Source: a gamma proteobacterium symbiont of Ctena orbiculata (GTDB lineage: Bacteria; Pseudomonadota; Gammaproteobacteria; Chromatiales; Chromatiaceae). From it: 62,209 bases of DNA. A program made the translations under genes and the position numbers. Below are positions 1-62,209 of the stretch, in pieces (the first letter of the stretch is position 1; each line of letters begins with the position of its first letter). A model generated the notes under the pieces. The model did no database searches, was not told where the DNA came from, and saw only the letters and a list, made by a program, of their open reading frames with translations. Where the stretch lies: NCBI GenBank assembly GCA_003058525.1, contig QBVD01000025.1, positions 1 to 62,209 on the forward strand, written 5' to 3'.

Positions 1-246
1 CAATCGGCTCTGTTGTGTCTGAAAATGCGCCAAACAAGGCGCGAGGAGTGAGGTTTGGTGATTCCAAATGAGTGACGAGCAACGCCGAGTGGCGCATTTT
101 CAGGCACAACCCGAAGGGCTGGGGCTGTTTTTCCACCCAGCGGCGTTATCATTCGCTCATTTAGCACGGCTAAACCTCGCTCATTCTGCCTTGCTGGGTA
201 AAAAAACAGCTCCAGCAGAGTCGATTGGATTAGTGTTAACAGGCCC
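1..246 (-). mobile_element. MITE-like element, copy 1 (left end cut by window)
   Basis: This copy is nearly identical to the reverse complement of the element at 4331-4594 but lacks its first 19 bases because the window starts inside it. Its right terminal inverted repeat ends at 246 and is followed by TA. Two internal inverted repeats are visible: 13-32 with 90-109 (20 bp, one mismatch) and 124-141 with 193-210 (16 of 18 paired), so a single strand would fold into a strongly branched structure. No transposase is encoded. It is a non-autonomous element; the parent transposon family cannot be named from this sequence. Confidence 0.8.
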
Positions 247-335
247 TAGTACCATGCCGCTACAGGGAAACAGTGGAATTCGAGTATGCGGGTTCAGGTA
301 ATACAACGATTCAGTCCTGAAATGTAGAGTCGATC

Positions 336-671
336 ATGCGCATATATAAAGTTGTCTTTCTGAACCAGGGAAAGGTCTACGAAATCTTCGCCAGGACCGT
401 GCGTCAGGGTGAACTCTATGGATTTGTCGAGATCGAGGACCTGATATTTCAGGAGACCAGCTCGGTAGTCGTCGATCCTTCCGCCGAAAAGCTGAAAGAG
501 GAGTTCTCCGGTGTTCACCGGACGCGGATACCCATCCATGCGGTGATTCGTATCGATGAAGTGGAGAAGAAGGAACATGGGCCCGGCAAAATCATTGAGA
601 TAGACTCCAATTCGAATATCACACCCTTTCCCAATCACCTGTTCGATCCCAAGAAGACGCCCGAGAAATAG
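336..671 (+). CDS. DUF1820 family protein
   Basis: A 111-residue soluble protein without signal peptide or membrane segment. The pattern FLNQGKVYEIFAR, LYGFVEIEDL, DPSAEKLKEEF and IPIHAVIRIDEV matches the small DUF1820 family of gammaproteobacteria, which is of the usual length here. The family has no established function. It sits between the MITE copy and an ankyrin gene on the same strand, 22-70 bp upstream of it depending on the start chosen for that gene. Family assignment is from recalled sequence pattern; the role is unknown. Confidence 0.75.
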   Translation: MRIYKVVFLNQGKVYEIFARTVRQGELYGFVEIEDLIFQETSSVVVDPSAEKLKEEFSGVHRTRIPIHAVIRIDEVEKKEHGPGKIIEIDSNSNITPFPNHLFDPKKTPEK

Positions 672-741
672 ACGCCTGAAAATTTGGCGCCGATTGCGAA
701 TCCGCATTGAGCCTTTCTTCGAGCTGGTGAGAATGGAGAGA

Positions 742-1323
742 ATGAGAACCATTCACACAACACCCACGCGTCTCTTCATTTGGCTGCTGCCGCTTGCTCT
801 GAGCTGGCACGGCTGCAGCAACGATATGAAGGAAGAGGCCAACACGGATGAGACTCCGGCCCCGGCATTGCTGATTGCGGCTGAAAACGGTGACCTCCCT
901 ACCCTCACCAGGCTGATCGAAGAGAACGATGCAGTCATCGACGTCAAGGATGCCTGTTTCTGGACACCCCTGATGAAGGCCGCATTGAACGGCCACACCA
1001 AAGTGGTTGAGCGCCTGATTCTGGCCGGCGCGGATATCAATCAGAAGGACAAAGGGGGTTATTCATCCCTGATGCTGGCTGCGTCGAACAATCACCCGGC
1101 TATCATCGAACTGTTGATCAAGGCGGGCGCAGATATCAATCAAGTCGAGATGACGCAAGGATGGACTGCTTTGATCTGGGCGGCTAAACGCGGTCACAGA
1201 GCGGCCGTGGAGCGTCTGTTGACATACCCGGCAGATCAAGAGATTACCGATTTTGACGGAAAGCGGGCCTTGGATTGGGCCAGGGAGAATCAGTTTCACG
1301 AAATAGTCTCTCTACTGGAATAA
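742..1323 (+). CDS. Ankyrin-repeat protein, probable exported lipoprotein
   Basis: About 193 residues from the ATG at 742, preceded by a purine-rich GGAGA. An in-frame ATG at 694 would add 16 charged residues ahead of the hydrophobic stretch and is less likely. The N-terminus (FIWLLPLALSWHGC) looks like a signal peptide ending in Cys, though the lipobox is imperfect. Residues about 35-190 hold four to five ankyrin repeats (for example TPLMKAALNGHTKVVERLI and SSLMLAASNNHPAIIELLI). Ankyrin repeats mediate protein-protein contact; the partner cannot be read from the sequence. Confidence 0.8.
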   Translation: MRTIHTTPTRLFIWLLPLALSWHGCSNDMKEEANTDETPAPALLIAAENGDLPTLTRLIEENDAVIDVKDACFWTPLMKAALNGHTKVVERLILAGADINQKDKGGYSSLMLAASNNHPAIIELLIKAGADINQVEMTQGWTALIWAAKRGHRAAVERLLTYPADQEITDFDGKRALDWARENQFHEIVSLLE

Positions 1324-1478
1324 CCAGTTCCCAGACAATTTATACTGAGTTGTGCTTTGTTTTACCAGAACATGCTAATTAACTGATCTGGATCATCACC
1401 CCCGTAGCCCGGCAAATCTATGATATTTAATCAGACAGCTCCTATCTGTGATTGAGTGTTTCTCAGGAGGGATCTCTC

Positions 1479-1943
1479 ATGCCTCAAACCATCACCAATG
1501 ACCACGATCTTCGAGAAGCCATCAGTGGACTTTCACCCGTAGAGCAGCGTGCTCTGGGTGGTCAGTTTGTTGCCAATGTTGGCCATTTGAGCCAAGACCC
1601 GCGTATCAGCCGCGCCATCGATGCGGCTATTGACCCGGATATTTCACCGGCGGAGCTGGAGCAGATCTATAAGACAGTTAAGGCATTTGCGACACAAACC
1701 TATACCGCCTGCGGCAGTGATGCCGATTGGGCGGCACAGGCCGAGCATTTTGTCGCAGCGGCCGCGGCAGCCTCCCTCTCAAGCGATGATCAGAGCGGCG
1801 CCCGAGGGGCGTGGAAAGCGGCCATGCAGGCCCGAATGGCGAAAAATTGCGAGATGATTCTGAACGATGACGGCGGTGTCGCAAACGAGTCGACAAACCA
1901 GTATCAGATGGCTGGACGCTATCTAGAAGGGTTAGAACAGTAA
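1479..1943 (+). CDS. Uncharacterised small soluble protein
   Basis: A 154-residue protein that I do not recognise. The ATG at 1479 has a perfect AGGAGG eight bases upstream; a TTG at 1452 in the same frame lies before that ribosome site and is not the start. The protein is Ala-rich and predicted mainly helical (LREAISGLSPVEQRALGGQF near the N-terminus, then EHFVAAAAAASL and GAWKAAMQARMAKNCE). It has three Cys and no signal peptide. It converges with pilU, with 20 bp between the stops. The strong ribosome site and normal codon use argue that it is real. Confidence 0.6.
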   Translation: MPQTITNDHDLREAISGLSPVEQRALGGQFVANVGHLSQDPRISRAIDAAIDPDISPAELEQIYKTVKAFATQTYTACGSDADWAAQAEHFVAAAAAASLSSDDQSGARGAWKAAMQARMAKNCEMILNDDGGVANESTNQYQMAGRYLEGLEQ

Positions 1944-1962
1944 CATCGGCCGTAAATCGGTT

Positions 1963-3087
1963 TCAGCGTTTACCATCAGACAGGGTGATCCCATCCAATT
2001 CATCGATCAGCGAGTCACTGGTATGGGAGGCGCCCAGTTTGATCATCAAGCGTACATCATTGGCGGAGTCGGCATGGGCCAAGGCATTCTCATAGCTGAT
2101 GACACCCTCTCCATAGAGCTGGAAGAGATGCTGATCAAAGGTAATCATGCCGTGTTCCGTTGAACGCTTCATCAGCTCTTTGAGCTTGTGGATTTCGCCC
2201 TTGCGAATCAGTTCTGCCGCCAATGGGGTATTCAGCATCACCTCGACGGCAGCCCGCCGACCATTACCGTCCACACGCGGGATCAGTTGCTGAGCCACGA
2301 TTGCCTTCAGATTCAGGGAGAGATCCATGAAGATCTGATCTCTGGCATCCTCCGGGAAGAAGTGAATGATACGATCGAGCGCCTGATTGGCGTTATTGGC
2401 ATGCAAGGTCGACAGGCAGAGATGGCCGGTCTCGGCAAAGGCTATCGCGTGTTCCATCGTCTTACGGGTACGTATCTCACCGATCAGGATCACATCGGGC
2501 GCCTGTCGCAGGGTGTTCTTCAGCGCAACCTCATAGGACTCGGTATCTATGCCCACTTCGCGCTGGGTAATGATGCACTTGTCGTGATCATGCATATACT
2601 CGATGGGGTCCTCGATACTGACGATATGGCCCTCGCCCCTGGTATTCCGATAGCCGATCATGGCGGCCAGAGAGGTTGACTTGCCGGTACCAGTGGCGCC
2701 CACGAAGATCACTAGGCCACGCTTCACCATGGAGAGGTCCTGCAGAATGGCGGGCAGGAAGAGTGACTCCAGGCTGGGTATCTTGGTTTCGATGCGGCGT
2801 AACACCATGCCCACGGCATCGCGCTGAAAAAAGCTGCTGACGCGGAATCGCCCCAGGCTTTTCGCACTGATGGCGAAATTACACTCTCTGGTTTCGTCGA
2901 ACTCCTTCTGTTGCGCATCGGTCATGATGCTGTAGACCATCTCCTTGGTCTCTCGGGGTGTCAGAGGAGTCTTGTTGATCGGATGGATCTTTCCATCCAC
3001 CTTGATGGAGGGTTCCCGCCCGGCGGTTATGAACAGATCGGACGCCTTGTTTTTGACCACCACGGATAGGAGTGCGTTCAAATCCAT
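1963..3087 (-). CDS. pilU: Type IV pilus retraction ATPase PilU
   Basis: A 374-residue GspE/PilT-family ATPase. It has an N-terminal PAS-like domain (ASDLFITAGREPSIKVDG), Walker A GATGTGKST, the Asp box/Walker B region DVILIGEIRTRKTM and the His box AETGHLCLSTLHA. It lacks the AIRNLIRE element of PilT and ends in the PilU-like MITFDQHLFQLY region. The start is placed at the ATG at 3087; the longer frame to 3132 adds 15 residues absent from the family. It lies downstream of pilT on the same strand, the usual pilT-pilU order. PilU works with PilT at the pilus base to power retraction. Confidence 0.92.
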   Translation of the reverse strand: MDLNALLSVVVKNKASDLFITAGREPSIKVDGKIHPINKTPLTPRETKEMVYSIMTDAQQKEFDETRECNFAISAKSLGRFRVSSFFQRDAVGMVLRRIETKIPSLESLFLPAILQDLSMVKRGLVIFVGATGTGKSTSLAAMIGYRNTRGEGHIVSIEDPIEYMHDHDKCIITQREVGIDTESYEVALKNTLRQAPDVILIGEIRTRKTMEHAIAFAETGHLCLSTLHANNANQALDRIIHFFPEDARDQIFMDLSLNLKAIVAQQLIPRVDGNGRRAAVEVMLNTPLAAELIRKGEIHKLKELMKRSTEHGMITFDQHLFQLYGEGVISYENALAHADSANDVRLMIKLGASHTSDSLIDELDGITLSDGKR

Positions 3088-3212
3088 AATCTTATCCTCT
3101 TCAGTCACATACCGACCTGTAGCAGCAAACAAAAAAGCTATCCATGGTATCAGGCTGCAACCGCTTTCAGGGCCAAACGGGCGCCATCATACACCCGGAA
3201 GATAACTATAGT

Positions 3213-4247
3213 TTAGAACTGATCCTTATTTTGTGCCTTGGCCTTGGCATCAAGACGGCTTACAACACCGCGTTGTACCAACTCCTTCAGTGCCTGGTCC
3301 ATGGTCTGCATACCCGCCGCCTGGCCGGTCTGAATCGCAGAATACATCTGGGCAACCTTGTCCTCACGGATCAGGTTACGTATCGCGGGTGTGCCGACCA
3401 TGATCTCCCACGCCGCAATTCGTCCGCCGCCGATCTTTTTCAGCAGAGTTTGCGCAATAACGGATCGCAGCGATTCGGAGAGCATCGAGCGTACCATCGA
3501 CTTCTCCCCCGCCGGAAATACGTCAATGATACGGTCGATGGTCTTGGCCGCCGAACTGGTGTGCAGGGTACCGAATACCAAGTGGCCGGTCTCGGCGGCA
3601 GTCAACGCCAGGCGGATGGTTTCCAGGTCACGCAGCTCGCCGACCAGGATGATATCCGGGTCTTCACGCAATGCGGAACGCAGCGCCTCGGAAAATCCCA
3701 GTGTGTCACGATGCACTTCGCGCTGGTTGATCAGGCACTTCTTACTGGAGTGAACAAACTCGATCGGATCCTCGATGGTGAGGATATGGGAGTAGTCATT
3801 GTCGTTCTTGTAATCCATCATGGCGGCAAGCGTGGTCGACTTACCGGAACCGGTCGGTCCGGTCACCAGCACCAGTCCCCGCGGTACATCCACGATATCC
3901 TTGAAGGTTTGAGGACAACCGAGTTCTTCCAGCGTCAACACCTTGGATGGGATGGTGCGAAAAACAGCTGAGGCCCCGCGTGCCTGATTGAAGGCATTGA
4001 CACGAAATCTCGCCAATCCGGGGATCTCGAAGGAAAAGTCGTTCTCAAGGAACTCCTCGAAGTCCTTGCGCTGCTTATCATTCATGATGTCATACACAAG
4101 CGCGTGCACGACCTTGTGTTCAAGTGCGGGGACATTGATGCGCCTGATATCGCCATCCACACGAATCATGGGCGGCAAACCGGCAGATATATGCAAATCT
4201 GATGCGTTATGCTTGACACTGAAGGCCAGAAGTTCAGCGATATCCAT
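3213..4247 (-). CDS. pilT: Type IV pilus twitching motility/retraction ATPase PilT
   Basis: 344 residues, the family length. Walker A GPTGSGKST, Walker B/Asp box DIILVGELRDLET, His box AAETGHLVFGTLHT and the PilT-specific C-terminal AIRNLIREDKVAQM are all present. PilT is the hexameric motor that depolymerises type IV pili for twitching motility, surface sensing and DNA uptake. It is transcribed divergently from the yggS-proC operon, from which it is now separated by a 264-bp inserted MITE, and is followed after 125 bp by pilU. Confidence 0.97.
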   Translation of the reverse strand: MDIAELLAFSVKHNASDLHISAGLPPMIRVDGDIRRINVPALEHKVVHALVYDIMNDKQRKDFEEFLENDFSFEIPGLARFRVNAFNQARGASAVFRTIPSKVLTLEELGCPQTFKDIVDVPRGLVLVTGPTGSGKSTTLAAMMDYKNDNDYSHILTIEDPIEFVHSSKKCLINQREVHRDTLGFSEALRSALREDPDIILVGELRDLETIRLALTAAETGHLVFGTLHTSSAAKTIDRIIDVFPAGEKSMVRSMLSESLRSVIAQTLLKKIGGGRIAAWEIMVGTPAIRNLIREDKVAQMYSAIQTGQAAGMQTMDQALKELVQRGVVSRLDAKAKAQNKDQF

Positions 4248-4330
4248 TCATTCCCCCATTAGAAATCTTTAAGACACATGACGAGACGCTATATAGACAC
4301 TGTAGCGATGTTCCGCGATGATGGCATCTA

Positions 4331-4594
4331 GGGCCTGTTAACACTAATCCAATCGACTCTGCTGGAGCTGCTTTTTTACCCAGCAAGGCAGAATGAGCGA
4401 GGTCTAGCCGTGCTAAATGAGCGAATGATAACGCCGCTGGGTGGAAAAACAGCCCAGCCCTTCGGGTTGTGCCTGAAAATGCACCACTCGGCGTTGCTCG
4501 TCGCTCATTTGGAATCACCAAACTTCACTCCTCGCGCCTTGATTGGCGCATTTTCAGACACAACAGAGCCGATTGGATTAGTGTTAACAGGCCC
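4331..4594 (+). mobile_element. MITE-like element, copy 2 (complete)
   Basis: A complete 264-bp element with near-perfect terminal inverted repeats of about 25 bp starting GGGCCTGTTAACACTAAT. It is flanked on both sides by TA (4329-4330 and 4595-4596), consistent with a TA target duplication or a palindromic tip. It has no coding capacity and is the inverted twin of the copy at 1-246. It sits in the pilT/yggS divergent promoter region (553 bp between the genes) and could affect expression of either. The remaining 4595-4800 is AT-rich leader sequence with no feature I can name. Confidence 0.88.
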
Positions 4595-4800
4595 TAACAA
4601 TCCCTGGATTTGCGCTTTTCATAGCTATCGTCCTAAAAGTAGATTAGTTTAGCCGTGTTGAGATTAAAAATTAAGAAAGCGCTTTAAAAATCCAGGGCAC
4701 TTTTACTTGAAATGACATTAACCAGGCCTCATTTTGCAAGATAGTATCAAATTCAACCGAACAGCCAGGCCATTCGCACAATATTAATGACGTATCAAGC

Positions 4801-5508
4801 GTGACAGATCGGACACACAACAGCCTCCAGCAGCACTATCAAAGGGTGTTGAATCGGATTCATCAAGCGGAAACGGCAGCAAAACGAACACCGGGTAGCG
4901 TTAAGCTACTCGCTGTCTGTAAGACCAGAAGTGCCGAAGAGATCGGATTGCTGGCGGATCTCGGGCATCAATGCTTCGGAGAGAACTATCTTCAGGAGGC
5001 GCTGACAAAGATCGAGCAGTTACGAGGCAAAGGGCTGGAATGGCATTTTATCGGTCGTATTCAGAGCAACAAAACCCGAGCGATCGCGGAAAATTTCACT
5101 TGGGTCCATAGTGTTGCAAGCCTGAAACACGCCACTCGATTGAGTGACCAGCGCCCCTCCGGTCTGCCGCCTTTGAATATCTGTCTTCAGGTCAATACCA
5201 GCGGCGAATCGAGCAAGGATGGTTACAGCGAGGAGACATTAAGAGAACAGTTCGAGGCCTATACCGCACTCCCCAATGTGCGCATCAGGGGTCTGATGAC
5301 GATCCCCGCGCCCGCAGCCGATGAAGCCGCTAAACATACCCCCCTAAAGCGGTTAAGATTGCTGCGTGATGAGCTGAAGAGCGCGAAAATACCGCTGGAC
5401 ACCCTATCTATGGGTATGTCTGACGATCTCGAAGCCGCCATTGCCGAAGGGACTACAATCGTCAGAATCGGCACCGCAATTTTCGGCCCGCGGCAGTATA
5501 ATCAATAA
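4801..5508 (+). CDS. yggS: YggS-type pyridoxal phosphate homeostasis protein
   Basis: 235 residues starting at GTG 4801, the usual size for this single-domain alanine-racemase-fold protein. The PLP-binding Lys lies in LLAVCKTRS. Other signature pieces are CFGENYLQEA, WHFIGRIQSNKTR and SMGMSDDLEAAI. The family (PLPBP/PROSC) binds PLP and buffers its supply and amino acid pools without a known catalytic activity. It is first in a yggS-proC-yggT-yggU operon, the common gammaproteobacterial order behind pilT. Confidence 0.96.
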   Translation: MTDRTHNSLQQHYQRVLNRIHQAETAAKRTPGSVKLLAVCKTRSAEEIGLLADLGHQCFGENYLQEALTKIEQLRGKGLEWHFIGRIQSNKTRAIAENFTWVHSVASLKHATRLSDQRPSGLPPLNICLQVNTSGESSKDGYSEETLREQFEAYTALPNVRIRGLMTIPAPAADEAAKHTPLKRLRLLRDELKSAKIPLDTLSMGMSDDLEAAIAEGTTIVRIGTAIFGPRQYNQ

Positions 5509-5545
5509 CATTTGCACCCAATCAACATTAGTTAGCAGCAACGGT

Positions 5546-6373
5546 ATGAGTAACAACAACATTACATTCATTGGTGGCGGCAACATGGCCACCAGCCTGA
5601 TAAACGGCTTGATTGCAGACGGCTACGAGAAGCAGCGTATCACGGTCAGCGACCCCGACGCTGAGAAGCTCGCCCAGCTGGCTGCCCGTTGCGGCGTTCA
5701 TACCCAATCAGACAATAACAGCGCTATCAGTAACGCCGAGGTGGTCGTATTGGCGGTCAAACCGCAAGTGCTTAAATCCGTGGCCCAGGACCTGGCAGCA
5801 GCCATACAGCAGGTCAAACCGCTGGTGATATCCATCGCGGCCGGCGTCAAGGAGTCCAGCTTGCGAAATTGGCTGGGAGGAGAAGTGGCCCTGGTACGCA
5901 GCATGCCGAACACCCCAGCCATGATTCAGTCCGGGGCGACAGGCCTTCATGCCGGCCCGGGGGTGAGCGAGGCACAGCGTAACCAGGCTGAAAGCATACT
6001 GCGGGCAGTGGGAGTCACACGCTGGGTTGAGGAGGAGTCGATGATGGACGCCGTCACAGCGGTCTCCGGCAGTGGCCCCGCCTACTTCTTTCTCATCATG
6101 GAGGCGATCGAGTCCTCCGCCCGGCAGATGGGTCTGGATGAGGATACGGCCCGCCTGCTCACCCTGCAGACGGCCTTGGGCGCCGCCCGTATGGCTCTGG
6201 AGAGCAGTGATTCACCTGCGGTCTTGAGACAAAAGGTCACCTCTCCGGGTGGTACGACAGAACGTGCTCTGGATATCCTCGAGGAGGGCAAGATACGAAC
6301 CCTGATCGATATGGCCTTACATGGGGCTCAAGAGCGCTCAGTCGAGCTCTCAGAAATGCTGGGAGAGCAATAA
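5546..6373 (+). CDS. proC: Pyrroline-5-carboxylate reductase
   Basis: 275 residues from ATG 5546; upstream in-frame codons extend into yggS and are not native. The N-terminal Rossmann motif FIGGGNMATSLI binds NAD(P)H. The C-terminal part carries VSGSGPAYFF and the P5CR signature TSPGGTTERAL. The enzyme performs the last step of proline synthesis in the cytoplasm, normally as a decamer. The gene begins 37 bp after yggS and its TAA stop overlaps the ATG of yggT by one base. Confidence 0.97.
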   Translation: MSNNNITFIGGGNMATSLINGLIADGYEKQRITVSDPDAEKLAQLAARCGVHTQSDNNSAISNAEVVVLAVKPQVLKSVAQDLAAAIQQVKPLVISIAAGVKESSLRNWLGGEVALVRSMPNTPAMIQSGATGLHAGPGVSEAQRNQAESILRAVGVTRWVEEESMMDAVTAVSGSGPAYFFLIMEAIESSARQMGLDEDTARLLTLQTALGAARMALESSDSPAVLRQKVTSPGGTTERALDILEEGKIRTLIDMALHGAQERSVELSEMLGEQ

Positions 6374-6951
6374 TGGGCGGCAGTTACCTTACCGATCCCG
6401 TCGTCTTTCTGATACAGACACTGTTCGGGCTCTACATCCTGGCAGTGTTGCTGCGCTTCCTGCTGCAGCTGGTAAGAGCGGATTTCTACAACCCGATTTC
6501 CCAATTTCTAGTGAAAGTGACCAACCCTCCATTGAAGATTTTTCGCCGCATAATTCCAGGTGTTGGCGGTATAGACCTCTCCTCACTCATACTCGCCTGG
6601 CTGCTTAAAGCCATCGAACTGTTTCTCATCATTAGTCTTGCCGGAACCGGCATCAACCTGATCGCCCCCTTCATCTGGGCCATCCCTGAGCTGGTGGAGT
6701 TATTCATCAATATCTATCTGTTTGGGATATTGATTCAGGTTATCCTCAGCTGGGTGAACCCAGGCAGCTATAACCCGGCCACGGCCTTGCTGTACAGCCT
6801 GACTGGTCCTCTGATGCGACCGGCACAGAAGATCCTTCCCCCGATGGGTGGCATCGATCTCTCGCCTATGCTGGTTATGATTGGCCTTATATTGCTGAAA
6901 ATGCTGCTGTTGCCCCCACTCCGCCAGGTCGCGAGCAGTCCTTTTCTGTGA
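6373..6951 (+). CDS. yggT: YggT family integral membrane protein
   Basis: 192 residues made of two tandem YGGT repeats, each with two hydrophobic helices and the Phe/Tyr-Asn-Pro plus RPxxKILPPMGGIDLSP-type segment (FRRIIPGVGGIDLSS, then AQKILPPMGGIDLSP). The family is implicated in osmotic or envelope functions and, in plants, chloroplast division; the bacterial role is not firmly known. It is translationally coupled to proC (TAATG) and to yggU (GTGA). Confidence 0.93.
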   Translation: MGGSYLTDPVVFLIQTLFGLYILAVLLRFLLQLVRADFYNPISQFLVKVTNPPLKIFRRIIPGVGGIDLSSLILAWLLKAIELFLIISLAGTGINLIAPFIWAIPELVELFINIYLFGILIQVILSWVNPGSYNPATALLYSLTGPLMRPAQKILPPMGGIDLSPMLVMIGLILLKMLLLPPLRQVASSPFL

Positions 6952-7232
6952 CCTGGTATCGTTGGGATCAAAAGGATCTGATCCTCCATTTGCGTCTTCA
7001 GCCCAAGGCGTCTCGGGATGCCTTTATCGGCCCCTACGGTGAAAATGAGTATAAAATCGCCATCACGGCGCCACCCGTTGACGGTAAGGCTAACCGTCAC
7101 TTGCTGAAGCTCCTCGCCAAGGCATTCGGTCTTCCCGCCTCCCGGGTCGAACTGATCGGCGGAAAAAGCTCCCGCAGCAAAACTGTACGGTTAAAGTCCC
7201 CCTCCCTACTGCCGATAAAATTTGAAGATTAG
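6948..7232 (+). CDS. yggU: DUF167/YggU family protein
   Basis: 94 residues starting at GTG 6948, which overlaps the yggT stop. The pattern LRLQPKASRDAFIGPYG, ITAPPVDGKANRHLLKLLAK and SSRSKTVRL is the full DUF167 signature. Solved members are small alpha/beta proteins of unknown biochemical role. It closes the operon; the following gene starts about 100 bp later. Confidence 0.93.
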   Translation: MTWYRWDQKDLILHLRLQPKASRDAFIGPYGENEYKIAITAPPVDGKANRHLLKLLAKAFGLPASRVELIGGKSSRSKTVRLKSPSLLPIKFED

Positions 7233-7333
7233 GCTAACCGCATATGGCGTCCCGGGCACTCCTCGCGTATTATGACGTTTAGCTGAAAAAGTTGATAAGA
7301 GTCTGTTCCGGCTTAAATTATTGGGGCAATGGC

Positions 7334-9310
7334 ATGGAAAAGGTAAGATTTCAAGAACAGTTAAAGGCTTACGAACAGTGGAAGACGGATGTCATCAACA
7401 CCATCGAGGAATATGGTCCCTGGCTGGAAGAGAACGGAATGTCCTCAGCCGATGTCGAGCAACGTATCGAAGAAACCTTGACCACCCTCAGGGGTGACAA
7501 GCTGACTATCGCCTTTGTCGCCGAATTCTCCCGTGGCAAAACCGAACTGATCAATGCCATCTTTTTTGCCGATTACGGCAGGCGCCTGCTCCCGTCCGAT
7601 GCCGGCCGCACAACCATGTGCCCCACCGAGATCTTCTACGATGACGTGCGTCATGAAGCCTATGTGCGCCTGCTGCCTATCGAGACACGCCTGCAGGACA
7701 GTACACTGAGTCAGTTGCGGCACGATACCAAGCAGTGGGTCCACTACCCCCTGGAAATCGACTCGGTTGAACAGATGCAGGCCGCCCTGAATGAAGTCAT
7801 CCAGACAAAAACGGTCACCCTGGAGGAAGCCAAGCATCTGGGTCTCTACAGTCAGGAGCTGCACCCCCATCAGGATAAGCCTCCGGAAACTGTAGAGATA
7901 CCCAAATGGCGCCATGCCATGATCAGTTTCCCCCACGATATGCTGAAAAAGGGACTGACCATACTCGATACCCCCGGCTTGAACGCACTGGGAACAGAGC
8001 CAGAACTGACCTTGAACATGCTGCCTGCCGCCCAGGCGGTGCTTTTCGTACTTGGCGCCGATACAGGCGTGACCCGCAGTGACATGGAAATCTGGCAACA
8101 TCACGTGAAGGGTTTCCAGAGTGGTCGCCAGCGTGGATTGATGGTGGTGCTGAACAAGATCGATACCTTGTGGGACGACCTGCGTGAGCATGAGGATATC
8201 CATGATGCCATCCGCAGCCAGCAAAGTGACACGGCCTCAATGTTGGGAGTGGAATCCAAAGCGGTCTTTCCCATCTCTGCACAAAAGGGACTGCTGGCCA
8301 AGATCAAAAATGAACCGGAGCTACTGGATAAGAGCGGGCTGCTGGATCTGGAAAACTATCTGGGCCAGGACGTGCTGAACATCAAACAACAGATTGTTCT
8401 CGACACCATCAGTTCCGATGTCGGTCAGATGCTGGACAACAGTCGCAGTATGCTGTCGGGCAAACTTAACGAGACAAAATATCAACTCGAAGAACTGGAG
8501 GAGTTGAGTGACAAGAGTGACGATGTCATCAACAACCTGATGGAAAAGACCCGCAGCGAACAGGCCCAGTACCTGCGCGATGTGGACACATTCCAACAGA
8601 GTCGCAAGCAACTTAAACAGCAAGCCGGCCTGTTGTCAGAGATTCTCAGTCTCAATCAACTCGATGAAACCATCACCAAATGCAGAAAGGAGATGACCAA
8701 CAGCTGGACCACAAGCGGCATGAAGACCTCAATGAAAAATCTCTTTGAGGAGACACGCCGCACCATGCTCCAAGTGGTCACACAAAGTGAACAGACCCGA
8801 AAGCTGATCCGCGCCATCTATCGTAAATTTCAAAACGAACATGGCTTTGCCGTCGTGCAACCGAAGATGTTCTCAATTGTAAAATACCGGGTTGAACTGG
8901 AACTGCTGCATCAGGAGGCGGAGATCTTTCGCAATAGCCCGGTTACTGCCATGATGGAACAGAACTTTGTCGTTAAACGCTTCTTCTCCGCACTTGTAAA
9001 ACGTGCACGCGACATCTTCCAGCGTGCCGACAAAGAGATCAATCAATGGATCGTGAGCGCCCTCGAGCCCCTGGTGATGCAGATAAAGGATCACAAGGAG
9101 ATGATGGAGAAACGTCTCAACAACCTGCAGAAGATTGGACAGTCACGCAATACCCTGCAATACCGCATCCTCGAGTTGCAGGAGCAATATACAGAACTGG
9201 CTCGCCAGTTAACTTCCTTGCGCAACATGTCCAACCGGATCAGTAACAACCGTCCACTGCATCACAGTCAACGCCAGAAACCCAAACTGGTAAAGCAGAA
9301 TGTCTCCTGA
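7334..9310 (+). CDS. Bacterial dynamin-family GTPase
   Basis: About 658 residues from ATG 7334 (MEKVRFQEQL); an in-frame start at 7292 adds 14 residues with no ribosome site. G1 is VAEFSRGKTELINAI, G3 ILDTPGLNA and G4 VVLNKIDTLWDD. The rest is long amphipathic helix/coiled coil (about 360-640), as in dynamin-like and related large GTPases. The P-loop reads FSRGKT rather than the commoner SxGKS. Such proteins remodel or tether membranes, but members of this subgroup are uncharacterised. It follows yggU as a separate unit. The GTPase assignment is certain; the membrane role is inferred from the family. Confidence 0.88.
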   Translation: MEKVRFQEQLKAYEQWKTDVINTIEEYGPWLEENGMSSADVEQRIEETLTTLRGDKLTIAFVAEFSRGKTELINAIFFADYGRRLLPSDAGRTTMCPTEIFYDDVRHEAYVRLLPIETRLQDSTLSQLRHDTKQWVHYPLEIDSVEQMQAALNEVIQTKTVTLEEAKHLGLYSQELHPHQDKPPETVEIPKWRHAMISFPHDMLKKGLTILDTPGLNALGTEPELTLNMLPAAQAVLFVLGADTGVTRSDMEIWQHHVKGFQSGRQRGLMVVLNKIDTLWDDLREHEDIHDAIRSQQSDTASMLGVESKAVFPISAQKGLLAKIKNEPELLDKSGLLDLENYLGQDVLNIKQQIVLDTISSDVGQMLDNSRSMLSGKLNETKYQLEELEELSDKSDDVINNLMEKTRSEQAQYLRDVDTFQQSRKQLKQQAGLLSEILSLNQLDETITKCRKEMTNSWTTSGMKTSMKNLFEETRRTMLQVVTQSEQTRKLIRAIYRKFQNEHGFAVVQPKMFSIVKYRVELELLHQEAEIFRNSPVTAMMEQNFVVKRFFSALVKRARDIFQRADKEINQWIVSALEPLVMQIKDHKEMMEKRLNNLQKIGQSRNTLQYRILELQEQYTELARQLTSLRNMSNRISNNRPLHHSQRQKPKLVKQNVS

Positions 9311-9554
9311 GGACAAACGCTGCGGAAAACCATGATGTAGATTCTTATGATTCGCAGTCACCATGCTGTTTTACGTAAGGATATACTTTTTGGAAGTGGT
9401 TGCGCTGGATTGAATTGAGCTGTGCGGGTCACTGATTCAAGACCTTTACCTGCATAATCACCGGCCACTTCACCCATGCACACTGATCGACTACACTGTG
9501 ACTACAACAAAGACCGGCCACCCAGGCCGGCATCATATCAGGAGGGGTTTGTTT

Positions 9555-9998
9555 ATGTTTTTTACCAGAAAAGTTTTTGTTTTCCTTTCATTTTTTCTTG
9601 TGACCGCCACCGGCTGGGCGGAAAACAGCACCGCGATACCCGGATTCACCATTCACCACAATGCCATCCCCAGCGCCTCACTGGAGCCCTCAATCGCGAG
9701 GCAATATGGCATTCAGCGGAGTAAATACCGGGGTATGTTGAACGTCAGTGTCATCAAGTCCGTAGAGGGAACAACAGGTGAATCCTCAGAAGCCGTTGTA
9801 TTGGCCAAGGCCAACAATATACGCGGACAATTGATCAGTATTCCGATGCGAAAAATCACCGAAGACGATGCTGTCTACTACATTGGAGAGTTCCGTATCG
9901 CCGACCAGGAGAAACTCAACTTTGAGATCCAGGTTCAACCAAAAGGTGAAACCCGCTACTACACGGCAAAGTTGTCACAGGAGTTTTTCATCGACTAA
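9555..9998 (+). CDS. DUF4426 family exported protein
   Basis: 147 residues from ATG 9555, which has AGGAGGGG seven bases upstream; a GTG at 9498 is spurious. The first about 22 residues are a Sec signal peptide (KVFVFLSFFLVTATGWAEN). The mature part matches DUF4426: ARQYGIQRSKYRGMLNVSV, then EFRIADQEKLNFEIQVQPKG and a C-terminal YTAKLSQEFF. The family is periplasmic, beta-rich and of unknown function. The 244 bp before it hold a GC-rich hairpin near 9512-9532 (GGCCGG pairing) but no RNA gene I can identify. Confidence 0.85.
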   Translation: MFFTRKVFVFLSFFLVTATGWAENSTAIPGFTIHHNAIPSASLEPSIARQYGIQRSKYRGMLNVSVIKSVEGTTGESSEAVVLAKANNIRGQLISIPMRKITEDDAVYYIGEFRIADQEKLNFEIQVQPKGETRYYTAKLSQEFFID

Positions 9999-10112
9999 TC
10001 TCAATCGACTGGCTTTGTTGGATTCTCCTGATAAGGGCTGAGTGTTTTTGACCCGGTGACCATATTCGTCGTGTTGATAACGCAGTCCGAGCGGGAGACC
10101 GGTTCGATACTG

Positions 10113-10793
10113 TCACAAGGCCCTCGCAAGGGTTACAATTCCAAACAGAATGACAATGAATCCGGCGGCTCGCCTGACACGGATATCCTTGAACCACCGT
10201 GCAAGGCTGCCCGCCAATATACCCATGACGAAGAGATTGGGCAGGGTACCGAGTCCGAAGGCAAGCATCAGCCCCGCCCCTTTCGCCACACTCCCGGCCG
10301 ACACCGTCCACACCAGCATGCTGTACACCAATCCGCAGGGAATCCAACCCCATACCAATCCCAGAATCCAAGCCTGACCAGGTGACTTTACAGGTAATAA
10401 TTTACGGGCGAAGGGTTCAATCTTCGTCCATAACAGGTTTCCCGCACGCTCGATTCTGGCTAACCCTGTCCACCATCCACCCAGATAGAGACCAAGCAGG
10501 ATCATAAAAGCACCCGCAATCACCAACAACACCCGTTGTGCGACATAGACAGGCACTGCCTGTGTCAACAAAACACCCAATCCGCCCATGATAGCGCCGG
10601 CGGCCACATAGCTGGTGATACGTCCAAGGTTATAGCCCAACTGATAGGGAAAGGTATTGAGCAAGCGGCTCTGCACCGAGGCGGGAAGACCAAAAGTGAG
10701 TGCGCCAACAATTCCCCCGCACATACCGACACAGTGCCCGCCACCAAGCAATCCAACTACAAAAGCGGCCAGATAACTGCTTTGTTCAATCAT
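10113..10793 (-). CDS. DsbD/TauE-like membrane protein (sulfite exporter TauE/SafE family)
   Basis: 226 residues with about six hydrophobic helices. The first carries GGGHCVGMCGGIVGAL, the Cys-containing HCxGMCGG signature of the small DsbD-like/TauE-SafE group often linked to cytochrome oxidase (cco) loci and copper or thiol handling. No cco genes are in the window, so substrate and partner are unknown. It ends near the plus-strand DUF4426 gene and starts downstream of the AmpG-like gene. Confidence 0.8.
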   Translation of the reverse strand: MIEQSSYLAAFVVGLLGGGHCVGMCGGIVGALTFGLPASVQSRLLNTFPYQLGYNLGRITSYVAAGAIMGGLGVLLTQAVPVYVAQRVLLVIAGAFMILLGLYLGGWWTGLARIERAGNLLWTKIEPFARKLLPVKSPGQAWILGLVWGWIPCGLVYSMLVWTVSAGSVAKGAGLMLAFGLGTLPNLFVMGILAGSLARWFKDIRVRRAAGFIVILFGIVTLARAL

Positions 10794-10832
10794 TCACACA
10801 TCCTCAGCGGCAGTCTATTGCATAGTGGATTA

Positions 10833-12275
10833 TCAAGTGACCGCTCCTTCATGATCGGGCAACTGGCTAGGAGGCAGATGGCGCATTGCCAGCAGAATCA
10901 GGATCAATACAGGTATACCCATAGACGCGGTTATGAGAAAGAAATTCACATAACCCAAACCGTCGACCATAACACCGGAAAAACCACCGACAAACTTAGG
11001 CAGCAAAAGCATTACCGAGCTGAAAAGTGCGTATTGAGTGGCCGAGTAGGATACGTTGGTAAGGCTGGATAGATAGGCCACAAATGCCGAAGTAGCAAGA
11101 CCGGCACTGAGATTGTCCGCTGATATCACCAGCGTCAGCATGGCCAGGTTATGACCAATGCCGGCCAACCATGCAAACAGCAGATTGGTGGATGCGGCCA
11201 AAATACCTCCCAATAACAGGATACGCATCACCCCCACCCGGGTCACCATCGTTCCCCCAAGGACCGCTCCAAGCAGGGTCATGATCACCCCGAGCAGATT
11301 GGCTACGACCGCAACCTCACGTTTACTGAATCCCAGATCGACATAAAAGACATTAGATATCACCCCCAATACCACGTCCGAGATCCGGTAGGTGGCGATC
11401 AAGGCCAGGATCAGGATTGCATGCCAACGATAGCGCCGGATAAAATCGGCGAACGGACTGATCACCGCACCGTAGAACCATTCGCTGAAGGCGCGAAACA
11501 GCCCCGGCAGCCATTCTTGACGTTCAATGATGCTGTCTACCGCCGCCTCCTGCTCCAGGGTTGCCCTGGTTGGATGGACATCGGGTTCCCGGATCACTAA
11601 AACTGTGATCACTCCAACCAGCATCAAGGCCGCCATGCTTAGATAGGCGACCATCCATGCGTTGAGATAGTAGCCGCTTTCAGTCGGGCTTGCCCATTGT
11701 GCGATCGCCAGGGCGCCACCCCCGCTCACAATCATCGCTATGCGGTATCCAATCATGTAGTTGGCGGCCATGACACCTTGCATTCTGACTGCCGCCCTCT
11801 CAATTCGATAGGCATCGATGACGATGTCCTGGGTCGCTGATGAGAAGGCCACCAACAGTGCCAATAAGGCAAAGCTGCGCAGTCCCTGCAGGGGATCGGA
11901 GAAAGCGAGTCCGCAGAGTCCGGTAATCACAGAGAGTTGCGCCAGCAACATCCAGGCACGGCGGCGTCCCAGCCTGGCAGTCAACCACGGGAGTTTCAGC
12001 CGATCGACCAGTGGCGCCCAAACCCATTTGAAACCGTATGCAAGCGCCACCCAACTGAGGAACCCAATGGTAGACCGCGCGATGCCCGCCTCCCTCAGCC
12101 AGTACGACAGGGTGCCGAAGACCAATAACAAGGGCAGTCCGGCGGAAAAGCCGAGAAACAACATACTGCGGGCTCCAGGCTGCCAATAGACCTTCAACGT
12201 CTTGAACCAGTCGGAAATCCTGCTGGCTGAATTCACGCACACCTCTGAAGCAAAAAGCGTCATTATAAGGGCCAA
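10833..12275 (-). CDS. ampG: AmpG-family muropeptide permease (MFS)
   Basis: Up to 480 residues with about 12 to 14 membrane helices. FLGFSAGLPLLLVFGTLSYWL, the GFLSWVALAYGFKWVWAPLVDRL region and LGRRRAWMLLAQ are typical of AmpG rather than general MFS carriers. AmpG brings GlcNAc-anhydroMurNAc peptides released from the cell wall back to the cytoplasm for recycling. The exact start is uncertain: the first about 30 residues (to VYWQPGARS) are not conserved in the family. Confidence 0.85.
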   Translation of the reverse strand: MALIMTLFASEVCVNSASRISDWFKTLKVYWQPGARSMLFLGFSAGLPLLLVFGTLSYWLREAGIARSTIGFLSWVALAYGFKWVWAPLVDRLKLPWLTARLGRRRAWMLLAQLSVITGLCGLAFSDPLQGLRSFALLALLVAFSSATQDIVIDAYRIERAAVRMQGVMAANYMIGYRIAMIVSGGGALAIAQWASPTESGYYLNAWMVAYLSMAALMLVGVITVLVIREPDVHPTRATLEQEAAVDSIIERQEWLPGLFRAFSEWFYGAVISPFADFIRRYRWHAILILALIATYRISDVVLGVISNVFYVDLGFSKREVAVVANLLGVIMTLLGAVLGGTMVTRVGVMRILLLGGILAASTNLLFAWLAGIGHNLAMLTLVISADNLSAGLATSAFVAYLSSLTNVSYSATQYALFSSVMLLLPKFVGGFSGVMVDGLGYVNFFLITASMGIPVLILILLAMRHLPPSQLPDHEGAVT

Positions 12276-12352
12276 TGGAGCCCAAGTCCCCTATCCCTTA
12301 GACAAAATGGCTCTACTCTCAATCAGGTGAATATCAATGGCAGGAATGCAGG

Positions 12353-12533
12353 CCGCAAATGGACGCGAATCACCGCAAAAAAACGCAATAAAACATACAT
12401 TTTTTCAGAATCGAATCGTTCACTGTAATCAAAACCCCTTGATACGTAGTCGTAATCACAAAGAGAGTTGTGGCTACTGTGCAACAGACACATCATTGGC
12501 GTTAATTTTGCGGTGATTCGCGTCCATTTGCGG
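12353..12533. repeat. 27-bp inverted repeat pair upstream of pyrE
   Basis: A 27-bp sequence at 12353-12379 (core GGACGCGAATCACCGC) returns as an exact reverse complement at 12507-12533, 127 bp apart, inside the 375-bp ampG-pyrE divergent gap. A third exact copy lies at 24957-24983. The segment between the arms has no coding potential. It may be a short mobile or REP-like unit. The rest of the gap (12534-12650) is the pyrE leader with a TACAAT hexamer at 12616-12621 as a possible -10 box. Confidence 0.85.
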
Positions 12534-12650
12534 CTCCATCTTTTTTTCCGAATTCAAAGCATTCAATCTGATCATATAAACTCGCATTTTGCTGAAAGCG
12601 TCCTCTCAAAAAGGGTACAATGCGCGATCGATTTTAATAGGTATTCTTAG

Positions 12651-13295
12651 ATGCAGGATTATCAACGCGAATTTTTAAACTTTGCCCTCGATGTCGGTGT
12701 ATTGCGATTCGGTGAGTTCACCCTGAAATCCGGGCGCGTCAGTCCCTACTTTTTCAATGCCGGGCTATTCAACAGCGGTGCCAGCCTGGCCCGGCTCGGC
12801 CGCTATTATGCCCAGGCTATCGTCGATTCGGGCATAGCCTTCGATATACTCTACGGCCCGGCTTACAAGGGTATTCCGCTGGCGGCCGTGACCACAGCGG
12901 CACTCTACGATCAGCACGACATCGACATCCCCTATGCCTTCAACCGTAAAGAGGCAAAGGATCACGGCGAAGGCGGTGTCATTGTCGGCCATGCGCTGGA
13001 AGGAAGAGTCTTGATTATCGACGATGTCATTTCCGCGGGCACCTCGGTCCGGGAATCCGTCGATATCATTCAATCTCTCCAGGCTATTCCCGCTGGCGTT
13101 GTAATCGCCCTCGACCGTCAGGAGCAGGGTCAGGGGGAGCAATCGGCCATCCAGGAGGTAGAGAGCGATTACGGCATGCCTGTCAGCGCCATTGTGCGGC
13201 TTGAGCAGTTGATCGAATATCTGCAGGAGAGTGACGATAGCGGAGAATCGTTGCAACGCATTCAGGCCTATCGGGATCAATATGGCGTGATTTAA
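12651..13295 (+). CDS. pyrE: Orotate phosphoribosyltransferase
   Basis: 214 residues, the E. coli length. [21 protein letters not shown] is the N-terminal signature, [12 protein letters not shown] forms the substrate loop, [14 protein letters not shown] is the flexible loop, and [17 protein letters not shown] is the PRPP-binding motif. It converts orotate plus PRPP to OMP in pyrimidine synthesis. It is separated here from slmA/argB, which lie 2.6 kb away on the other strand. Confidence 0.98.
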
Positions 13296-13319
13296 GTTGT
13301 AGCGACGCTATCGGCTGCC

Positions 13320-14066
13320 TCAGCCCAGAACCAATTTGGTTCCAATCAATAGGGTAACCACCTCAAATCCCCGTTTGATCCAGCGATTGCCCTTGGCGAT
13401 GGAGAGGTGTGCTCCCAGGTAACCACCAAGCAGCGAACCGATGAGGAGTACCGGTATCCATGCCCAATGTATGTCGCCGAGGATACCGAGGGTGAGGGCG
13501 CCACTGCCGTTCCAAAAGACCCCGACCAGGACCAGTGTGTGGGCTACCGCCCGTCGATAGTCGAGACCGAACCAGCGTACCAGCCACAGGGTGACGAAGA
13601 GTCCTGTCCCCGATGTGAGAGAGCCATTCAGGATACCGATCAGAAACAACCCGGCTCCGCCGATCAGAAAACCGTTTCTATCCCTGTGGATCGCCTGATA
13701 TTCGATACCGAGCTTCGGACTCAGGTAGGAATAGATCCCCAGACCTAAGGTCAACACGCCCAGGGCGATTTCAGCATGCCTGTCCGCCACCTGGAGAATC
13801 AGGCTGGCGCCAATCACCACACCCGGCAACCCCGTGAACAGCATAAAAATCACAAACTGGCGTTCCAACCCACCCTCGCGCAGATGACGGACAGTAGCCC
13901 CTATGCCGAGGGCTACCGAGGCCACTTTATGTGTCGCGAGAGCCACCCCAAAGGGTAAACCGAGAAAGATCAGGGCCGGTAATTGAACCAGTCCGGCCCC
14001 ACCTCCAGAGAAGGCTGAGAAGAGGTTAGCCAGAAGAGAAATCACGAAAAGGGTGAACTGTTCCAC
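13320..14066 (-). CDS. TauE/SafE family transporter
   Basis: 248 residues with about eight hydrophobic helices in two similar halves. The opening FSAFSGGGAGLVQLPALIFLG and later LNGSLTSGTGLFVTLWLVRWF are the paired Gly-rich loops of the TauE/SafE (DUF81) family. Members move sulfite, sulfoacetate or other organosulfur anions, but substrate cannot be predicted here. It converges with pyrE (24 bp gap) and is divergent from the DUF4124 gene. Confidence 0.88.
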   Translation of the reverse strand: MEQFTLFVISLLANLFSAFSGGGAGLVQLPALIFLGLPFGVALATHKVASVALGIGATVRHLREGGLERQFVIFMLFTGLPGVVIGASLILQVADRHAEIALGVLTLGLGIYSYLSPKLGIEYQAIHRDRNGFLIGGAGLFLIGILNGSLTSGTGLFVTLWLVRWFGLDYRRAVAHTLVLVGVFWNGSGALTLGILGDIHWAWIPVLLIGSLLGGYLGAHLSIAKGNRWIKRGFEVVTLLIGTKLVLG

Positions 14067-14149
14067 AAAGCAGCTATCTTATGATGTAAGCCACGAAGTA
14101 TAATCTATCTCTGAGCCCTTTTGACTTAGAACCAGAGAATTTAGCCTGT

Positions 14150-15151
14150 ATGCGTCCGAGAATCATAATCCTGATCGTCCTATTCATACTTTTTCTGCCG
14201 CTTACCACCATGGCCGGCAAGCTCTACAAGTGGGTCGATGATAAGGGTCAGACCCATTACACTCAGACCCTTCCCCCCACGGATGCCCATCGTGCACGCT
14301 CCCACCTGGACGAGCACGGGATTGTTGTCAAAGAGGTGGATGCCGCCAAGACTGAGGAGGAACTACGGCAGGAAGCGGAGCAGGAACGGCTGCGCCAGGA
14401 ACAGCAGCGCCTGGTTGAGCAACAGCAGGCCCAGGATCGTGTCCTGTTGCGTACCTTCAGAAGCGAGGATGACATTATGATGACCCGCGATGGTCAGCTT
14501 CAAGCAGTGGATACATCGGTACGTGTCACCCAGGCGAACATAAAACGCCTCAAAACGACACTTGAGGAGATGCAGCAAGATGCGGCTAAAAGAGAGTTAC
14601 GTGGACATAGATTGTCGAAAAGAATGCTTCAGGATATCGAAATCAAACGACAAGCCCTCGAAGACGCTTATAGTTCCATCATCGAGAGGGAGCATGATAA
14701 AAACCGCATTCGTCAATCCTTTGCCCGGGATCTGAAGCGTTTCCGGGAGCTGAAAAAGCTGGAACAATCCGATGACCCGATTAAAGAGGCCAGGGATTCC
14801 TTCGACCATGCCTTGCAGAATATCTATCACTGCCAAAGCGGGGATAATTGCGAAGGCCCCTGGCAAAGGGCTAAGGCCTATCTCAAGGCCCACTCCACTA
14901 CCCCAATTAAGATTGAAGGTGACAATATCGTGATCACGGGTGAACCGATGGAGGATAACGATATCAGTATCTCGGTTTCACGTATCAATGATCGCAAGCG
15001 AGGCTCCATTGTTATTTTTATGGATCTTCAGTGCAAGATCATTTCGCTGCAAAAGAGACTCTGTGCAAACGGTGAGGCTATAAATCGTATAAAGCAGGGA
15101 TTCCGTACTGAACTTGCGAAGTCAGGCGATCTATCCCAATCCCTGCCCTGA
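14150..15151 (+). CDS. DUF4124 domain protein with coiled coil
   Basis: 333 residues. A signal peptide (IILIVLFILFLPLTTMAG) is followed by the short DUF4124 motif KLYKWVDDKGQTHYTQTLP. Residues about 65-230 are highly charged helix rich in Gln, Glu and Arg and predicted as coiled coil. The last about 100 residues contain three Cys (YHCQSGDNCEG, LQCKII, RLCANG) and may form a separate periplasmic domain. DUF4124 proteins are exported and of unknown role. Confidence 0.82.
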   Translation: MRPRIIILIVLFILFLPLTTMAGKLYKWVDDKGQTHYTQTLPPTDAHRARSHLDEHGIVVKEVDAAKTEEELRQEAEQERLRQEQQRLVEQQQAQDRVLLRTFRSEDDIMMTRDGQLQAVDTSVRVTQANIKRLKTTLEEMQQDAAKRELRGHRLSKRMLQDIEIKRQALEDAYSSIIEREHDKNRIRQSFARDLKRFRELKKLEQSDDPIKEARDSFDHALQNIYHCQSGDNCEGPWQRAKAYLKAHSTTPIKIEGDNIVITGEPMEDNDISISVSRINDRKRGSIVIFMDLQCKIISLQKRLCANGEAINRIKQGFRTELAKSGDLSQSLP

Positions 15152-15306
15152 AATAGGGTAGGTGAGACAAACCGATGCCAATTTACAGCCACCCTTCAAT
15201 ATATTCGTATAGGTGATTCAACCGGGTATTGGATCAGTGTAGCACCCAACACTGGAATCTAAACAACGCAATGTTGGTTTGAGTTACTATTGATCAGGAA
15301 CAGCGG

Positions 15307-15911
15307 TCACATGGACGAGTCAGGCGCGGAAAAGAGCGCGGTCGACAACAGTCGCCACTGCTCATCCCATTGCTGCAGCGGTGATATTCTGAACCGGCTG
15401 CGTAGATATTGATGCATCAGCCCTTCTACAAAACCGGTCATCAAGTTTGCCGTTACGGTACTGTTGGCAGATAACACGATCTCTCGACGCATCTCCGCTT
15501 CCCTGAGTATCTGCTTTAGCTGGGTCTCAACCCGATCAAAAAACTGTCCGACACGTACCATCAGGCGTTCTGTCTCGCCCACCAGGGCATCACCCAGCAA
15601 CACCCGTGTAATGCCTGGATTTCGCTCTGAAAAAGCCAGTATCAGATAGAGCAGCTGGGCACAACGGGGTTCGACCTGGGATTGTTCCTTAAGAATCTGA
15701 TTCACCCGGGCAAAGACACTCTCTTCCGCGAAGTCGATCAAGCCTTCAAACATCTTGGCTTTGCTGGCGAAATGGCGATAGAGCGCAGCTTCGGAGACAC
15801 CTACCGCCTTGCCCAAGGATGCGGTGGTGATACGACTACCGGGATTCTGTTCCAGCTCACTTGCCAGCGCTTCAAGTATCAACTGACGACGGGATGGCTT
15901 ATCCGCTGCCA

Positions 15912-15912
<1 letters not shown>
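15307..15912 (-). CDS. slmA: Nucleoid occlusion factor SlmA (TetR fold)
   Basis: 201 residues. The N-terminal HTH (RITTASLGKAVGVSEAALYR followed by HFASKAKMFEGLI) and the C-terminal FVEGLMHQYLRSRFRISPLQQWDEQW match SlmA. SlmA binds DNA sites away from the terminus and disassembles FtsZ over the nucleoid. Its ATG overlaps the argB stop (TAATG), so the two are translationally coupled; slmA near argB/coaBC/pyrE is the usual setting. Confidence 0.93.
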
Positions 15913-16826
<914 letters not shown>

Positions 16827-16856
16827 CTAACTATTTAAACTGGTCGGTTAACTCAA

Positions 16857-16875
16857 GGCCTGTTAACACTAATCC
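16857..16875. repeat. Solo terminal repeat of the MITE family
   Basis: 19 bases (GGCCTGTTAACACTAATCC) identical to the left tip of the element at 4331-4594, lying alone between argB and algC. No second tip lies nearby, so this is probably a relic of excision or deletion. Confidence 0.75.
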
Positions 16876-16882
16876 CGGCATC

Positions 16883-19396
16883 TCAGAACGGCGGTTGCAG
16901 ATTTGGATCGATTTTCACAAGCATATCACGAAAGATCGACTGGACATGAGCCAAATCCTCTTCGCTGTTCGCTTCAAAGCGAAACAGGAGCGCAGGAACG
17001 GTGTTGGATGCTCGCACCAGTCCCCAACCCTGTTCAAATTCTGCCCGAAGACCATCGATCTTGACCATTCTGGCGCCTGGCAGATCCGGTAATTTTTCGA
17101 TCGCCGCCATCACCTCTTTCGCCTGCCCCTCCTCCATTTCCAAGGCATACTCTGGGGTTGAAAGGCTCTCGGGCAGTTCTGCGAACACTTCCGCACTGCT
17201 CCTGTAATCGAGCGAGAGGATCTCAAGTAAGCGTGCACCGGCATAAATGCCGTCATCGAAACCATACCATCGCTCAGCAAACAGAATATGACCGCTGAAT
17301 TCGCCCGCCAGCAGCGCATGAGTCTCTTTCATCTTCGCCTTCAACATGGAATGCCCGCTCTTCCACATCAGCGGGCGGCCGCCATTGGAGAGCACGATAT
17401 TTGCGAGATGGCGTGAACATTTAACATCGTAGATGATATCGCCGCCAGGTTCACGGGTCAGTATGTCGATGGCCAAATACATTAACAATCGATCCGGCCA
17501 AATCAGTTTGCCGGAAGAGTCAACGATACCGATGCGGTCACCATCCCCATCAAAGGCGATCCCCAAGGCGGCTTGATGTTGCACCACAGCCTTTTGCAGA
17601 TCCTGCATATTTTTCGGATCGCCAGGATCCGGATGATGATTGGGAAAATCGCCGTCGGGAGTGCAGAAGAGCTCTACAACCTCACACCCCAGCTGCCGAT
17701 AGAGTTCTGGCGCAACCACGGATGCAGCGCCATTGCCGCAATCGACCACGACCTTGAGCGGCTGCCCAAGCCGGGTATCGGAAATCACTCGATCAATATA
17801 CTCATTGATGATCTCTTGAGAATCGAAGGAGCCATCCCCCTGCAGCAGTTGACCTGCATCGATGAGTCGTCGCAGATCCTGAATCTCATCCTGGGTAGGA
17901 CTGTCACCACCGACAACCAGTTTAAGCCCGTTATACTGCAACGGATTGTGACTACCGGTTACCATGACACCGCACTCCATATCCAGCTCGTGCACGGCAT
18001 AATAAAGCAGTGGTGTAGGCACAATACCGATATCGATCACATCGCGGCCGCTTGCCTGCAGGCCCTGTATCAACGCACTTTGCAGGCGTTCGCTGGAATT
18101 ACGAGTATCGCGAGCCACGATTATTGACTGATAACCTTTCTCGAATATCTCACTGCCGATTCCCTGACCTAACAAAGCAACGATCTCTTCATTCAGGCTT
18201 TCACCTACAACGCCGCGAATGTCATAAGCCCTGTAGATCTCGGAGGGAATTTCAACATTGGTGCCGACCTCTATCGCTGTCTCTTCCTGCGGTTGCACCA
18301 CTACCTCGTCGAGATTGATTCCCAAACCGCCATCGCTGGTGGTCATGGTCCGCTTGGATCTACCCTTCTCTGCCTGAGCAGAGCGGTATTCCCTGATCTG
18401 ATGCTCCATCACCTCCAGGGTCGATTGCAGATCGCCCAATTGCGCCGGTTGGGCTTTAGGCGGACGACCTACGACCAGTGCCTCCACCAAGGAGAGGACC
18501 GACTGTTGGTCCCGCTTGAGGGCATTCATCATCTGTTGGCTGAGACGAAGCAGTAAAAGGGCTGTCAGTAAAAACAGCAGCAGACCCGGTACCACCAACA
18601 GCAGGTTGCCCATCAAATCAAACTTGAAACCACTACCACCCCAATAGGCAACCTGCCAGATCGATCCTTTGACAGGAATCACCCCATCCGGCTTAACCCG
18701 GTCAGCAGGCTTATCCCCCATTCCGATAATCGCCAGCGGGTCTTTGGCTGAAAGGGCTTGTTGAACCTCGATGCGGCCATGGAGATTATCAACACCACTC
18801 AGCAGTTTTTTGAGCATATCTATTGAATAGGCGACGTGTATCACTCCGCCGGCTTGTCCGCCATTATCAGAAGCAATACTACTGGCAATTGCGATATGCT
18901 GATGTGGCGTACCGAACTGATGTAGCTCTGCGGGCAGTACAGCATCACTCTTCTCTGCCTTTCTCAACAGCAGCAACGATGCGTAACCCATATTCGGCAT
19001 TTCACTGGTGTCCGGCTCATTGAAACCTGTGGGTAACAGCCTTACACGCAACGCTTCGGGTACTAGGCGATTAAGTCTGGCTTGCTCACCGGCCAATCCT
19101 ACCTCATCGAAACCGATGAATAAGTCCGCCATGGCGGGTTGCCGGGCAAGGCCCTGAATCAATACTGAATGTTGTTGCAGGATTGTGGAGATGGAGCCGG
19201 CAAACATCCGGGCTACGGACTTGACCTGTTGCTTATGGCTTGTCTGTGTCGTGATCTGATTCTGATAGAAAAGATAGGACCAGGCCGCCACTGTCAGTAT
19301 CAATAGTCCTAACACCCCCAGTAGCCAATAGCCACGGATGGTGCGACCACCAACCTGTTGTTTATCCGTCTCTCCGCTACGTTTTAAAAACCCCAT
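16883..19396 (-). CDS. algC: Phosphomannomutase/phosphoglucomutase with membrane N-terminal domain
   Basis: 837 residues from ATG 19396 (RBS-like AGGAAT upstream). Residues about 20-45 and 265-290 are membrane helices enclosing a periplasmic segment of about 200 residues, followed by a Q/R-rich linker. The catalytic part (about 390-837) has the phosphoserine loop MVTGSHNPLQYNG, the metal loop FDGDGDRIG, the sugar loop GEFSGHI and the phosphate loop RASNTVP, all intact. AlgC interconverts hexose 1- and 6-phosphates for LPS and exopolysaccharide precursors. The long form also occurs in pseudomonads and relatives. A dut gene, which commonly stands just upstream, is missing here. Confidence 0.95.
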   Translation of the reverse strand: MGFLKRSGETDKQQVGGRTIRGYWLLGVLGLLILTVAAWSYLFYQNQITTQTSHKQQVKSVARMFAGSISTILQQHSVLIQGLARQPAMADLFIGFDEVGLAGEQARLNRLVPEALRVRLLPTGFNEPDTSEMPNMGYASLLLLRKAEKSDAVLPAELHQFGTPHQHIAIASSIASDNGGQAGGVIHVAYSIDMLKKLLSGVDNLHGRIEVQQALSAKDPLAIIGMGDKPADRVKPDGVIPVKGSIWQVAYWGGSGFKFDLMGNLLLVVPGLLLFLLTALLLLRLSQQMMNALKRDQQSVLSLVEALVVGRPPKAQPAQLGDLQSTLEVMEHQIREYRSAQAEKGRSKRTMTTSDGGLGINLDEVVVQPQEETAIEVGTNVEIPSEIYRAYDIRGVVGESLNEEIVALLGQGIGSEIFEKGYQSIIVARDTRNSSERLQSALIQGLQASGRDVIDIGIVPTPLLYYAVHELDMECGVMVTGSHNPLQYNGLKLVVGGDSPTQDEIQDLRRLIDAGQLLQGDGSFDSQEIINEYIDRVISDTRLGQPLKVVVDCGNGAASVVAPELYRQLGCEVVELFCTPDGDFPNHHPDPGDPKNMQDLQKAVVQHQAALGIAFDGDGDRIGIVDSSGKLIWPDRLLMYLAIDILTREPGGDIIYDVKCSRHLANIVLSNGGRPLMWKSGHSMLKAKMKETHALLAGEFSGHILFAERWYGFDDGIYAGARLLEILSLDYRSSAEVFAELPESLSTPEYALEMEEGQAKEVMAAIEKLPDLPGARMVKIDGLRAEFEQGWGLVRASNTVPALLFRFEANSEEDLAHVQSIFRDMLVKIDPNLQPPF

Positions 19397-19677
19397 ATCT
19401 ATTCCTGGATCATGCTGGGTGCACTGAAAGCCATTCAGCAACAACCATGTTGGCTAAAATTATAAACTGCTTTACAAAAGTTCTTCTTGTACCAGGACTG
19501 TTGCTCATAGAGTTCGAACCATTCGAAAGATCCCTATACCGACCAACTCGAAATACCATACTGGTGCGAGATCGATATCTATCCAGCATAATCCATAGAC
19601 CCTAGTCTGCCGACCCCGAAATACCGCAACCAGGTAGTGATTTGTTGTATCCCTGGCGGTGACAGAATACTTATACT

Positions 19678-20880
19678 TCAGCTGCGCGCACGATATTGAG
19701 CGGCAATCCTCTCGGCCAGCCGGTGAGCCAGTACCGATTTTGTCATCATCGGTAACTCTTCTCGACCATCCTGCCACAACAAAAGCAGCGCATTCCGGTC
19801 GGACTCAAACCCCCCTTCATGGGTACCGACCCTGTTCGCAGCTATGATATCCAGCTGCTTGCGGCGACGTTTTTCATCTGCATACTGCTCGACCTGTTCG
19901 GTCTCGGCGGCAAACCCTACTGTGAACGGCGGGCTTTCTGTTGCAGCCACTTCAGCGAGTATATCGGGATTCCTGACAAGTTCCAGTGTTAGTTTCTCTT
20001 TGTTTTTCTTGATCTTATCAGCGGCAATTTGTATTGGACGGTAATCGGCGACTGCCGCAACTGCGATAAAAATATCACAATCCGCAACATGCTCCATGAC
20101 TGAGGAATACATCTCAAGCGCTGTTTCCACATGGATTGTTGTAATTTTCGAAGGTATGGCAAGTGATGTAGGGCCGCTTACCAGTGTCACTTCCGCACCT
20201 AAATCCCGCATCGATTGTGCCAGCGCATACCCCATCTTACCCGAACTGCGATTGCCCACGAAGCGTACGGGATCGATAGCTTCCCGGGTCGCACCCGCAG
20301 TCATCACTACTCTGACACCCTCCAGAATACCCGGACTGAAATAGCTCTCGACCATTTGGCACAGGGCCTCGGGTTCCAGCATTCTCCCCGGCCCGGTTTC
20401 ACCACAGGCCTGCGCCCCATCATCGGGCCCCCAGCAGAGATAACCCCTTTTCATCAGTCTCTGCAGATTTTCCTGGGTTACTGGATTCAGCCACATCTGC
20501 CGGTTCATCGCAGGTGCCAGCGCAATTTGTACCTCGGTGGCCAGGCAGAGTGTAGCCAGGAGATCATCCGCCTGGCCCGTTGCAGCGCGGGCAATGAAAT
20601 CCGCTGTCGCCGGTGCAATCAATACCAGGTCGGCCCAGCGGGCTAGAGAGATATGATCCATTGCCGCTTCCTGGGCTGGATCGAGAAGCTCGGTATAGAC
20701 CGCATGACCTGAAAGGGCCTGAAAGGTCAACGGTGTGACGAATGCCCGGGCCGCCGGAGTCATGACCACGCGCACTTCAGCCCCGGCATTTTGTAAGGCC
20801 CGCAGCAGCACCGCACTCTTATAACAGGCAATACCAGCGGTCACCCCTAATAGGATCTTTTTGTTTGATAATCCCGACAT
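19678..20880 (-). CDS. coaBC: Bifunctional phosphopantothenoylcysteine decarboxylase/phosphopantothenate-cysteine ligase
   Basis: 400 residues. The N-terminal CoaC flavoprotein half has GVTAGIACYKSAVLLR, the active-site His in MDHISLARWADLVLIAP, PAMNRQMWLNP and the Cys loop ACGETGPGRM. The CoaB half starts about residue 190 (VVMTAGATREAIDPVRFVGN) and includes KIKKNKEKLTLELVRNPDIL. It makes 4-phosphopantetheine for CoA. The 281 bp downstream (19397-19677) toward algC contain no gene I can support. Confidence 0.97.
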   Translation of the reverse strand: MSGLSNKKILLGVTAGIACYKSAVLLRALQNAGAEVRVVMTPAARAFVTPLTFQALSGHAVYTELLDPAQEAAMDHISLARWADLVLIAPATADFIARAATGQADDLLATLCLATEVQIALAPAMNRQMWLNPVTQENLQRLMKRGYLCWGPDDGAQACGETGPGRMLEPEALCQMVESYFSPGILEGVRVVMTAGATREAIDPVRFVGNRSSGKMGYALAQSMRDLGAEVTLVSGPTSLAIPSKITTIHVETALEMYSSVMEHVADCDIFIAVAAVADYRPIQIAADKIKKNKEKLTLELVRNPDILAEVAATESPPFTVGFAAETEQVEQYADEKRRRKQLDIIAANRVGTHEGGFESDRNALLLLWQDGREELPMMTKSVLAHRLAERIAAQYRARS

Positions 20881-20936
20881 GGCGTCCCGATCACCTTAGC
20901 TAGGAGAGGTAAGAGTACCCCATGCAACTGAAAATG

Positions 20937-22313
20937 TTAACAAATCTCCAACACATCGGATAATTTATCCACGCCTGTCACCTGCAGTCCCTGTATCGGC
21001 TGCTTGGGTAGATTCAGGCGTGGAACGACAGCCCGTTTAAATCCATGCTTGGCTGCTTCTCGCAGACGTTCCTGGCCATTCGGTACCGGCCTGATCTCTC
21101 CCGTCAACCCCACTTCACCAAAAACAATCAAGCCCAGATCGATCGGCCGATCGCGAAAACTGGAGAGCGCCGCCATCAAGACGGCCAAGTCTGAAGCCGT
21201 CTCCGTTATACGCACCCCACCAACCACATTGACATAGACATCCTGATCAAACATCCCGATGCCGCAATGACGGTGTAGAACCGCAAGTAACATGGAGAGC
21301 CTGTTTTGTTCCAGGCCAAGGGTAACCCGGCGTGGATTTGCCAGGGGACTTTCATCCACCAATACCTGGACTTCCACCAGCAACGGGCGTGTTCCCTCGC
21401 GGGTGACCAGAATGATGCTTCCCGGCACCGTTTCGGCCTGACGGGAAAGAAAGATCGCAGAAGGATTGCTGACCTCTTTCAGTCCTTTATCCGTCATTGC
21501 AAAGACACCCAATTCATTGACGGCACCATAACGGTTTTTAATGGTGCGAATGAGGCGGAACTGGCTGCCGGCTTCACCTTCGAAATAGAGCACACTGTCC
21601 ACCATATGCTCCAATACCCGGGGGCCGGCAAGGTTACCCTCCTTGGTCACATGCCCGACGAGAAATACCGCCGTGGCACGGCGTTTGGCGAAATGCACCA
21701 GTTGTGCTGCGGCCTCTCTCACTTGGGAGACAGAACCGGGGGCGGACTGCAACAGCTCTGTATACATGGTCTGGATAGAATCAACCACCAATACTTGTGG
21801 ACGTTCCCGATCTGCAACGGCGATGATCCTCTCGACACAGGTTTCGGGTAACAGCTGCAGTTCGCCAGTGGGAAGCCCCAGGCGCTTGGCACGTAATGAT
21901 AGCTGACGAGGTGACTCCTCACCCGAAACATAGAGAGTACACAGGGAGTCGGAAAGACGTGCCAGGGTTTGAATCAGCAGGGTCGATTTCCCGATACCCG
22001 GGTCACCACCGATCAAAACAACCGAACCCTCAACAAGCCCGCCCCCCAAAACACGATCCAGCTCGGGACTTCCGGTTGAGGAGCGTACCTCCCGCTCACT
22101 TTCCACATCAGTCAGGTTGATGATCTGTGGGGATGTCTCTCCCGCGTAGCCGCTATAGCGACTGTTCGTGCCGGAGACCGGAGCAGCAAGACTCTCCTCC
22201 AAGGCGTTCCAGGCTTGACACTCAGAACACTGCCCGGCCCACTTGGGAAAGCTGGCGCCACACTCACGGCAGACATAGAGCGATTTCACCTGACGCTTAC
22301 CACCTTGTGCCAT
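20937..22313 (-). CDS. radA: DNA repair protein RadA
   Basis: 458 residues starting at ATG 22313, which overlaps the alr stop as TGATG. The N-terminus has a four-Cys zinc finger (CRECGASFPKWAGQCSEC). Walker A is GGDPGIGKST, the RadA signature is KNRYGAVNELGVF (commonly KNRFG; Tyr for Phe here), and the C-terminal third is the Lon-protease-like domain. RadA is a DnaB-type helicase that extends branches in recombination. It is in the dnaB-alr-radA run. Confidence 0.96.
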   Translation of the reverse strand: MAQGGKRQVKSLYVCRECGASFPKWAGQCSECQAWNALEESLAAPVSGTNSRYSGYAGETSPQIINLTDVESEREVRSSTGSPELDRVLGGGLVEGSVVLIGGDPGIGKSTLLIQTLARLSDSLCTLYVSGEESPRQLSLRAKRLGLPTGELQLLPETCVERIIAVADRERPQVLVVDSIQTMYTELLQSAPGSVSQVREAAAQLVHFAKRRATAVFLVGHVTKEGNLAGPRVLEHMVDSVLYFEGEAGSQFRLIRTIKNRYGAVNELGVFAMTDKGLKEVSNPSAIFLSRQAETVPGSIILVTREGTRPLLVEVQVLVDESPLANPRRVTLGLEQNRLSMLLAVLHRHCGIGMFDQDVYVNVVGGVRITETASDLAVLMAALSSFRDRPIDLGLIVFGEVGLTGEIRPVPNGQERLREAAKHGFKRAVVPRLNLPKQPIQGLQVTGVDKLSDVLEIC

Positions 22314-23407
22314 CAACCCTCCCCATCCCTATTGACGTCCAGAAACTCGACACGCTTTTTGACACCACAGAGCAGTTCGTATGCAATGGTCCCTGCCGCT
22401 TTCGCAATCTCCTCCACCGGCAATTCCCTGCCCCACAGCACCGCTTTTTCACCCACCTTCACGCCGGGCAGACCCCGTGCGTCGACACTGATCATGTCCA
22501 TGGATACCCGGCCTATCAGGGGCAGGCGTTTTCCCGACACCAATACGGGGGTACCGCTGGGGGCGTGGCGTGGATAGCCGTCACCGTATCCGATGGCGAT
22601 TACTGCCACTCGCATCGCCTCGGGGCAAGTGAAGGTGCCGCCATAACCGATTCGCTCGCCTTTGCGGCAATCTTTAACGGCAATCACCCGACTCTGCAGA
22701 GTCATGACCGGCAACAGGCCTTCGGCGGCGGCACTGGAATCGATGAACGGGGATACACCATACAACATGATCCCCGGGCGCACCCAATCCGCGAGCGATG
22801 CCGGATGTCCCAGAAGACCAGCTGAGTTGGCGATGGAACAGGCATCGAAAGGGGTATGATCGATGGACTTGAACAAAGCGCATTGGGCCTTGGTGGCGGG
22901 ATCACGCCTGTCATCCGCATTAGCCAGATGGGTCATCAGGTTAAGCTCTGCGATCGCCGGATTTGCTCGCAGTGCCGCAACCGACCCGGAGAGTTCTTGG
23001 TCATCGAATCCCAACCTGTGCATGCCTGAATCAAACTTGATCCAAAGCTTCAACGATTGCGGCTTAAGGAGCGTCTTTGTCAGTAGATTTAATTGCGTTC
23101 CATGATGGAGCACGATCTCAAGTGACGCCTCAGCTGCCTTTTTGAAATCATCCTCGCAATAACAGCCACCCAGCACCAGAACAGGCTGGGTAATCCCCGC
23201 ATCCCGCAGGCCTATAGCCTCATCGAGTCTTGCGACTGCCAACCCATCAGCCTCAACGAGCGTATCGGCAATACGCAACATACCGTGACCATAACCATCC
23301 GCCTTGATCACAGCCCATACTTTGCGACCTTTTGCGGCCTCCTTTGCACGCTCTAGGTTATGACGAAGCGCCGCATGGTCGATAATGGCCTGCGGGGCAT
23401 AGCCCAT
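22313..23407 (-). CDS. alr: Alanine racemase
   Basis: 364 residues from ATG 23407, overlapping the dnaB stop (TGATG). The PLP Lys is in VWAVIKADGYGHGM and the catalytic Tyr in ERIGYGGTF; HRLGFDDQEL and VSMDMISVDARG are further signatures. It converts L- to D-alanine for peptidoglycan. The dnaB-alr order is widely conserved in gammaproteobacteria. Confidence 0.97.
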   Translation of the reverse strand: MGYAPQAIIDHAALRHNLERAKEAAKGRKVWAVIKADGYGHGMLRIADTLVEADGLAVARLDEAIGLRDAGITQPVLVLGGCYCEDDFKKAAEASLEIVLHHGTQLNLLTKTLLKPQSLKLWIKFDSGMHRLGFDDQELSGSVAALRANPAIAELNLMTHLANADDRRDPATKAQCALFKSIDHTPFDACSIANSAGLLGHPASLADWVRPGIMLYGVSPFIDSSAAAEGLLPVMTLQSRVIAVKDCRKGERIGYGGTFTCPEAMRVAVIAIGYGDGYPRHAPSGTPVLVSGKRLPLIGRVSMDMISVDARGLPGVKVGEKAVLWGRELPVEEIAKAAGTIAYELLCGVKKRVEFLDVNRDGEG

Positions 23408-24813
23408 CAATAGCCCTCATCACCGTAAATCTCGTCGGTGTAGTTTTCGAATTTTGTATATTTACCAAGAAAAGTCAGACGGGTCGTACCAATCGGACCA
23501 TTACGTTGCTTACCGATGATAATCTCCGCAATGCCCTTATCCGGACTGTCTTCGTTGTATACCTCATCACGATAGATAAAGACGATCAGGTCGGCATCCT
23601 GCTCGATGGCGCCCGACTCACGCAGGTCAGACATGATGGGGCGCTTGTTGGTGCGCTGCTCCAGGCTCCGGTTGAGCTGGGAGAGGGCAATCACCGGAAC
23701 ATCCAGTTCTTTGGCCAGGGCCTTCAAGGAACGGGAGATGGCGGAGATCTCAGTAGTACGATTCTCCCCTTCGCCCGGAGCCTGCATCAATTGCAGATAA
23801 TCTATCACGATCAGGCCCAGGTCTTTATTCTCACGCTTGAGTCGTCGCGCGCGGGCACGCACCTCGGTAGGTGACAGTGCCGGTGTATCATCGATGTAGA
23901 GACTGGTCTCAGCCAGCATACTGACTGCGGATGAGAGTCGGGGCCACTCATCATCATCCAGTTTACCGGTACGCACCCGAAGCTGATCGATACGCCCCAG
24001 AGAGGACATCATACGCATCGCCAATGCATCACCCGGCATTTCCATACTGAATACCGCCACACCCTTGCCTCCTTGAATGGCCACATTCTCAGCAATATTC
24101 ATGGCGAAAGTGGTTTTACCCATTGATGGGCGGCCAGCGACAATAATCAGATCCGCATGCTGCAGACCGGAGGTCATCTGGTCGAAGTCGGTAAACCCGG
24201 TACTGATGCCCGTGATCGGTTCATCCTGCTGGAAGAGGGTCTCGATCCTGTCCACCGCCTTGGTCAGCAAAGCCTTGATCGGCGCGAACCCCCCCTTCCC
24301 TTTCATCGTCTGTTCGGCAATTTCGAAGACCTTACGCTCCGCGTTGTCGAGCAGTTCTTCGGCCTTCCTGCCTTGGGGATGAAAAGCGCTGTCCGAGATA
24401 TCCGTGCCTACTGATATCAGTTGCCGCATCACCGAATATTCACGGACTATGCCGGCGTAGGATTTGATGTTGGCTGCACTCGGTGTCTCTTCCGCCAGTC
24501 GCACCAGATAGGGCAAACCTCCGCCATCCTCCAGAACCTCCTTGCGTTCCAGGTGTTCTGCCAGGGTTACCACATCGAACGGCTGACTTTCCTCGGCCTG
24601 GGCTGCGATGGCGTTAAAGATCAGACGGTGTTCCTTACGATAGAAATCACCCTCTACCACCAGGTCCGCGATCTTGTCCCAACTGGCATTATCCAGCATC
24701 AGACCGCCCAATACCGACTGCTCGGCCTGAATCGAGTGCGGCGGCACCTTGATGGCACGTGTATCGTGATCCGGGTAGGGCGGTATCTCTTCTGGATAGG
24801 CGGTTTCTGACAT
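23407..24813 (-). CDS. dnaB: Replicative DNA helicase DnaB
   Basis: 468 residues from ATG 24813 (MSETAYPEEIPPYP); the open frame continues upstream to 25047 but those residues are not family-like. The N-terminal domain (PPHSIQAEQSVLGGLMLDN) is followed by the RecA-like core with Walker A AGRPSMGKTTFAMN, Walker B LIVIDYLQLM and the arginine-finger region SRSLKALAKELDVPVIALSQ. No intein is present. It is the hexameric helicase at the replication fork. Confidence 0.98.
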   Translation of the reverse strand: MSETAYPEEIPPYPDHDTRAIKVPPHSIQAEQSVLGGLMLDNASWDKIADLVVEGDFYRKEHRLIFNAIAAQAEESQPFDVVTLAEHLERKEVLEDGGGLPYLVRLAEETPSAANIKSYAGIVREYSVMRQLISVGTDISDSAFHPQGRKAEELLDNAERKVFEIAEQTMKGKGGFAPIKALLTKAVDRIETLFQQDEPITGISTGFTDFDQMTSGLQHADLIIVAGRPSMGKTTFAMNIAENVAIQGGKGVAVFSMEMPGDALAMRMMSSLGRIDQLRVRTGKLDDDEWPRLSSAVSMLAETSLYIDDTPALSPTEVRARARRLKRENKDLGLIVIDYLQLMQAPGEGENRTTEISAISRSLKALAKELDVPVIALSQLNRSLEQRTNKRPIMSDLRESGAIEQDADLIVFIYRDEVYNEDSPDKGIAEIIIGKQRNGPIGTTRLTFLGKYTKFENYTDEIYGDEGY

Positions 24814-24956
24814 CAATTTTGGTCTGTTGAAGCGGTGGTGCGAAGTTGCCGAATCGACCTGTAAGGATACGGGATTGCGCTGGCCTAGGAAAGCTGGTTG
24901 ACCATGGGAGGGAACCACGCTTCGGTGGTCAAATTCGAAAAAAATGAATGCATCGC

Positions 24957-25110
24957 CCGCAAATGGACGCGAATCACCGCAAATGAACGCAAACGAGGAG
25001 GTAAGATACGGTTTACCGCACTTCGCCTCCTCTTTTTGAATGCGCATTCGCGGTTCGGTAGATCATCAAATCAGCGGTGCGGCAAGCCGCACCCTTTTCT
25101 CTACCGAACC
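24957..25110. repeat. Repeat cluster between rplI and dnaB
   Basis: The 311-bp gap 24814-25124 holds three structures. A third copy of the 27-bp repeat seen near pyrE lies at 24957-24983. A GAGGAGG/CCTCCTC inverted pair (24995-25001, 25026-25032) is followed by five T on the plus strand, but no plus-strand gene ends there. A nested palindrome occupies 25052-25110: 11-bp outer arms starting GGTTCGGTAGA around an inner GGTGCGGCAAGCCGCACC at 25076-25093, a repeat that recurs at 45.8, 47.3 and 58.7 kb. Confidence 0.8.
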
Positions 25111-25124
25111 TGAAGCTCAACCGC

Positions 25125-25574
25125 TTATGCTTCAGGCACGATCGTCAGTTTGATAGTGGCATTCACGTCAGCATGCAGATGCAGGTTGACCTCATACTCA
25201 CCCGCGACGCGGAATGCACCATTGGGTAGCAACACCTCTTTCTTGGCAAGTTCCACACCGTTGTCAGTGACGGCTTTTGAAATATCAGCTGTACCGACTG
25301 AACCAAACAGGCGCCCTTCATCACCTGCCTTGCAGATGATGGAGACTTCCATTCCGTCAATTTTCGCTTTACGCGCCTCGGCTGCCTGCAGCTTTTCCGC
25401 AGCCTCCTTCTCGAGTTCCGCACGACGTGCTTCGAAGATCTTCAGGTTCTCTTCTGTCGCCGGTACGGCTTTACCTGAAGGAATCAGAAAATTACGGCCA
25501 AAGCCGCTCTTTACATTAACCTTCTCACCCAGATCACCCAGGTTATCCACTTTTTGCAATAGAATTATTTCCAT
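25125..25574 (-). CDS. rplI: 50S ribosomal protein L9
   Basis: 149 residues from ATG 25574 ([19 protein letters not shown]); the open frame extends eight codons upstream but the family starts here. [17 protein letters not shown] is the N-domain signature and the long charged helix and C-domain follow. L9 binds 23S rRNA at the base of the L1 stalk. It is last of the rpsF-rpsR-DUF2232-rplI group. Confidence 0.98.
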
Positions 25575-25644
25575 TGTAACCACCTTCATATAGGTCAATT
25601 CATAGGTTACCGAGCCCTATTTGCAGCCTTCCAGTAACCCGCTC

Positions 25645-26556
25645 TTACCCGCTTTGACGCTGTCTGAAGCGAGCTCGAAAATCTATCCACACATCCATCA
25701 GACCGATGACGGTTAAAGCCATCATCATCTGTGGCATGAACACAATCAGCAACAGGTAGACCAATACCAACCAGAGCTGCGCCGACTTCATTCCCTTGAA
25801 CACACCGTGGGCAACAGCCAATCCCTGTAAAAACGGCACGCCCAGAAAAACGGCTCCCATGCAGTTGAGGGTAACGGGTACATGCTCACCTGGCATCAAC
25901 ATGAACAGCAAAGCCAATACACCAACCGCTCCCACCATCCGGTGCACCCGCAGTTGATGGAACTCCTTGGCAAATCCACCCGGGTTGTACAACACTGCCT
26001 GCCACCAGCGAGCCAGATAGAGGCTGGATACCAACTGCAGCATATACACCACAGCAATCACACCGCACATCACTACTGATATCTGTTCAACCAGTTGCCG
26101 GCTTTGCGACTGATCCAACAACCCGGTATCCACAAAGCGCTGTCCCAGCGGTTGCAGATACTCCTGCCAGAATGCCGCAGGATCACTCAGTACGATGTAC
26201 TGTATCAACACAACCAACAGGCCAAACCCAATAGCCACCTGTGTCGTGAATGCCAGTGACATGGTGTTTCGCAACAGCATGCCGAGTACGGCGACCGGCA
26301 ACCAAAATACCAGCAAAATTCCAACTGCCGGTAGTGGATTACCTATTATTACCCCCATCAACAGGGCTATGGCCAATGTCGACAGAAGTAAGGTTTTAAT
26401 CCCGGCCGATATCCCCTGACGAAGGAAAACCAACCCTGCGCAGGCACTGCCCAGAATGCCGATAAACGGAAATATCAGAGACAGCATAGTCAGGCCCGTC
26501 GTAGCCATTGCAGACTGGGACGTCCCGCGCATCACAAAGGATGCCAATGCTTTCAT
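25645..26556 (-). CDS. DUF2232 (YybS-like) membrane protein
   Basis: 303 residues with about eight hydrophobic helices (for example LSLIFPFIGILGSACAGLVF and LWLVLVYLLLIVFMPQMMMA). Size, topology and position between rpsR and rplI match the DUF2232 membrane protein regularly found in this operon in gammaproteobacteria. Function is unknown. It starts 32 bp after rpsR. Confidence 0.85.
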   Translation of the reverse strand: MKALASFVMRGTSQSAMATTGLTMLSLIFPFIGILGSACAGLVFLRQGISAGIKTLLLSTLAIALLMGVIIGNPLPAVGILLVFWLPVAVLGMLLRNTMSLAFTTQVAIGFGLLVVLIQYIVLSDPAAFWQEYLQPLGQRFVDTGLLDQSQSRQLVEQISVVMCGVIAVVYMLQLVSSLYLARWWQAVLYNPGGFAKEFHQLRVHRMVGAVGVLALLFMLMPGEHVPVTLNCMGAVFLGVPFLQGLAVAHGVFKGMKSAQLWLVLVYLLLIVFMPQMMMALTVIGLMDVWIDFRARFRQRQSG

Positions 26557-26587
26557 GCTCCGTTACTCCGGAAGGTAAAAACCTCCT

Positions 26588-26812
26588 TTAATGCTGATCT
26601 GTGTATGGCAGAAGCGCCAAGTAGCGTGCCCGCTTGATAGCTGTGGCAAGCTGACGTTGATACTTTGCCTTGGTACCGGTGATGCGGCTTGGAACGATCT
26701 TGCCACTCTCACTGATATACGCCTTGAGCAGATTCAAATCCTTGTAATCGATCTCGTTGATACCCTCCGCAGTAAAGCGGCAGTATTTCTTGCGTCGGAA
26801 AAAACGTGCCAT
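26588..26812 (-). CDS. rpsR: 30S ribosomal protein S18
   Basis: 74 residues. The core [38 protein letters not shown] and [14 protein letters not shown] are diagnostic. S18 pairs with S6 on the platform of the small subunit, and the gene follows rpsF directly (25 bp). Confidence 0.98.
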
Positions 26813-26837
26813 GTATAGTACCTCTCAATCCACTCGA

Positions 26838-27275
26838 TTAATCTTCGACCGAAGGTTCGGTTTCTTCTTCGGGCTCATCGGAAGCTTCATCATCATCCGC
26901 TGTGACAGCATCATCATCGCGGTTACGCGAAGATGCGCCTTCTCTCTCTTCATCTTCCTGGGACTTGGCCAGTTGAGATATTTCGCTGACAGCTTCGTCG
27001 CGACGAATAACCAGGTTACGAATCACGGCATCATTGAAGCGAAAGGCGCTCTCCAGTTCGGACAATGCCTCGGCATCACACTCGATGTTCATCAGAACAT
27101 AGTGTGCCTTGTGGATCTTATTGATGGGATAGGCCAGCTGACGGCGGCCCCAATCTTCCAGGCGATGGATCGCACCACCCTTGGTTTCGATACCCGAACG
27201 ATAACGCTCGATCATAGCGGGTACCTGTTCACTCTGGTCGGGATGGACCAGGAACACGACTTCATAGTGCCTCAT
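26838..27275 (-). CDS. rpsF: 30S ribosomal protein S6 with long acidic tail
   Basis: 145 residues from ATG 27275 ([18 protein letters not shown]). Residues 1-100 are a normal S6 fold, including [20 protein letters not shown]. The last about 45 residues are an encoded tail very rich in Asp and Glu ([10 protein letters not shown] at the end). In E. coli the S6 tail is extended post-translationally with glutamates by RimK; here most of the acidity is in the gene. It heads the ribosomal cluster. Confidence 0.97.
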
Positions 27276-27488
27276 TGTCTCTCCTTTCGGGTTAGGCAGC
27301 CTCCCGCAAATGCGGTAAGGCAAGGAGTGATGCCCGGTCCAGTCGCCATGCCATCCTTACGAGACGTCACCAGCGGCAGTCGGGCACCGGGAAGCGGCGG
27401 ATTCTACCGATTTGCGGGGAAATCTGCAACCTGTGGAGGCGGGACCTGCATAGATCCCCCCTATTCAGCCAATAATGTGGGAAACAGC

Positions 27489-28238
27489 TCAGAAATCTGC
27501 CTGTACCCCGAGGAAGGCACCATCGAAATCCCAATCCGTGTAGATGCCGTCCAGGTCGTCAAGCTCCTGGGAGATGCGATGATAACCGCCCCTGAGGCTG
27601 ATATCGACAGCCAGGCTTTCCACCAGTTTGAAGGCGACCCCTGCGGTATAGTCCTGCAGGGTGTGATCGCCCACACTCAATAGGTTAAGGTCACCGAAAA
27701 ACGAAAGACGTGTGGCGGGCACACCCACCTGAACAGCACCATGAAACATCGGCACATATCCGTCGAAGGTCTCACTGGCCCGCTGACCATTGCTCTCAAC
27801 CTCGATATCGCCATCCAGGTATTTGACATTCAATCCCAGGTCGAAAGAGATCGTATCGTTATCGAAAATCTCATAATAGAAGATAAAATCGGTGTTTTGC
27901 GCCTCGAAATCCACATTCACATCGAGCCCTGCCGGAAAATCGGTATCCGAAAAGCTGAAGTCGTCCGTCAGACGCTGATCACCCGATGAGCTGAGGTCAT
28001 TGGTTCTGATCTTTAAATTCGGCACCAGTGGCAACGGGTGCTCAAATGCGAGTGTCAGGATGGCGTTGCGTTCGCTGTCGAGGTCGAAAGATTGCAGATC
28101 GCTGCTATCTGCGAAGGAACCTGACGATTCCATGTTCCAAAAATCCACATCGGCAGTCATACCCAGCACGGTGTCGGCATAGACGGGCGTAACCATCAAG
28201 CCGGCAAACAAAGACATGCAGGTTAGTTTTCTGATCAC
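27489..28238 (-). CDS. TIGR04219-type outer membrane beta-barrel protein
   Basis: 249 residues with a signal peptide (LTCMSLFAGLMVTPVYA). The mature part shows alternating beta strands and the family landmarks ADVDFWNMESSG near the start, LAFEHPLPLVPNLKIR, and a C-terminal strand ending in Phe (GAFLGVQADF), as needed for Bam-dependent insertion. The function of the family is unknown. It lies between rlmB and rpsF in the same direction. Confidence 0.87.
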   Translation of the reverse strand: MIRKLTCMSLFAGLMVTPVYADTVLGMTADVDFWNMESSGSFADSSDLQSFDLDSERNAILTLAFEHPLPLVPNLKIRTNDLSSSGDQRLTDDFSFSDTDFPAGLDVNVDFEAQNTDFIFYYEIFDNDTISFDLGLNVKYLDGDIEVESNGQRASETFDGYVPMFHGAVQVGVPATRLSFFGDLNLLSVGDHTLQDYTAGVAFKLVESLAVDISLRGGYHRISQELDDLDGIYTDWDFDGAFLGVQADF

Positions 28239-28320
28239 AACACTCTCCTCAAATTAGAGCCCGACAACACTGATGATAGGCTCTGGATATAGCCTCTTCG
28301 GCTGTCAATCCCTCGTAAAA

Positions 28321-29067
28321 CTAAAAGCTACCACGCTGACGAACCGCTTCATAGAGAGCGATACCGCTGGCTACTGAAACATTGAGGCTCTCCACATTTC
28401 CCGCCATTGGCAGCTTTACCAGCAGATCGCACTGTTCTTTCGTCAGCCTGCGCAATCCTTTGCCCTCTCCCCCCATGACAATCGCCAAGGCGCCACACAG
28501 ATCGGTTTCATACAGCGTTTGAGTCGCCTCACCTGCAGTGCCGATAAGCCATACGCCCTCCCCTTTCAACCACTTCAGGGTTCGAGCCAGATTGGAAACC
28601 TGAATGAAAGGCACCGTCTCCGCCGCCCCGCTCGCTACCTTTCTGACCGTCGGTGTCAATGACACCGATCGATCCCGGGGTGCGACAACCGCATCTACAC
28701 CCGCGCCATCGGCACTTCTTAGACACGCCCCTAAATTGTGTGGGTCCTGAACACCATCGAGTATGAGCAGAAACGGTGGCTCTTCAAGCCTTTTCAACAG
28801 CGCCCTGAGATAGGGCTCATCCTGTGTCTGCCGTTGCCTGACGCGTAGCGCCACACCCTGATGATTTTCCATATGGACCCTCTGGCCCAACACCTTGCCC
28901 GGTATTCGGTGGCATGGGATACCCGCTGTTTCGGCAAGCCCTACGATCTCTTTAATACGACCATCCCGCCGCTTGCTGTCGACCAGCAGTTCATCCACCC
29001 CCTCCGCTTGCTGCAGGGCTGATTTAACCGCATGCAGACCCATTACCCATGCATGGTTATCCGACAT
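28321..29067 (-). CDS. rlmB: 23S rRNA (guanosine-2'-O-)-methyltransferase RlmB
   Basis: 248 residues. An N-terminal RNA-binding L30-like part (GLHAVKSALQQAEGVDELLV) precedes a SpoU knot with NLGACLRSADGAGVDAVVA, IVMGGEGKGLRRL and LPMAGNVESLNVSVASGIAL. It methylates G2251 (E. coli numbering) in the P-loop of 23S rRNA. The ATG overlaps the rnr stop (TGATG), the conserved rnr-rlmB pair. Confidence 0.97.
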   Translation of the reverse strand: MSDNHAWVMGLHAVKSALQQAEGVDELLVDSKRRDGRIKEIVGLAETAGIPCHRIPGKVLGQRVHMENHQGVALRVRQRQTQDEPYLRALLKRLEEPPFLLILDGVQDPHNLGACLRSADGAGVDAVVAPRDRSVSLTPTVRKVASGAAETVPFIQVSNLARTLKWLKGEGVWLIGTAGEATQTLYETDLCGALAIVMGGEGKGLRRLTKEQCDLLVKLPMAGNVESLNVSVASGIALYEAVRQRGSF

Positions 29068-31430
29068 CAGGTCTTCTTCGTGCCGGTTTTGGATCGCCTT
29101 TTCCGTGCCTTCTTCTTACCTGACTTTTTGATTTTGCCAGCGGTTTTTTCTTTTTCAGTCCTTTTGGGTTTATCAGACTCAGGTCTGCCGGCAGCGCTTT
29201 TCCGGCTACGGCGTGATTTTCTTTTTGCCTCCGTTGCCTGTTCCACTCCCTTGACAGGCATGAAATCGATCTTACGATCGTCCAGGTTGACGCTGGCCAC
29301 GACTATGCTCAACGGATCACCCAGGCGCAGTACCTTGCCGGTACGCTCCCCGGTTAGGCGATGCCCCACCGGATCGTAGTGATAGTAATCGTTATGGAGT
29401 GCTGAAATATGCACCAGGCCATCGACATAGATCTCGTCGAGTTCGACAAATACGCCAAATGAATTGACACTGGTGATAATCCCGTTGAAGGTCTCGCCAA
29501 CCTTATCCTGCATATATTCACACTTCAGCCAATCAAGGGCATCCCGCGTTGCCTCATCGGCTTTCCTTTCGGTGCTTGAGCAGTGTTCACCCAGGGCTTG
29601 AAGCTCGGCCTTGGTATATTCGAAGTCATCTGCACTACCCTGATTTATTGCATGTTTGAGGGCACGATGGACAATCAGGTCGGGATAACGTCGTATCGGT
29701 GAGGTGAAGTGGGTATAGGCCTGATAAGAGAGACCGAAATGGCCTACATTGTCCGAACTGTAGAGTGCTTGAGAAAGAGAACGCAATAGAACAGTCTGGA
29801 TCAGGTGTCTGTCGGCGCGTTCTTTGATCTGTTCCAGCAGTATCGCATAATCGGAGGCCTTGGGTTTCTTACCCCCGGGCAGACTCAGCCCCAGTTCACC
29901 CAGGAACTCCCTCAGATCGGTCAGTTTTTCATCCGCTGGTCCCTCGTGGATGCGATAGAGTGCGGGTTGCTTATTTCGCAGCAGGAAGCGTGCTGCCGCC
30001 ACATTCGCAGCCAACATACACTCTTCTATCAGGCGGTGCGCATCGTTCCGTTCTACCGGTATGATCCGCTCAACTCGTTTCAGCTCATTGAATTCAATCC
30101 GGGTCTCGGTGGTATCGAAATCGATGGCGCCCCTTGTCGACCGCTGTTCCAGCAGCACCTGGTAGAGTTGATAGAGATGGTGCAGATGAGGCAACAGCTT
30201 GGCATGTTTTTTACACAATTCGGATTCGCCTTCGAGCATTGCCGCCACATCGTCATAGATCAATCTCGCATGGGATCGCATCACGGCGGGAAAGAACTTC
30301 GATCGCGTCACCATGCCGCTCTTGTCGATATAGAGTTCACAGGTCATGCAGAGCCGGTCGACCCGTGGGTTGATGGAGCAAAGGCCATTGGAGAGTTTTT
30401 CCGGCAGCATGGGTACCACCCGGTCCGGAAAGTAGACCGAGTTACCCCTGTTACGCGCCTCACTGTCCAGTGCGCTGCCCGGTTCGACATAGTGAGAAAC
30501 ATCGGCGATACAGACCAGCAGGCGCCAGCCTTTCGGTTTGGGTTCGCAGTAGACGGCATCATCGAAATCCCTGGCATCTGCACCATCGATGGTCACCAGC
30601 GGAAGATGGCGCAAATCGACCCTGCCCTTTTTGTCCGGTTCGACCACTTCAGATTTGACGGCTTTGATCTGATGCTCCACTTCATCCGGCCAGTCGACCG
30701 GTATACTGTGGGTGCGAATGGCGATATCGGTCTCCATTCCCGGTCCCAGATGATCCCCCAAAACCTCTGTGATACGGCCGATGGGAGGCGTGCGCTTGGT
30801 GGGTTGATCCAGAATCTCTGCAACCACCATCTGTCCCTGTCTGGCGACACCGATCTCGCTGCTCGGGATGATCACATCCTTACTGAGCCGCTTGGAATCG
30901 GGTACCACAAAGCCCACACCAGTCTCCATGTAGAGACGGCCGGCGACATTACGTGTATTACGCTCCAATACCTCTACCACCGCCCCTTCCAGACGGTTGC
31001 GGCGATCCATCCCGGTCACCCTCACCACGGCCCTGTCGTCATGAAATACGGAACGCATCTCTTTGAATGAGAGGTAGAGATCGTCACCGCCGTCATCGGG
31101 CCTGAGAAAACCGAAACCATCCGCATGCCCGATAACCCGCCCGACAATCAAGTCGCGCTTATTGACCAGACAGTAGTTGTCATTACGGTTACAGACCAGC
31201 TGTCCGTCACGCTGCATGGCGCGCAGGCGTCGACGCAGTGCTTCGAATTGATCTTCCGAAACGAGTTCAAGACGATCCGCCAGAGAGAGCATGTCCATCG
31301 GGACACCCTCTCTTTCCAGGGTCTCCATGATGAACTCCCGGCTTGGGATGGGATTCTGGTATTTGCGTGCCTCGCGTGCATGGTGCGGATCCTTCACGCT
31401 GGATCGTCTGCTCTTTTTTCTGTTTGCCAC
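29067..31430 (-). CDS. rnr: Ribonuclease R
   Basis: 787 residues: N-terminal winged-helix region (about 20-90), cold-shock domains (about 90-240), catalytic RNB domain (about 260-590) with DGADARDFDDAVY, an S1 domain (about 640-725, GETFNGIITSVNSFGVFVEL), and a Lys/Arg-rich tail. The 3'-5' exonuclease degrades structured RNA and helps in rRNA quality control and trans-translation. The four Asp of the catalytic centre lie in the visible motif. Confidence 0.97.
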   Translation of the reverse strand: MANRKKSRRSSVKDPHHAREARKYQNPIPSREFIMETLEREGVPMDMLSLADRLELVSEDQFEALRRRLRAMQRDGQLVCNRNDNYCLVNKRDLIVGRVIGHADGFGFLRPDDGGDDLYLSFKEMRSVFHDDRAVVRVTGMDRRNRLEGAVVEVLERNTRNVAGRLYMETGVGFVVPDSKRLSKDVIIPSSEIGVARQGQMVVAEILDQPTKRTPPIGRITEVLGDHLGPGMETDIAIRTHSIPVDWPDEVEHQIKAVKSEVVEPDKKGRVDLRHLPLVTIDGADARDFDDAVYCEPKPKGWRLLVCIADVSHYVEPGSALDSEARNRGNSVYFPDRVVPMLPEKLSNGLCSINPRVDRLCMTCELYIDKSGMVTRSKFFPAVMRSHARLIYDDVAAMLEGESELCKKHAKLLPHLHHLYQLYQVLLEQRSTRGAIDFDTTETRIEFNELKRVERIIPVERNDAHRLIEECMLAANVAAARFLLRNKQPALYRIHEGPADEKLTDLREFLGELGLSLPGGKKPKASDYAILLEQIKERADRHLIQTVLLRSLSQALYSSDNVGHFGLSYQAYTHFTSPIRRYPDLIVHRALKHAINQGSADDFEYTKAELQALGEHCSSTERKADEATRDALDWLKCEYMQDKVGETFNGIITSVNSFGVFVELDEIYVDGLVHISALHNDYYHYDPVGHRLTGERTGKVLRLGDPLSIVVASVNLDDRKIDFMPVKGVEQATEAKRKSRRSRKSAAGRPESDKPKRTEKEKTAGKIKKSGKKKARKRRSKTGTKKT

Positions 31431-31579
31431 GTTATGTCTTATTTGTTTGCTAAAAAAAGGGATTTTAACATTTAACCGTTTAATACCCCATGACTTATCC
31501 CATCCAATCTCAATTGGGATTGGATTTATTTCATCGATATCATCAAACTTGATGCACTATCGGCCCGGCTTGACCCGAA

Positions 31580-33562
31580 ATGAACATTCACACGTTGCAG
31601 ATCATCCTCATATTACTCGCTGTTGCCGTTTTGACAGTGACTCTGTTCAAACGATTTCACCTGCCGCCCATACTCGGTTATCTGATCGTCGGCATCCTGG
31701 TCGGCCCGTTCGGCACAGGTGTGATCGCATCCAATGAGGAGACCCGCTTCCTGGCCGAATTCGGGGTCGTATTTCTGCTTTTCGCGATTGGGCTGGAGTT
31801 CTCCCTGCCGCAGATGATCGCCATGAAAGGCGCCGTATTCGGTCTCGGCGGCAGCCAGGTCTTGATCACCGGTATTGTCGCCGGCGGCATTGCCTGGTTG
31901 TTGGGACTCGAGCTGGCTGCAGCATTCGTTGTCGGCGCCATTCTGGCGCTCTCCTCGACCGCCATCGTGATTAAACAGTTATCAGAGCAGGTTGAGCTGA
32001 ATACGGCGCATGGCCGTGTCGGGGTCAGTATTCTGCTATTCCAGGACCTGGCGGTAATCCCGTTACTGGTGGTGATTCCCATACTTGTCAGCGATGCGGA
32101 GCAGGGCCTGCTGATACCGCTCTCCTGGGCCTTGATCAAGGCCGCGGTGGTGTTTGCGGTTATCATGGCGATCGGTCACTGGGCACTGCGTCCGCTGTTT
32201 CATGAGATCGCACGCGCCCGATCGGCGGAGTTGTTCACGCTGACCGTACTGCTGGTATCCCTTGCCGCTGCCTGGTTGACCCATGAAGCGGGGCTCTCCC
32301 TGGCCTTGGGCGCCTTTCTGGCCGGTATGATGCTGGGGGAGACCGAGTATCGCCATCAGATCGAGGCCGATATCCGCCCTTTTCAGGATGTTCTGCTCGG
32401 GCTGTTCTTCATCACTGTGGGAATGCGTGTCGATCTCTTGTCACTGTTGCCCCATCTGCAGTGGGTATTTCTTATCGCCGCTGCCCTTATCGCGGTTAAA
32501 GCGGTGATCATTCTGCTGTTGGTGCGTCAGACCAAGCAATCATCTGCAACCGCATTTCGTTCAGGACTGTTGTTGGCGCAAGGCGGTGAGTTTGGTTTTG
32601 TGTTGCTGGACCTCTCCCTGCAATCCTCCCTGATACCGGGTGAGGCAGGGCAACTGCTGTTTGCCGCGATAATAATCAGCATGGCGATCTCCCCTTTTCT
32701 GATTCGCTACAATGGCAAGTTGACAGAAATATTCTGTCAATTGCGTCCTTCGGACCGGGATTATGCAATCCCCCAGGACCTGGAGCATGAGGCAGGGGGA
32801 ATGGAGCAGCATGTCATCATTTGCGGCTATGGTCGTATTGGCCAAAACCTGGGTCGACTCCTCGATCATGAAGGTTTTCCCTATGTTGCCCTCGATCTCG
32901 ATCCCTCGGTGGTCAGGGAGGCCCACGAGGCGGGTGAACCGGTCCATTTCGGCGATGCCACTCGCCATGAGATTATGCATGCGGCCGGTATCGAGCGTGC
33001 CGGCGTGGTGGTGGTCACTTTCGAAGGCCACACTATTGCATTGCAGATCCTCCACCACATCCGCAAGGTGGCACCGCAAGTGCCCGTCCTGGTACGAACC
33101 AAAGACGACACGCATCTGGAGGAGCTGGAAGCGGCAGGCGCAGCGGAGGTCATGCCGGAGGCGGTTGAAGCCAGCCTAATGATGGGTGGACAGCTTCTGT
33201 TGCTGTTGAAGGTGCCGGGTTCCCGTATCCTCAAGATCATGCGCGAAATTCGCGAGAATCACTACAAACTGCTGCGCGATTTTTACCATGGTGAGGAGGC
33301 CATCGATCTCGATCACGAAGAGGGCTTTCAGGAACGCCTGCATACCGTCACCCTGCCCGATCGTGCCTTTGCCGTCGGACATACCATTGAAGACCTGCAT
33401 CTATGGGATTGGGATGTCAGTATCACCGCGGTGCGTCGGGGCGGCATCAGGGGCGAGGCGCCGACCCCCGAGACCCGCCTGCAAGCGGGAGATGTCCTGG
33501 TACTGGCCGGAACCGCACACCATCTGGAACATGCAGAGGGTCTGTTGTTGTATGGTCTTTAA
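31580..33562 (+). CDS. CPA2-family cation:proton antiporter (KefB/YbaL-like)
   Basis: 660 residues. About 12 membrane helices (1-385) carry GYLIVGILVGPFGTG, LLFAIGLEFSLPQM, LALSSTAIVIKQLSEQ and LLFQDLAVIPLLV. An RCK_N domain (about 405-520) has the Rossmann motif IICGYGRIGQNLGRLLDHEG, and an RCK_C (TrkA-C) domain follows (about 570-655). Such proteins exchange K+ or Na+ for H+, gated by nucleotide or glutathione. KefB, KefC and YbaL cannot be told apart here; no KefG/F partner gene is adjacent. Confidence 0.9.
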   Translation: MNIHTLQIILILLAVAVLTVTLFKRFHLPPILGYLIVGILVGPFGTGVIASNEETRFLAEFGVVFLLFAIGLEFSLPQMIAMKGAVFGLGGSQVLITGIVAGGIAWLLGLELAAAFVVGAILALSSTAIVIKQLSEQVELNTAHGRVGVSILLFQDLAVIPLLVVIPILVSDAEQGLLIPLSWALIKAAVVFAVIMAIGHWALRPLFHEIARARSAELFTLTVLLVSLAAAWLTHEAGLSLALGAFLAGMMLGETEYRHQIEADIRPFQDVLLGLFFITVGMRVDLLSLLPHLQWVFLIAAALIAVKAVIILLLVRQTKQSSATAFRSGLLLAQGGEFGFVLLDLSLQSSLIPGEAGQLLFAAIIISMAISPFLIRYNGKLTEIFCQLRPSDRDYAIPQDLEHEAGGMEQHVIICGYGRIGQNLGRLLDHEGFPYVALDLDPSVVREAHEAGEPVHFGDATRHEIMHAAGIERAGVVVVTFEGHTIALQILHHIRKVAPQVPVLVRTKDDTHLEELEAAGAAEVMPEAVEASLMMGGQLLLLLKVPGSRILKIMREIRENHYKLLRDFYHGEEAIDLDHEEGFQERLHTVTLPDRAFAVGHTIEDLHLWDWDVSITAVRRGGIRGEAPTPETRLQAGDVLVLAGTAHHLEHAEGLLLYGL

Positions 33563-33571
33563 AGGCCCCGC

Positions 33572-35065
33572 CTACTCCGGCCGCATGTGAGGAAACAGCA
33601 GCACGTCGCGAATCGAGGGCGAGTCGGTAAGCAGCATCACCAGACGATCAATCCCTATCCCCTCGCCTGCGGTAGGCGGCATGCCATGCTCCAGTGCACG
33701 CACATAGTCGGCATCGTAATGCATCGCCTCATCATCCCCCGCCTCCTTCTCCTGTACCTGTTTGCGAAAACGTTCCGCCTGGTCTTCGGCGTCATTGAGT
33801 TCGGAGAAGCCATTCGCAATCTCACGTCCACCGACGAAAAATTCGAATCGATCGGTCACGAACGGATCATCGTCGTTGCGTCTCGCCAGGGGGGAAACCT
33901 CGGTGGGATAGGCGGTGATGAAAGTGGGATTCATCAGGCGATGCTCCACACTTTTCTCGAATATCTCGATCTGAATCTTACCCAGCCCATAGCTCGGCTT
34001 GAGGGGAATTTCCATGCGTTCGGCAATGGTCCGGGCCTGTGCCTCGTCATCCAGCATCTCCGCGGTGATGTCGGGATTGAAATGGCAGATGGACTCCTTG
34101 ACGGTCATGCGCTGGAAGGGGCTGCCGAAATCGTAACGCTCACCCTGATAGGACACCTCCGTGCCGCCCAGGACCTCCTGACATAGACCCCGCAACATTG
34201 CCTCGGTGAGATCCATTAGGTCATTGTAGTCCGCATAGGCCTCATAAAATTCCAGCATGGTGAATTCAGGATTGTGGCGGGTGGAGAGCCCTTCGTTACG
34301 GAAATTACGGTTGATCTCATAGACCCTTTCAAACCCACCTACCACAAGCCGCTTCAGATAGAGTTCCGGGGCGATGCGCAGAAACATGTCCATGTCGAGG
34401 GCATTATGGCGGGTAGCAAAGGGGCGTGCAGTGGCGCCGCCAGGTATCACCTGCATCATGGGTGTCTCCACTTCCAGGAAACCGCGCTGATCGAGGTAAT
34501 TGCGAATAAACTGCACAATCCGAGTACGCAGCCGAAAGGTGTTGCGCGATGCCTCGTTCATGATCAGATCGACATAGCGTTGACGATAGCGAATCTCCTG
34601 GTCGGAGAGGCCGTGAAACTTCTCGGGAAGGGGCCGTAGCGCCTTGGTCAATAAGCGGAGGCTGTCGACTTTGACGGACAGTTCACCGGTTTTTGTCTTG
34701 AACAGCACACCTTCGGCTCCGATGATGTCTCCGATATCCCACTTCTTGAATTGAGTGTTATAGACACCCTCATCAAGTGCGTCCCGTTGCACAAAGAGCT
34801 GCATCCGTCCCGACATATCCTGCAGATGGGCAAAGCTCGCCTTGCCCATCACCCGCCGGCTCATCATGCGGCCGGCCAGTCTGACCCTGAGCCCCAAAGA
34901 CTCCAGCTCTTCACCAGACTTCTCCCCATATTCTGCATGCAACTCGCCGGCCATGCTGTTGCGGCGGAAATCGTTAGGAAATGCGTTCCCGTTATCGCGC
35001 ATCTGCTGCAGCTTCTCACGGCGTTGGGCGATGAGTTTGTTTTCGTCCTGGGTCTCGTCATTCAT
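33572..35065 (-). CDS. lysS: Lysyl-tRNA synthetase, class II
   Basis: 497 residues. An OB-fold anticodon domain (about 55-150, [20 protein letters not shown]) precedes the class II core: motif 1 around [10 protein letters not shown], motif 2 [20 protein letters not shown], and motif 3 [13 protein letters not shown]. It is followed 84 bp downstream of prfB, the standard prfB-lysS pair. Confidence 0.98.
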
Positions 35066-35148
35066 GGTCTGTTCAACTCAAAATATTCAATAATTTCAAT
35101 CATTGCTTGAATCTGTCCTGTACCATCCGCATGGTATTGGCAAGCGGT

Positions 35149-36247
35149 TCAAACACCGCTTTTAAGACTCGCCTCGATAAACATGTCGATTCCGCCGTCG
35201 AGCACGGCCTGGGTGTTTCCGGTCTCAACTCCGGTGCGCAGATCCTTGATACGTGAGGCATCGAGCACATAACTGCGAATCTGGCTGCCCCAGCCTATGT
35301 CGGATTTGCTCTCCTCCAGCTCCTGTTGCGAGGCATTTCGCTTCTGCACCTCGAATTCGTACAACTTGGCCTTGAGTTGCTTCATGGCCGTTGCCTTGTT
35401 CTTGTGCTGTGAGCGATCGTTCTGGCACTGAACCACAATCCCGGTCGGGTTGTGGGTGATTCTCACCGCCGATTCAGTGCGGTTGACGTGCTGTCCCCCC
35501 GCACCGCTGGCGCGGTAGACATCGATTCGCAGATCGGCGGGATTGATATCGACCTCGATGGAATCATCGATCTCCGGAGAGACGAAGACAGCGGCAAACG
35601 AGGTATGACGCCGGTTGCCGGAATCGAACGGCGATTTTCGCACCAGACGATGCACACCGATTTCAGTGCGTAGCCAGCCGAAGGCATACTCTCCCTGATA
35701 CCTCACCGTGGCGCTCTTGATACCGGCCACCTCACCTGCGGACACCTCGATGAGCTCCGTCTTGAAACCACGATGTTCACCCCATCGCAGATACATACGC
35801 AGCAACATCTCTGCCCAGTCCTGCGCTTCGGTACCGCCTGAGCCGGCCTGGATATCGAGGAATGCGTTACAGTGGTCGGTCTCGCCGGAGAACATGCGCC
35901 TGAACTCCAGATCCGAGACCTTTTTGCCAAAATCCGCAAGCTCATCCTGGATGGCGTCGACTGCAGCCTCGTCCTCCTCCTCGACCGCCATCTCCAACAA
36001 CTCTCCTGCATCAGCCAGGCCATTGGTGAGCGCATCAAGCGTGAGTACCACAGTCTCAAGGGTGGCGCGTTCACGGCCCAGGGCCTGGGCCCGTTCCTGA
36101 TCATTCCATACCGTGGGATCTTCCAGTTCGCGAAGGACTTCGGTCAGACGTTCCTGCTTGCCCTCATAGTCAAAGATACCCCCTCAGGGAGGTGGCCCGT
36201 CCCTTCAAATCAGCAATGGTTTGGCTAATCGGATTAATATCTTGCAT
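35149..36247 (-). CDS. prfB: Peptide chain release factor 2, programmed +1 frameshift
   Basis: The gene starts at ATG 36247 ([20 protein letters not shown]) and hits an in-frame TGA at 36172-36170 as codon 26. A +1 shift on CTT continues as [20 protein letters not shown] and then the long frame to 35149. The GGQ loop ([18 protein letters not shown]) and the SPF anticodon tripeptide ([14 protein letters not shown]) are intact, so this is RF2, which releases at UGA and UAA. It is followed by lysS. Confidence 0.97.
36170..36184 (-). promoter_or_regulatory. prfB autoregulatory frameshift site
   Basis: Read on the minus strand, AGGGGG (36184-36179) acts as an internal Shine-Dalgarno three bases before CTT TGA C. 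This is the same arrangement and codon position (26) as in E. coli. Low RF2 favours slippage and so more RF2. Confidence 0.97.
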
Positions 36248-36355
36248 GGCAATACCGGCTTGGGAAAAAGCGGGAATTCTACACTACCTACCTGTGCGCA
36301 GGAACCTCTAGCCCAGTAATCGCCATCAAAAAGTAGGTTTAAAATGGCTCTATGG

Positions 36356-36383
36356 AGCCGATTGGATTAGTCTTAACAGGCCT
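36356..36383. repeat. Solo terminal repeat of the MITE family
   Basis: The stretch from GCCGATTGGATTAG to TTAACAGGCCT matches the right tip of the 4331-4594 element with one substitution and one missing base. The rest of the element is absent. It lies between prfB and the sigma-like gene, and probably marks a former insertion. Confidence 0.7.
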
Positions 36384-36402
36384 AGTGTATCGTGTCCCAA
36401 CA

Positions 36403-37287
36403 CTAGGAGAGCTTGCGCACCCGGGGTGCTTTCTGGTGGTCTCGTTTGCCTAGATTCGAAATTCTGGATCTGACCTGGTCTTTGAAATGGCCCAGCTTTC
36501 CAGCGATACCCGTGGAAGCGTCCGATTTTACTGGGGCCTTCTCAGGCTGATTCGGTTGCTCCGTCTGTCTGAGCCACATATTGAATGAATCAATAATCTC
36601 CTGATCCCACGAAGCCGGTGGCTTCACTACCCTGCTCTCACGATAGAGTCTCTCCAATGAGCGTTTCTTTGGACAACCGGAATCTTCCATTGCCTCGCGG
36701 AGTTCCGACTCGGCTTCCCGCAATCCTTTCTCAACGTCCTTTCTGCTGACATCCAATGTCCTGGAAATAGCCGTTTCACTGATACCGATCTCATGTTTGA
36801 AGAGAAAGTAGCGCTTCTTCTCAACAGACAGCTGTTTGAAGTGTTCCATAAGGACCTGGCTCCAATTACCGTCTTCCTCGATATCGCGGGGTAGATAGTT
36901 ACTCGGCATATCAGTGCTCTGAGAAATGCCTGGATTTTGCACCGACTTGCCGAGATATGAATAGAAAGAACGCTTGAGATCTTTTGGGGTTTTGATGGTT
37001 AGCCCGGAAACCACCAGGTGGCGCCATGCCGAATAGTAGGCTGCCTTGCCATACTCGCCGGTGCCATATTGCCTCACTATAAAGCGATAGACACGTCCTC
37101 GGTATCGCTCATAGAAGGAGGTAAAACCCTCCTTATCGTGCTGTAATATCTTCTCAAGCACAGCATCGGTATCAAATCTTCTCGATCTCACTTCAGCATA
37201 GGCTCCGAGGAGAAACCCTCCTCTCAGATAGGTTGCTGGCATGTGCAAAATCCCTTGCCAGGCACTCATTTTCAAGAATCCATCCAT
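36403..37287 (-). CDS. Divergent ECF-like sigma-70 family factor with C-terminal extension
   Basis: Up to 294 residues. A region 2-like part (about 45-100, DKEGFTSFYERYRGRVYRFI then AAYYSAWRHLVV) and a region 4-like HTH (about 150-200, KHEIGISETAISRTLDVSRK) are recognisable, but the usual acidic EDxxQ core-binding pattern is lost. The last about 70 residues are a basic, Pro-rich extension with no match I know. The start is uncertain: ATG 37242 (AGGGA eight bases upstream) fits better than 37287, which has no ribosome site. No anti-sigma gene is adjacent. It could be a true ECF factor or a sigma-derived regulator. Confidence 0.65.
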   Translation of the reverse strand: MDGFLKMSAWQGILHMPATYLRGGFLLGAYAEVRSRRFDTDAVLEKILQHDKEGFTSFYERYRGRVYRFIVRQYGTGEYGKAAYYSAWRHLVVSGLTIKTPKDLKRSFYSYLGKSVQNPGISQSTDMPSNYLPRDIEEDGNWSQVLMEHFKQLSVEKKRYFLFKHEIGISETAISRTLDVSRKDVEKGLREAESELREAMEDSGCPKKRSLERLYRESRVVKPPASWDQEIIDSFNMWLRQTEQPNQPEKAPVKSDASTGIAGKLGHFKDQVRSRISNLGKRDHQKAPRVRKLS

Positions 37288-37551
37288 TAGGTTTCAGTGC
37301 ACAGTTTCGTCGGTAATTATAAAGCATACGGGGTTTTTTGCCTGTTTTTTGTCAAGCAGCTCAAACAATTTCACAAAAAACACTTAAATTCCAGGTTATT
37401 AAGATAATTTCAAACCACCACCCCATATTTCGGTTATTGGTAATGTGCTATAACCATCCCTCTTGTCACCCGCAATAACCGTTACGATAGACCGGATACT
37501 GAATTTACCGCCTCAAACCCGTTTTTACATTACCAAGTCCAGCCTTGATAT

Positions 37552-38376
37552 ATGTCGGTCTCAGTTATCATTCCAACCTACAATCGCGCCCATACGCTGT
37601 CGAGGGCGATTGACTCGGTATTGTCACAGACCCATCCACCGCTGGAGATCATTGTCGTCGACGACGGCTCTAATGACGATACAGCGCGACTGATGACAGA
37701 TCGATATGACCAGTGCGACTATCTCTACCAATCCAACCAGGGTGTCAGCAGTGCGCGAAATCTGGGAATAAAGAAGGCCCGCGGCGAGTGGATCGCCTTG
37801 CTCGACTCAGACGATCGCTGGTTACCGGATAAACTCCAACTACAGCTCGAGGCATTGACCGATTCACCGCACTACCGTCTTTGCCACAGCAACGAATTGT
37901 GGATACGCAAAGGCGTCAGGGTCAATCAAATGCATAAACACGCAAAAAGCGGGGGCATGATCTTCAAGCGCTGCCTACCGCTGTGTGTCATCTCTCCCTC
38001 ATCGGCCATATTGCACCGTACACTGTTTGACGAGTTCGGTCTGTTCGATACCGAACTGCCGGCCTGTGAGGATTATGATCTGTGGTTGAGGATCTGTGCC
38101 ACAGAAGAGGTCCTGTTTATCGACAAACCCCTGATAGAGAAGTATGGCGGTCATGCCGACCAGTTGTCACAACGCCATTGGGGCATGGACAGATTTCGTG
38201 TCCATGCCTTAATCAAGTTGCTTGAAAATAATCGGCTTGGAAGGAATGACCGGATTGCCGCCGTGAATACATTGGTGCAAAAAAGCGGCATCCTGGCCCA
38301 GGGCGCAGAGAAGCGTGATCAACACCAACGTGCGGAATATTATCGGGCAATTCAGCGGCGATATACGATGGAATGA
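37552..38376 (+). CDS. Family 2 glycosyltransferase
   Basis: 274 residues with the GT-A fold: SVSVIIPTYNRAHTLSRAID, IIVVDDGSNDDTARL and the DXD-type motif LLDSDDRWLPDKL, then the acceptor-side CEDYDLWLRI. There are no membrane helices, so it is cytoplasmic or peripheral. GT2 enzymes add sugars to lipid or polysaccharide acceptors; donor and acceptor are unknown. It overlaps the next gene by four bases (ATGA), implying a two-gene operon. Confidence 0.88.
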   Translation: MSVSVIIPTYNRAHTLSRAIDSVLSQTHPPLEIIVVDDGSNDDTARLMTDRYDQCDYLYQSNQGVSSARNLGIKKARGEWIALLDSDDRWLPDKLQLQLEALTDSPHYRLCHSNELWIRKGVRVNQMHKHAKSGGMIFKRCLPLCVISPSSAILHRTLFDEFGLFDTELPACEDYDLWLRICATEEVLFIDKPLIEKYGGHADQLSQRHWGMDRFRVHALIKLLENNRLGRNDRIAAVNTLVQKSGILAQGAEKRDQHQRAEYYRAIQRRYTME

Positions 38377-38978
38377 GGCAGATGCGAAAACGGGACAGCG
38401 AGTTTATCAACCTCGTCATAGCGCTTCCCGCCGAGGCGAGGCCATTAATCAACTTACTCAAATTACGACGTGATCAGGTAAACATGGAAATCCCTGTTTA
38501 CCATGGTAACGGGATCCAGTTAGCCATAACCGGGCCGGGAGCGGTGGCATCCGCCCGGGGTGTGCGCTATATACAGTCGATCAAACCCTGTCCTGCTGCA
38601 AAATGGATCAATTTGGGTATCTGCGGTCACGGATCTCTTGCCGTCGGCACACCGCTCTTGATCAACCGCGTTATCGATCAGCAAAGCGGCAAGGAGTGGC
38701 CATTAACAATTCGACACTTGATTACCGAGACGACCGGGGCATTGACATGCGTACCCGAGCCTAAATCCGAATATACGGATGATATGGCCTTCGACATGGA
38801 GTCATCCGGATTCATTCAGGCCGTGAATGATATCGGTATGATCGAATACGCCAAGATTTTCAAGATCGTTTCGGATAACCCCGCCAATGACTCACGAAGA
38901 ATCAGTGCTAAATTCGTGCACACACTGGTACAACAACAGCTCGGTTTGATTCGCTCAATGATCGAATTGACCCAGTAA
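38373..38978 (+). CDS. Nucleoside phosphorylase-like protein (PNP/MTAN superfamily)
   Basis: 201 residues. LVIALPAEARPLINLL, the Gly-rich AITGPGAVASARGVRYI, WINLGICGHGSLAVG and FDMESSGF follow the MTA/SAH nucleosidase and futalosine hydrolase pattern, with the Glu of DMES as ribose ligand and Asp of KIVSDN as candidate acid. Substrate is unknown. Its overlap with a GT2 gene hints at a nucleotide-sugar or hopanoid-type pathway, but no squalene cyclase or hpn genes are nearby, so I leave it open. Confidence 0.75.
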   Translation: MRQMRKRDSEFINLVIALPAEARPLINLLKLRRDQVNMEIPVYHGNGIQLAITGPGAVASARGVRYIQSIKPCPAAKWINLGICGHGSLAVGTPLLINRVIDQQSGKEWPLTIRHLITETTGALTCVPEPKSEYTDDMAFDMESSGFIQAVNDIGMIEYAKIFKIVSDNPANDSRRISAKFVHTLVQQQLGLIRSMIELTQ

Positions 38979-39114
38979 TCTGTTTGTCGATCTCTTGCTG
39001 ATGCCGATTAGGAAGGTGTTTCCGGCTGCCATATTCAAAAATTGATTACCGTTTGCAACAGGCAATTGTTACCCTATCCGCTCCACACCAGATGACAAAC
39101 AGTGACAAGTTGAA

Positions 39115-39843
39115 ATGCCGATGGATAAAGAGTCTCATACGTCACCACGTAAATTACTGGTAACCGGTGCCAGTCACGGTATCGGCGCCGCGATAACACG
39201 GCGATTGTTGAATCGGGGCCATCAAGTGGTGGCCGTTGGACGTGACTTTGCAAACTGGTCCGACGAAGATGGACTCGAAAAGCGTATTGTGGACCTTGCT
39301 TCCCTCGATATCTTGCCAAAACACTTGGAGGAGATAGCAGCTGATCACCCGGACATGAACGGTGCGATCTTGAATGCAGGATCCGGACGCTTCGGCAATA
39401 TAGAGGAGTTCTCTTATCAGCAGATCAGCGATCTGGTTGCAGTCAATTTGCTACAGCATCTTTATGCCGCCCGTGCCCTGGTACCCCTGCTTAAACAATC
39501 GGGTTACGGTGATCTGGTAGTCATCGGTTCGGAGGCGGCATTGACCGGCGGGCGCAAGGGTGCTGTCTACTCGGCCTGTAAATTTGCCCTAAGGGGGTTT
39601 ACCCAGTCACTACGCAGCGAATGTAGCAGCAGGGGCGTCAGAGTCTGCCTTATCAATCCCGGTATGGTGGACACGGATTTTTACGACAAGCTCAATTTCA
39701 AGCCGGGTGAACTGGCGGAAAACGCTTTGCGCGCGGAAGATATAGCAGACACCGTGATGTTGGTATTGGGGTCCCATCCCGGCACGGTATTTGATGAAAT
39801 CAACCTCAATCCACTGAAAAAGGTAATTCAGTTCAAAAACTAA
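39115..39843 (+). CDS. Short-chain dehydrogenase/reductase
   Basis: 242 residues with the full classical SDR set: TGASHGIG nucleotide loop, NAG, catalytic Ser in VVIGSEAAL and YSACK (Tyr-x3-Lys). INPGMVDTDFYDKL is the usual PG motif. Substrate is unknown. It sits two bases upstream of trmO in the same direction and probably shares a transcript with it. Confidence 0.88.
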   Translation: MPMDKESHTSPRKLLVTGASHGIGAAITRRLLNRGHQVVAVGRDFANWSDEDGLEKRIVDLASLDILPKHLEEIAADHPDMNGAILNAGSGRFGNIEEFSYQQISDLVAVNLLQHLYAARALVPLLKQSGYGDLVVIGSEAALTGGRKGAVYSACKFALRGFTQSLRSECSSRGVRVCLINPGMVDTDFYDKLNFKPGELAENALRAEDIADTVMLVLGSHPGTVFDEINLNPLKKVIQFKN

Positions 39844-39845
39844 CT

Positions 39846-40568
39846 ATGCATTTCGAGTTCCAGCCAATCGGCATCATCCACTCCTGTTTCAAAGAGAAAT
39901 TCGGTATCCCCAGGCAGTCGCGTCTGATACCCGAAGCTGAGGCTCGGCTGGAGATCCTCCCTCCCTACAACCGGCCGGAGGCCTTTCGCGAATTGGCCGA
40001 CTACTCGCATCTCTGGATTGTGTTCGTATTTCATGCATCGGCAACCGGCGAGTGGAAACCTACCGTTCGCCCTCCCCGGTTGGGCGGAAACCAGCGGGTG
40101 GGGGTATTCGCCTCGCGCAGTCCCATACGCCCCAATCCCATCGGTCTCTCTGTGGTTGATCTGCTCGACCTCGAACTGTCACACAACTGTGTCAATCTGC
40201 TTTTGGGGGGTATCGACCTGTTGGACGGCACACCGGTGCTTGATATCAAACCCTATCTACCCTATGTAGATGCCATTCCGGACGCAAACAGCGGGTACGC
40301 CGCCGATGCCCCGGGAAAGGCGATCGAATTGAGCTACTCATCAGCGGCAGAAATGGTTCTCAAGCGTATGCCGCCTGCAGAGGCCCATAAACTGCGGCAG
40401 CTGATACTGCGTGTCCTGCAAAATGACCCGCGCCCCGCTTACCTGGATGAAAGCAGAAGGAGCCGTTTCGGTATGCGCCTGCACGATTTCAATATTCGTT
40501 GGGAAGTTAAGGGGGGGACTTTTCATGTCATCGAGCTGCAATCGATCGAGGAGATCTCCGCTGACTGA
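39846..40568 (+). CDS. trmO: tRNA t6A37 N6-methyltransferase TrmO
   Basis: 240 residues, the TsaA/TrmO length. FQPIGIIHSCFKEKFGIPRQ opens the domain, and RPPRLGGNQRVGVFASRSP followed by IRPNPIGLS is the SAM-site hallmark of the beta-barrel class VIII methyltransferase. LDIKPYLPYVD is also conserved. The enzyme methylates threonylcarbamoyladenosine 37 in ACY-reading tRNAs. Confidence 0.93.
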   Translation: MHFEFQPIGIIHSCFKEKFGIPRQSRLIPEAEARLEILPPYNRPEAFRELADYSHLWIVFVFHASATGEWKPTVRPPRLGGNQRVGVFASRSPIRPNPIGLSVVDLLDLELSHNCVNLLLGGIDLLDGTPVLDIKPYLPYVDAIPDANSGYAADAPGKAIELSYSSAAEMVLKRMPPAEAHKLRQLILRVLQNDPRPAYLDESRRSRFGMRLHDFNIRWEVKGGTFHVIELQSIEEISAD

Positions 40569-40783
40569 CGAGCAGCCAGCCGGACCTCATTTCTCCCCGT
40601 ACGCGGATCTTTGTTGTATCTGCCCTTTTCTTCAAAGAGTGCTTCCTGTCGGCCTTACAAACCGCTATCATTCCCTGATCGGACAAGTAGTTAGAAGCTG
40701 AAGCAAATGTCGTGCATTGACACGCTGTCCCAGCGTCTCGTGCAGATACGCCGAATTGGTAGAAAAATAAACCCAAATCCCTG

Positions 40784-43246
40784 ATGAGTAACGACAAACC
40801 CGTCAAACATATCGCGAAACCCGACCTGGTACAGACGTTTCTGAATCAAGTCCCCGGTAGGGTCTCCGCGATTTTGGAGAATTGGCACCAGTTGGTCCAT
40901 AGCGACTGGAAAGGCAACCATCTGGATACCCTTATCGAACGAATCACAACGCTGAACGAATCAGGAACAAAATTCGGCGTACCCCAAATTGCACAGAGCG
41001 GGAGATCTTTGATTTCTCATCTTGGCGACTATCACGGCACCGGGCTGAAGCCCCAACACGACGACGTCGTTGCCCTGGACGGCCTGGTTCACGCCTTCAA
41101 GGACGCTGCTATTCAGGCCTGTAACCAGCAGGCGGAACTGCTCGCCAGCAAACCTGCGGAAACCGACAAGGATGAATCGGAATTCTCCACTGAACAGAAG
41201 GTATTTATACTCGGTATCGATGAAGCGCTGGCGGCGAATCTGACCCGACACCTGCAAGCCAACCAATTCGACGTCGAGTATGTCACCGGCGCGGAAGAGA
41301 TCGTACACTATTATGAGATCAATCCGGATGATACCAGCTTACTGATCAGCCATGTGGATTTGCTGGGCAAACTCTTCCCCGAATCGAAAAATGGTGGGCT
41401 GTGGAACAAGAATAATGCGCTCCCCGGCATGCCTGTAGCCTTCATCGCGGACAACCCGGACCTTAAGACCCGACTCTCCGCCATGCGTGTGGATGCCAGT
41501 GCCTATTGGGTGAAACCGGTCGATCCCTACCTGGCGGCAAAACGCATCCGCGAACTCTCTTCCACCCATTCGCACACCGCCTATCGTGTGCTGATCGTCG
41601 AGGATGACCCGGCACAGGCCGATTTTGCCGATGCCATTTTAAGCAAGGCCAATTTCGATTGCCGGTGCGTCACAGATCCGCTGCAGGTCATGGATGTACT
41701 GCAGGATTTCAAACCGGACTTGATCCTGATGGATCTCTATATGCCGGAAGCCAGCGGCACTGAACTGACAACGGTAATCCGGGAAGACAATGAGTTCCTC
41801 GACGTGCCGATCGTGTTTCTCTCAGGTGAGCAGGATCTTGACAAACAGCTGAGTGCGCTCAGTTTCGGCGGCGAGGACTTTCTCTCCAAACCGATCGCGC
41901 CCAAACATCTCATTACCACCGTCACCAACCGTATCCGACGCGCACGCCAACTCAGTCACCGTCTGCACGGCCATACCCGCAGTGAAAAAGAGACCGGCCT
42001 TCACTCACGCAACTATCTGCTTGAACGTCTTGACGCTCTATTGCAATCGGAGTCGCCAATCGATGAAATCACGGGGATCTTCTTTCTGCAGATAGACAAT
42101 CCGGAAGAACTCATCAAGTCGGTGGGTATCGGCGGCCTCGATGCGGTACTTGCGATGGTTGCCGATCATCTGAAACAGCACCTGCAGAGCCAGGATATAC
42201 TGACCCGCTTTGGCGACAACAGCCTAAGCCTGCTTGCCTTGCGTCCATCACGGGATGATCTGCAGTCTCTGGGTGAAACGCTATGTCAGTCGATATCCAA
42301 GCAGATCATCGAGGTCGAGAATACCACTGTCGGGGCCACTCTCAGCATCGGCATCTACCCGGTCGAGAGGAATAATCATGATTCTCGCTCAATTATCGCC
42401 CATGCTCAGATCGCCAGTCGCCAGGCCCTTGAAGCAGGCGGCAATCAAATCAAATTCGTTGAAGCGGAGAAATCTCCCCAGGCACAGGTAGGTGAAGGTG
42501 CAGCGGTAGACATGGGTACATTGATCGAAAGCGCCATCGAGAAGGACTATTTCGACATCTATTTCCAGCCTATTGTGGCCTTGCAGGGCAGCACCCAGGC
42601 CCACTACCAAACCCTGCTTCGACTTCAGGAACCCGATGGCAAACTGCATCGTGCCGCAGAGTTCATCCCCGCGGCCGAGGAGCTGGGATTGATCAGCAAG
42701 GTGGATCAATGGACTGCGAGACGGGCAGTCCATGTCATCAATGAGCATAAGCTACAAGGGAATGAAATCCATCTGTTCGTCTCCCAATCCACCGATCTGC
42801 TGGAAAACATGGAACGTCTTACCTGGCTGCGCGAAAAATACCGCCAGGGTCAGATACAGAAAGGATCGCTGACCTTCGAGTTCAATATCAACGAAGTGGC
42901 CAAAAACCTCAAATCCGCGAAGATCTGTTTCGACATCCTGGGCAAGATCGGCATCTCTTCCCTGCTGACCCGCGTCACACTTACACCGGAAACCGAGCGA
43001 GTCATCGAACACCTGCCCATTCAATTTATAAAGCTCGATTTCAACCTGTTGCAGGAACCCGAACAGGGACTCAAGCAGCTCATCGAACTTGCCCACAAAA
43101 AAGGTATCAAAGTCATAGCTCCCCAAGTGGAGGATCCACGCAGCATCGCCATTTTGTGGAGCAGCGGTACCGATTACGTACAGGGGAATTTCGTACAGCG
43201 GCCGGAAAGCAACCTGATCTACGATTTTAACGAGTCCGTACTCTGA
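40784..43246 (+). CDS. Multidomain response regulator with degenerate GGDEF and EAL domains
   Basis: 820 residues. Order: HPT-like helices (about 15-118) lacking the phosphorylatable His (TTLNES in place of HxLKGS), a degenerate receiver (about 138-258), an intact receiver (about 267-388: LIVEDDPAQ, LILMDLYMPE with Asp 317, LSKPI), a GGDEF-like domain (about 400-550) with RFGDNSLSLL in place of GGDEF, and an EAL-like domain (about 570-812) where EALLR is QTLLR and DDFGTG is missing. It should neither make nor cut c-di-GMP but may bind it or signal by contact. It stands alone. Confidence 0.88.
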   Translation: MSNDKPVKHIAKPDLVQTFLNQVPGRVSAILENWHQLVHSDWKGNHLDTLIERITTLNESGTKFGVPQIAQSGRSLISHLGDYHGTGLKPQHDDVVALDGLVHAFKDAAIQACNQQAELLASKPAETDKDESEFSTEQKVFILGIDEALAANLTRHLQANQFDVEYVTGAEEIVHYYEINPDDTSLLISHVDLLGKLFPESKNGGLWNKNNALPGMPVAFIADNPDLKTRLSAMRVDASAYWVKPVDPYLAAKRIRELSSTHSHTAYRVLIVEDDPAQADFADAILSKANFDCRCVTDPLQVMDVLQDFKPDLILMDLYMPEASGTELTTVIREDNEFLDVPIVFLSGEQDLDKQLSALSFGGEDFLSKPIAPKHLITTVTNRIRRARQLSHRLHGHTRSEKETGLHSRNYLLERLDALLQSESPIDEITGIFFLQIDNPEELIKSVGIGGLDAVLAMVADHLKQHLQSQDILTRFGDNSLSLLALRPSRDDLQSLGETLCQSISKQIIEVENTTVGATLSIGIYPVERNNHDSRSIIAHAQIASRQALEAGGNQIKFVEAEKSPQAQVGEGAAVDMGTLIESAIEKDYFDIYFQPIVALQGSTQAHYQTLLRLQEPDGKLHRAAEFIPAAEELGLISKVDQWTARRAVHVINEHKLQGNEIHLFVSQSTDLLENMERLTWLREKYRQGQIQKGSLTFEFNINEVAKNLKSAKICFDILGKIGISSLLTRVTLTPETERVIEHLPIQFIKLDFNLLQEPEQGLKQLIELAHKKGIKVIAPQVEDPRSIAILWSSGTDYVQGNFVQRPESNLIYDFNESVL

Positions 43247-43304
43247 AGCATTCCCCCATCCGGGTTACTGACATTGACTCGCCGGGGAATTAGGGAGCCG
43301 TATT

Positions 43305-43685
43305 ATGATGCAACTGCAACGATACACCCTGCCACTGATACTGATGCTGGTTTCAACACCTGCCATATCGAATGATGAGGCCAGAGCTTATCCGAGACCT
43401 GTCGAACCCCTCTATGAGGAAGGGGACGAGCAACTCGGCTGCAGGCAGCTGGAACAGCGATTGTCACACCTGGAAAGTCGATCCTACAGTGCCAAACCGG
43501 GATTCTATGAGGACCCCTATACCGGGGCGTCCATCTGGATCGGTTCCCTTTGGGTGCCAGGCGCCCTGAGCTATCTGGGTTATTCCGCTATTGCTGAATA
43601 TCAAGAGAACGACCGTCTTCATCACACCCAGAGCCGAATCGAGGGTCTTCGGCGGATGAAGGCCAACCTTCGATGTCATGAATAG
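43305..43685 (+). CDS. Small exported protein with one hydrophobic segment
   Basis: 126 residues. A signal peptide (LPLILMLVSTPAISN) is followed by a charged region with a Cys (LGCRQLEQRLSHL), a hydrophobic stretch (IWIGSLWVPGALSYLGY) and a C-terminal charged helix ending in a second Cys. No family recognised. It overlaps the start of the ABC exporter gene by eight bases, so it is probably co-translated and may be an accessory of that exporter. Confidence 0.7.
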   Translation: MMQLQRYTLPLILMLVSTPAISNDEARAYPRPVEPLYEEGDEQLGCRQLEQRLSHLESRSYSAKPGFYEDPYTGASIWIGSLWVPGALSYLGYSAIAEYQENDRLHHTQSRIEGLRRMKANLRCHE

Positions 43686-45507
43686 CGATGCCGCATACCC
43701 GTTGTCCAAATCCGGCTTGCGCGAGGGGGAGTATCGCTGGAACGAACTGATCCAGATGGTGCTGCATCACCGGCGTGAGCTGGTTGCCGCCAATATGATT
43801 GCCGTTCTGGGCGCCATAGCCGCCGTGCCCGTGCCCCTGTTGATTCCGTTGTTGGTGGACGAAGTGTTGCTCGACCAACCCGGGAAGGCGATTGCCGCCA
43901 TGAATGCCCTGTTTCCACAGGCCTGGCATGGACCGGTGCTGTACATTCTCGCGATTCTGGTTCTCACCCTCATCCTGCGCCTTCTCGCGCTTATCTTCGG
44001 TGTATGGCAGACCTGGCAGTTCACGAGGATCGCCAAGGATGTCATTTTTCATATCCGGCGGGATTTGCTGCTCAGACTTGAATGCATCTCCATGTCCGCC
44101 TACGAGACCATGGGCAGCGGCACCGTCGCCTCCCATCTGGTTACCGATCTGGAAGCCGTGGACAGCTTCGTCAGTGTCACCACCAGCAAGTTCCTGGTGG
44201 CTGCATTGAGTATCATCGGGACCGCGATCGTGTTGCTCTGGATCAACTGGGCCCTGGCCTTGTTCATTCTTTTTCTCAATCCCTTGGTGATCTATTTCAC
44301 CACTATTTTCGGGCGCAAGGTCAAGCAGCTCAAAAAGAGGGAGAACTCTGCCTTCCAGCTGTTTCAGGAGTCTCTCGAGGAGACCCTGGATGCCATTCAA
44401 CAGATTCGCGCCAGCAACCGGGAGCGGCACTATATAAGACGCATCATCGACAAGGCCGATAATATCCGCCATCACTCCGCGGCGTTCACCTGGAAGAGCG
44501 ATGCGGCCAATCGCCTCTCCTTCATGATCTTCCTCTTCGGTTTTGATATCTTCCGTACTGTCAGCATGTTCATGGTGCTCTGGTCCGATCTGACGATTGG
44601 GGAAATGTTAGGCGTCTACGCCTATCTCTGGTTCATGATGGGGCCGGTGCAGGAAGTGTTGAATATCCAGTATGCCTACAATGGCGCACAGGCAGCGCTC
44701 GGCCGTATAAACGAGATGTTTAGAGTCGACCTTGAGCCGACCTATCCGCACAACCACAATCCCTTTCTCGGCAAACCCACTGTCGGTCTCCGTCTTGAGG
44801 ATATCCACTTTGCCTATGGCGATGGCTCGTCTGTATTGAACGGTGTCAACCTGGAAGTCAAAGCCGGTGAAAAGGTTGCTTTCGTCGGAGCCAGCGGTGG
44901 TGGAAAGACCACCCTGGTTCAAATCATACTGGGCCTCTATCCCGTTAAGGCCGGACGGGTTCTGTTTGACGAGATTTCCGTAGAGGAGGTCGGTATGGAC
45001 GTAGTACGGGACCATGTCGCCACCGTTCTACAACACCCGGCCCTGCTCAATGACAGTGTCAGGATCAATCTCACCCTGGGGCGCGAGATTGCAGATGATA
45101 AATTGTGGCAGGCCCTGGAGATCGCACAGTTGCAGGATACCGTGCATGCCATGGAAAATGGTCTGGAGACACTGATCGGCCGTTTCGGTGTCCGCCTGTC
45201 CGGCGGTCAGCGGCAACGGCTTGCTATTGCACGCATGGTGTTGACCGACCCCAAGGTGGTGATTCTCGATGAAGCCACCTCCGCCCTCGATACCACAACG
45301 GAAGGCGACCTCCATGCTGCCCTGCAGAGCTTTCTCAAGGGACGAACGACGATAATCATTGCGCATAGACTGAGTGCTGTAAAACAGGCTGACCGGGTGC
45401 TTGTATTTGAAGATGGGCAGGTCGTCGAAGAGGGTCGTCATGAGGAATTGTTGGAAAACAACGGCCTCTATACCAGCCTGTACGGACGGCAGGAACAGCA
45501 GCGCTAG
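43678..45507 (+). CDS. ABC exporter, fused permease and ATPase
   Basis: 609 residues. Six membrane helices occupy about 30-325. The ATPase domain has Walker A GASGGGKTT, signature LSGGQRQRLAIARM, Walker B VVILDEATSALD and the H-loop IIIAHRLS, all intact. It is a homodimeric half-transporter of the MsbA/lipid-exporter class; the substrate is not deducible. No MFP or TolC-like gene is adjacent. Confidence 0.92.
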   Translation: MNSDAAYPLSKSGLREGEYRWNELIQMVLHHRRELVAANMIAVLGAIAAVPVPLLIPLLVDEVLLDQPGKAIAAMNALFPQAWHGPVLYILAILVLTLILRLLALIFGVWQTWQFTRIAKDVIFHIRRDLLLRLECISMSAYETMGSGTVASHLVTDLEAVDSFVSVTTSKFLVAALSIIGTAIVLLWINWALALFILFLNPLVIYFTTIFGRKVKQLKKRENSAFQLFQESLEETLDAIQQIRASNRERHYIRRIIDKADNIRHHSAAFTWKSDAANRLSFMIFLFGFDIFRTVSMFMVLWSDLTIGEMLGVYAYLWFMMGPVQEVLNIQYAYNGAQAALGRINEMFRVDLEPTYPHNHNPFLGKPTVGLRLEDIHFAYGDGSSVLNGVNLEVKAGEKVAFVGASGGGKTTLVQIILGLYPVKAGRVLFDEISVEEVGMDVVRDHVATVLQHPALLNDSVRINLTLGREIADDKLWQALEIAQLQDTVHAMENGLETLIGRFGVRLSGGQRQRLAIARMVLTDPKVVILDEATSALDTTTEGDLHAALQSFLKGRTTIIIAHRLSAVKQADRVLVFEDGQVVEEGRHEELLENNGLYTSLYGRQEQQR

Positions 45508-45663
45508 GCATATTCGAGCACTCGCCAATCAAGATTTACTGCCTAAGCCGCGCCGAACCAGGAATGCGGTGGATGAAACCCTTTGATTATCTTATCCGTA
45601 TCGTTGAATAACAGGTTTCTATCGGTTTCACCTGCTCATCCATCCCTGATGTAAATACAGAGT

Positions 45664-45727
45664 GCAGAGAGCAACGGGGAGACACATGCCAAAGATGTAC
45701 CGTGTGATACTGGCTGGCAGATCTGTT
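45664..45727 (+). pseudogene. Fossil of an lpxR-like 5' end
   Basis: These 64 bases align without gaps to 46197-46260 inside the intact lpxR-like gene (53 of 64 identical). The translation AESNGETHAKDVPCDTGWQI parallels AESDWDMRAKDEPYDTGWQI of the intact copy. A stop codon lies just upstream and a palindromic repeat interrupts it at 45731. It is the remains of a second copy lost by deletion. Confidence 0.8.
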
Positions 45728-45730
45728 CTC

Positions 45731-46002
45731 GTTCTCACACTCTAGCGTGAGAATACATACAGGAGGCAGATTAACAGAACACTGCATGGGTTCCCACGAT
45801 CCCCCATGGGAACCAAAAAAACAGATGTAGGGTGCGGCTTGCCGCACCATCTACCGGTTACCACGCTTGGGATGGTTCTGATAACGGTTCGGTGCGGCAA
45901 GCCGCACCCTTGTCACATCATATTTTACTCGTTCCCATGCTCCAGCGTGGGAATGCATACAGAAGGTAGGTTAGTATGCAATATGGGTTTCCACGGGAAA
46001 CC
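45731..46002. repeat. Palindrome cluster upstream of the lpxR-like gene
   Basis: The 596-bp gap 45508-46103 is packed with palindromes. GTTCTCACACTCTAGCGTGA (45731-45750) and GTTCCCATGCTCCAGCGTGG (45931-45950) belong to one family; weaker relatives lie at 45789-45814 and 45985-46002. Two copies of the GGTGCGGC-type palindrome are at 45831-45848 and 45891-45908. The first about 150 bp (45508-45660) show nothing I can identify. Confidence 0.82.
45822..45910. repeat. Left flanking direct repeat of lpxR-like gene
   Basis: An approximately 89-bp unit bounded by GGTGCGGCTTGCCGCACC (45831-45848) and GGTGCGGCAAGCCGCACC (45891-45908). It recurs in the same orientation at 47260-47348 with only a few differences. 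Weak similarity continues on both sides (for example CATCATATT just after each). Confidence 0.88.
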
Positions 46003-46103
46003 ATAGAAACAAAAAAACTCAGCACAGAACTTTTAACCTTGTTGTTATGCAGTGGCTGGGTAAAGTGGGATACCAGATAGTATTTTAGAAAGATATCATC
46101 TCT

Positions 46104-47213
46104 ATGCCATACAACCATCGACGCAACTCTTCTTTTGGATTCATCCCGTTTGGTTTACTCCGGGCATTAATCTTGTCATTGGTTCAGATAGGACACGCAG
46201 AGAGCGACTGGGATATGCGTGCCAAAGATGAACCGTATGACACAGGCTGGCAGATCTATTTCGATAATGACATCTCCTTCAACGACGAAAAGGACCGAAA
46301 TTATACGGGCGGCCTTGCACTCACTTTAACAGGTAAGCGTGCCGCCGATTACTGGTTCTCTCTCGACCCATGGCTGAATAGTCTGGATCGACTGAGCGGT
46401 TTCGGCAAACCCCAGGCAGGGGACAATGGCATCCACAGGCATGCCATCGAATTCGGCCTAACCATTTTTACCCCGGATGATATCGCTGAATCAGAGCCTA
46501 TTGAGAACGATCACCCCTATGCCAACATGCTGTTCCTGTCCAACAGCCAGAGTCGTGTCTACCCCTCACGTGGTTTGCTTTTTCAGTCGACTCTGCTGCT
46601 GGGAGTCCTGGGCACGGATGTAGGTGAGGAAGTGCAAAAAGCGATGCACAACCTGACCGACTCAGACCAACCTCGGGGATGGAGCAATCAGATCTCAGAT
46701 GGCGGTGAGTTGACGGCCAAATACTCACTCTCCGTTCAGAAGATGCTGTTGAGTCGTCAGGGAGGCCTTTCATATGATGTCAGAGCCGGGCTTGAAGCCG
46801 GTATCGGTTATACGACGGACGTCAACGGCGCAATCAGTTTTCGGCTGGGGAAACTCAATACGCCCTGGTGGCGATTTACCCCTCATCTATCCGAATACAT
46901 CAGCTTTGGACAAACATTCGGACAAACTACCGATCATGGACACACCCGACCGGAATTTTTTCTCTGGGGTGGATTGAACCTGAAATACCGTTTTTACAAC
47001 GCCATCCTGCAAGGCCAGTTTCGCGACAGTGCAGTGACATTCAACCGGGATGAATTGGAATCTGTGATTCTGAATGGATGGCTGGGTATCACCAAAACAT
47101 TCAGCAACGGAATGGGTATCAGCTTTGTTATACGCAAGCAGAACAATGAGATCGAGAACAGCGGCAAGGATGACCCTTTCTGGAGCGGACTGATTATCAG
47201 CAAGACCTATTGA
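46104..47213 (+). CDS. LpxR/DUF2219-family outer membrane lipid A deacylase-like protein
   Basis: 369 residues. A signal peptide (about 1-32) is followed by the family opening WQIYFDNDISFNDEKDRNYT, where LpxR has its Asn-Asp catalytic/metal region, and repeated beta strands ending in DPFWSGLIISKTY. LpxR removes the 3'-acyloxyacyl chain of lipid A from outside. The family includes uncharacterised members, so activity is inferred. It is bracketed by near-identical repeats and preceded by a fossil of a second copy. Confidence 0.8.
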   Translation: MPYNHRRNSSFGFIPFGLLRALILSLVQIGHAESDWDMRAKDEPYDTGWQIYFDNDISFNDEKDRNYTGGLALTLTGKRAADYWFSLDPWLNSLDRLSGFGKPQAGDNGIHRHAIEFGLTIFTPDDIAESEPIENDHPYANMLFLSNSQSRVYPSRGLLFQSTLLLGVLGTDVGEEVQKAMHNLTDSDQPRGWSNQISDGGELTAKYSLSVQKMLLSRQGGLSYDVRAGLEAGIGYTTDVNGAISFRLGKLNTPWWRFTPHLSEYISFGQTFGQTTDHGHTRPEFFLWGGLNLKYRFYNAILQGQFRDSAVTFNRDELESVILNGWLGITKTFSNGMGISFVIRKQNNEIENSGKDDPFWSGLIISKTY

Positions 47214-47259
47214 TCTCTTCTATTCCCATTGTTTCTCATTTCCACGGGGGACCTAAAAA

Positions 47260-47348
47260 CGGATGTAGGGTGCGGCTTGCCGCACCATCTACCGGTTACC
47301 ACGCTTGGGATGGTTCTGTTAATGGTTCGGTGCGGCAAGCCGCACCCT
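47260..47348. repeat. Right flanking direct repeat of lpxR-like gene
   Basis: The partner of 45822-45910, with its two palindromes at 47269-47286 and 47329-47346. It fills most of the gap between the lpxR-like and thpR genes. Confidence 0.88.
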
Positions 47349-47385
47349 ACTTGTACATCATATTGTTTACGTGGCATGCCCAGGC

Positions 47386-47910
47386 CTATTCCAGTGCCCA
47401 GCGCCGCAACACCTGATAACGTGTCCCGGATGAACCCGGGTTCGCCGAAGACGCCAAGACAAACTCGCTCACCTGCCAGACAATAGGCTCTGCCAGCTGT
47501 TGCGGGGCAACCCGGCGCGCCTTCCTGTAAAGGGTGACATGGGGCTTATAACTGCGCTCCTCCGGTTCATGCCCACAACCGGTCAGGCCATTGTTCAAGT
47601 CCACAACCAGTTGGCTGAGCACTGGGGGCGTCTCTGCCGGTGAGGCCCAGAATATCCTGGGTCTCGACCAATAGCCGGTATGATCAATCGACAACTCGAT
47701 CGGCGCCCCCCTGATACCATCGGCGACATTTTCGATACAGCGCTTTTGGGATGGCGCTATCTGACCGAGAAAGACCAGGGTCATATGCAGATCCTCTGCA
47801 ATATGACGGCGCCCTTCTCCCGGCTCGGATGTATGCGCCAAGGCACTCAGGCGATACCGCACCTCCTCGTCCGGCCACAGGGCAAAGAAATAACGCTCCT
47901 CACTCATCAA
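47386..47910 (-). CDS. thpR: RNA 2',3'-cyclic phosphodiesterase ThpR
   Basis: 174 residues of the 2H phosphoesterase fold with both HxT motifs: HMTLVFLGQI and HVTLYRKA. YFFALWPDEEVRYRL is the usual N-terminus. The family (also called 2'-5' RNA ligase LigT) opens 2',3'-cyclic phosphates on RNA ends. It is 147 bp from pncC on the same strand. Confidence 0.93.
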   Translation of the reverse strand: MMSEERYFFALWPDEEVRYRLSALAHTSEPGEGRRHIAEDLHMTLVFLGQIAPSQKRCIENVADGIRGAPIELSIDHTGYWSRPRIFWASPAETPPVLSQLVVDLNNGLTGCGHEPEERSYKPHVTLYRKARRVAPQQLAEPIVWQVSEFVLASSANPGSSGTRYQVLRRWALE

Positions 47911-48057
47911 TCAGTCTGATTACCTCTCTCACTCCGCTATTGAATCCATGCTCCATTGAGTCTTGAAACGATAGCGATGCCGCTAGCTTTATTCTCGAGC
48001 TTTAATGTGACGCTCCTATATAGCCGTGATTGATGGAACAGAGCCCCACCACATTGA

Positions 48058-48573
48058 TCAATTGGAGGTGCGATGCGCGCTCAGTATACCCTCAAGTTGT
48101 TGCAAAGCGCAGACCACCGCCTGCCAACGCACCTGGTTGCGATCACCATTGAAACAGTGCCGCTGGGCCATTCCCTCGTTATCCTTGACCTGCCAGGCGA
48201 AGCAGACGGTTCCCACCGGCTTTTCCTTGCTGCCGCCACCGGGCCCGGCAATCCCGCTGATCGCCACTGCAACGTCGGCACCGCTTTCAGTCAATGCTCC
48301 TTGCGTCATCTCCAGGACGCAGGCTTCACTTACCGCACCGGATTGTTGCAGGGTTGTTGACGAGACGCCCAGCATTGTCTGTTTCGACTGATTGCTGTAG
48401 GTCACAAATCCGCGGTCGAACCAATCGCTGCTCCCAGGCAGATCGGTCAAAATCTTGGCAAGCCATCCACCGGTGCAGGACTCGGCGACAACCAGACGAT
48501 AACCCTGTTGGCGCAGCCGGCCGGCACATACTCCTGTTAGCTCTTCAACGGCTTGAGCCGAGGCAATATCCAT
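48058..48573 (-). CDS. pncC: CinA C-terminal/PncC-type nicotinamide-nucleotide amidohydrolase
   Basis: 171 residues matching stand-alone CinA-C: LVVAESCTGGWLAKILTDLP (substrate Ser/Thr loop), YSNQSKQTMLGV, AVAISGIAGPGGGSKEKPVG. The enzyme deamidates NMN to NaMN in pyridine nucleotide recycling. It directly abuts the amphi-Trp gene (stop TAG, then ATG), so it appears to be the last gene of the GAK operon. In many gammaproteobacteria it instead precedes recA, which is not in this window. Confidence 0.93.
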   Translation of the reverse strand: MDIASAQAVEELTGVCAGRLRQQGYRLVVAESCTGGWLAKILTDLPGSSDWFDRGFVTYSNQSKQTMLGVSSTTLQQSGAVSEACVLEMTQGALTESGADVAVAISGIAGPGGGSKEKPVGTVCFAWQVKDNEGMAQRHCFNGDRNQVRWQAVVCALQQLEGILSAHRTSN

Positions 48574-48849
48574 CTATTTCACTTTGACCTTTAAATTTTT
48601 GCTCTTTTTCGGCCTATCCGTTTCGACCTGCCAGGTAATGCGTAGATTGATGCGATGCCGTTCCTCATCCTGAGTGGCGGCGACTTTCAACTGCAGCAAT
48701 CCATTTGGCTGCATAACCATCTCGCCATCCTCATCGCTGAGGGTCAGTTTACCTTTTGCGATCCCTTGAGAGATCGCCTTTAGAAGCGCCTGAATCGACT
48801 CTTTATCCTGCAACGATTCATGACGGAAGTTTTTTTTACCCTGTCTCAT
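48574..48849 (-). CDS. Amphi-Trp domain protein (GAK system)
   Basis: 91 residues. The opening KKNFRHESLQDKESIQALLK, the middle GKLTLSDEDGEMVMQPNGLL and the alternating strand RINLRITWQVETDRP, with its single Trp in an amphipathic beta strand, match the small amphi-Trp domain (TIGR04354). That domain names the A of the GAK system. It is cytoplasmic with a basic tail. The protein's biochemical role is unknown; it is expected to work with the ATP-grasp and HprK-like proteins of the same operon. Confidence 0.85.
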   Translation of the reverse strand: MRQGKKNFRHESLQDKESIQALLKAISQGIAKGKLTLSDEDGEMVMQPNGLLQLKVAATQDEERHRINLRITWQVETDRPKKSKNLKVKVK

Positions 48850-48899
48850 GATTGTTTTCCAACTCTACATCGATTAAGCATAGGCTGGTCAGAGATTGC

Positions 48900-50246
48900 C
48901 TATGTAAATGACTTATAGTCGAACACCTTGATATGCGGATAGTCGGTACTGATACCCATCACAAGCTGTTTCGGATGAAAGATGGTCACTGCGGCACCCT
49001 TTCCTTTGAGCCCTTCCTTAATGCGAGTATAGCGGTCGATAGTGGCGTCGCATTCAAAGTGGATCATCCCCTTACGCAGCATGATCCTTTGTCCGTAATG
49101 ACGGTTGGCATGGCCATGCACTATGGTGTGGATGCCCGCATCGTGCATCAAGTCGCTCCCTTTGCGTGTCAACGGCATATCCACGTCCCGGTATTTCGTG
49201 CGAATCAGATTGGCCATCGGTCCATAGTAAAATTCAAAAATCTCATCTTCGACACTGTCCCTGAACTCCTCGTTGATGTACTTGATGCCTTTACGCTCGA
49301 TCAGTTTCGCCATCCTGTCGTCAATACCTGCGTGGACAAAGAGAAAAGAGCCCTGGCGGTAGACCAGTTGCATCTGCTTGAAGAACCAACTGAATTCTCC
49401 CTTAGGCTTGAGAAACAGCTGTTGCCATTTCATCACAGCAGCATAGACATGGCGCAATGAGAGACCTACCGCCTCGCAGTCCGATTCAAAGTCGTCTATC
49501 TTCTCCTTGAGACGTTTCAGCTCCCTGGCCATACGTTTATCAGGCATGACCCAGCTCGCTATTTTCGGAAACTCCTTAAACCAGCGCTTCGGCGGGTAGA
49601 GTATGCGTCGGCAGGTGCGTGTAGGCGGCACACCCTTCAATGCATCCTTATCCTGAAGATACTCATCGACGATTTCACGCAACATGGGTATGACCTTGCT
49701 GCCCATGCGTATAAAAAAGTGGTCGTGGCGAGGATCGGGATCCATGCCCACCGACGCAATACCCAACTTGACGCGCAGATCGTGATTACCCGCCAGCAGC
49801 ACAACCCTGGCTCCCAGCTGTTTCAGCTGCTGTATCGACCGCAACAGTTTTAGGTTGCTTGGCCCCTTGTCGAAACAGTCCCCGCCGATGACGAAAATGG
49901 CATCTTTGCCATGTGAGGTCAGCTTCAACGCATGCTGTTTACTCCCTGTCTTTTTCACCCCACCCGATGCCACCAGAGAGGCGATCAGGGCATCCGCGTC
50001 GGCATGCAGGTCGGAGAAGAAGTAGAGCTTGCGTTTTGGCCACTGCCATTTACCCCGCTTCACCACTTCTCTCAACAGCCCCGCCGCTGAACTGCGCTGC
50101 CCCCTCTCTTTGACAACCGAACGCTGTCTGCCCAAGAGCCACGGCTGACTGTTTGTAGGCAGTTCCACATCAAGCCATTTCCGACCCTTGTATACCGGCA
50201 GATACCGGGTGTGACGTTCGATACTGTTTTTGTTCTTAGTCGTCAA
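48900..50246 (-). CDS. Metallophosphoesterase of the GAK operon
   Basis: 448 residues from TTG 50246, chosen because AGGAG stands six bases upstream; it overlaps the preceding gene by 11 bases. Metal-site motifs are FFSDLHADADAL, VIGGDCFDKGP, LLAGNHDLRV and the distal IVHGHANRHYG, i.e. a complete calcineurin-like centre. A helical insert (about 180-310) separates the motifs and is unusual in length. The substrate is unknown; location among kinases and phosphatases suggests a phosphorylated small molecule or protein of the same pathway. Confidence 0.88.
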   Translation of the reverse strand: MTTKNKNSIERHTRYLPVYKGRKWLDVELPTNSQPWLLGRQRSVVKERGQRSSAAGLLREVVKRGKWQWPKRKLYFFSDLHADADALIASLVASGGVKKTGSKQHALKLTSHGKDAIFVIGGDCFDKGPSNLKLLRSIQQLKQLGARVVLLAGNHDLRVKLGIASVGMDPDPRHDHFFIRMGSKVIPMLREIVDEYLQDKDALKGVPPTRTCRRILYPPKRWFKEFPKIASWVMPDKRMARELKRLKEKIDDFESDCEAVGLSLRHVYAAVMKWQQLFLKPKGEFSWFFKQMQLVYRQGSFLFVHAGIDDRMAKLIERKGIKYINEEFRDSVEDEIFEFYYGPMANLIRTKYRDVDMPLTRKGSDLMHDAGIHTIVHGHANRHYGQRIMLRKGMIHFECDATIDRYTRIKEGLKGKGAAVTIFHPKQLVMGISTDYPHIKVFDYKSFT

Positions 50247-50940
50247 ATGATTCTCCTTTCGAGCGGATCTTCCACTCTCCAGTCAGATGCTGCCATGATC
50301 CATCCGGCAGACGTTCGAGAAAAACCGGTCGGCAATGATACATACTCAGTGCCGCAATCTGATCAAATGACAATACACCGAGATGGTGGGCGGCATGACG
50401 AAAGGCAGCACCATGACCGACAAACAACTTCACGCTATCCGACTTCACTTGCGATTGCAGTTCTAAAAGCCGGTGCTCCATGTGCTCCGCCACCCGTTGG
50501 CCGGCATCCATGAGTGACTCCGCCCCCTGAAGCGGCAGTCGATAGTGGCTGTCGGACTTCCAACCAGCCGGCGGCGGCGAAAACCGGGGATCGTCCCGCA
50601 ACACCGACTCAATCTGTTGCAACGACAGGTTGGCCGCTGAACCCAGAGAACGCTCGGCCAGTGCATCGTATGATTCGATCTGCAATCTATCCTGACTCGT
50701 AATCTGCAATCCCTTGCGAATCATTTCAGCGGTCTGCCAACCACGCAACAAGCGCGAACTGTCGATTACCGGATACAAGCGCCATTTGAACATTTCGAGG
50801 ACACCCTGAATCAGGGTTACCGAGCGCTCTGCCTGCTCTGCCCCAACCCCGGTCAGGGGATAGGGTTGCAGTGCACTCGGGGTATCAGGCAGTTGGTGAT
50901 ACTCGCCATGACGCAAGATGGCGGCTATCAATCTAGCCAC
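50236..50940 (-). CDS. Histidine phosphatase (phosphoglycerate mutase-like)
   Basis: 234 residues, probably from GTG 50940. The phosphohistidine motif is LRHGEYHQ near the N-terminus, the second Arg in DSSRLLRGWQTAEMI, and the second His in LFVGHGAAFRHAAHHLG. It belongs to branch 1 of the histidine phosphatase superfamily. Substrate is unknown. It lies between the metallophosphoesterase (overlap) and the phosphatase-Nudix fusion (58 bp). Confidence 0.85.
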   Translation of the reverse strand: MARLIAAILRHGEYHQLPDTPSALQPYPLTGVGAEQAERSVTLIQGVLEMFKWRLYPVIDSSRLLRGWQTAEMIRKGLQITSQDRLQIESYDALAERSLGSAANLSLQQIESVLRDDPRFSPPPAGWKSDSHYRLPLQGAESLMDAGQRVAEHMEHRLLELQSQVKSDSVKLFVGHGAAFRHAAHHLGVLSFDQIAALSMYHCRPVFLERLPDGSWQHLTGEWKIRSKGESFDD

Positions 50941-50998
50941 GACTCAGCGCCATACAAGACAGAGGGTGTTCGTTGATCAAGACCATGCGTTTGACGAC

Positions 50999-51964
50999 CT
51001 ACCCTTTCAATTGCTTGGCCAGGGCTTGTATCATCGGTTTCAATTCAGCCTGCTTGACCCTTTTCATCGCCTGTTTAGGCGCCAGCCACTCGCGTCCGCG
51101 ATGATGCTCCTCCCACTCGTCTTCCGGTAATTCGCGGGTAACCTGCATCGGGTAGACACTCACCGTGCATTCTGCACCCCATTTTTCATAGGAATAGGCG
51201 CCTATGGGCTCTTCAGCAACCTCCCCCTCGACACCCGCCTCCTCCAAGGCCTCTTTTGCTGCTGAATCCTGCAGGCTCAATGCAGGCTCGCTGATTCCTT
51301 TCGGCAATACCCAATGCTTCCGCTTACTCGACATGACCACCAGGATTTCAACCTCACCCTCCTCCATCCGATAAGGAATCACCGAGGATTGTTTGTAGTA
51401 ATAGGCCGGTCGATCCCGCATCTCAGTGCCATGTTCATCGGGAAACGGAAACTTCTTGTCCATACTGCTCGGGCGAACGATGGACAGCAGCTCACCGTCC
51501 CCTGCCTTCAGATCAATCCAGTCATCCGGCATTTCAAGATGCGCCAATGTTGCGGTGGGAATCAGTTTGCCGTCACTGGGCAAAGGGATGCGTTCACCGT
51601 GCAGATACTCTGTCAGCATCTCCAATCCCGGGTTGTGTCCCACCAACATGACCCGCTTGTTGTCAGGTGGCACATCCGAGAGTACCCGCAACAATTCACC
51701 CACATTGGCGGCATAGATGCGCCGATCCTGTACGATGGCATAGGCATCGCCACCCATCGCCTTCACCGTCTTCTGAGCAGTCACGATGGCACGCTCTGCG
51801 GGTGAACTGATGACATAATCGGGCTGTAACTGCCGCTGCAGCAACCACACCCCCATGCGTTGGGCGCCACGTTTGCCGCGATCCTTTAGCGGGCGCTTGA
51901 AATCCTCTAACTGTTGACTCCAATCGGATTTCCCGTGTCTGAGCAACATCAATTCTCTAGTCAT
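50999..51964 (-). CDS. Histidine phosphatase-Nudix hydrolase fusion
   Basis: 321 residues. Residues 1-160 are SixA-like (LLRHGKSDW, SPAERAIVTAQ, VGHNPGLEMLTEYL). Residues 180-320 are a Nudix domain with box PKGISEPALS then KEALEEAGVEGE; the first Glu of the box is Leu and the Arg is Lys, but the catalytic EE pair is present. Mycobacterial MutT1 has the same two domains in the opposite order. A diphosphate hydrolysis followed by monophosphate removal on one substrate is the natural inference. Confidence 0.87.
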   Translation of the reverse strand: MTRELMLLRHGKSDWSQQLEDFKRPLKDRGKRGAQRMGVWLLQRQLQPDYVISSPAERAIVTAQKTVKAMGGDAYAIVQDRRIYAANVGELLRVLSDVPPDNKRVMLVGHNPGLEMLTEYLHGERIPLPSDGKLIPTATLAHLEMPDDWIDLKAGDGELLSIVRPSSMDKKFPFPDEHGTEMRDRPAYYYKQSSVIPYRMEEGEVEILVVMSSKRKHWVLPKGISEPALSLQDSAAKEALEEAGVEGEVAEEPIGAYSYEKWGAECTVSVYPMQVTRELPEDEWEEHHRGREWLAPKQAMKRVKQAELKPMIQALAKQLKG

Positions 51965-52009
51965 TGTCTGTCTGCCTCATACAGTTCTTAGTTGCTGGGT
52001 GTCTGTTTG

Positions 52010-53140
52010 CTAGGGCCTGTCATCACTCATCCATAACTTCAAACACAACTCTTTCAACCCGGCAAAATCTATTTTACCTGTCACCTCATAGATTGGGACA
52101 CGCTTCAGCAGATCCAGATAAGGAGCGGGCTGAAGCGGTTCATCATCCCTTATAAACTCACCAAGGCTATCCTGAAAGAATGGCCCTGGAGACTTCATCA
52201 CCGCATTCAGTAATTCACTGCGATGCGTAATATCGACCTTTGTCATCTTAACCGGTGCACGCTCATCCCTGCTCCAGTTCAGGATCACCATCGCCTCAAA
52301 GGATACGGGTGTCGAGGTATCGATACGATCGCTGCCATACAGCCGTTCTACATCCACATCGAACTTCTCTTCAAGCTCCCATAGCTCCTGTTGCGGCAAC
52401 TTCAGCAGCTGTTCCCTTCTCTGTTCATCGATCAGCGGTGAAAGCCGCGAACTGTTCACCACGGTGCCTGGATTGATACGGGGAAGCTTGGGGATACCCA
52501 CCGCCTCCACCCCGACGCCCCGACGCCGCAGGAAGAGCCGGTCGTTGGTCAGATAGCGACTCTTCGGGTGTTCCATCAGATGCAGCATCAGGGTCGACTT
52601 GCCACCCCCGGAAAATCCGGCCATGGCGATCGCATGATTGTTCAGGATCAAGCCGGCGGCGTGACAGATCAGCCACTCCCGCTGCTGCAGCCAGTTCATT
52701 ACCTGTGAATTGATGAAATTGATCAGCTGGTTGTCATTTTCCTCACAAGGTCCGACCGCGATGCGCCACTGCTCGCTCTGCAGAAACAGCATGCCGGTGC
52801 GCACCTTGAGCACCAGGCGGCCATCCGTCAGTTCCACATAGGCATCCTTGCGCCCGCTTTTACCCGCTTCGCGGCGCCAGTCGATAAACGGCAGACCGGT
52901 CTCGAGCTTGTCGCTCTCGATCGCAGTGACTTCGATGGTCGCCAGACCCCTGGTCTTGGGCAGATGATGAAAATAGCTTGCCAACCGATCCAGCAGCGAC
53001 TGGCTGTTGGAACGAATCACCAGGACACAATCACCTATGTTCAGCTGCAACGGCTCCCCGCACAGTTGCACTTGTTGCATAAGCAGCTTGGCCGCATCCC
53101 CGGCACTGCTGACACCAACCCACTCGGCAGGTATGTTCAT
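52010..53140 (-). CDS. HprK-related kinase B (GAK system)
   Basis: 376 residues. The C-terminal half resembles the catalytic domain of HPr kinase: LICHAAGLILNNHAIAM (conserved His about 160), P-loop GFSGGGKST at 175-183, then SRYLTNDRLFLRRR and LPRINPGTVVN. It lacks the HPr context: no ptsH or other PTS gene is near. This fits the HprK-related kinase B group that marks GAK loci. Its ATG overlaps the stop of the ATP-grasp gene (ATGA). The target is unknown. Confidence 0.87.
   Translation of the reverse strand: MNIPAEWVGVSSAGDAAKLLMQQVQLCGEPLQLNIGDCVLVIRSNSQSLLDRLASYFHHLPKTRGLATIEVTAIESDKLETGLPFIDWRREAGKSGRKDAYVELTDGRLVLKVRTGMLFLQSEQWRIAVGPCEENDNQLINFINSQVMNWLQQREWLICHAAGLILNNHAIAMAGFSGGGKSTLMLHLMEHPKSRYLTNDRLFLRRRGVGVEAVGIPKLPRINPGTVVNSSRLSPLIDEQRREQLLKLPQQELWELEEKFDVDVERLYGSDRIDTSTPVSFEAMVILNWSRDERAPVKMTKVDITHRSELLNAVMKSPGPFFQDSLGEFIRDDEPLQPAPYLDLLKRVPIYEVTGKIDFAGLKELCLKLWMSDDRP
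52012..52033. repeat. Possible degenerate MITE tip over the hprK-like 3' end
   Basis: TAGGGCCTGTCATCACTCAT and its next two bases match the MITE left tip with TA in 19 of 22 positions. It overlaps the last codons and stop of the HprK-like gene. It may be chance or an old insertion that reset the C-terminus. Confidence 0.35.
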
Positions 53141-54027
53141 ACGTCGAGTTCCTCCAGCATATAGGCCACATAACGGGATGGCACATCGATGCCCATACCC
53201 TCTTTCGCCCCACGAAAACCACCGAATGCGGAGACCTCGAAGACCACCGGTCCCTGTTCGGTCTCCGCCACATCGACAGTGGTAAAATCGAGACCGAAGA
53301 TTGCCTGCGCCTTGCGGGCAAGCGTCACCAACGCCTCGTCGGCCTGATAACCCTCGTAGTGACCGCCGCTCCTGATGGTGGTATTCCAGGTCCCCGATTT
53401 ACCCACCCGGGCGTAGCTACCGAGATATTCCCCATCGAGAAACACCATTCCCAGATCCCTGCCCGGTAGCGCGAGCTTTTTCTGCATGTACATCACCGGA
53501 TTGTCCACCCGAAAGGCCTCGATCTGTTGCAGCAGCTGTTGCGGATCCTGATCGGCATCGATCAACGTCATCCCTCTGGCCTTGGTGGAGTAGAGCGGTT
53601 TAAAGACAGCCGATCCGAATGCAGTGACCGTTTCGGCAGCGATGGCAGTGCTCTCGGTGATGCGGGTTGGGGGCATGGGAATACCTGCATTGTAGAGCGA
53701 CAGGGTGCAGCTGAGACGGTCGATCAAGCGGATGATACGCTCTACCTTGCTGAACACCCGCACCCCGGCACGCTGCAACTGGCGCAACATCTCCAGTCTG
53801 TCCAGGACATGGGGACTGTACTCATCGCTGATCTTTTTCACCACGACCCCATCGAGACGGGTCAGATCATGCTCCCGATAGACGAGTCTGCCGCTGTCGA
53901 GTTCGGCACAAACCTCGGCCATGTCGATCACCAGGCGAAAGCCTGTGGCCGCCTCCACCGCGTCCGCCAGGGCCTCCGTGGACCATTTTCCAGGGATGCC
54001 GACCACCCCGATCTTCGGTTTAGCCAA
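53137..54027 (-). CDS. GAK system ATP-grasp enzyme
   Basis: 296 residues of RimK-like ATP-grasp type. IGVVGIPGKWSTEALADAV opens a pre-ATP-grasp domain, AVFKPLYSTKARGM holds the ATP-contacting Lys, PVMYMQKKL the purine-site Glu/Lys region, and VVFEVSAFGGFRGA the metal-binding Glu/Asn-like end. Members ligate or phosphorylate carboxylates or phosphates; substrate unknown. The gene overlaps the downstream kinase by four bases and the upstream PhoU-APH gene by eight, so the three are one translational unit. Confidence 0.88.
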   Translation of the reverse strand: MAKPKIGVVGIPGKWSTEALADAVEAATGFRLVIDMAEVCAELDSGRLVYREHDLTRLDGVVVKKISDEYSPHVLDRLEMLRQLQRAGVRVFSKVERIIRLIDRLSCTLSLYNAGIPMPPTRITESTAIAAETVTAFGSAVFKPLYSTKARGMTLIDADQDPQQLLQQIEAFRVDNPVMYMQKKLALPGRDLGMVFLDGEYLGSYARVGKSGTWNTTIRSGGHYEGYQADEALVTLARKAQAIFGLDFTTVDVAETEQGPVVFEVSAFGGFRGAKEGMGIDVPSRYVAYMLEELDV

Positions 54028-55657
54028 TGAATATCTCCTTTACGGGCACCACAAATGGGCGCTTGGATTTGGATTCGCTCTCGAGCAGTCTCTCCATCAG
54101 ATAGGTGGCGCGCGAGAACATGCGCTCCGACAGGGATTTATCAAGAATAAATCGGGTTGAAGTGGCAAAGGAGCGGATCAGGCCCATCGCCAGCCGCAGC
54201 TCGAAGCTCTCATCCCCCTGTTTGCGGGCAAAGGCCCTGGCGAAGCGATAGAAGGCGTGGCAGAGATCCATGATCCGCTGCCTGACCCGGGGATCGAACA
54301 CCCGCAGCCGGTAGTTGGAGACCATGAAGACGCTGACATCCTGCAGATAGTCCATATAGCTGGAACGGTGCAGATCGATGAAATTGATACGTTTCTCCCG
54401 CGGGTCGAAGATGATGTTATCGACGTTGAAATCACCATGGATATAGACGGAGAACGGCGCCTTGACGTCAGACTCGAAGCGTTGCATCCGTTTCAGGAGA
54501 TCATCGAATGCGGGAAACGCTACGCCTCCGATATTGACCGCAGGCTGTCTGAATTCGGGATGGATGGCATACACATCCCCCATGCGCTTCGCCAGCTGTT
54601 TCATATACCCGGCGGAGACAGGTTTTTTGGTCTTGGTCTCAAGCCATACCTGTGTCAGGGTCTTGGTCAGATGATTCAGGGCCTGCTGAAGCAGCGCATC
54701 CGAACCGTCCAGCAGGATCTGTTCGAAGGTCTGCCCCGCCAGGTGCTCAATCAACAGGGCCGCGGAATCGCCCTGTTTCTGATAGGCGAGGATCTTCGGC
54801 GCCAGTCCGGGAAAGATATCGTGCCAATCATTGACCCGCTGCTTCTCCTCCTTCAGCTTACGCTTGCGGCCATCCTTGAAGATGGCGTGGTAGCCGCTGC
54901 CCTTTTCATTGCTGCTGAGCGCGTTGATGGCACTGCCCGATTTGGTCTCTGCGATCGGTTTGAACGCCAGTTCATCGATGTCGTTCACTGTCTTGAGCTC
55001 TGTCACCGAGGCATTGAATGCATGGTAGCGGTCGGTACTGAAATGCTGCCCCATCGACGCAGAGATGATCGCCTCGCTGACCCGCAACATGGCATTGCCC
55101 ATCTGCTCGATAATATGCGCCAACATGATGAGCGAAATCCGATCCGCCGGATGCTTCTCCTTTTTCAGCAGCCGTGAGTATCGTTTGAGCTGTTTTTGGT
55201 AGGCATCGACCAGGTGTCGTTCCACCTTGCCGATCTTCAGGGCGCGGCGGGTATCCTTGGCCGACAACGCGGGTTCGATCAACTCCAGTCCATTGCTGAC
55301 CCGGTCGATCATGGCGAGAAAATCCTTCACCTTCAGCATACCCCGATGCTGGACATGGGCGCTCTGCATCACCGCATCCCGGCAAAGCTCCACAATCCGC
55401 TCCAGCTGGCTGGCGATCACCTCCACCGATCTCAGTAACTGGTAATCCGAATCCTGCCCGCGGGATGAAGACATCTCTCGCAAACAGTGGTTATGGATGC
55501 TCAGCTTCAGGTTTTCCACATACCCCTGACGGTCCAGCAGCCGCATCGGGATGGTTGCCGTAGGCAGGGTCAGATAATCTTCCAGCAGGGAGAGGTGGGT
55601 GGTGGTCTCAGTCAGCAGAAAATGAAGATTTTCCTGGATGCTTTTGGCGAGGGGCAT
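54020..55657 (-). CDS. PhoU-like domain fused to aminoglycoside phosphotransferase-type kinase
   Basis: 545 residues from ATG 55657, one base after the Nudix stop; an in-frame extension to 56011 merely shadows that gene. Residues about 1-225 are all-helical and PhoU-like, with LIMLAHIIEQMGNAMLRVSE in the position of the PhoU ERIGD-type helix. The C-terminal part is a protein-kinase-like small-molecule kinase: HGDFNVDN (407-414) is the Brenner/catalytic loop and FIDLHRSS the metal Asp. Both catalytic residues are intact. The natural reading is a kinase regulated by a phosphate-sensing helical domain. Confidence 0.82.
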   Translation of the reverse strand: MPLAKSIQENLHFLLTETTTHLSLLEDYLTLPTATIPMRLLDRQGYVENLKLSIHNHCLREMSSSRGQDSDYQLLRSVEVIASQLERIVELCRDAVMQSAHVQHRGMLKVKDFLAMIDRVSNGLELIEPALSAKDTRRALKIGKVERHLVDAYQKQLKRYSRLLKKEKHPADRISLIMLAHIIEQMGNAMLRVSEAIISASMGQHFSTDRYHAFNASVTELKTVNDIDELAFKPIAETKSGSAINALSSNEKGSGYHAIFKDGRKRKLKEEKQRVNDWHDIFPGLAPKILAYQKQGDSAALLIEHLAGQTFEQILLDGSDALLQQALNHLTKTLTQVWLETKTKKPVSAGYMKQLAKRMGDVYAIHPEFRQPAVNIGGVAFPAFDDLLKRMQRFESDVKAPFSVYIHGDFNVDNIIFDPREKRINFIDLHRSSYMDYLQDVSVFMVSNYRLRVFDPRVRQRIMDLCHAFYRFARAFARKQGDESFELRLAMGLIRSFATSTRFILDKSLSERMFSRATYLMERLLESESKSKRPFVVPVKEIFIG

Positions 55658-55658
55658 G

Positions 55659-56147
55659 TCAGTCGATGACTCCCAGATATGTCGGTGTCGTCGCTTGCGC
55701 AAGACCGGGCAGATGAGGTGCCAATCCCTTGGGGAAGATCTCATGGTTGAGGATATCGGCAAAGGGCACCCACACCACATCGACCTGATGTTTGTCGGGA
55801 TGGTGACCCGATGCGGGTTGATAGCTTGCCGGCAGGGTACAACCGAACAGAAACTCAACCAGATGCCGCACCGAAGGGTAGACCGTATCGCGCTGTTTGT
55901 AGAAATCGGCAATGGCGAGCAGGCTTTCGATCTCCACGGTGGCGCCGATCTCCTCCTCGCATTCACGCACCAGTGCCTGGACCAGGGTCTCGTGCACATC
56001 CTGACCTCCACCGGGAAGGGTGTACCAGGTACCGCGCTGTTGCGCCCATTTCTTCTGCATCAATACCGCATGATCGCGGACGATCACAGCGCGCACGGCA
56101 TTACGGATGTTCGGTTCCAGCCCTTTTTGTTGTGGTCGGTCGTTCAT
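55659..56147 (-). CDS. Nudix hydrolase of the GAK operon
   Basis: 162 residues. The box GGQDVHETLVQALVRECEEE plus IG is fully canonical (G-x5-E-x7-RE-x-EE-x-G). VRAVIVRDHAVLMQKKW and GTWYTLPGGG precede it. It is the first gene of the operon, followed after one base by the PhoU-APH gene. No obvious Shine-Dalgarno precedes ATG 56147. Nudix enzymes cleave nucleoside diphosphates linked to another moiety; which one is unknown here. Confidence 0.9.
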   Translation of the reverse strand: MNDRPQQKGLEPNIRNAVRAVIVRDHAVLMQKKWAQQRGTWYTLPGGGQDVHETLVQALVRECEEEIGATVEIESLLAIADFYKQRDTVYPSVRHLVEFLFGCTLPASYQPASGHHPDKHQVDVVWVPFADILNHEIFPKGLAPHLPGLAQATTPTYLGVID

Positions 56148-56181
56148 TGGGCAGTTGAGTAGCCACCTTTTTTCTCATTGT

Positions 56182-56223
56182 AATAATCATTGATTAGAAA
56201 AAGCATTGCTATCAATCATTATT
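56182..56223. promoter_or_regulatory. AT-rich palindrome upstream of the GAK operon
   Basis: AATAATCATTGATTAG (56182-56197) and CTATCAATCATTATT (56209-56223) are inverted arms with one mismatch and one gap, 11 bp apart. The site ends 35 bp before the first gene of the operon (56147). It could be an operator; I cannot name the regulator. It does not fit the Pho box, and it only vaguely recalls Fur boxes. Confidence 0.5.
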
Positions 56224-56312
56224 AATGCAGTTATTTATCCGGCAGTTCACAATCCATAACAGAATCGGCATGCAAGTAGGCAGCCGTTGCATACCCGAAA
56301 CCGATAGGCTCG

Positions 56313-56693
56313 CTAAGTTGACAGCCTACCGGCTAATACCGATCCCCAACACAAAACAACCAGCAGCAGGGATATCAAAACCGCCGCAGATCCCTGATCC
56401 TTGGCCCGTCCCGACAACTTATGCTTTTCATCGCTGATCCTGTCGACAACGCTTTCAATGGCGCTGTTGATCAGCTCCACGATCAGCACGATCAACAGCG
56501 GCGCCACCAGCAATGCCCGCTCCACGCCGTTATTCCCCAACCAGAATCCCAAGGGTACCAGCAGAATCAGCAGATAGACCTCCTGCCTGAACGCCTCCTC
56601 ATGTTCAAAGGTCGCTGTTAGACCTTTCATAGACCAGCCCAGGGCATTTGCCAAACGCCTGATGCCTACATTCTGTTGTGGTTTCTCTGACAT
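56313..56693 (-). CDS. dgkA: Diacylglycerol kinase
   Basis: 126 residues, three membrane helices. LANALGWSMKGLTATFEHEE and AFRQEVYL then VELINSAIESVVDRISDE are the DgkA signature, with the metal- and ATP-site Glu residues present. The enzyme phosphorylates diacylglycerol to phosphatidic acid in the inner membrane. It is upstream of the GAK operon on the same strand and divergent from the PlcP-like gene, which would produce its substrate. Confidence 0.96.
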   Translation of the reverse strand: MSEKPQQNVGIRRLANALGWSMKGLTATFEHEEAFRQEVYLLILLVPLGFWLGNNGVERALLVAPLLIVLIVELINSAIESVVDRISDEKHKLSGRAKDQGSAAVLISLLLVVLCWGSVLAGRLST

Positions 56694-56731
56694 GACGGCA
56701 TTTCTAACAGCTTATACAAAAAAAATCGACC

Positions 56732-56749
56732 GCGTCATAAACAAATCAT
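56732..56749. promoter_or_regulatory. Weak Pho-box-like direct repeat
   Basis: GCGTCAT (56732-56738) and AAATCAT (56743-56749) are spaced 11 bp apart as in PhoB sites (CTGTCAT), but only 5 and 4 of 7 bases match. The site is in the 126-bp dgkA/plcP-like divergent promoter. Confidence 0.25.
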
Positions 56750-56819
56750 ATTCCCCACATCAAACTGCAACAGTCCACCCCTATGGTGCGCATGCAATGA
56801 AGCACATGAGAGCAAGTAT

Positions 56820-57635
56820 ATGACGACGCTACGTTATAAAAGTCTCTTCATATCCGATACCCACCTCGGCCTGCGCGCCTCCCGTACAGAATACCTCCTC
56901 GACTTCCTCAAACACACCGATAGCGACAACCTCTATCTGGTGGGGGATATCATCGATTTCTGGAAGATGCGATCCGGGTGGTACTGGCCAGCCATCAACA
57001 ACGAAATCATTCAGCAGATCATCGCCAAGGCGAAACGGGGCACCCGGGTGGTATATGTGCCGGGTAACCATGACGAGCTGCTGCGTGACTACCTCAACTT
57101 CCATGTCTCCGGCATCGAGATCCGGAAAGAGGTGATCCACACCACTGAGGATAACCGGCAATTCCTGATCCTCCACGGCGATGAGTTCGACGGTGTGGTG
57201 CTGAACAACAAATGGCTGGCCCATCTCGGCAGCGATGCCTACGACCTGCTGCTGTGGCTCAACCGCTGGTTCAACGTCGCCCGGCGGCGCCTCGGCTTCG
57301 GCTATTGGTCCCTCTCCGCCTACCTTAAAAACCAAGTCAAAGAAGCGATGAAGTATATCGGCAACTTCGAACAGGCCGTGATTCACACCGTACGCGAGCG
57401 CAATCTGGATGGTGTCATCTGCGGCCACATCCATCACGCGGTGATAAGTGACATAGAGGACCTCACCTACGCCAACTGCGGCGACTGGGTGGAGAGCTGC
57501 ACTGCCCTGGCCGAAGAGCCCGACGGATCACTGAAGCTGATCCGCTGGGTCGATGAATCGATGAATCTTCTGGATGAAAAAGAGAAAACGTATGCGTATA
57601 GCGATAGTGACGGACGCGTGGTTTCCACAAATTAA
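56820..57635 (+). CDS. PlcP-like metallophosphoesterase (phospholipase C type)
   Basis: 271 residues. FISDTHLGLRASRTEYLLDF, LVGDIIDFWKMRSGWYWP, VPGNHDELLRDY, LHGDEFD and VICGHIHHAVI form a complete two-metal site, and YANCGDWVESCTAL closes it. The RSGWYWP and CGDWVESCTA segments match PlcP of rhizobia and marine bacteria, usually annotated as UDP-2,3-diacylglucosamine hydrolase. PlcP removes the head group of phospholipids to leave diacylglycerol under phosphorus limitation. The overlapping glycosyltransferase supports this over LpxH. Confidence 0.75.
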   Translation: MTTLRYKSLFISDTHLGLRASRTEYLLDFLKHTDSDNLYLVGDIIDFWKMRSGWYWPAINNEIIQQIIAKAKRGTRVVYVPGNHDELLRDYLNFHVSGIEIRKEVIHTTEDNRQFLILHGDEFDGVVLNNKWLAHLGSDAYDLLLWLNRWFNVARRRLGFGYWSLSAYLKNQVKEAMKYIGNFEQAVIHTVRERNLDGVICGHIHHAVISDIEDLTYANCGDWVESCTALAEEPDGSLKLIRWVDESMNLLDEKEKTYAYSDSDGRVVSTN

Positions 57636-58632
57636 CGGCGTCGTACGCACCCTTGATAAAACCATCAATCTGTTGAAGGAGTGGGGGCACGAAGTGCTCT
57701 GCATCAATCCGGGGCTGTTCCGCAGCGTGCCGATGCCGACCTACCCCGATATCCCGTTGGCCCTGTTTCCCTATGCCAGAGTGAAGGAACTGCTGGATGC
57801 GTTTCAACCCGACGCCATCCATCTTTCCACCGAAGGCCCCATCGGATGGGCCGGGCGGCGCTATTGCCTCAGGCACAACCACCCCTACACCACAACCTAC
57901 CATACCCGTTTCCCCGAGTATGTGAGGCTGCGCGCCCCCATCCCCCTTTCGCTCTCTTACGCCTTTGTCAGGGCCTTCCACAATAAGGCGACCCTGACTA
58001 TGGTGGCGACCGGCTCAATGAAGAAGACCCTGGAATCACATGGCTTCAAAAACCTCGAATACTGGACGCGTGGGGTTGATATCGAGCACTTCGTACCCAT
58101 CGATCAGCCGGTACTGGATTTGCCCCACCCCATTGCCCTATACCTGGGCCGGGTGGCGGTGGAAAAGAATATCACCGATTTCCTTGACCTGAAGATGCCG
58201 GGCTCCAAGGTGGTGATCGGCGACGGGCCCGCCCTGGAATCGCTGCAACAACGCTACCCTCAGGCCCATTTTCTCGGCTACCGGAAAAACGGCGATCTCG
58301 CCCGCCTCCTCGCCTCCGCCGATGTGATGGTCTTCCCCAGCCGCACCGATACCTTCGGTCTGGTGATGCTGGAGGCGATGGCCTGCGGCGTACCCGTCGC
58401 CACCTACCCGGTGGAGGGCCCGCTCGATGTGATCAAAAACGGTTCAAACGGCTGGATGGACGAAGACCTGTCGACCGCCGTCACCAGGGCCCTGGAGGTC
58501 GATCGCAGAAGCTGCAGGCAATTCGCCGAAGGCTACTCCTGGGAGGCCTGCACCCGGCAGTTCCTCACACTGATCCAGTCCAACCTGTCTGACCTGGTTG
58601 CCGAACCCGCACCGGCTGAGAAGCGCCTCTGA
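57592..58632 (+). CDS. GT4 glycosyltransferase (Agt-like glycolipid synthase candidate)
   Basis: 346 residues from ATG 57592 (MRIAIVTDAWFPQINGVVRT); an ATG at 57574 adds six basic residues. It overlaps the PlcP-like gene by 44 bases in another frame. GT-B fold: N-terminal GGVVRT-like loop, HTRFPEYVRLR (typical of diacylglycerol or mannosyl GT4 enzymes), donor-side FPSRTDTFGLVMLEAMACG with the E-x7-E motif. The pair matches plcP-agt, in which Agt glycosylates diacylglycerol. Sugar donor unknown. Confidence 0.78.
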   Translation: MRIAIVTDAWFPQINGVVRTLDKTINLLKEWGHEVLCINPGLFRSVPMPTYPDIPLALFPYARVKELLDAFQPDAIHLSTEGPIGWAGRRYCLRHNHPYTTTYHTRFPEYVRLRAPIPLSLSYAFVRAFHNKATLTMVATGSMKKTLESHGFKNLEYWTRGVDIEHFVPIDQPVLDLPHPIALYLGRVAVEKNITDFLDLKMPGSKVVIGDGPALESLQQRYPQAHFLGYRKNGDLARLLASADVMVFPSRTDTFGLVMLEAMACGVPVATYPVEGPLDVIKNGSNGWMDEDLSTAVTRALEVDRRSCRQFAEGYSWEACTRQFLTLIQSNLSDLVAEPAPAEKRL

Positions 58633-58683
58633 CCTAAACGGAACGGCGAGCCGCACCCTACGCCCTGTATAACCACCTTGTCG

Positions 58684-58701
58684 GGTGCGGCTTGCCGCAC
58701 C
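58684..58701. repeat. GGTGCGGC-type palindrome
   Basis: GGTGCGGCTTGCCGCACC, the same palindrome as at 45831 and 47269. A half copy (GAGCCGCACCCTA) lies about 40 bp upstream near 58648. It follows the GT4 gene and may act as a transcript end. Confidence 0.85.
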
Positions 58702-58811
58702 GAGATATTTCACAAATATCGGCGCTAACCCATCAGTGAGAGGTTGAGCAAAACCACCCATGTTCTCTAGAATAACAACATGATCAATAAAATGATGCTT
58801 AGCTGAAGACC

Positions 58812-59510
<699 letters not shown>

Positions 59511-59529
59511 TCTGATCAAACCACCGTAG

Positions 59530-59608
59530 GGTGCGCCTTGGCGCACCACTAAATCCCGGGCTAACCCCCTCCCCCCAACATCTCGTTCCCACGCTCCAGC
59601 GTGGGAAC
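59530..59608. repeat. Two dispersed palindromes
   Basis: GGTGCGCCTTGGCGCACC (59530-59547) and GTTCCCACGCTCCAGCGTGG extended to GGGAAC (59585-59608). The same two units, the second inverted, recur at 60774-60791 and 60881-60905, so they bracket the HTH-MNT/HEPN genes. Confidence 0.85.
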
Positions 59609-59669
59609 GCATAAGATACTGGAGCATAAGAACACACCCCGCAAAATAGATACTGCATATAATGTAAGC

Positions 59670-59713
59670 TTGATAGTTCATAATATATGAACTATAGTTC
59701 ACTATTTATGAAC
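59670..59713 (+). promoter_or_regulatory. Promoter with twin operators of the HTH-MNT/HEPN pair
   Basis: A -35 box TTGATA (59670-59675) and -10 box TATAGT (59693-59698) are 17 bp apart. The spacer is exactly the palindrome GTTCATAATATATGAAC (59676-59692). A second palindrome of the same form, GTTCA-N7-TGAAC (59697-59713), covers the start site. Centres are 21 bp apart, two helical turns. The winged-helix protein encoded next is the obvious binder. Confidence 0.75.
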
Positions 59714-59728
59714 CATTAACACCACATC

Positions 59729-60340
59729 ATGAGCCGACTCGCCAACGCACTCTTCAGCAGGACCCAACGACAGCTCTTGGGTCTGCTCTACACCCAGCCG
59801 AAAAGGAGCTTCTACACCAAGGAGATCATCCGCCTCACAGGCATGGGTGTTGCCACCATCAAGCGGGAGCTGGACCGCATGCTGGAGGTCGGTATCCTAA
59901 ACATGACCCGTATCGGCAACCAACACCACTACCAGGCCAATCCTGACTGCCCTATCTATCATGAGCTGTTGAGTATCGTGAACAAAACAATCGGAATCAC
60001 AGACATTCTCAATCAAGCGCTTTCATCCATTGCGCACAACATAAGCTGGGCATTCGTCTTTGGCTCGGTTGCGAGCAATCAGGAGATCTCATCAAGCGAT
60101 ATCGATCTGATGATCATAGGTGATATTGGTTTTGTGGAAACGGTGAATGCCCTTCACCCGATACAGGATAAAATAGCTCGGGAGATCAACCCGAAGCTAT
60201 ACCAAAATGATGAGTGGTGGGAATTAATGAAACGGAAGGATCCGTTTATCAAGGATGTGTTATCCAAACCTAGAATGGATGTCATAGGAGATGGACATGA
60301 GTTTACAGAACTTAGTGGGCAGGAGCCTGGAGGAGATTGA
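59729..60340 (+). CDS. Winged-helix/MNT nucleotidyltransferase (antitoxin-regulator)
   Basis: 203 residues. The N-terminal winged helix (about 10-75: FYTKEIIRLTGMGVATIKRE) is followed by a minimal nucleotidyltransferase domain with FVFGSVASNQEISSSDIDLM, i.e. GS-x10-D-x-D. MNT proteins paired with HEPN proteins AMPylate and neutralise the toxin in HepT/MntA (type VII) modules; here an HTH is fused, which would let it repress its own promoter. No Shine-Dalgarno is visible; the predicted leader is about 24 nt. Confidence 0.85.
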   Translation: MSRLANALFSRTQRQLLGLLYTQPKRSFYTKEIIRLTGMGVATIKRELDRMLEVGILNMTRIGNQHHYQANPDCPIYHELLSIVNKTIGITDILNQALSSIAHNISWAFVFGSVASNQEISSSDIDLMIIGDIGFVETVNALHPIQDKIAREINPKLYQNDEWWELMKRKDPFIKDVLSKPRMDVIGDGHEFTELSGQEPGGD

Positions 60341-60737
60341 ACCGGATAACGCCGGAATCAAGCGATTGCTAGCCGCGGCAACACGCAACATCGCTGACGG
60401 CAAAGTCGATAAAATAAGTTTGGAAAACCGCTTCGATGCCGCCTACAAGGCCATCATGCAGCTCGCCAATATCGCGTTGCAGGCAAACGGATATCGAACT
60501 CTGACAAGCAGGCCGGGTCATCACACCACGATGATTCAACTGTTGAGCCAAACAATTGGTCTGGGCAAGTCTACAGTGATTGTCTTGGATGCGTTACGCA
60601 AACAGCGAAACATCACCGACTACACAGGAGACAACATACCTGCCAGTAGCGTAAGCGAATGCATAGACCAAGCTGAATCGTTGCTAGATTGTGTTACAGC
60701 CTGGCTGAAAAACAACAGACCCGATCTATTTACATAA
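60297..60737 (+). CDS. HEPN domain protein (toxin candidate)
   Basis: 146 residues from ATG 60297, six bases after AGGAG; the ATG at 60291 is too close to it. It overlaps the MNT gene by 44 bases. Helical throughout: ENRFDAAYKAIMQLANIALQ is the HEPN opening and ALRKQRNITDYTGD stands where HepT toxins have R-x4-6-H. The His is absent (Tyr instead), so it may be a non-nuclease HEPN or use a variant site. Confidence 0.78.
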   Translation: MSLQNLVGRSLEEIEPDNAGIKRLLAAATRNIADGKVDKISLENRFDAAYKAIMQLANIALQANGYRTLTSRPGHHTTMIQLLSQTIGLGKSTVIVLDALRKQRNITDYTGDNIPASSVSECIDQAESLLDCVTAWLKNNRPDLFT

Positions 60738-60773
60738 CATAAGGGCATTTAATTTTCTTATACCACATCGTAG

Positions 60774-60905
60774 GGTGCGCCTTGGCGCACCAATCAGCTT
60801 TCGCCCCCATGCCCCTGCGTGGGTACGAATACGTCATGTAGAATAGTGAAACCTGGTACGCGCACCCACGTGAGATATGCATTCCCACGCTGGAGCGTGG
60901 GAACG
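60774..60905. repeat. Two dispersed palindromes downstream of the HEPN gene
   Basis: GGTGCGCCTTGGCGCACC at 60774-60791 and ATTCCCACGCTGGAGCGTGG continuing to GGGAAC (60881-60905). They mirror the pair at 59530-59608. The intervening sequence (60792-60880) has only a decayed relative. Confidence 0.85.
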
Positions 60906-60969
60906 AGCAAAGAATGTGGAAATAAAAAGGTGTTCATTATTGATTTACCGAACAGTTCCCATAAGATAG

Positions 60970-61419
60970 GCCATTGAAATTTTGGGATATAGGGATTATG
61001 TCGAGCAGATTACTTATCTAATCTTCCTCAAAATGGCTGATGAGTTTGAAAAGGCCGGTCAAATGACAAAAGTGCCCAAGAGATATAATTGGGCGAGACT
61101 GGTAAAGGAAGATGGTGGTGATCTGGAAAATCAATATCGCCATACCTTGGAAGCTTTGGACAAACTCGGTAACTCATTAGACACCATCTTCCGCAAGGCG
61201 CAAAAACAAAATTGATTCAGGCCGTCCATGACCTGCACCCTTCGGGCAGCCTTCGGCTATCCAAATTTGTTCCCAACAAATTTGTCAGGGCCCCGCCAAG
61301 CTGTAACGTTTGATCAAGATGATCGACAAGGAACAGTGGTCCACATTTCCGGAAGATGTAATAGGCGAAATTTACGTAAGCCTGAACGGACTTGCTGTGC
61401 GATCTTATTTAGCGGCCTG
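60970..61419 (+). pseudogene. Remnant of type I restriction hsdM
   Basis: 60982-61215 encodes GYRDYVEQITYLIFLKMADE through TLEALDKLGNSLDTIFRKAQ, the N-terminal helical domain of HsdM, missing its start. After a stop and about 90 bp of foreign or rearranged sequence, the next HsdM stretch (RLIKMIDKEQW, then EIY) reappears at 61307 onward before diverging. The methyltransferase domain, hsdS and hsdR are gone. Confidence 0.82.
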
Positions 61420-61458
61420 ATACTATATGATAAGTGTAAATATTCACCTAATAAGGGA

Positions 61459-61538
61459 ATTAATTCGCACATAATATAGTAATTTCTAAGGCATTGATAT
61501 ATATTGTGCGTAGATATTCATATAAACAGCGAATTAAT
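61459..61538. promoter_or_regulatory. Nested inverted repeats upstream of abiEi
   Basis: ATTAATTCGC (61459-61468) pairs perfectly with GCGAATTAAT (61529-61538), and CGCACATAATATA (61466-61478) pairs with TATATATTGTGCG (61498-61510) in 11 of 13 positions. AbiEi antitoxins are known to repress their operon through inverted repeats, so these are candidate operators. Confidence 0.6.
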
Positions 61539-61554
61539 ACGCCAGGAATATACT

Positions 61555-62209
61555 GTGCAACCGATGAACGGACTAGGAAAAACCGACCGCAAACGCCTGT
61601 CAGCGGTGCTCCGGGGCACTAAAGGCACGATCTCTGTCGCTGAGGCAGCCGAGATCCTGGACATGCCCGGCAGCGGTGCGGCCAAGTTGTTATCGCGTTG
61701 GGCTAAAAAGGGTTGGCTTGCCCGGGTGCGTCGGGGACTCTATGTTTCCATCCCGTTGGAGTCGCGGACCGCGGATGTGCCGTTGGAGGATGCCTGGATT
61801 GTCGCGGATAAGCTATTTGGCCCTTGTTATATCGGCGGTTGGAGTGCAGCGGAATATTGGGATTTGACAGAGCAGATATTTCGCACGCTGATCGTTCTGA
61901 CAACGCAGCGCCCCAGAGATCGTAAACCGACGATCAAGGGAACGGCGTTCTGGTTGAGGACAGCGCCGGATAGCGCCATGTTTGGTTTGAAGGCGGTATG
62001 GCGAGGCCCGGTAAAGGTCAATGTGTCCGATGCCACCCGCACCATCCTCGATTTGCTTGGCGATCCACAGTTGGGCGGAGGATTGCGTGCAACGGTGGAT
62101 GTGTTTAGGAATTACCTGAATTCGGAAAAGAGAGACCTGAAGTTATTAATTGAATATGCAGAGCAGTTGGGCAATGGCGCGGTTTTCAAACGCCTCGGTT
62201 TCCTGCTGG
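61555..62209 (+). CDS. AbiEi-family antitoxin, partial (runs off window)
   Basis: At least 218 residues with no stop before the end. GTG 61555 has AGGAA seven bases upstream and is preferred to ATG 61564. The N-terminal winged helix (TISVAEAAEILDMPGSGAAK, LLSRWAKKGWLARVRRGLY) and the following CYIGGWSAAEYW and VNVSDATRTILDLL are typical of type IV AbiEi antitoxins and related regulators. The toxin AbiEii, a nucleotidyltransferase, would be expected just downstream, outside this window. Confidence 0.85.
   Translation, partial: MQPMNGLGKTDRKRLSAVLRGTKGTISVAEAAEILDMPGSGAAKLLSRWAKKGWLARVRRGLYVSIPLESRTADVPLEDAWIVADKLFGPCYIGGWSAAEYWDLTEQIFRTLIVLTTQRPRDRKPTIKGTAFWLRTAPDSAMFGLKAVWRGPVKVNVSDATRTILDLLGDPQLGGGLRATVDVFRNYLNSEKRDLKLLIEYAEQLGNGAVFKRLGFLL

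Follow-up and report, generated by a model that had tools for sequence, protein, structure and literature searches.

The GAK System and Its Relatives

NCBIfam groups several protein families under the name GAK (TIGR04354-TIGR04357): an amphi-Trp protein, an HprK-related kinase (HprK-B), an ATP-grasp enzyme and a fourth listed member, CofD_rel_GAK (TIGR04357), a diverged relative of CofD/YvcK. Each of the four names stands for one protein (there may be other GAK models besides), the models are graded 'hypothetical equivalog' or 'subfamily', and a literature search on GAK found no paper describing its function. Kinases of the HprK type target serines in proteins or peptides, the ligase RimK attaches glutamate to a protein, and F420 synthesis employs CofD and a RimK-like ligase in one pathway.

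The locus described here, from a bacterial symbiont of a clam, lies in a 62,209-nucleotide window (the whole stretch of DNA that was analyzed), and all four GAK families score above cut-off in the window's genome, three of them in a single operon. The conserved unit is larger than the four named proteins: it comprises eight operon genes and the CofD-like gene, and one of its enzymes, a PhoU domain fused to an APH-type kinase, is as constant as the ATP-grasp enzyme. The GAK name is already in NCBIfam; what is new here is the irreducible pair formed by the PhoU-APH kinase and the ATP-grasp enzyme, together with phosphate-gene flanks. A three-protein label becomes an eight-gene unit built on this pair, and phosphate or polyphosphate handling offers a concrete, testable functional hypothesis for its carriers, a first clue to the role of GAK.

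Organization of the Operon

The initial annotation placed nine minus-strand genes at 48058-56147 and read them as one operon (Table 1); the coordinates and the tight spacing confirm this, with intergenic gaps of 1, -8, -4, 45, 58, -11, 50 and 0 bp in order (range -11 to +58) when the PhoU-APH start is taken as the ATG at 55657. The ATP-grasp, HprK-B and amphi-Trp proteins, recognized there as the GAK triad, each exceed their NCBIfam cut-offs. The 'four or five' phosphate-removing enzymes are corrected to four proteins carrying five hydrolase domains: two Nudix, two histidine-phosphatase and one metallophosphoesterase. In promoter and terminator scans, matches are no commoner than in shuffled sequences.

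Table 1. Genes of the operon and its neighbors, with supporting profile matches.
Feature	Position	Strand	Match
Nudix hydrolase (N), first gene	55659..56147	-	Pfam NUDIX 62.2 bits
PhoU-domain + APH-type kinase fusion (P), ATG start 55657	54020..55657	-	Pfam APH 44.5 bits, PhoU 25.0 bits (PhoU cut-off 23.5)
GAK ATP-grasp enzyme (G), RimK/MptN-like, TTG start	53137..54027	-	TIGR04356 428 bits (cut-off 300)
HprK-related kinase B (K)	52010..53140	-	TIGR04355 334.6 bits (cut-off 200)
SixA-like histidine phosphatase + Nudix fusion (S)	50999..51964	-	Pfam His_Phos_1 and NUDIX
Histidine phosphatase (H), GTG start	50236..50940	-	His_Phos_1 45.9 bits
Metallophosphoesterase (M), TTG start	48900..50246	-	Metallophos 35.3 bits
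Amphi-Trp protein (W)	48574..48849	-	TIGR04354 68.6 bits (cut-off 31)
pncC, neighbor outside the conserved system	48058..48573	-	PRK03661 215.8 bits (cut-off 212)
thpR (RNA 2',3'-cyclic phosphodiesterase), adjoins pncC, outside the conserved system	47386..47910	-	TIGR02258 102.8 bits (cut-off 65.7)

PncC, counted among the system's genes in the initial annotation, does not belong to it: pncC occurs in 15 of 99 loci, all within a Thiodiazotropha-like group (L067-L082), and thpR in 15 of 99 loci of the same group. Both were ruled out as cassette members and are lineage-specific neighbors.

Conservation and Distribution of the Cassette

Conservation was surveyed in loci selected by their ATP-grasp gene, which every locus was required to hold. 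From 99 loci, 22 near-duplicates were removed by hand at clustering, and the remaining 77 were reduced to 62 non-redundant loci at 85% ATP-grasp identity, 39 of which count as complete (2.5 kb or more of flanking sequence at each end); one locus (L038) was left out after an early stage. In all, a search confirmed 498 loci, of which 80 are among the matches listed.

The 39 complete loci all hold P and G (the latter by selection), followed by K (38), H, M and W (36 each), S (27) and N (22), so that five of the six genes noted beyond the triad (P, H, M, S and N, not pncC) are conserved. P and G form the irreducible pair of the system. In two MAGs, whose completeness is not shown, both are present, HprK-B was not found and amphi-Trp lies on another contig. 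The cassette genes, mostly in the same order, are found in Gammaproteobacteria, Alphaproteobacteria and Planctomycetes, with Halomonas, Thalassospira, Marinobacter and Rhodopirellula among the named carriers; H. eurihalina, T. lucentensis and M. xestospongiae are culturable ones. Because the same genes recur, mostly in the same order, across distant taxa, a chance cluster is ruled out, and the locus is shown to be a full copy of a widespread, conserved eight-gene cassette: N, P, G, K, S, H, M, W. A divergent CofD-like gene often accompanies it.

The distribution is patchy and plasmid carriage occurs: by RefSeq annotation, three Rhodobacterales plasmids each hold six of the eight cassette genes. 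Among 274 genomes of the class, HprK_rel_B scores above cut-off in 8, the window's genome included; the low-scoring matches seen in 120 of the 274 at E <= 0.001 were discounted as P-loop noise. Viral contigs gave one pattern match and no relative.

Enzymes of the Cassette

P combines a PhoU fold with the catalytic H-x-D...N...D residues of APH kinases in one protein. Profiles of solved structures match both parts (PhoU 4q25, E 4e-10; APH 4feu, E 2.2e-6), as does a Foldseek search with the predicted model (pLDDT 88.9), which recovers APH 4few (E 2.1e-8) and 4q25, the helical PhoU domain of Pseudomonas aeruginosa (target TM 0.79); the active-site residues of the kinase are invariant in 93 of 93 aligned sequences. 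The cassette's PhoU domain differs from P. aeruginosa PhoU in being fused to a kinase.

The ATP-grasp enzyme resembles the amino-acid ligases RimK, LysX and MptN over most of its length. Its second-best NCBIfam match is MptN (141.8 bits, below the cut-off of 350), its match to rimK_fam reaches 94.9 bits (below the cut-off of 143.4), and its nearest solved structures are RimK and LysX; a kinship with inositol kinases was considered and not seen, the structure matches being RimK, LysX and their kin. K143, K149, D252 and E264, shared with these ligases, are kept in 99-100 of 100 GAK sequences. By contrast, the Asn of the E-V-N motif, which binds metal in RimK and is present in the RimK and LysX alignments, is replaced by Ser in 99 of 100 GAK enzymes and by Thr in the other.

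In the alignments, the active-site residues of the cassette enzymes are mostly invariant, the exceptions being this Asn-to-Ser change and the SixA-Nudix protein. E53, R61, E62 and E65 of the Nudix hydrolase are found in 60 of 60 aligned sequences, R10, H11, R66, E96 and H176 of the histidine phosphatase in 84 of 84, and D79, H81, D123, N154, H155, H305 and H379 of the metallophosphoesterase, which has a weak ApaH-like match, in 74 of 74. The SixA-Nudix protein scores 50.9 bits against the sixA model, under its equivalog cut-off of 74.5, and keeps the SixA His in 67 of 73 sequences. Its Nudix half is closest to DIPP1 among solved Nudix structures (E 8e-15); yeast DDP1 is reported to act on diphosphoinositides, dinucleotides and polyphosphates (PMC8064635). 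Three Nudix-box glutamates are retained in 72-73 of 73 sequences, but the box (GX5EX7REUXEEXGU) is incomplete, the first Glu, at the GX5E step, being replaced (Leu in 55 of 73), and, in a further difference from DIPP1/DDP1, the domain is fused to a SixA-like phosphatase.

HprK-B, a relative of the HprK-like kinases of lasso-peptide systems, shares with them and with HPr kinase a Walker A motif (G178, K181 and S182 kept in 91 of 91 aligned sequences) and a conserved NDR motif. It differs in forming a subfamily of its own (TIGR04355), with a weak match to HprK_rel_A (24.1 bits), and a profile search of solved structures returned no HprK structure at E <= 0.1, only ABC-type P-loops.

The predicted fold of the amphi-Trp protein (pLDDT 86.4) is a single helix with four strands. 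This fair model found no Foldseek match in the PDB at E <= 0.001, and the best hit of the sequence profile is a designed protein (E 0.005). The initial annotation saw in it a possible phosphorylated carrier or target, a role now weakened: the best candidate acceptors, H10 and S12, are near-constant (70 and 71 of 73 sequences), but neither is strictly invariant, F8 and G33 being the only residues that are, four loci lacking H10 and/or S12 (L055, L056, L120 and L130) retain HprK-B, and in the two MAGs the P-G pair occurs with HprK-B undetected and amphi-Trp unlinked. The tails of the protein are lysine-rich: in a set of 70 that still contains near-duplicates, K+R reach 30%, as against 16% for the body. 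The amphi-Trp gene is the last of the operon in most loci that extend that far.

Genomic Neighborhood

In some lineages the cassette is shown to sit among phosphate-uptake and polyphosphate genes. The flanks of the 62 non-redundant loci hold, after checking against Pfam, 10 CHAD, 9 Na/Pi symporter, 4 PPK1 and 4 PstS genes; the chance expectation is about 0.16 each for CHAD and PPK1 (P ~2e-15 and ~3e-5, with CHAD at P = 2e-8 when counted as six gene arrangements), in Poisson estimates that cover these two families only, assume gene densities and ignore shared ancestry among loci. A Pfam tally made with no preset list ranks CofD first (13) and CHAD second (4) among the 150 nearest flanking proteins, taken from 180 listed as the two nearest per side of at least 110 aa, those above 600 aa having been left out beforehand. 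CHAD is reported to bind polyphosphate (PMC6537752). In some genomes GAK is bordered by gene sets of the polyphosphate-granule/CHAD type (CHAD-ParA, PPK1, PPX, Na/Pi, Pit); at L096, PitA, DUF47, PPK1, PPX, CofD, the cassette, CHAD and ParA lie within ~18 kb.

Most GAK loci, however, lack this linkage. In the window's own group, the 16 Thiodiazotropha-like loci (L067-L082), no locus is next to a CHAD, PPK1, Na/Pi or PstS gene; these genes are likewise absent by annotation from the three Rhodobacterales plasmid regions, and in the window's genome the cassette is unlinked to polyphosphate genes, with PPK1 on contig C3 and CHAD on C102 and C109. Among new loci the linkage appears in 1 of 8, below the bar of at least 15% set beforehand; some of these 8 have short flanks (7.6 kb in total for L196), 9 of 17 having been dropped with ATP-grasp enzymes at least 97% identical to known ones. 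This replication drew on 17 of 23 GAK genomes that lie outside the window's genus, and on none of the 20 others within it. At the level of whole genomes, neither CHAD (7/14 with GAK vs 186/384) nor PPK1 (18/21 vs 18/20) is enriched, and PPK2 is mildly commoner with GAK (19/21 vs 12/20, one-sided P 0.027).

Possible Functions

The initial annotation's reading of the operon, as making and turning over a dedicated phosphorylated compound or modified protein, is upheld in part: the extra phosphate-enzyme genes are conserved and have mostly invariant active sites, while PncC drops out. We tentatively propose, at somewhat less than even confidence, that the cassette acts as a dedicated write-and-erase module coupled to the state of phosphate or polyphosphate. 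In its favor are the conserved composition and catalytic residues, the confirmed PhoU domain, the phosphate and polyphosphate genes in the flanks, the DIPP1 likeness of the SixA-Nudix protein and the lysine-rich amphi-Trp tails. Its PhoU domain would report phosphate or metal-phosphate status to the kinase fused to it; the APH-type kinase and the ATP-grasp ligase would make a phosphorylated, ligase-joined product, to which HprK-B may contribute further phosphate; and the four hydrolases would strip or recycle phosphates. As protein partner the likely candidate is amphi-Trp, whose tail is rich in lysine; it would be an acceptor, a carrier or a polyphosphate-granule adaptor. Against a polyphosphate role count the likeness of the ATP-grasp enzyme to the amino-acid ligases RimK and LysX rather than to inositol phosphate kinases, the want of CHAD or PPK1 enrichment across whole genomes, the missing linkage in the window's own group and the replication at 1 of 8 loci. 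If true, the proposal would bring a pathway of kinases and phosphatases into bacterial phosphate control, in which PhoU is not known to have a clear enzymatic output.

The same ligase likeness fits a protein-modification circuit, the initial annotation's idea, in which HprK-B would phosphorylate the amphi-Trp protein, the ATP-grasp enzyme would ligate residues onto it and the phosphatases would reverse the mark. The conserved H10 and S12, the lysine-rich tails and the place of amphi-Trp at the close of most operons reaching that far agree with such a circuit, which is nonetheless doubtful given an amphi-Trp protein that has no strictly invariant acceptor, the four loci that lose H10 or S12 yet keep HprK-B, and the two MAGs in which the P-G pair stands with no HprK-B detected and an unlinked amphi-Trp. 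Were the ligase instead a counterpart of MptN, a coenzyme glutamate ligase, or of CofF, the cassette could serve a cofactor or small-molecule pathway, where it, the CofD-like protein and the APH kinase would build an F420-like compound (a phosphodiester with an amino-acid tail) and the hydrolases would provide salvage and proof-reading. CofD_rel_GAK is the commonest flanking gene, but it is present in only 16 of the 39 complete loci, though sometimes found elsewhere, as in the window's genome; the flanks show no prominent cofactor user, only flavoprotein families (3 of 150 proteins), and two protein-type partners, HprK-B and amphi-Trp, are conserved, which leaves this pathway rather unlikely.

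Two Nudix domains, the weak ApaH-like match of the metallophosphoesterase and, in the window's lineage, the adjoining pncC would suit a house-cleaning or stress module that clears damaged nucleotides or toxic phosphorylated metabolites; three conserved ATP-using enzymes and the phosphate neighbors would then be left unexplained, pncC is not conserved, and the reading is very improbable. An anti-phage defense island, which patchy distribution and plasmid carriage might suggest, is less credible still, to the point of being scarcely tenable: PADLOC, run on 8 proteins, matched two of them, weakly and in part, namely the Nudix hydrolase (37.7 bits) and the kinase fusion in its APH part (17.8 bits), and left the remaining six without a match, and the recurring genes in the flanks listed are phosphate genes, not defense genes.

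The write-and-erase module can be taken further, in a form that is speculative and decidedly unlikely as a whole. GAK would be a bacterial phosphate-state signaling system parallel to the eukaryotic inositol pyrophosphates: the PhoU-gated kinase and the ATP-grasp enzyme would write a high-energy phosphorylated messenger or a polyphosphate-coupled protein mark, the DIPP-like SixA-Nudix protein and the histidine phosphatases would erase it, and amphi-Trp, reading or carrying it, would provide the coupling to polyphosphate granules.

The CofD_rel_GAK gene of the window's genome (533.6 bits vs a cut-off of 340) lies outside the operon, on contig C79, ~8 kb from a ppx-like gene.

The GAK Operon and Its Core Pair

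The nine tightly spaced minus-strand genes reported in the initial annotation are all present, in the order Nudix, PhoU-APH, ATP-grasp, HprK-B, SixA-Nudix, histidine phosphatase, metallophosphoesterase, amphi-Trp and PncC, with successive intergenic gaps of 1, -8, -4, 45, 58, -11, 50 and 0 bp if the ATG at 55657 is taken as the PhoU-APH start. Assignment of three of them to the GAK system, a label that we take to stand for Grasp/Amphi-Trp/Kinase, was borne out: all three NCBIfam models are exceeded, by ATP-grasp (428 bits, cut-off 300), HprK-B (334.6 bits, cut-off 200) and amphi-Trp (68.6 bits, cut-off 31). The window, contig C34 of a genome of 4.74 Mb, encodes an ATP-grasp that shares 97% identity with the one from Candidatus Thiodiazotropha endolucinida, a lucinid clam symbiont.

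Coordinates of the operon and of repeats in the window
Feature	Position	Strand	Remark
GAK operon	48058-56147	minus	nine genes
Direct repeat, copy 1	45804-45910		107 nt
Direct repeat, copy 2	47242-47348		107 nt, 92% alike
LpxR-family outer-membrane gene	46104-47213	plus	bracketed by the direct repeats
Inverted repeat, arm 1	1-249		~249 bp
Inverted repeat, arm 2	4328-4575		97-98% identity; arms ~4.1 kb apart

The eight-gene string from Nudix to amphi-Trp recurs far beyond the window. A search of 99 loci, duplicates among them and 80 of them on contigs of named genomes, with the window proteins found it again in Gammaproteobacteria (Halomonas, Marinobacter, tubeworm endosymbionts), Alphaproteobacteria (Thalassospira) and Planctomycetes, where Rhodopirellula carries 8/8 and Stieleria 7/8 of the genes; the order differs in a few loci (L036, L040, L041). 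Dereplication at 85% ATP-grasp identity left 62 loci, 39 of them complete, i.e., with at least 2.5 kb on each side. Among these, HprK-B is present in 38, the histidine phosphatase, metallophosphoesterase and amphi-Trp in 36 each, SixA-Nudix in 27 and the first Nudix in 22, and 19 have the full set. The six genes proposed as companions of the triad thus fared unequally: five are conserved, SixA-Nudix and Nudix in a subset only, and PncC is not, being found, like thpR, in 15/99 loci and restricted to Thiodiazotropha and close kin (L067-L082). RefSeq annotation of three Rhodobacterales plasmids is an independent listing of the same cassette genes: PhoU-APH, ATP-grasp, HprK-B, the histidine phosphatase, the metallophosphoesterase and amphi-Trp occur in 3/3, Nudix in one and a CofD-like gene in two.

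PhoU-APH and ATP-grasp form an irreducible pair. PhoU-APH accompanies ATP-grasp in every complete locus (39/39), and among the cassette proteins it shows the closest correlation with ATP-grasp in pairwise distances (r 0.87, compared with 0.60-0.74 for the other six); the GAK label therefore omits the most faithful partner of ATP-grasp. Two possibly incomplete MAGs, a Methylomonas (L131) and a proteobacterium (L095), have the pair, whereas a search of their genomes for HprK-B at E <= 1e-20 found none; in both, the amphi-Trp gene sits on a separate contig. Locus L199 has Nudix, PhoU-APH and ATP-grasp alone within the 20 kb examined, with a divergent CofD-like gene.

The cassette can also be split, since HprK-B may stand apart, downstream of the histidine phosphatase and metallophosphoesterase genes, with other ORFs nearby: the distance is ~2 kb in both L117 and L143 and 0.9 kb in L116, and no HprK-B was detected within the sequence available for L129. 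These four loci have an extra Nudix-looking ORF downstream, called by eye (the L117 copy has no Pfam match), and L117, L129 and L143 also contain a gene of an Exo_endo_phos-type cluster. In L192, from the window's order, the last two genes, metallophosphoesterase and amphi-Trp, are doubled in tandem.

Distribution

GAK ATP-grasp (E <= 1e-60) was found in 14/398 genomes of the phylum, in 44/210 of the window's order, and in 7/78 and 2/385 of two other classes, which overlap with the phylum set; HprK-B exceeded its cut-off in 8/274 class genomes. These counts include the window's own genome where sampled. Among 72,556 plasmid records, five are carriers; three of the five are from Tritonibacter, and the three examined are from Rhodobacterales. 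The patchy spread, combined with a mostly constant gene order, suggests that the entire cassette may have moved by horizontal transfer. One MAG contig titled 'Halobacteria archaeon' (L085) carries a cassette whose ATP-grasp is 66% identical to the window's, next to CofD, CHAD and ParA genes as in gammaproteobacterial loci; this contig is probably mis-binned.

Folds and Active Sites

The encoded proteins were compared with solved structures by profile searches, and AlphaFold models by Foldseek. ATP-grasp resembles RimK (E 2e-18) and LysX (E 8e-18) but differs from both in the E-V-N motif, where Asn is replaced by Ser in 99/100 GAK sequences. The PhoU domain of PhoU-APH resembles 4q25 (E 4e-10), and the model of the whole protein (pLDDT 88.9) matches both APH 4few (E 2e-8) and PhoU 4q25 (target TM 0.79). 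The first Nudix resembles general MutT-like structures and the histidine phosphatase resembles phosphoglycerate mutases, while the metallophosphoesterase weakly resembles ApaH (E 0.0017); the sole matches of the HprK-B profile among solved structures are ABC-type P-loops. The amphi-Trp model (pLDDT 86.4) shows a single helix plus four strands, and Foldseek returned no similar fold at E <= 0.001.

The catalytic residues, whose roles we assume from the respective families, are largely intact in aligned sequences that include the window's own: APH H407, D409, N414 and D428 (93/93); HprK-B G178, K181, S182 and D200 (91/91); histidine phosphatase R10, H11, R66, E96 and H176 (84/84); metallophosphoesterase D79, H81, D123, N154, H155, H305 and H379 (74/74); and E53, R61, E62 and E65 of the first Nudix (60/60). 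SixA-Nudix keeps the SixA Arg in 68/73 and His in 67/73 sequences; the first Glu of its Nudix box is lost (Leu in 55/73). Its SixA half resembles 2rfl (E 3e-15) and its Nudix half DIPP1 (E 8e-15); the DIPP-like yeast enzyme DDP1 is described as acting on diphosphoinositides, dinucleotides and polyphosphates (PMC8064635).

Phosphate-Related Neighbors

Clustering of flanking genes without a preset list, over 77 hand-dereplicated loci, returned CofD (27 loci), PAS/GGDEF-type (15, named by eye), Na/Pi symporter (10), CHAD (10), CorC-like (8), ParA (7), an ABC-transporter group (6), a second histidine phosphatase (5) and several clusters of 4, PstS and PPK1 among them. The CofD-like family is the subject of the fourth NCBIfam GAK model, CofD_rel_GAK (533.5 bits in L143). 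In 24/27 loci its gene is on the strand opposite to the cassette, at the upstream end; it is 6.5 kb away in L142, inside the cassette in L036, and directly downstream on the same strand in L058. It is present in 16/39 complete loci. In the window's genome it is on contig C79 (533.6 bits), ~8 kb from a ppx-like gene called by eye, whose product matched that of a Ppx-GppA gene (by Pfam) in L096.

In the 62-locus set, CHAD flanks 10 loci, Na/Pi 9, PPK1 4 and PstS 4, with Pfam confirming 10/10, 8/9, 4/4 and 4/4 (PstS-type binding domain), respectively; among 150 flanking proteins tallied by Pfam, CofD came top (13) and CHAD second (4), followed by mixed families at 3 each, including His_Phos_1. 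CHAD has been described as a polyphosphate-binding module (PMC6537752). If CHAD genes occur at no more than 0.25 per Mb, a density assumed in view of the 193/398 genomes that carry CHAD, 0.16 are expected in the 0.626 Mb of flank and 10 are observed (P ~2e-15, or ~2e-8 with the ten loci counted by us as six arrangements). For PPK1, ~0.16 are expected (39 hits in 41 genomes) and 4 observed (P 3e-5); these estimates cover CHAD and PPK1 only. The fullest phosphate islands are L096 (PitA, DUF47, PPK1, PPX, CofD, cassette, CHAD, ParA) and L037 and L104 (PPK1, Na/Pi, second histidine phosphatase, cassette, CofD, CHAD, ParA); in L041, PPK2 lies ~6 kb downstream of a four-gene cassette form.

At the genome level, neither CHAD (7/14 GAK genomes vs 186/384 others) nor PPK1 (18/21 vs 18/20) is enriched with GAK. 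PPK2 is found in 19/21 GAK vs 12/20 non-GAK genomes (one-sided P 0.027), and PPK1 or PPK2 in 21/21 vs 18/20 (not significant), the 20 non-GAK genomes being those listed in the phylum survey, a non-random draw. For replication in the window's order, a bar of CHAD, PPK1, Na/Pi or PstS in at least 15% of new loci was fixed beforehand; the regions from 17 of 23 GAK genomes outside the genus yielded 8 new loci, one of which has such genes (L206: CHAD, ParA, Na/Pi), above the chance estimate yet under the bar. Such neighbors are absent from all 16 Thiodiazotropha-like loci (L067-L082). The linkage thus appears real where seen and confined to some lineages.

CHAD and a ParA-like ATPase co-occur in 9/11 CHAD loci, are adjacent in all 7 mapped loci showing both, and adjoin on contig C102 of the window's genome (L158); a natural guess would be a role in positioning polyphosphate granules. 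Next to PPK1 of this genome (contig C3, L160) are a CorC-like gene and, judged by eye, a PhoB/PhoR-like two-component pair.

Possible Functions

Searches of a library of open-licence papers with amphi-Trp, GAK models, CofD-like/ATP-grasp and polyphosphate/HprK found no paper on the GAK system. We tentatively read the cassette as a phosphate or polyphosphate module of the writer/eraser type, at somewhat less than even chances. The PhoU-gated kinase and ATP-grasp would be the writer, HprK-B a second writer, the four hydrolases erasers, and amphi-Trp a protein partner; Lys+Arg make up 30% of amphi-Trp tails vs 16% of the body, over 70 tails that include near-duplicates.

A circuit that modifies amphi-Trp itself, which overlaps in part with this module, is rather doubtful. 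The initial annotation offered amphi-Trp as a possible carrier or target, and its proposed role as phospho-acceptor is weakened because H10 (3/73 sequences) and S12 (2/73) are lost, in four loci together, while HprK-B stays. A cofactor pathway, again partly overlapping with the other two readings, is unlikely.

Repeats Elsewhere in the Window

Two short palindromes based on GTGCGGC in the inspected copy of the 107-nt direct repeat raise the possibility of a REP- or MITE-like element. The inverted repeat encloses two ORFs, one with ankyrin repeats and one for a T2SSE-type ATPase, and may be either a mobile element or a contig-end assembly effect.
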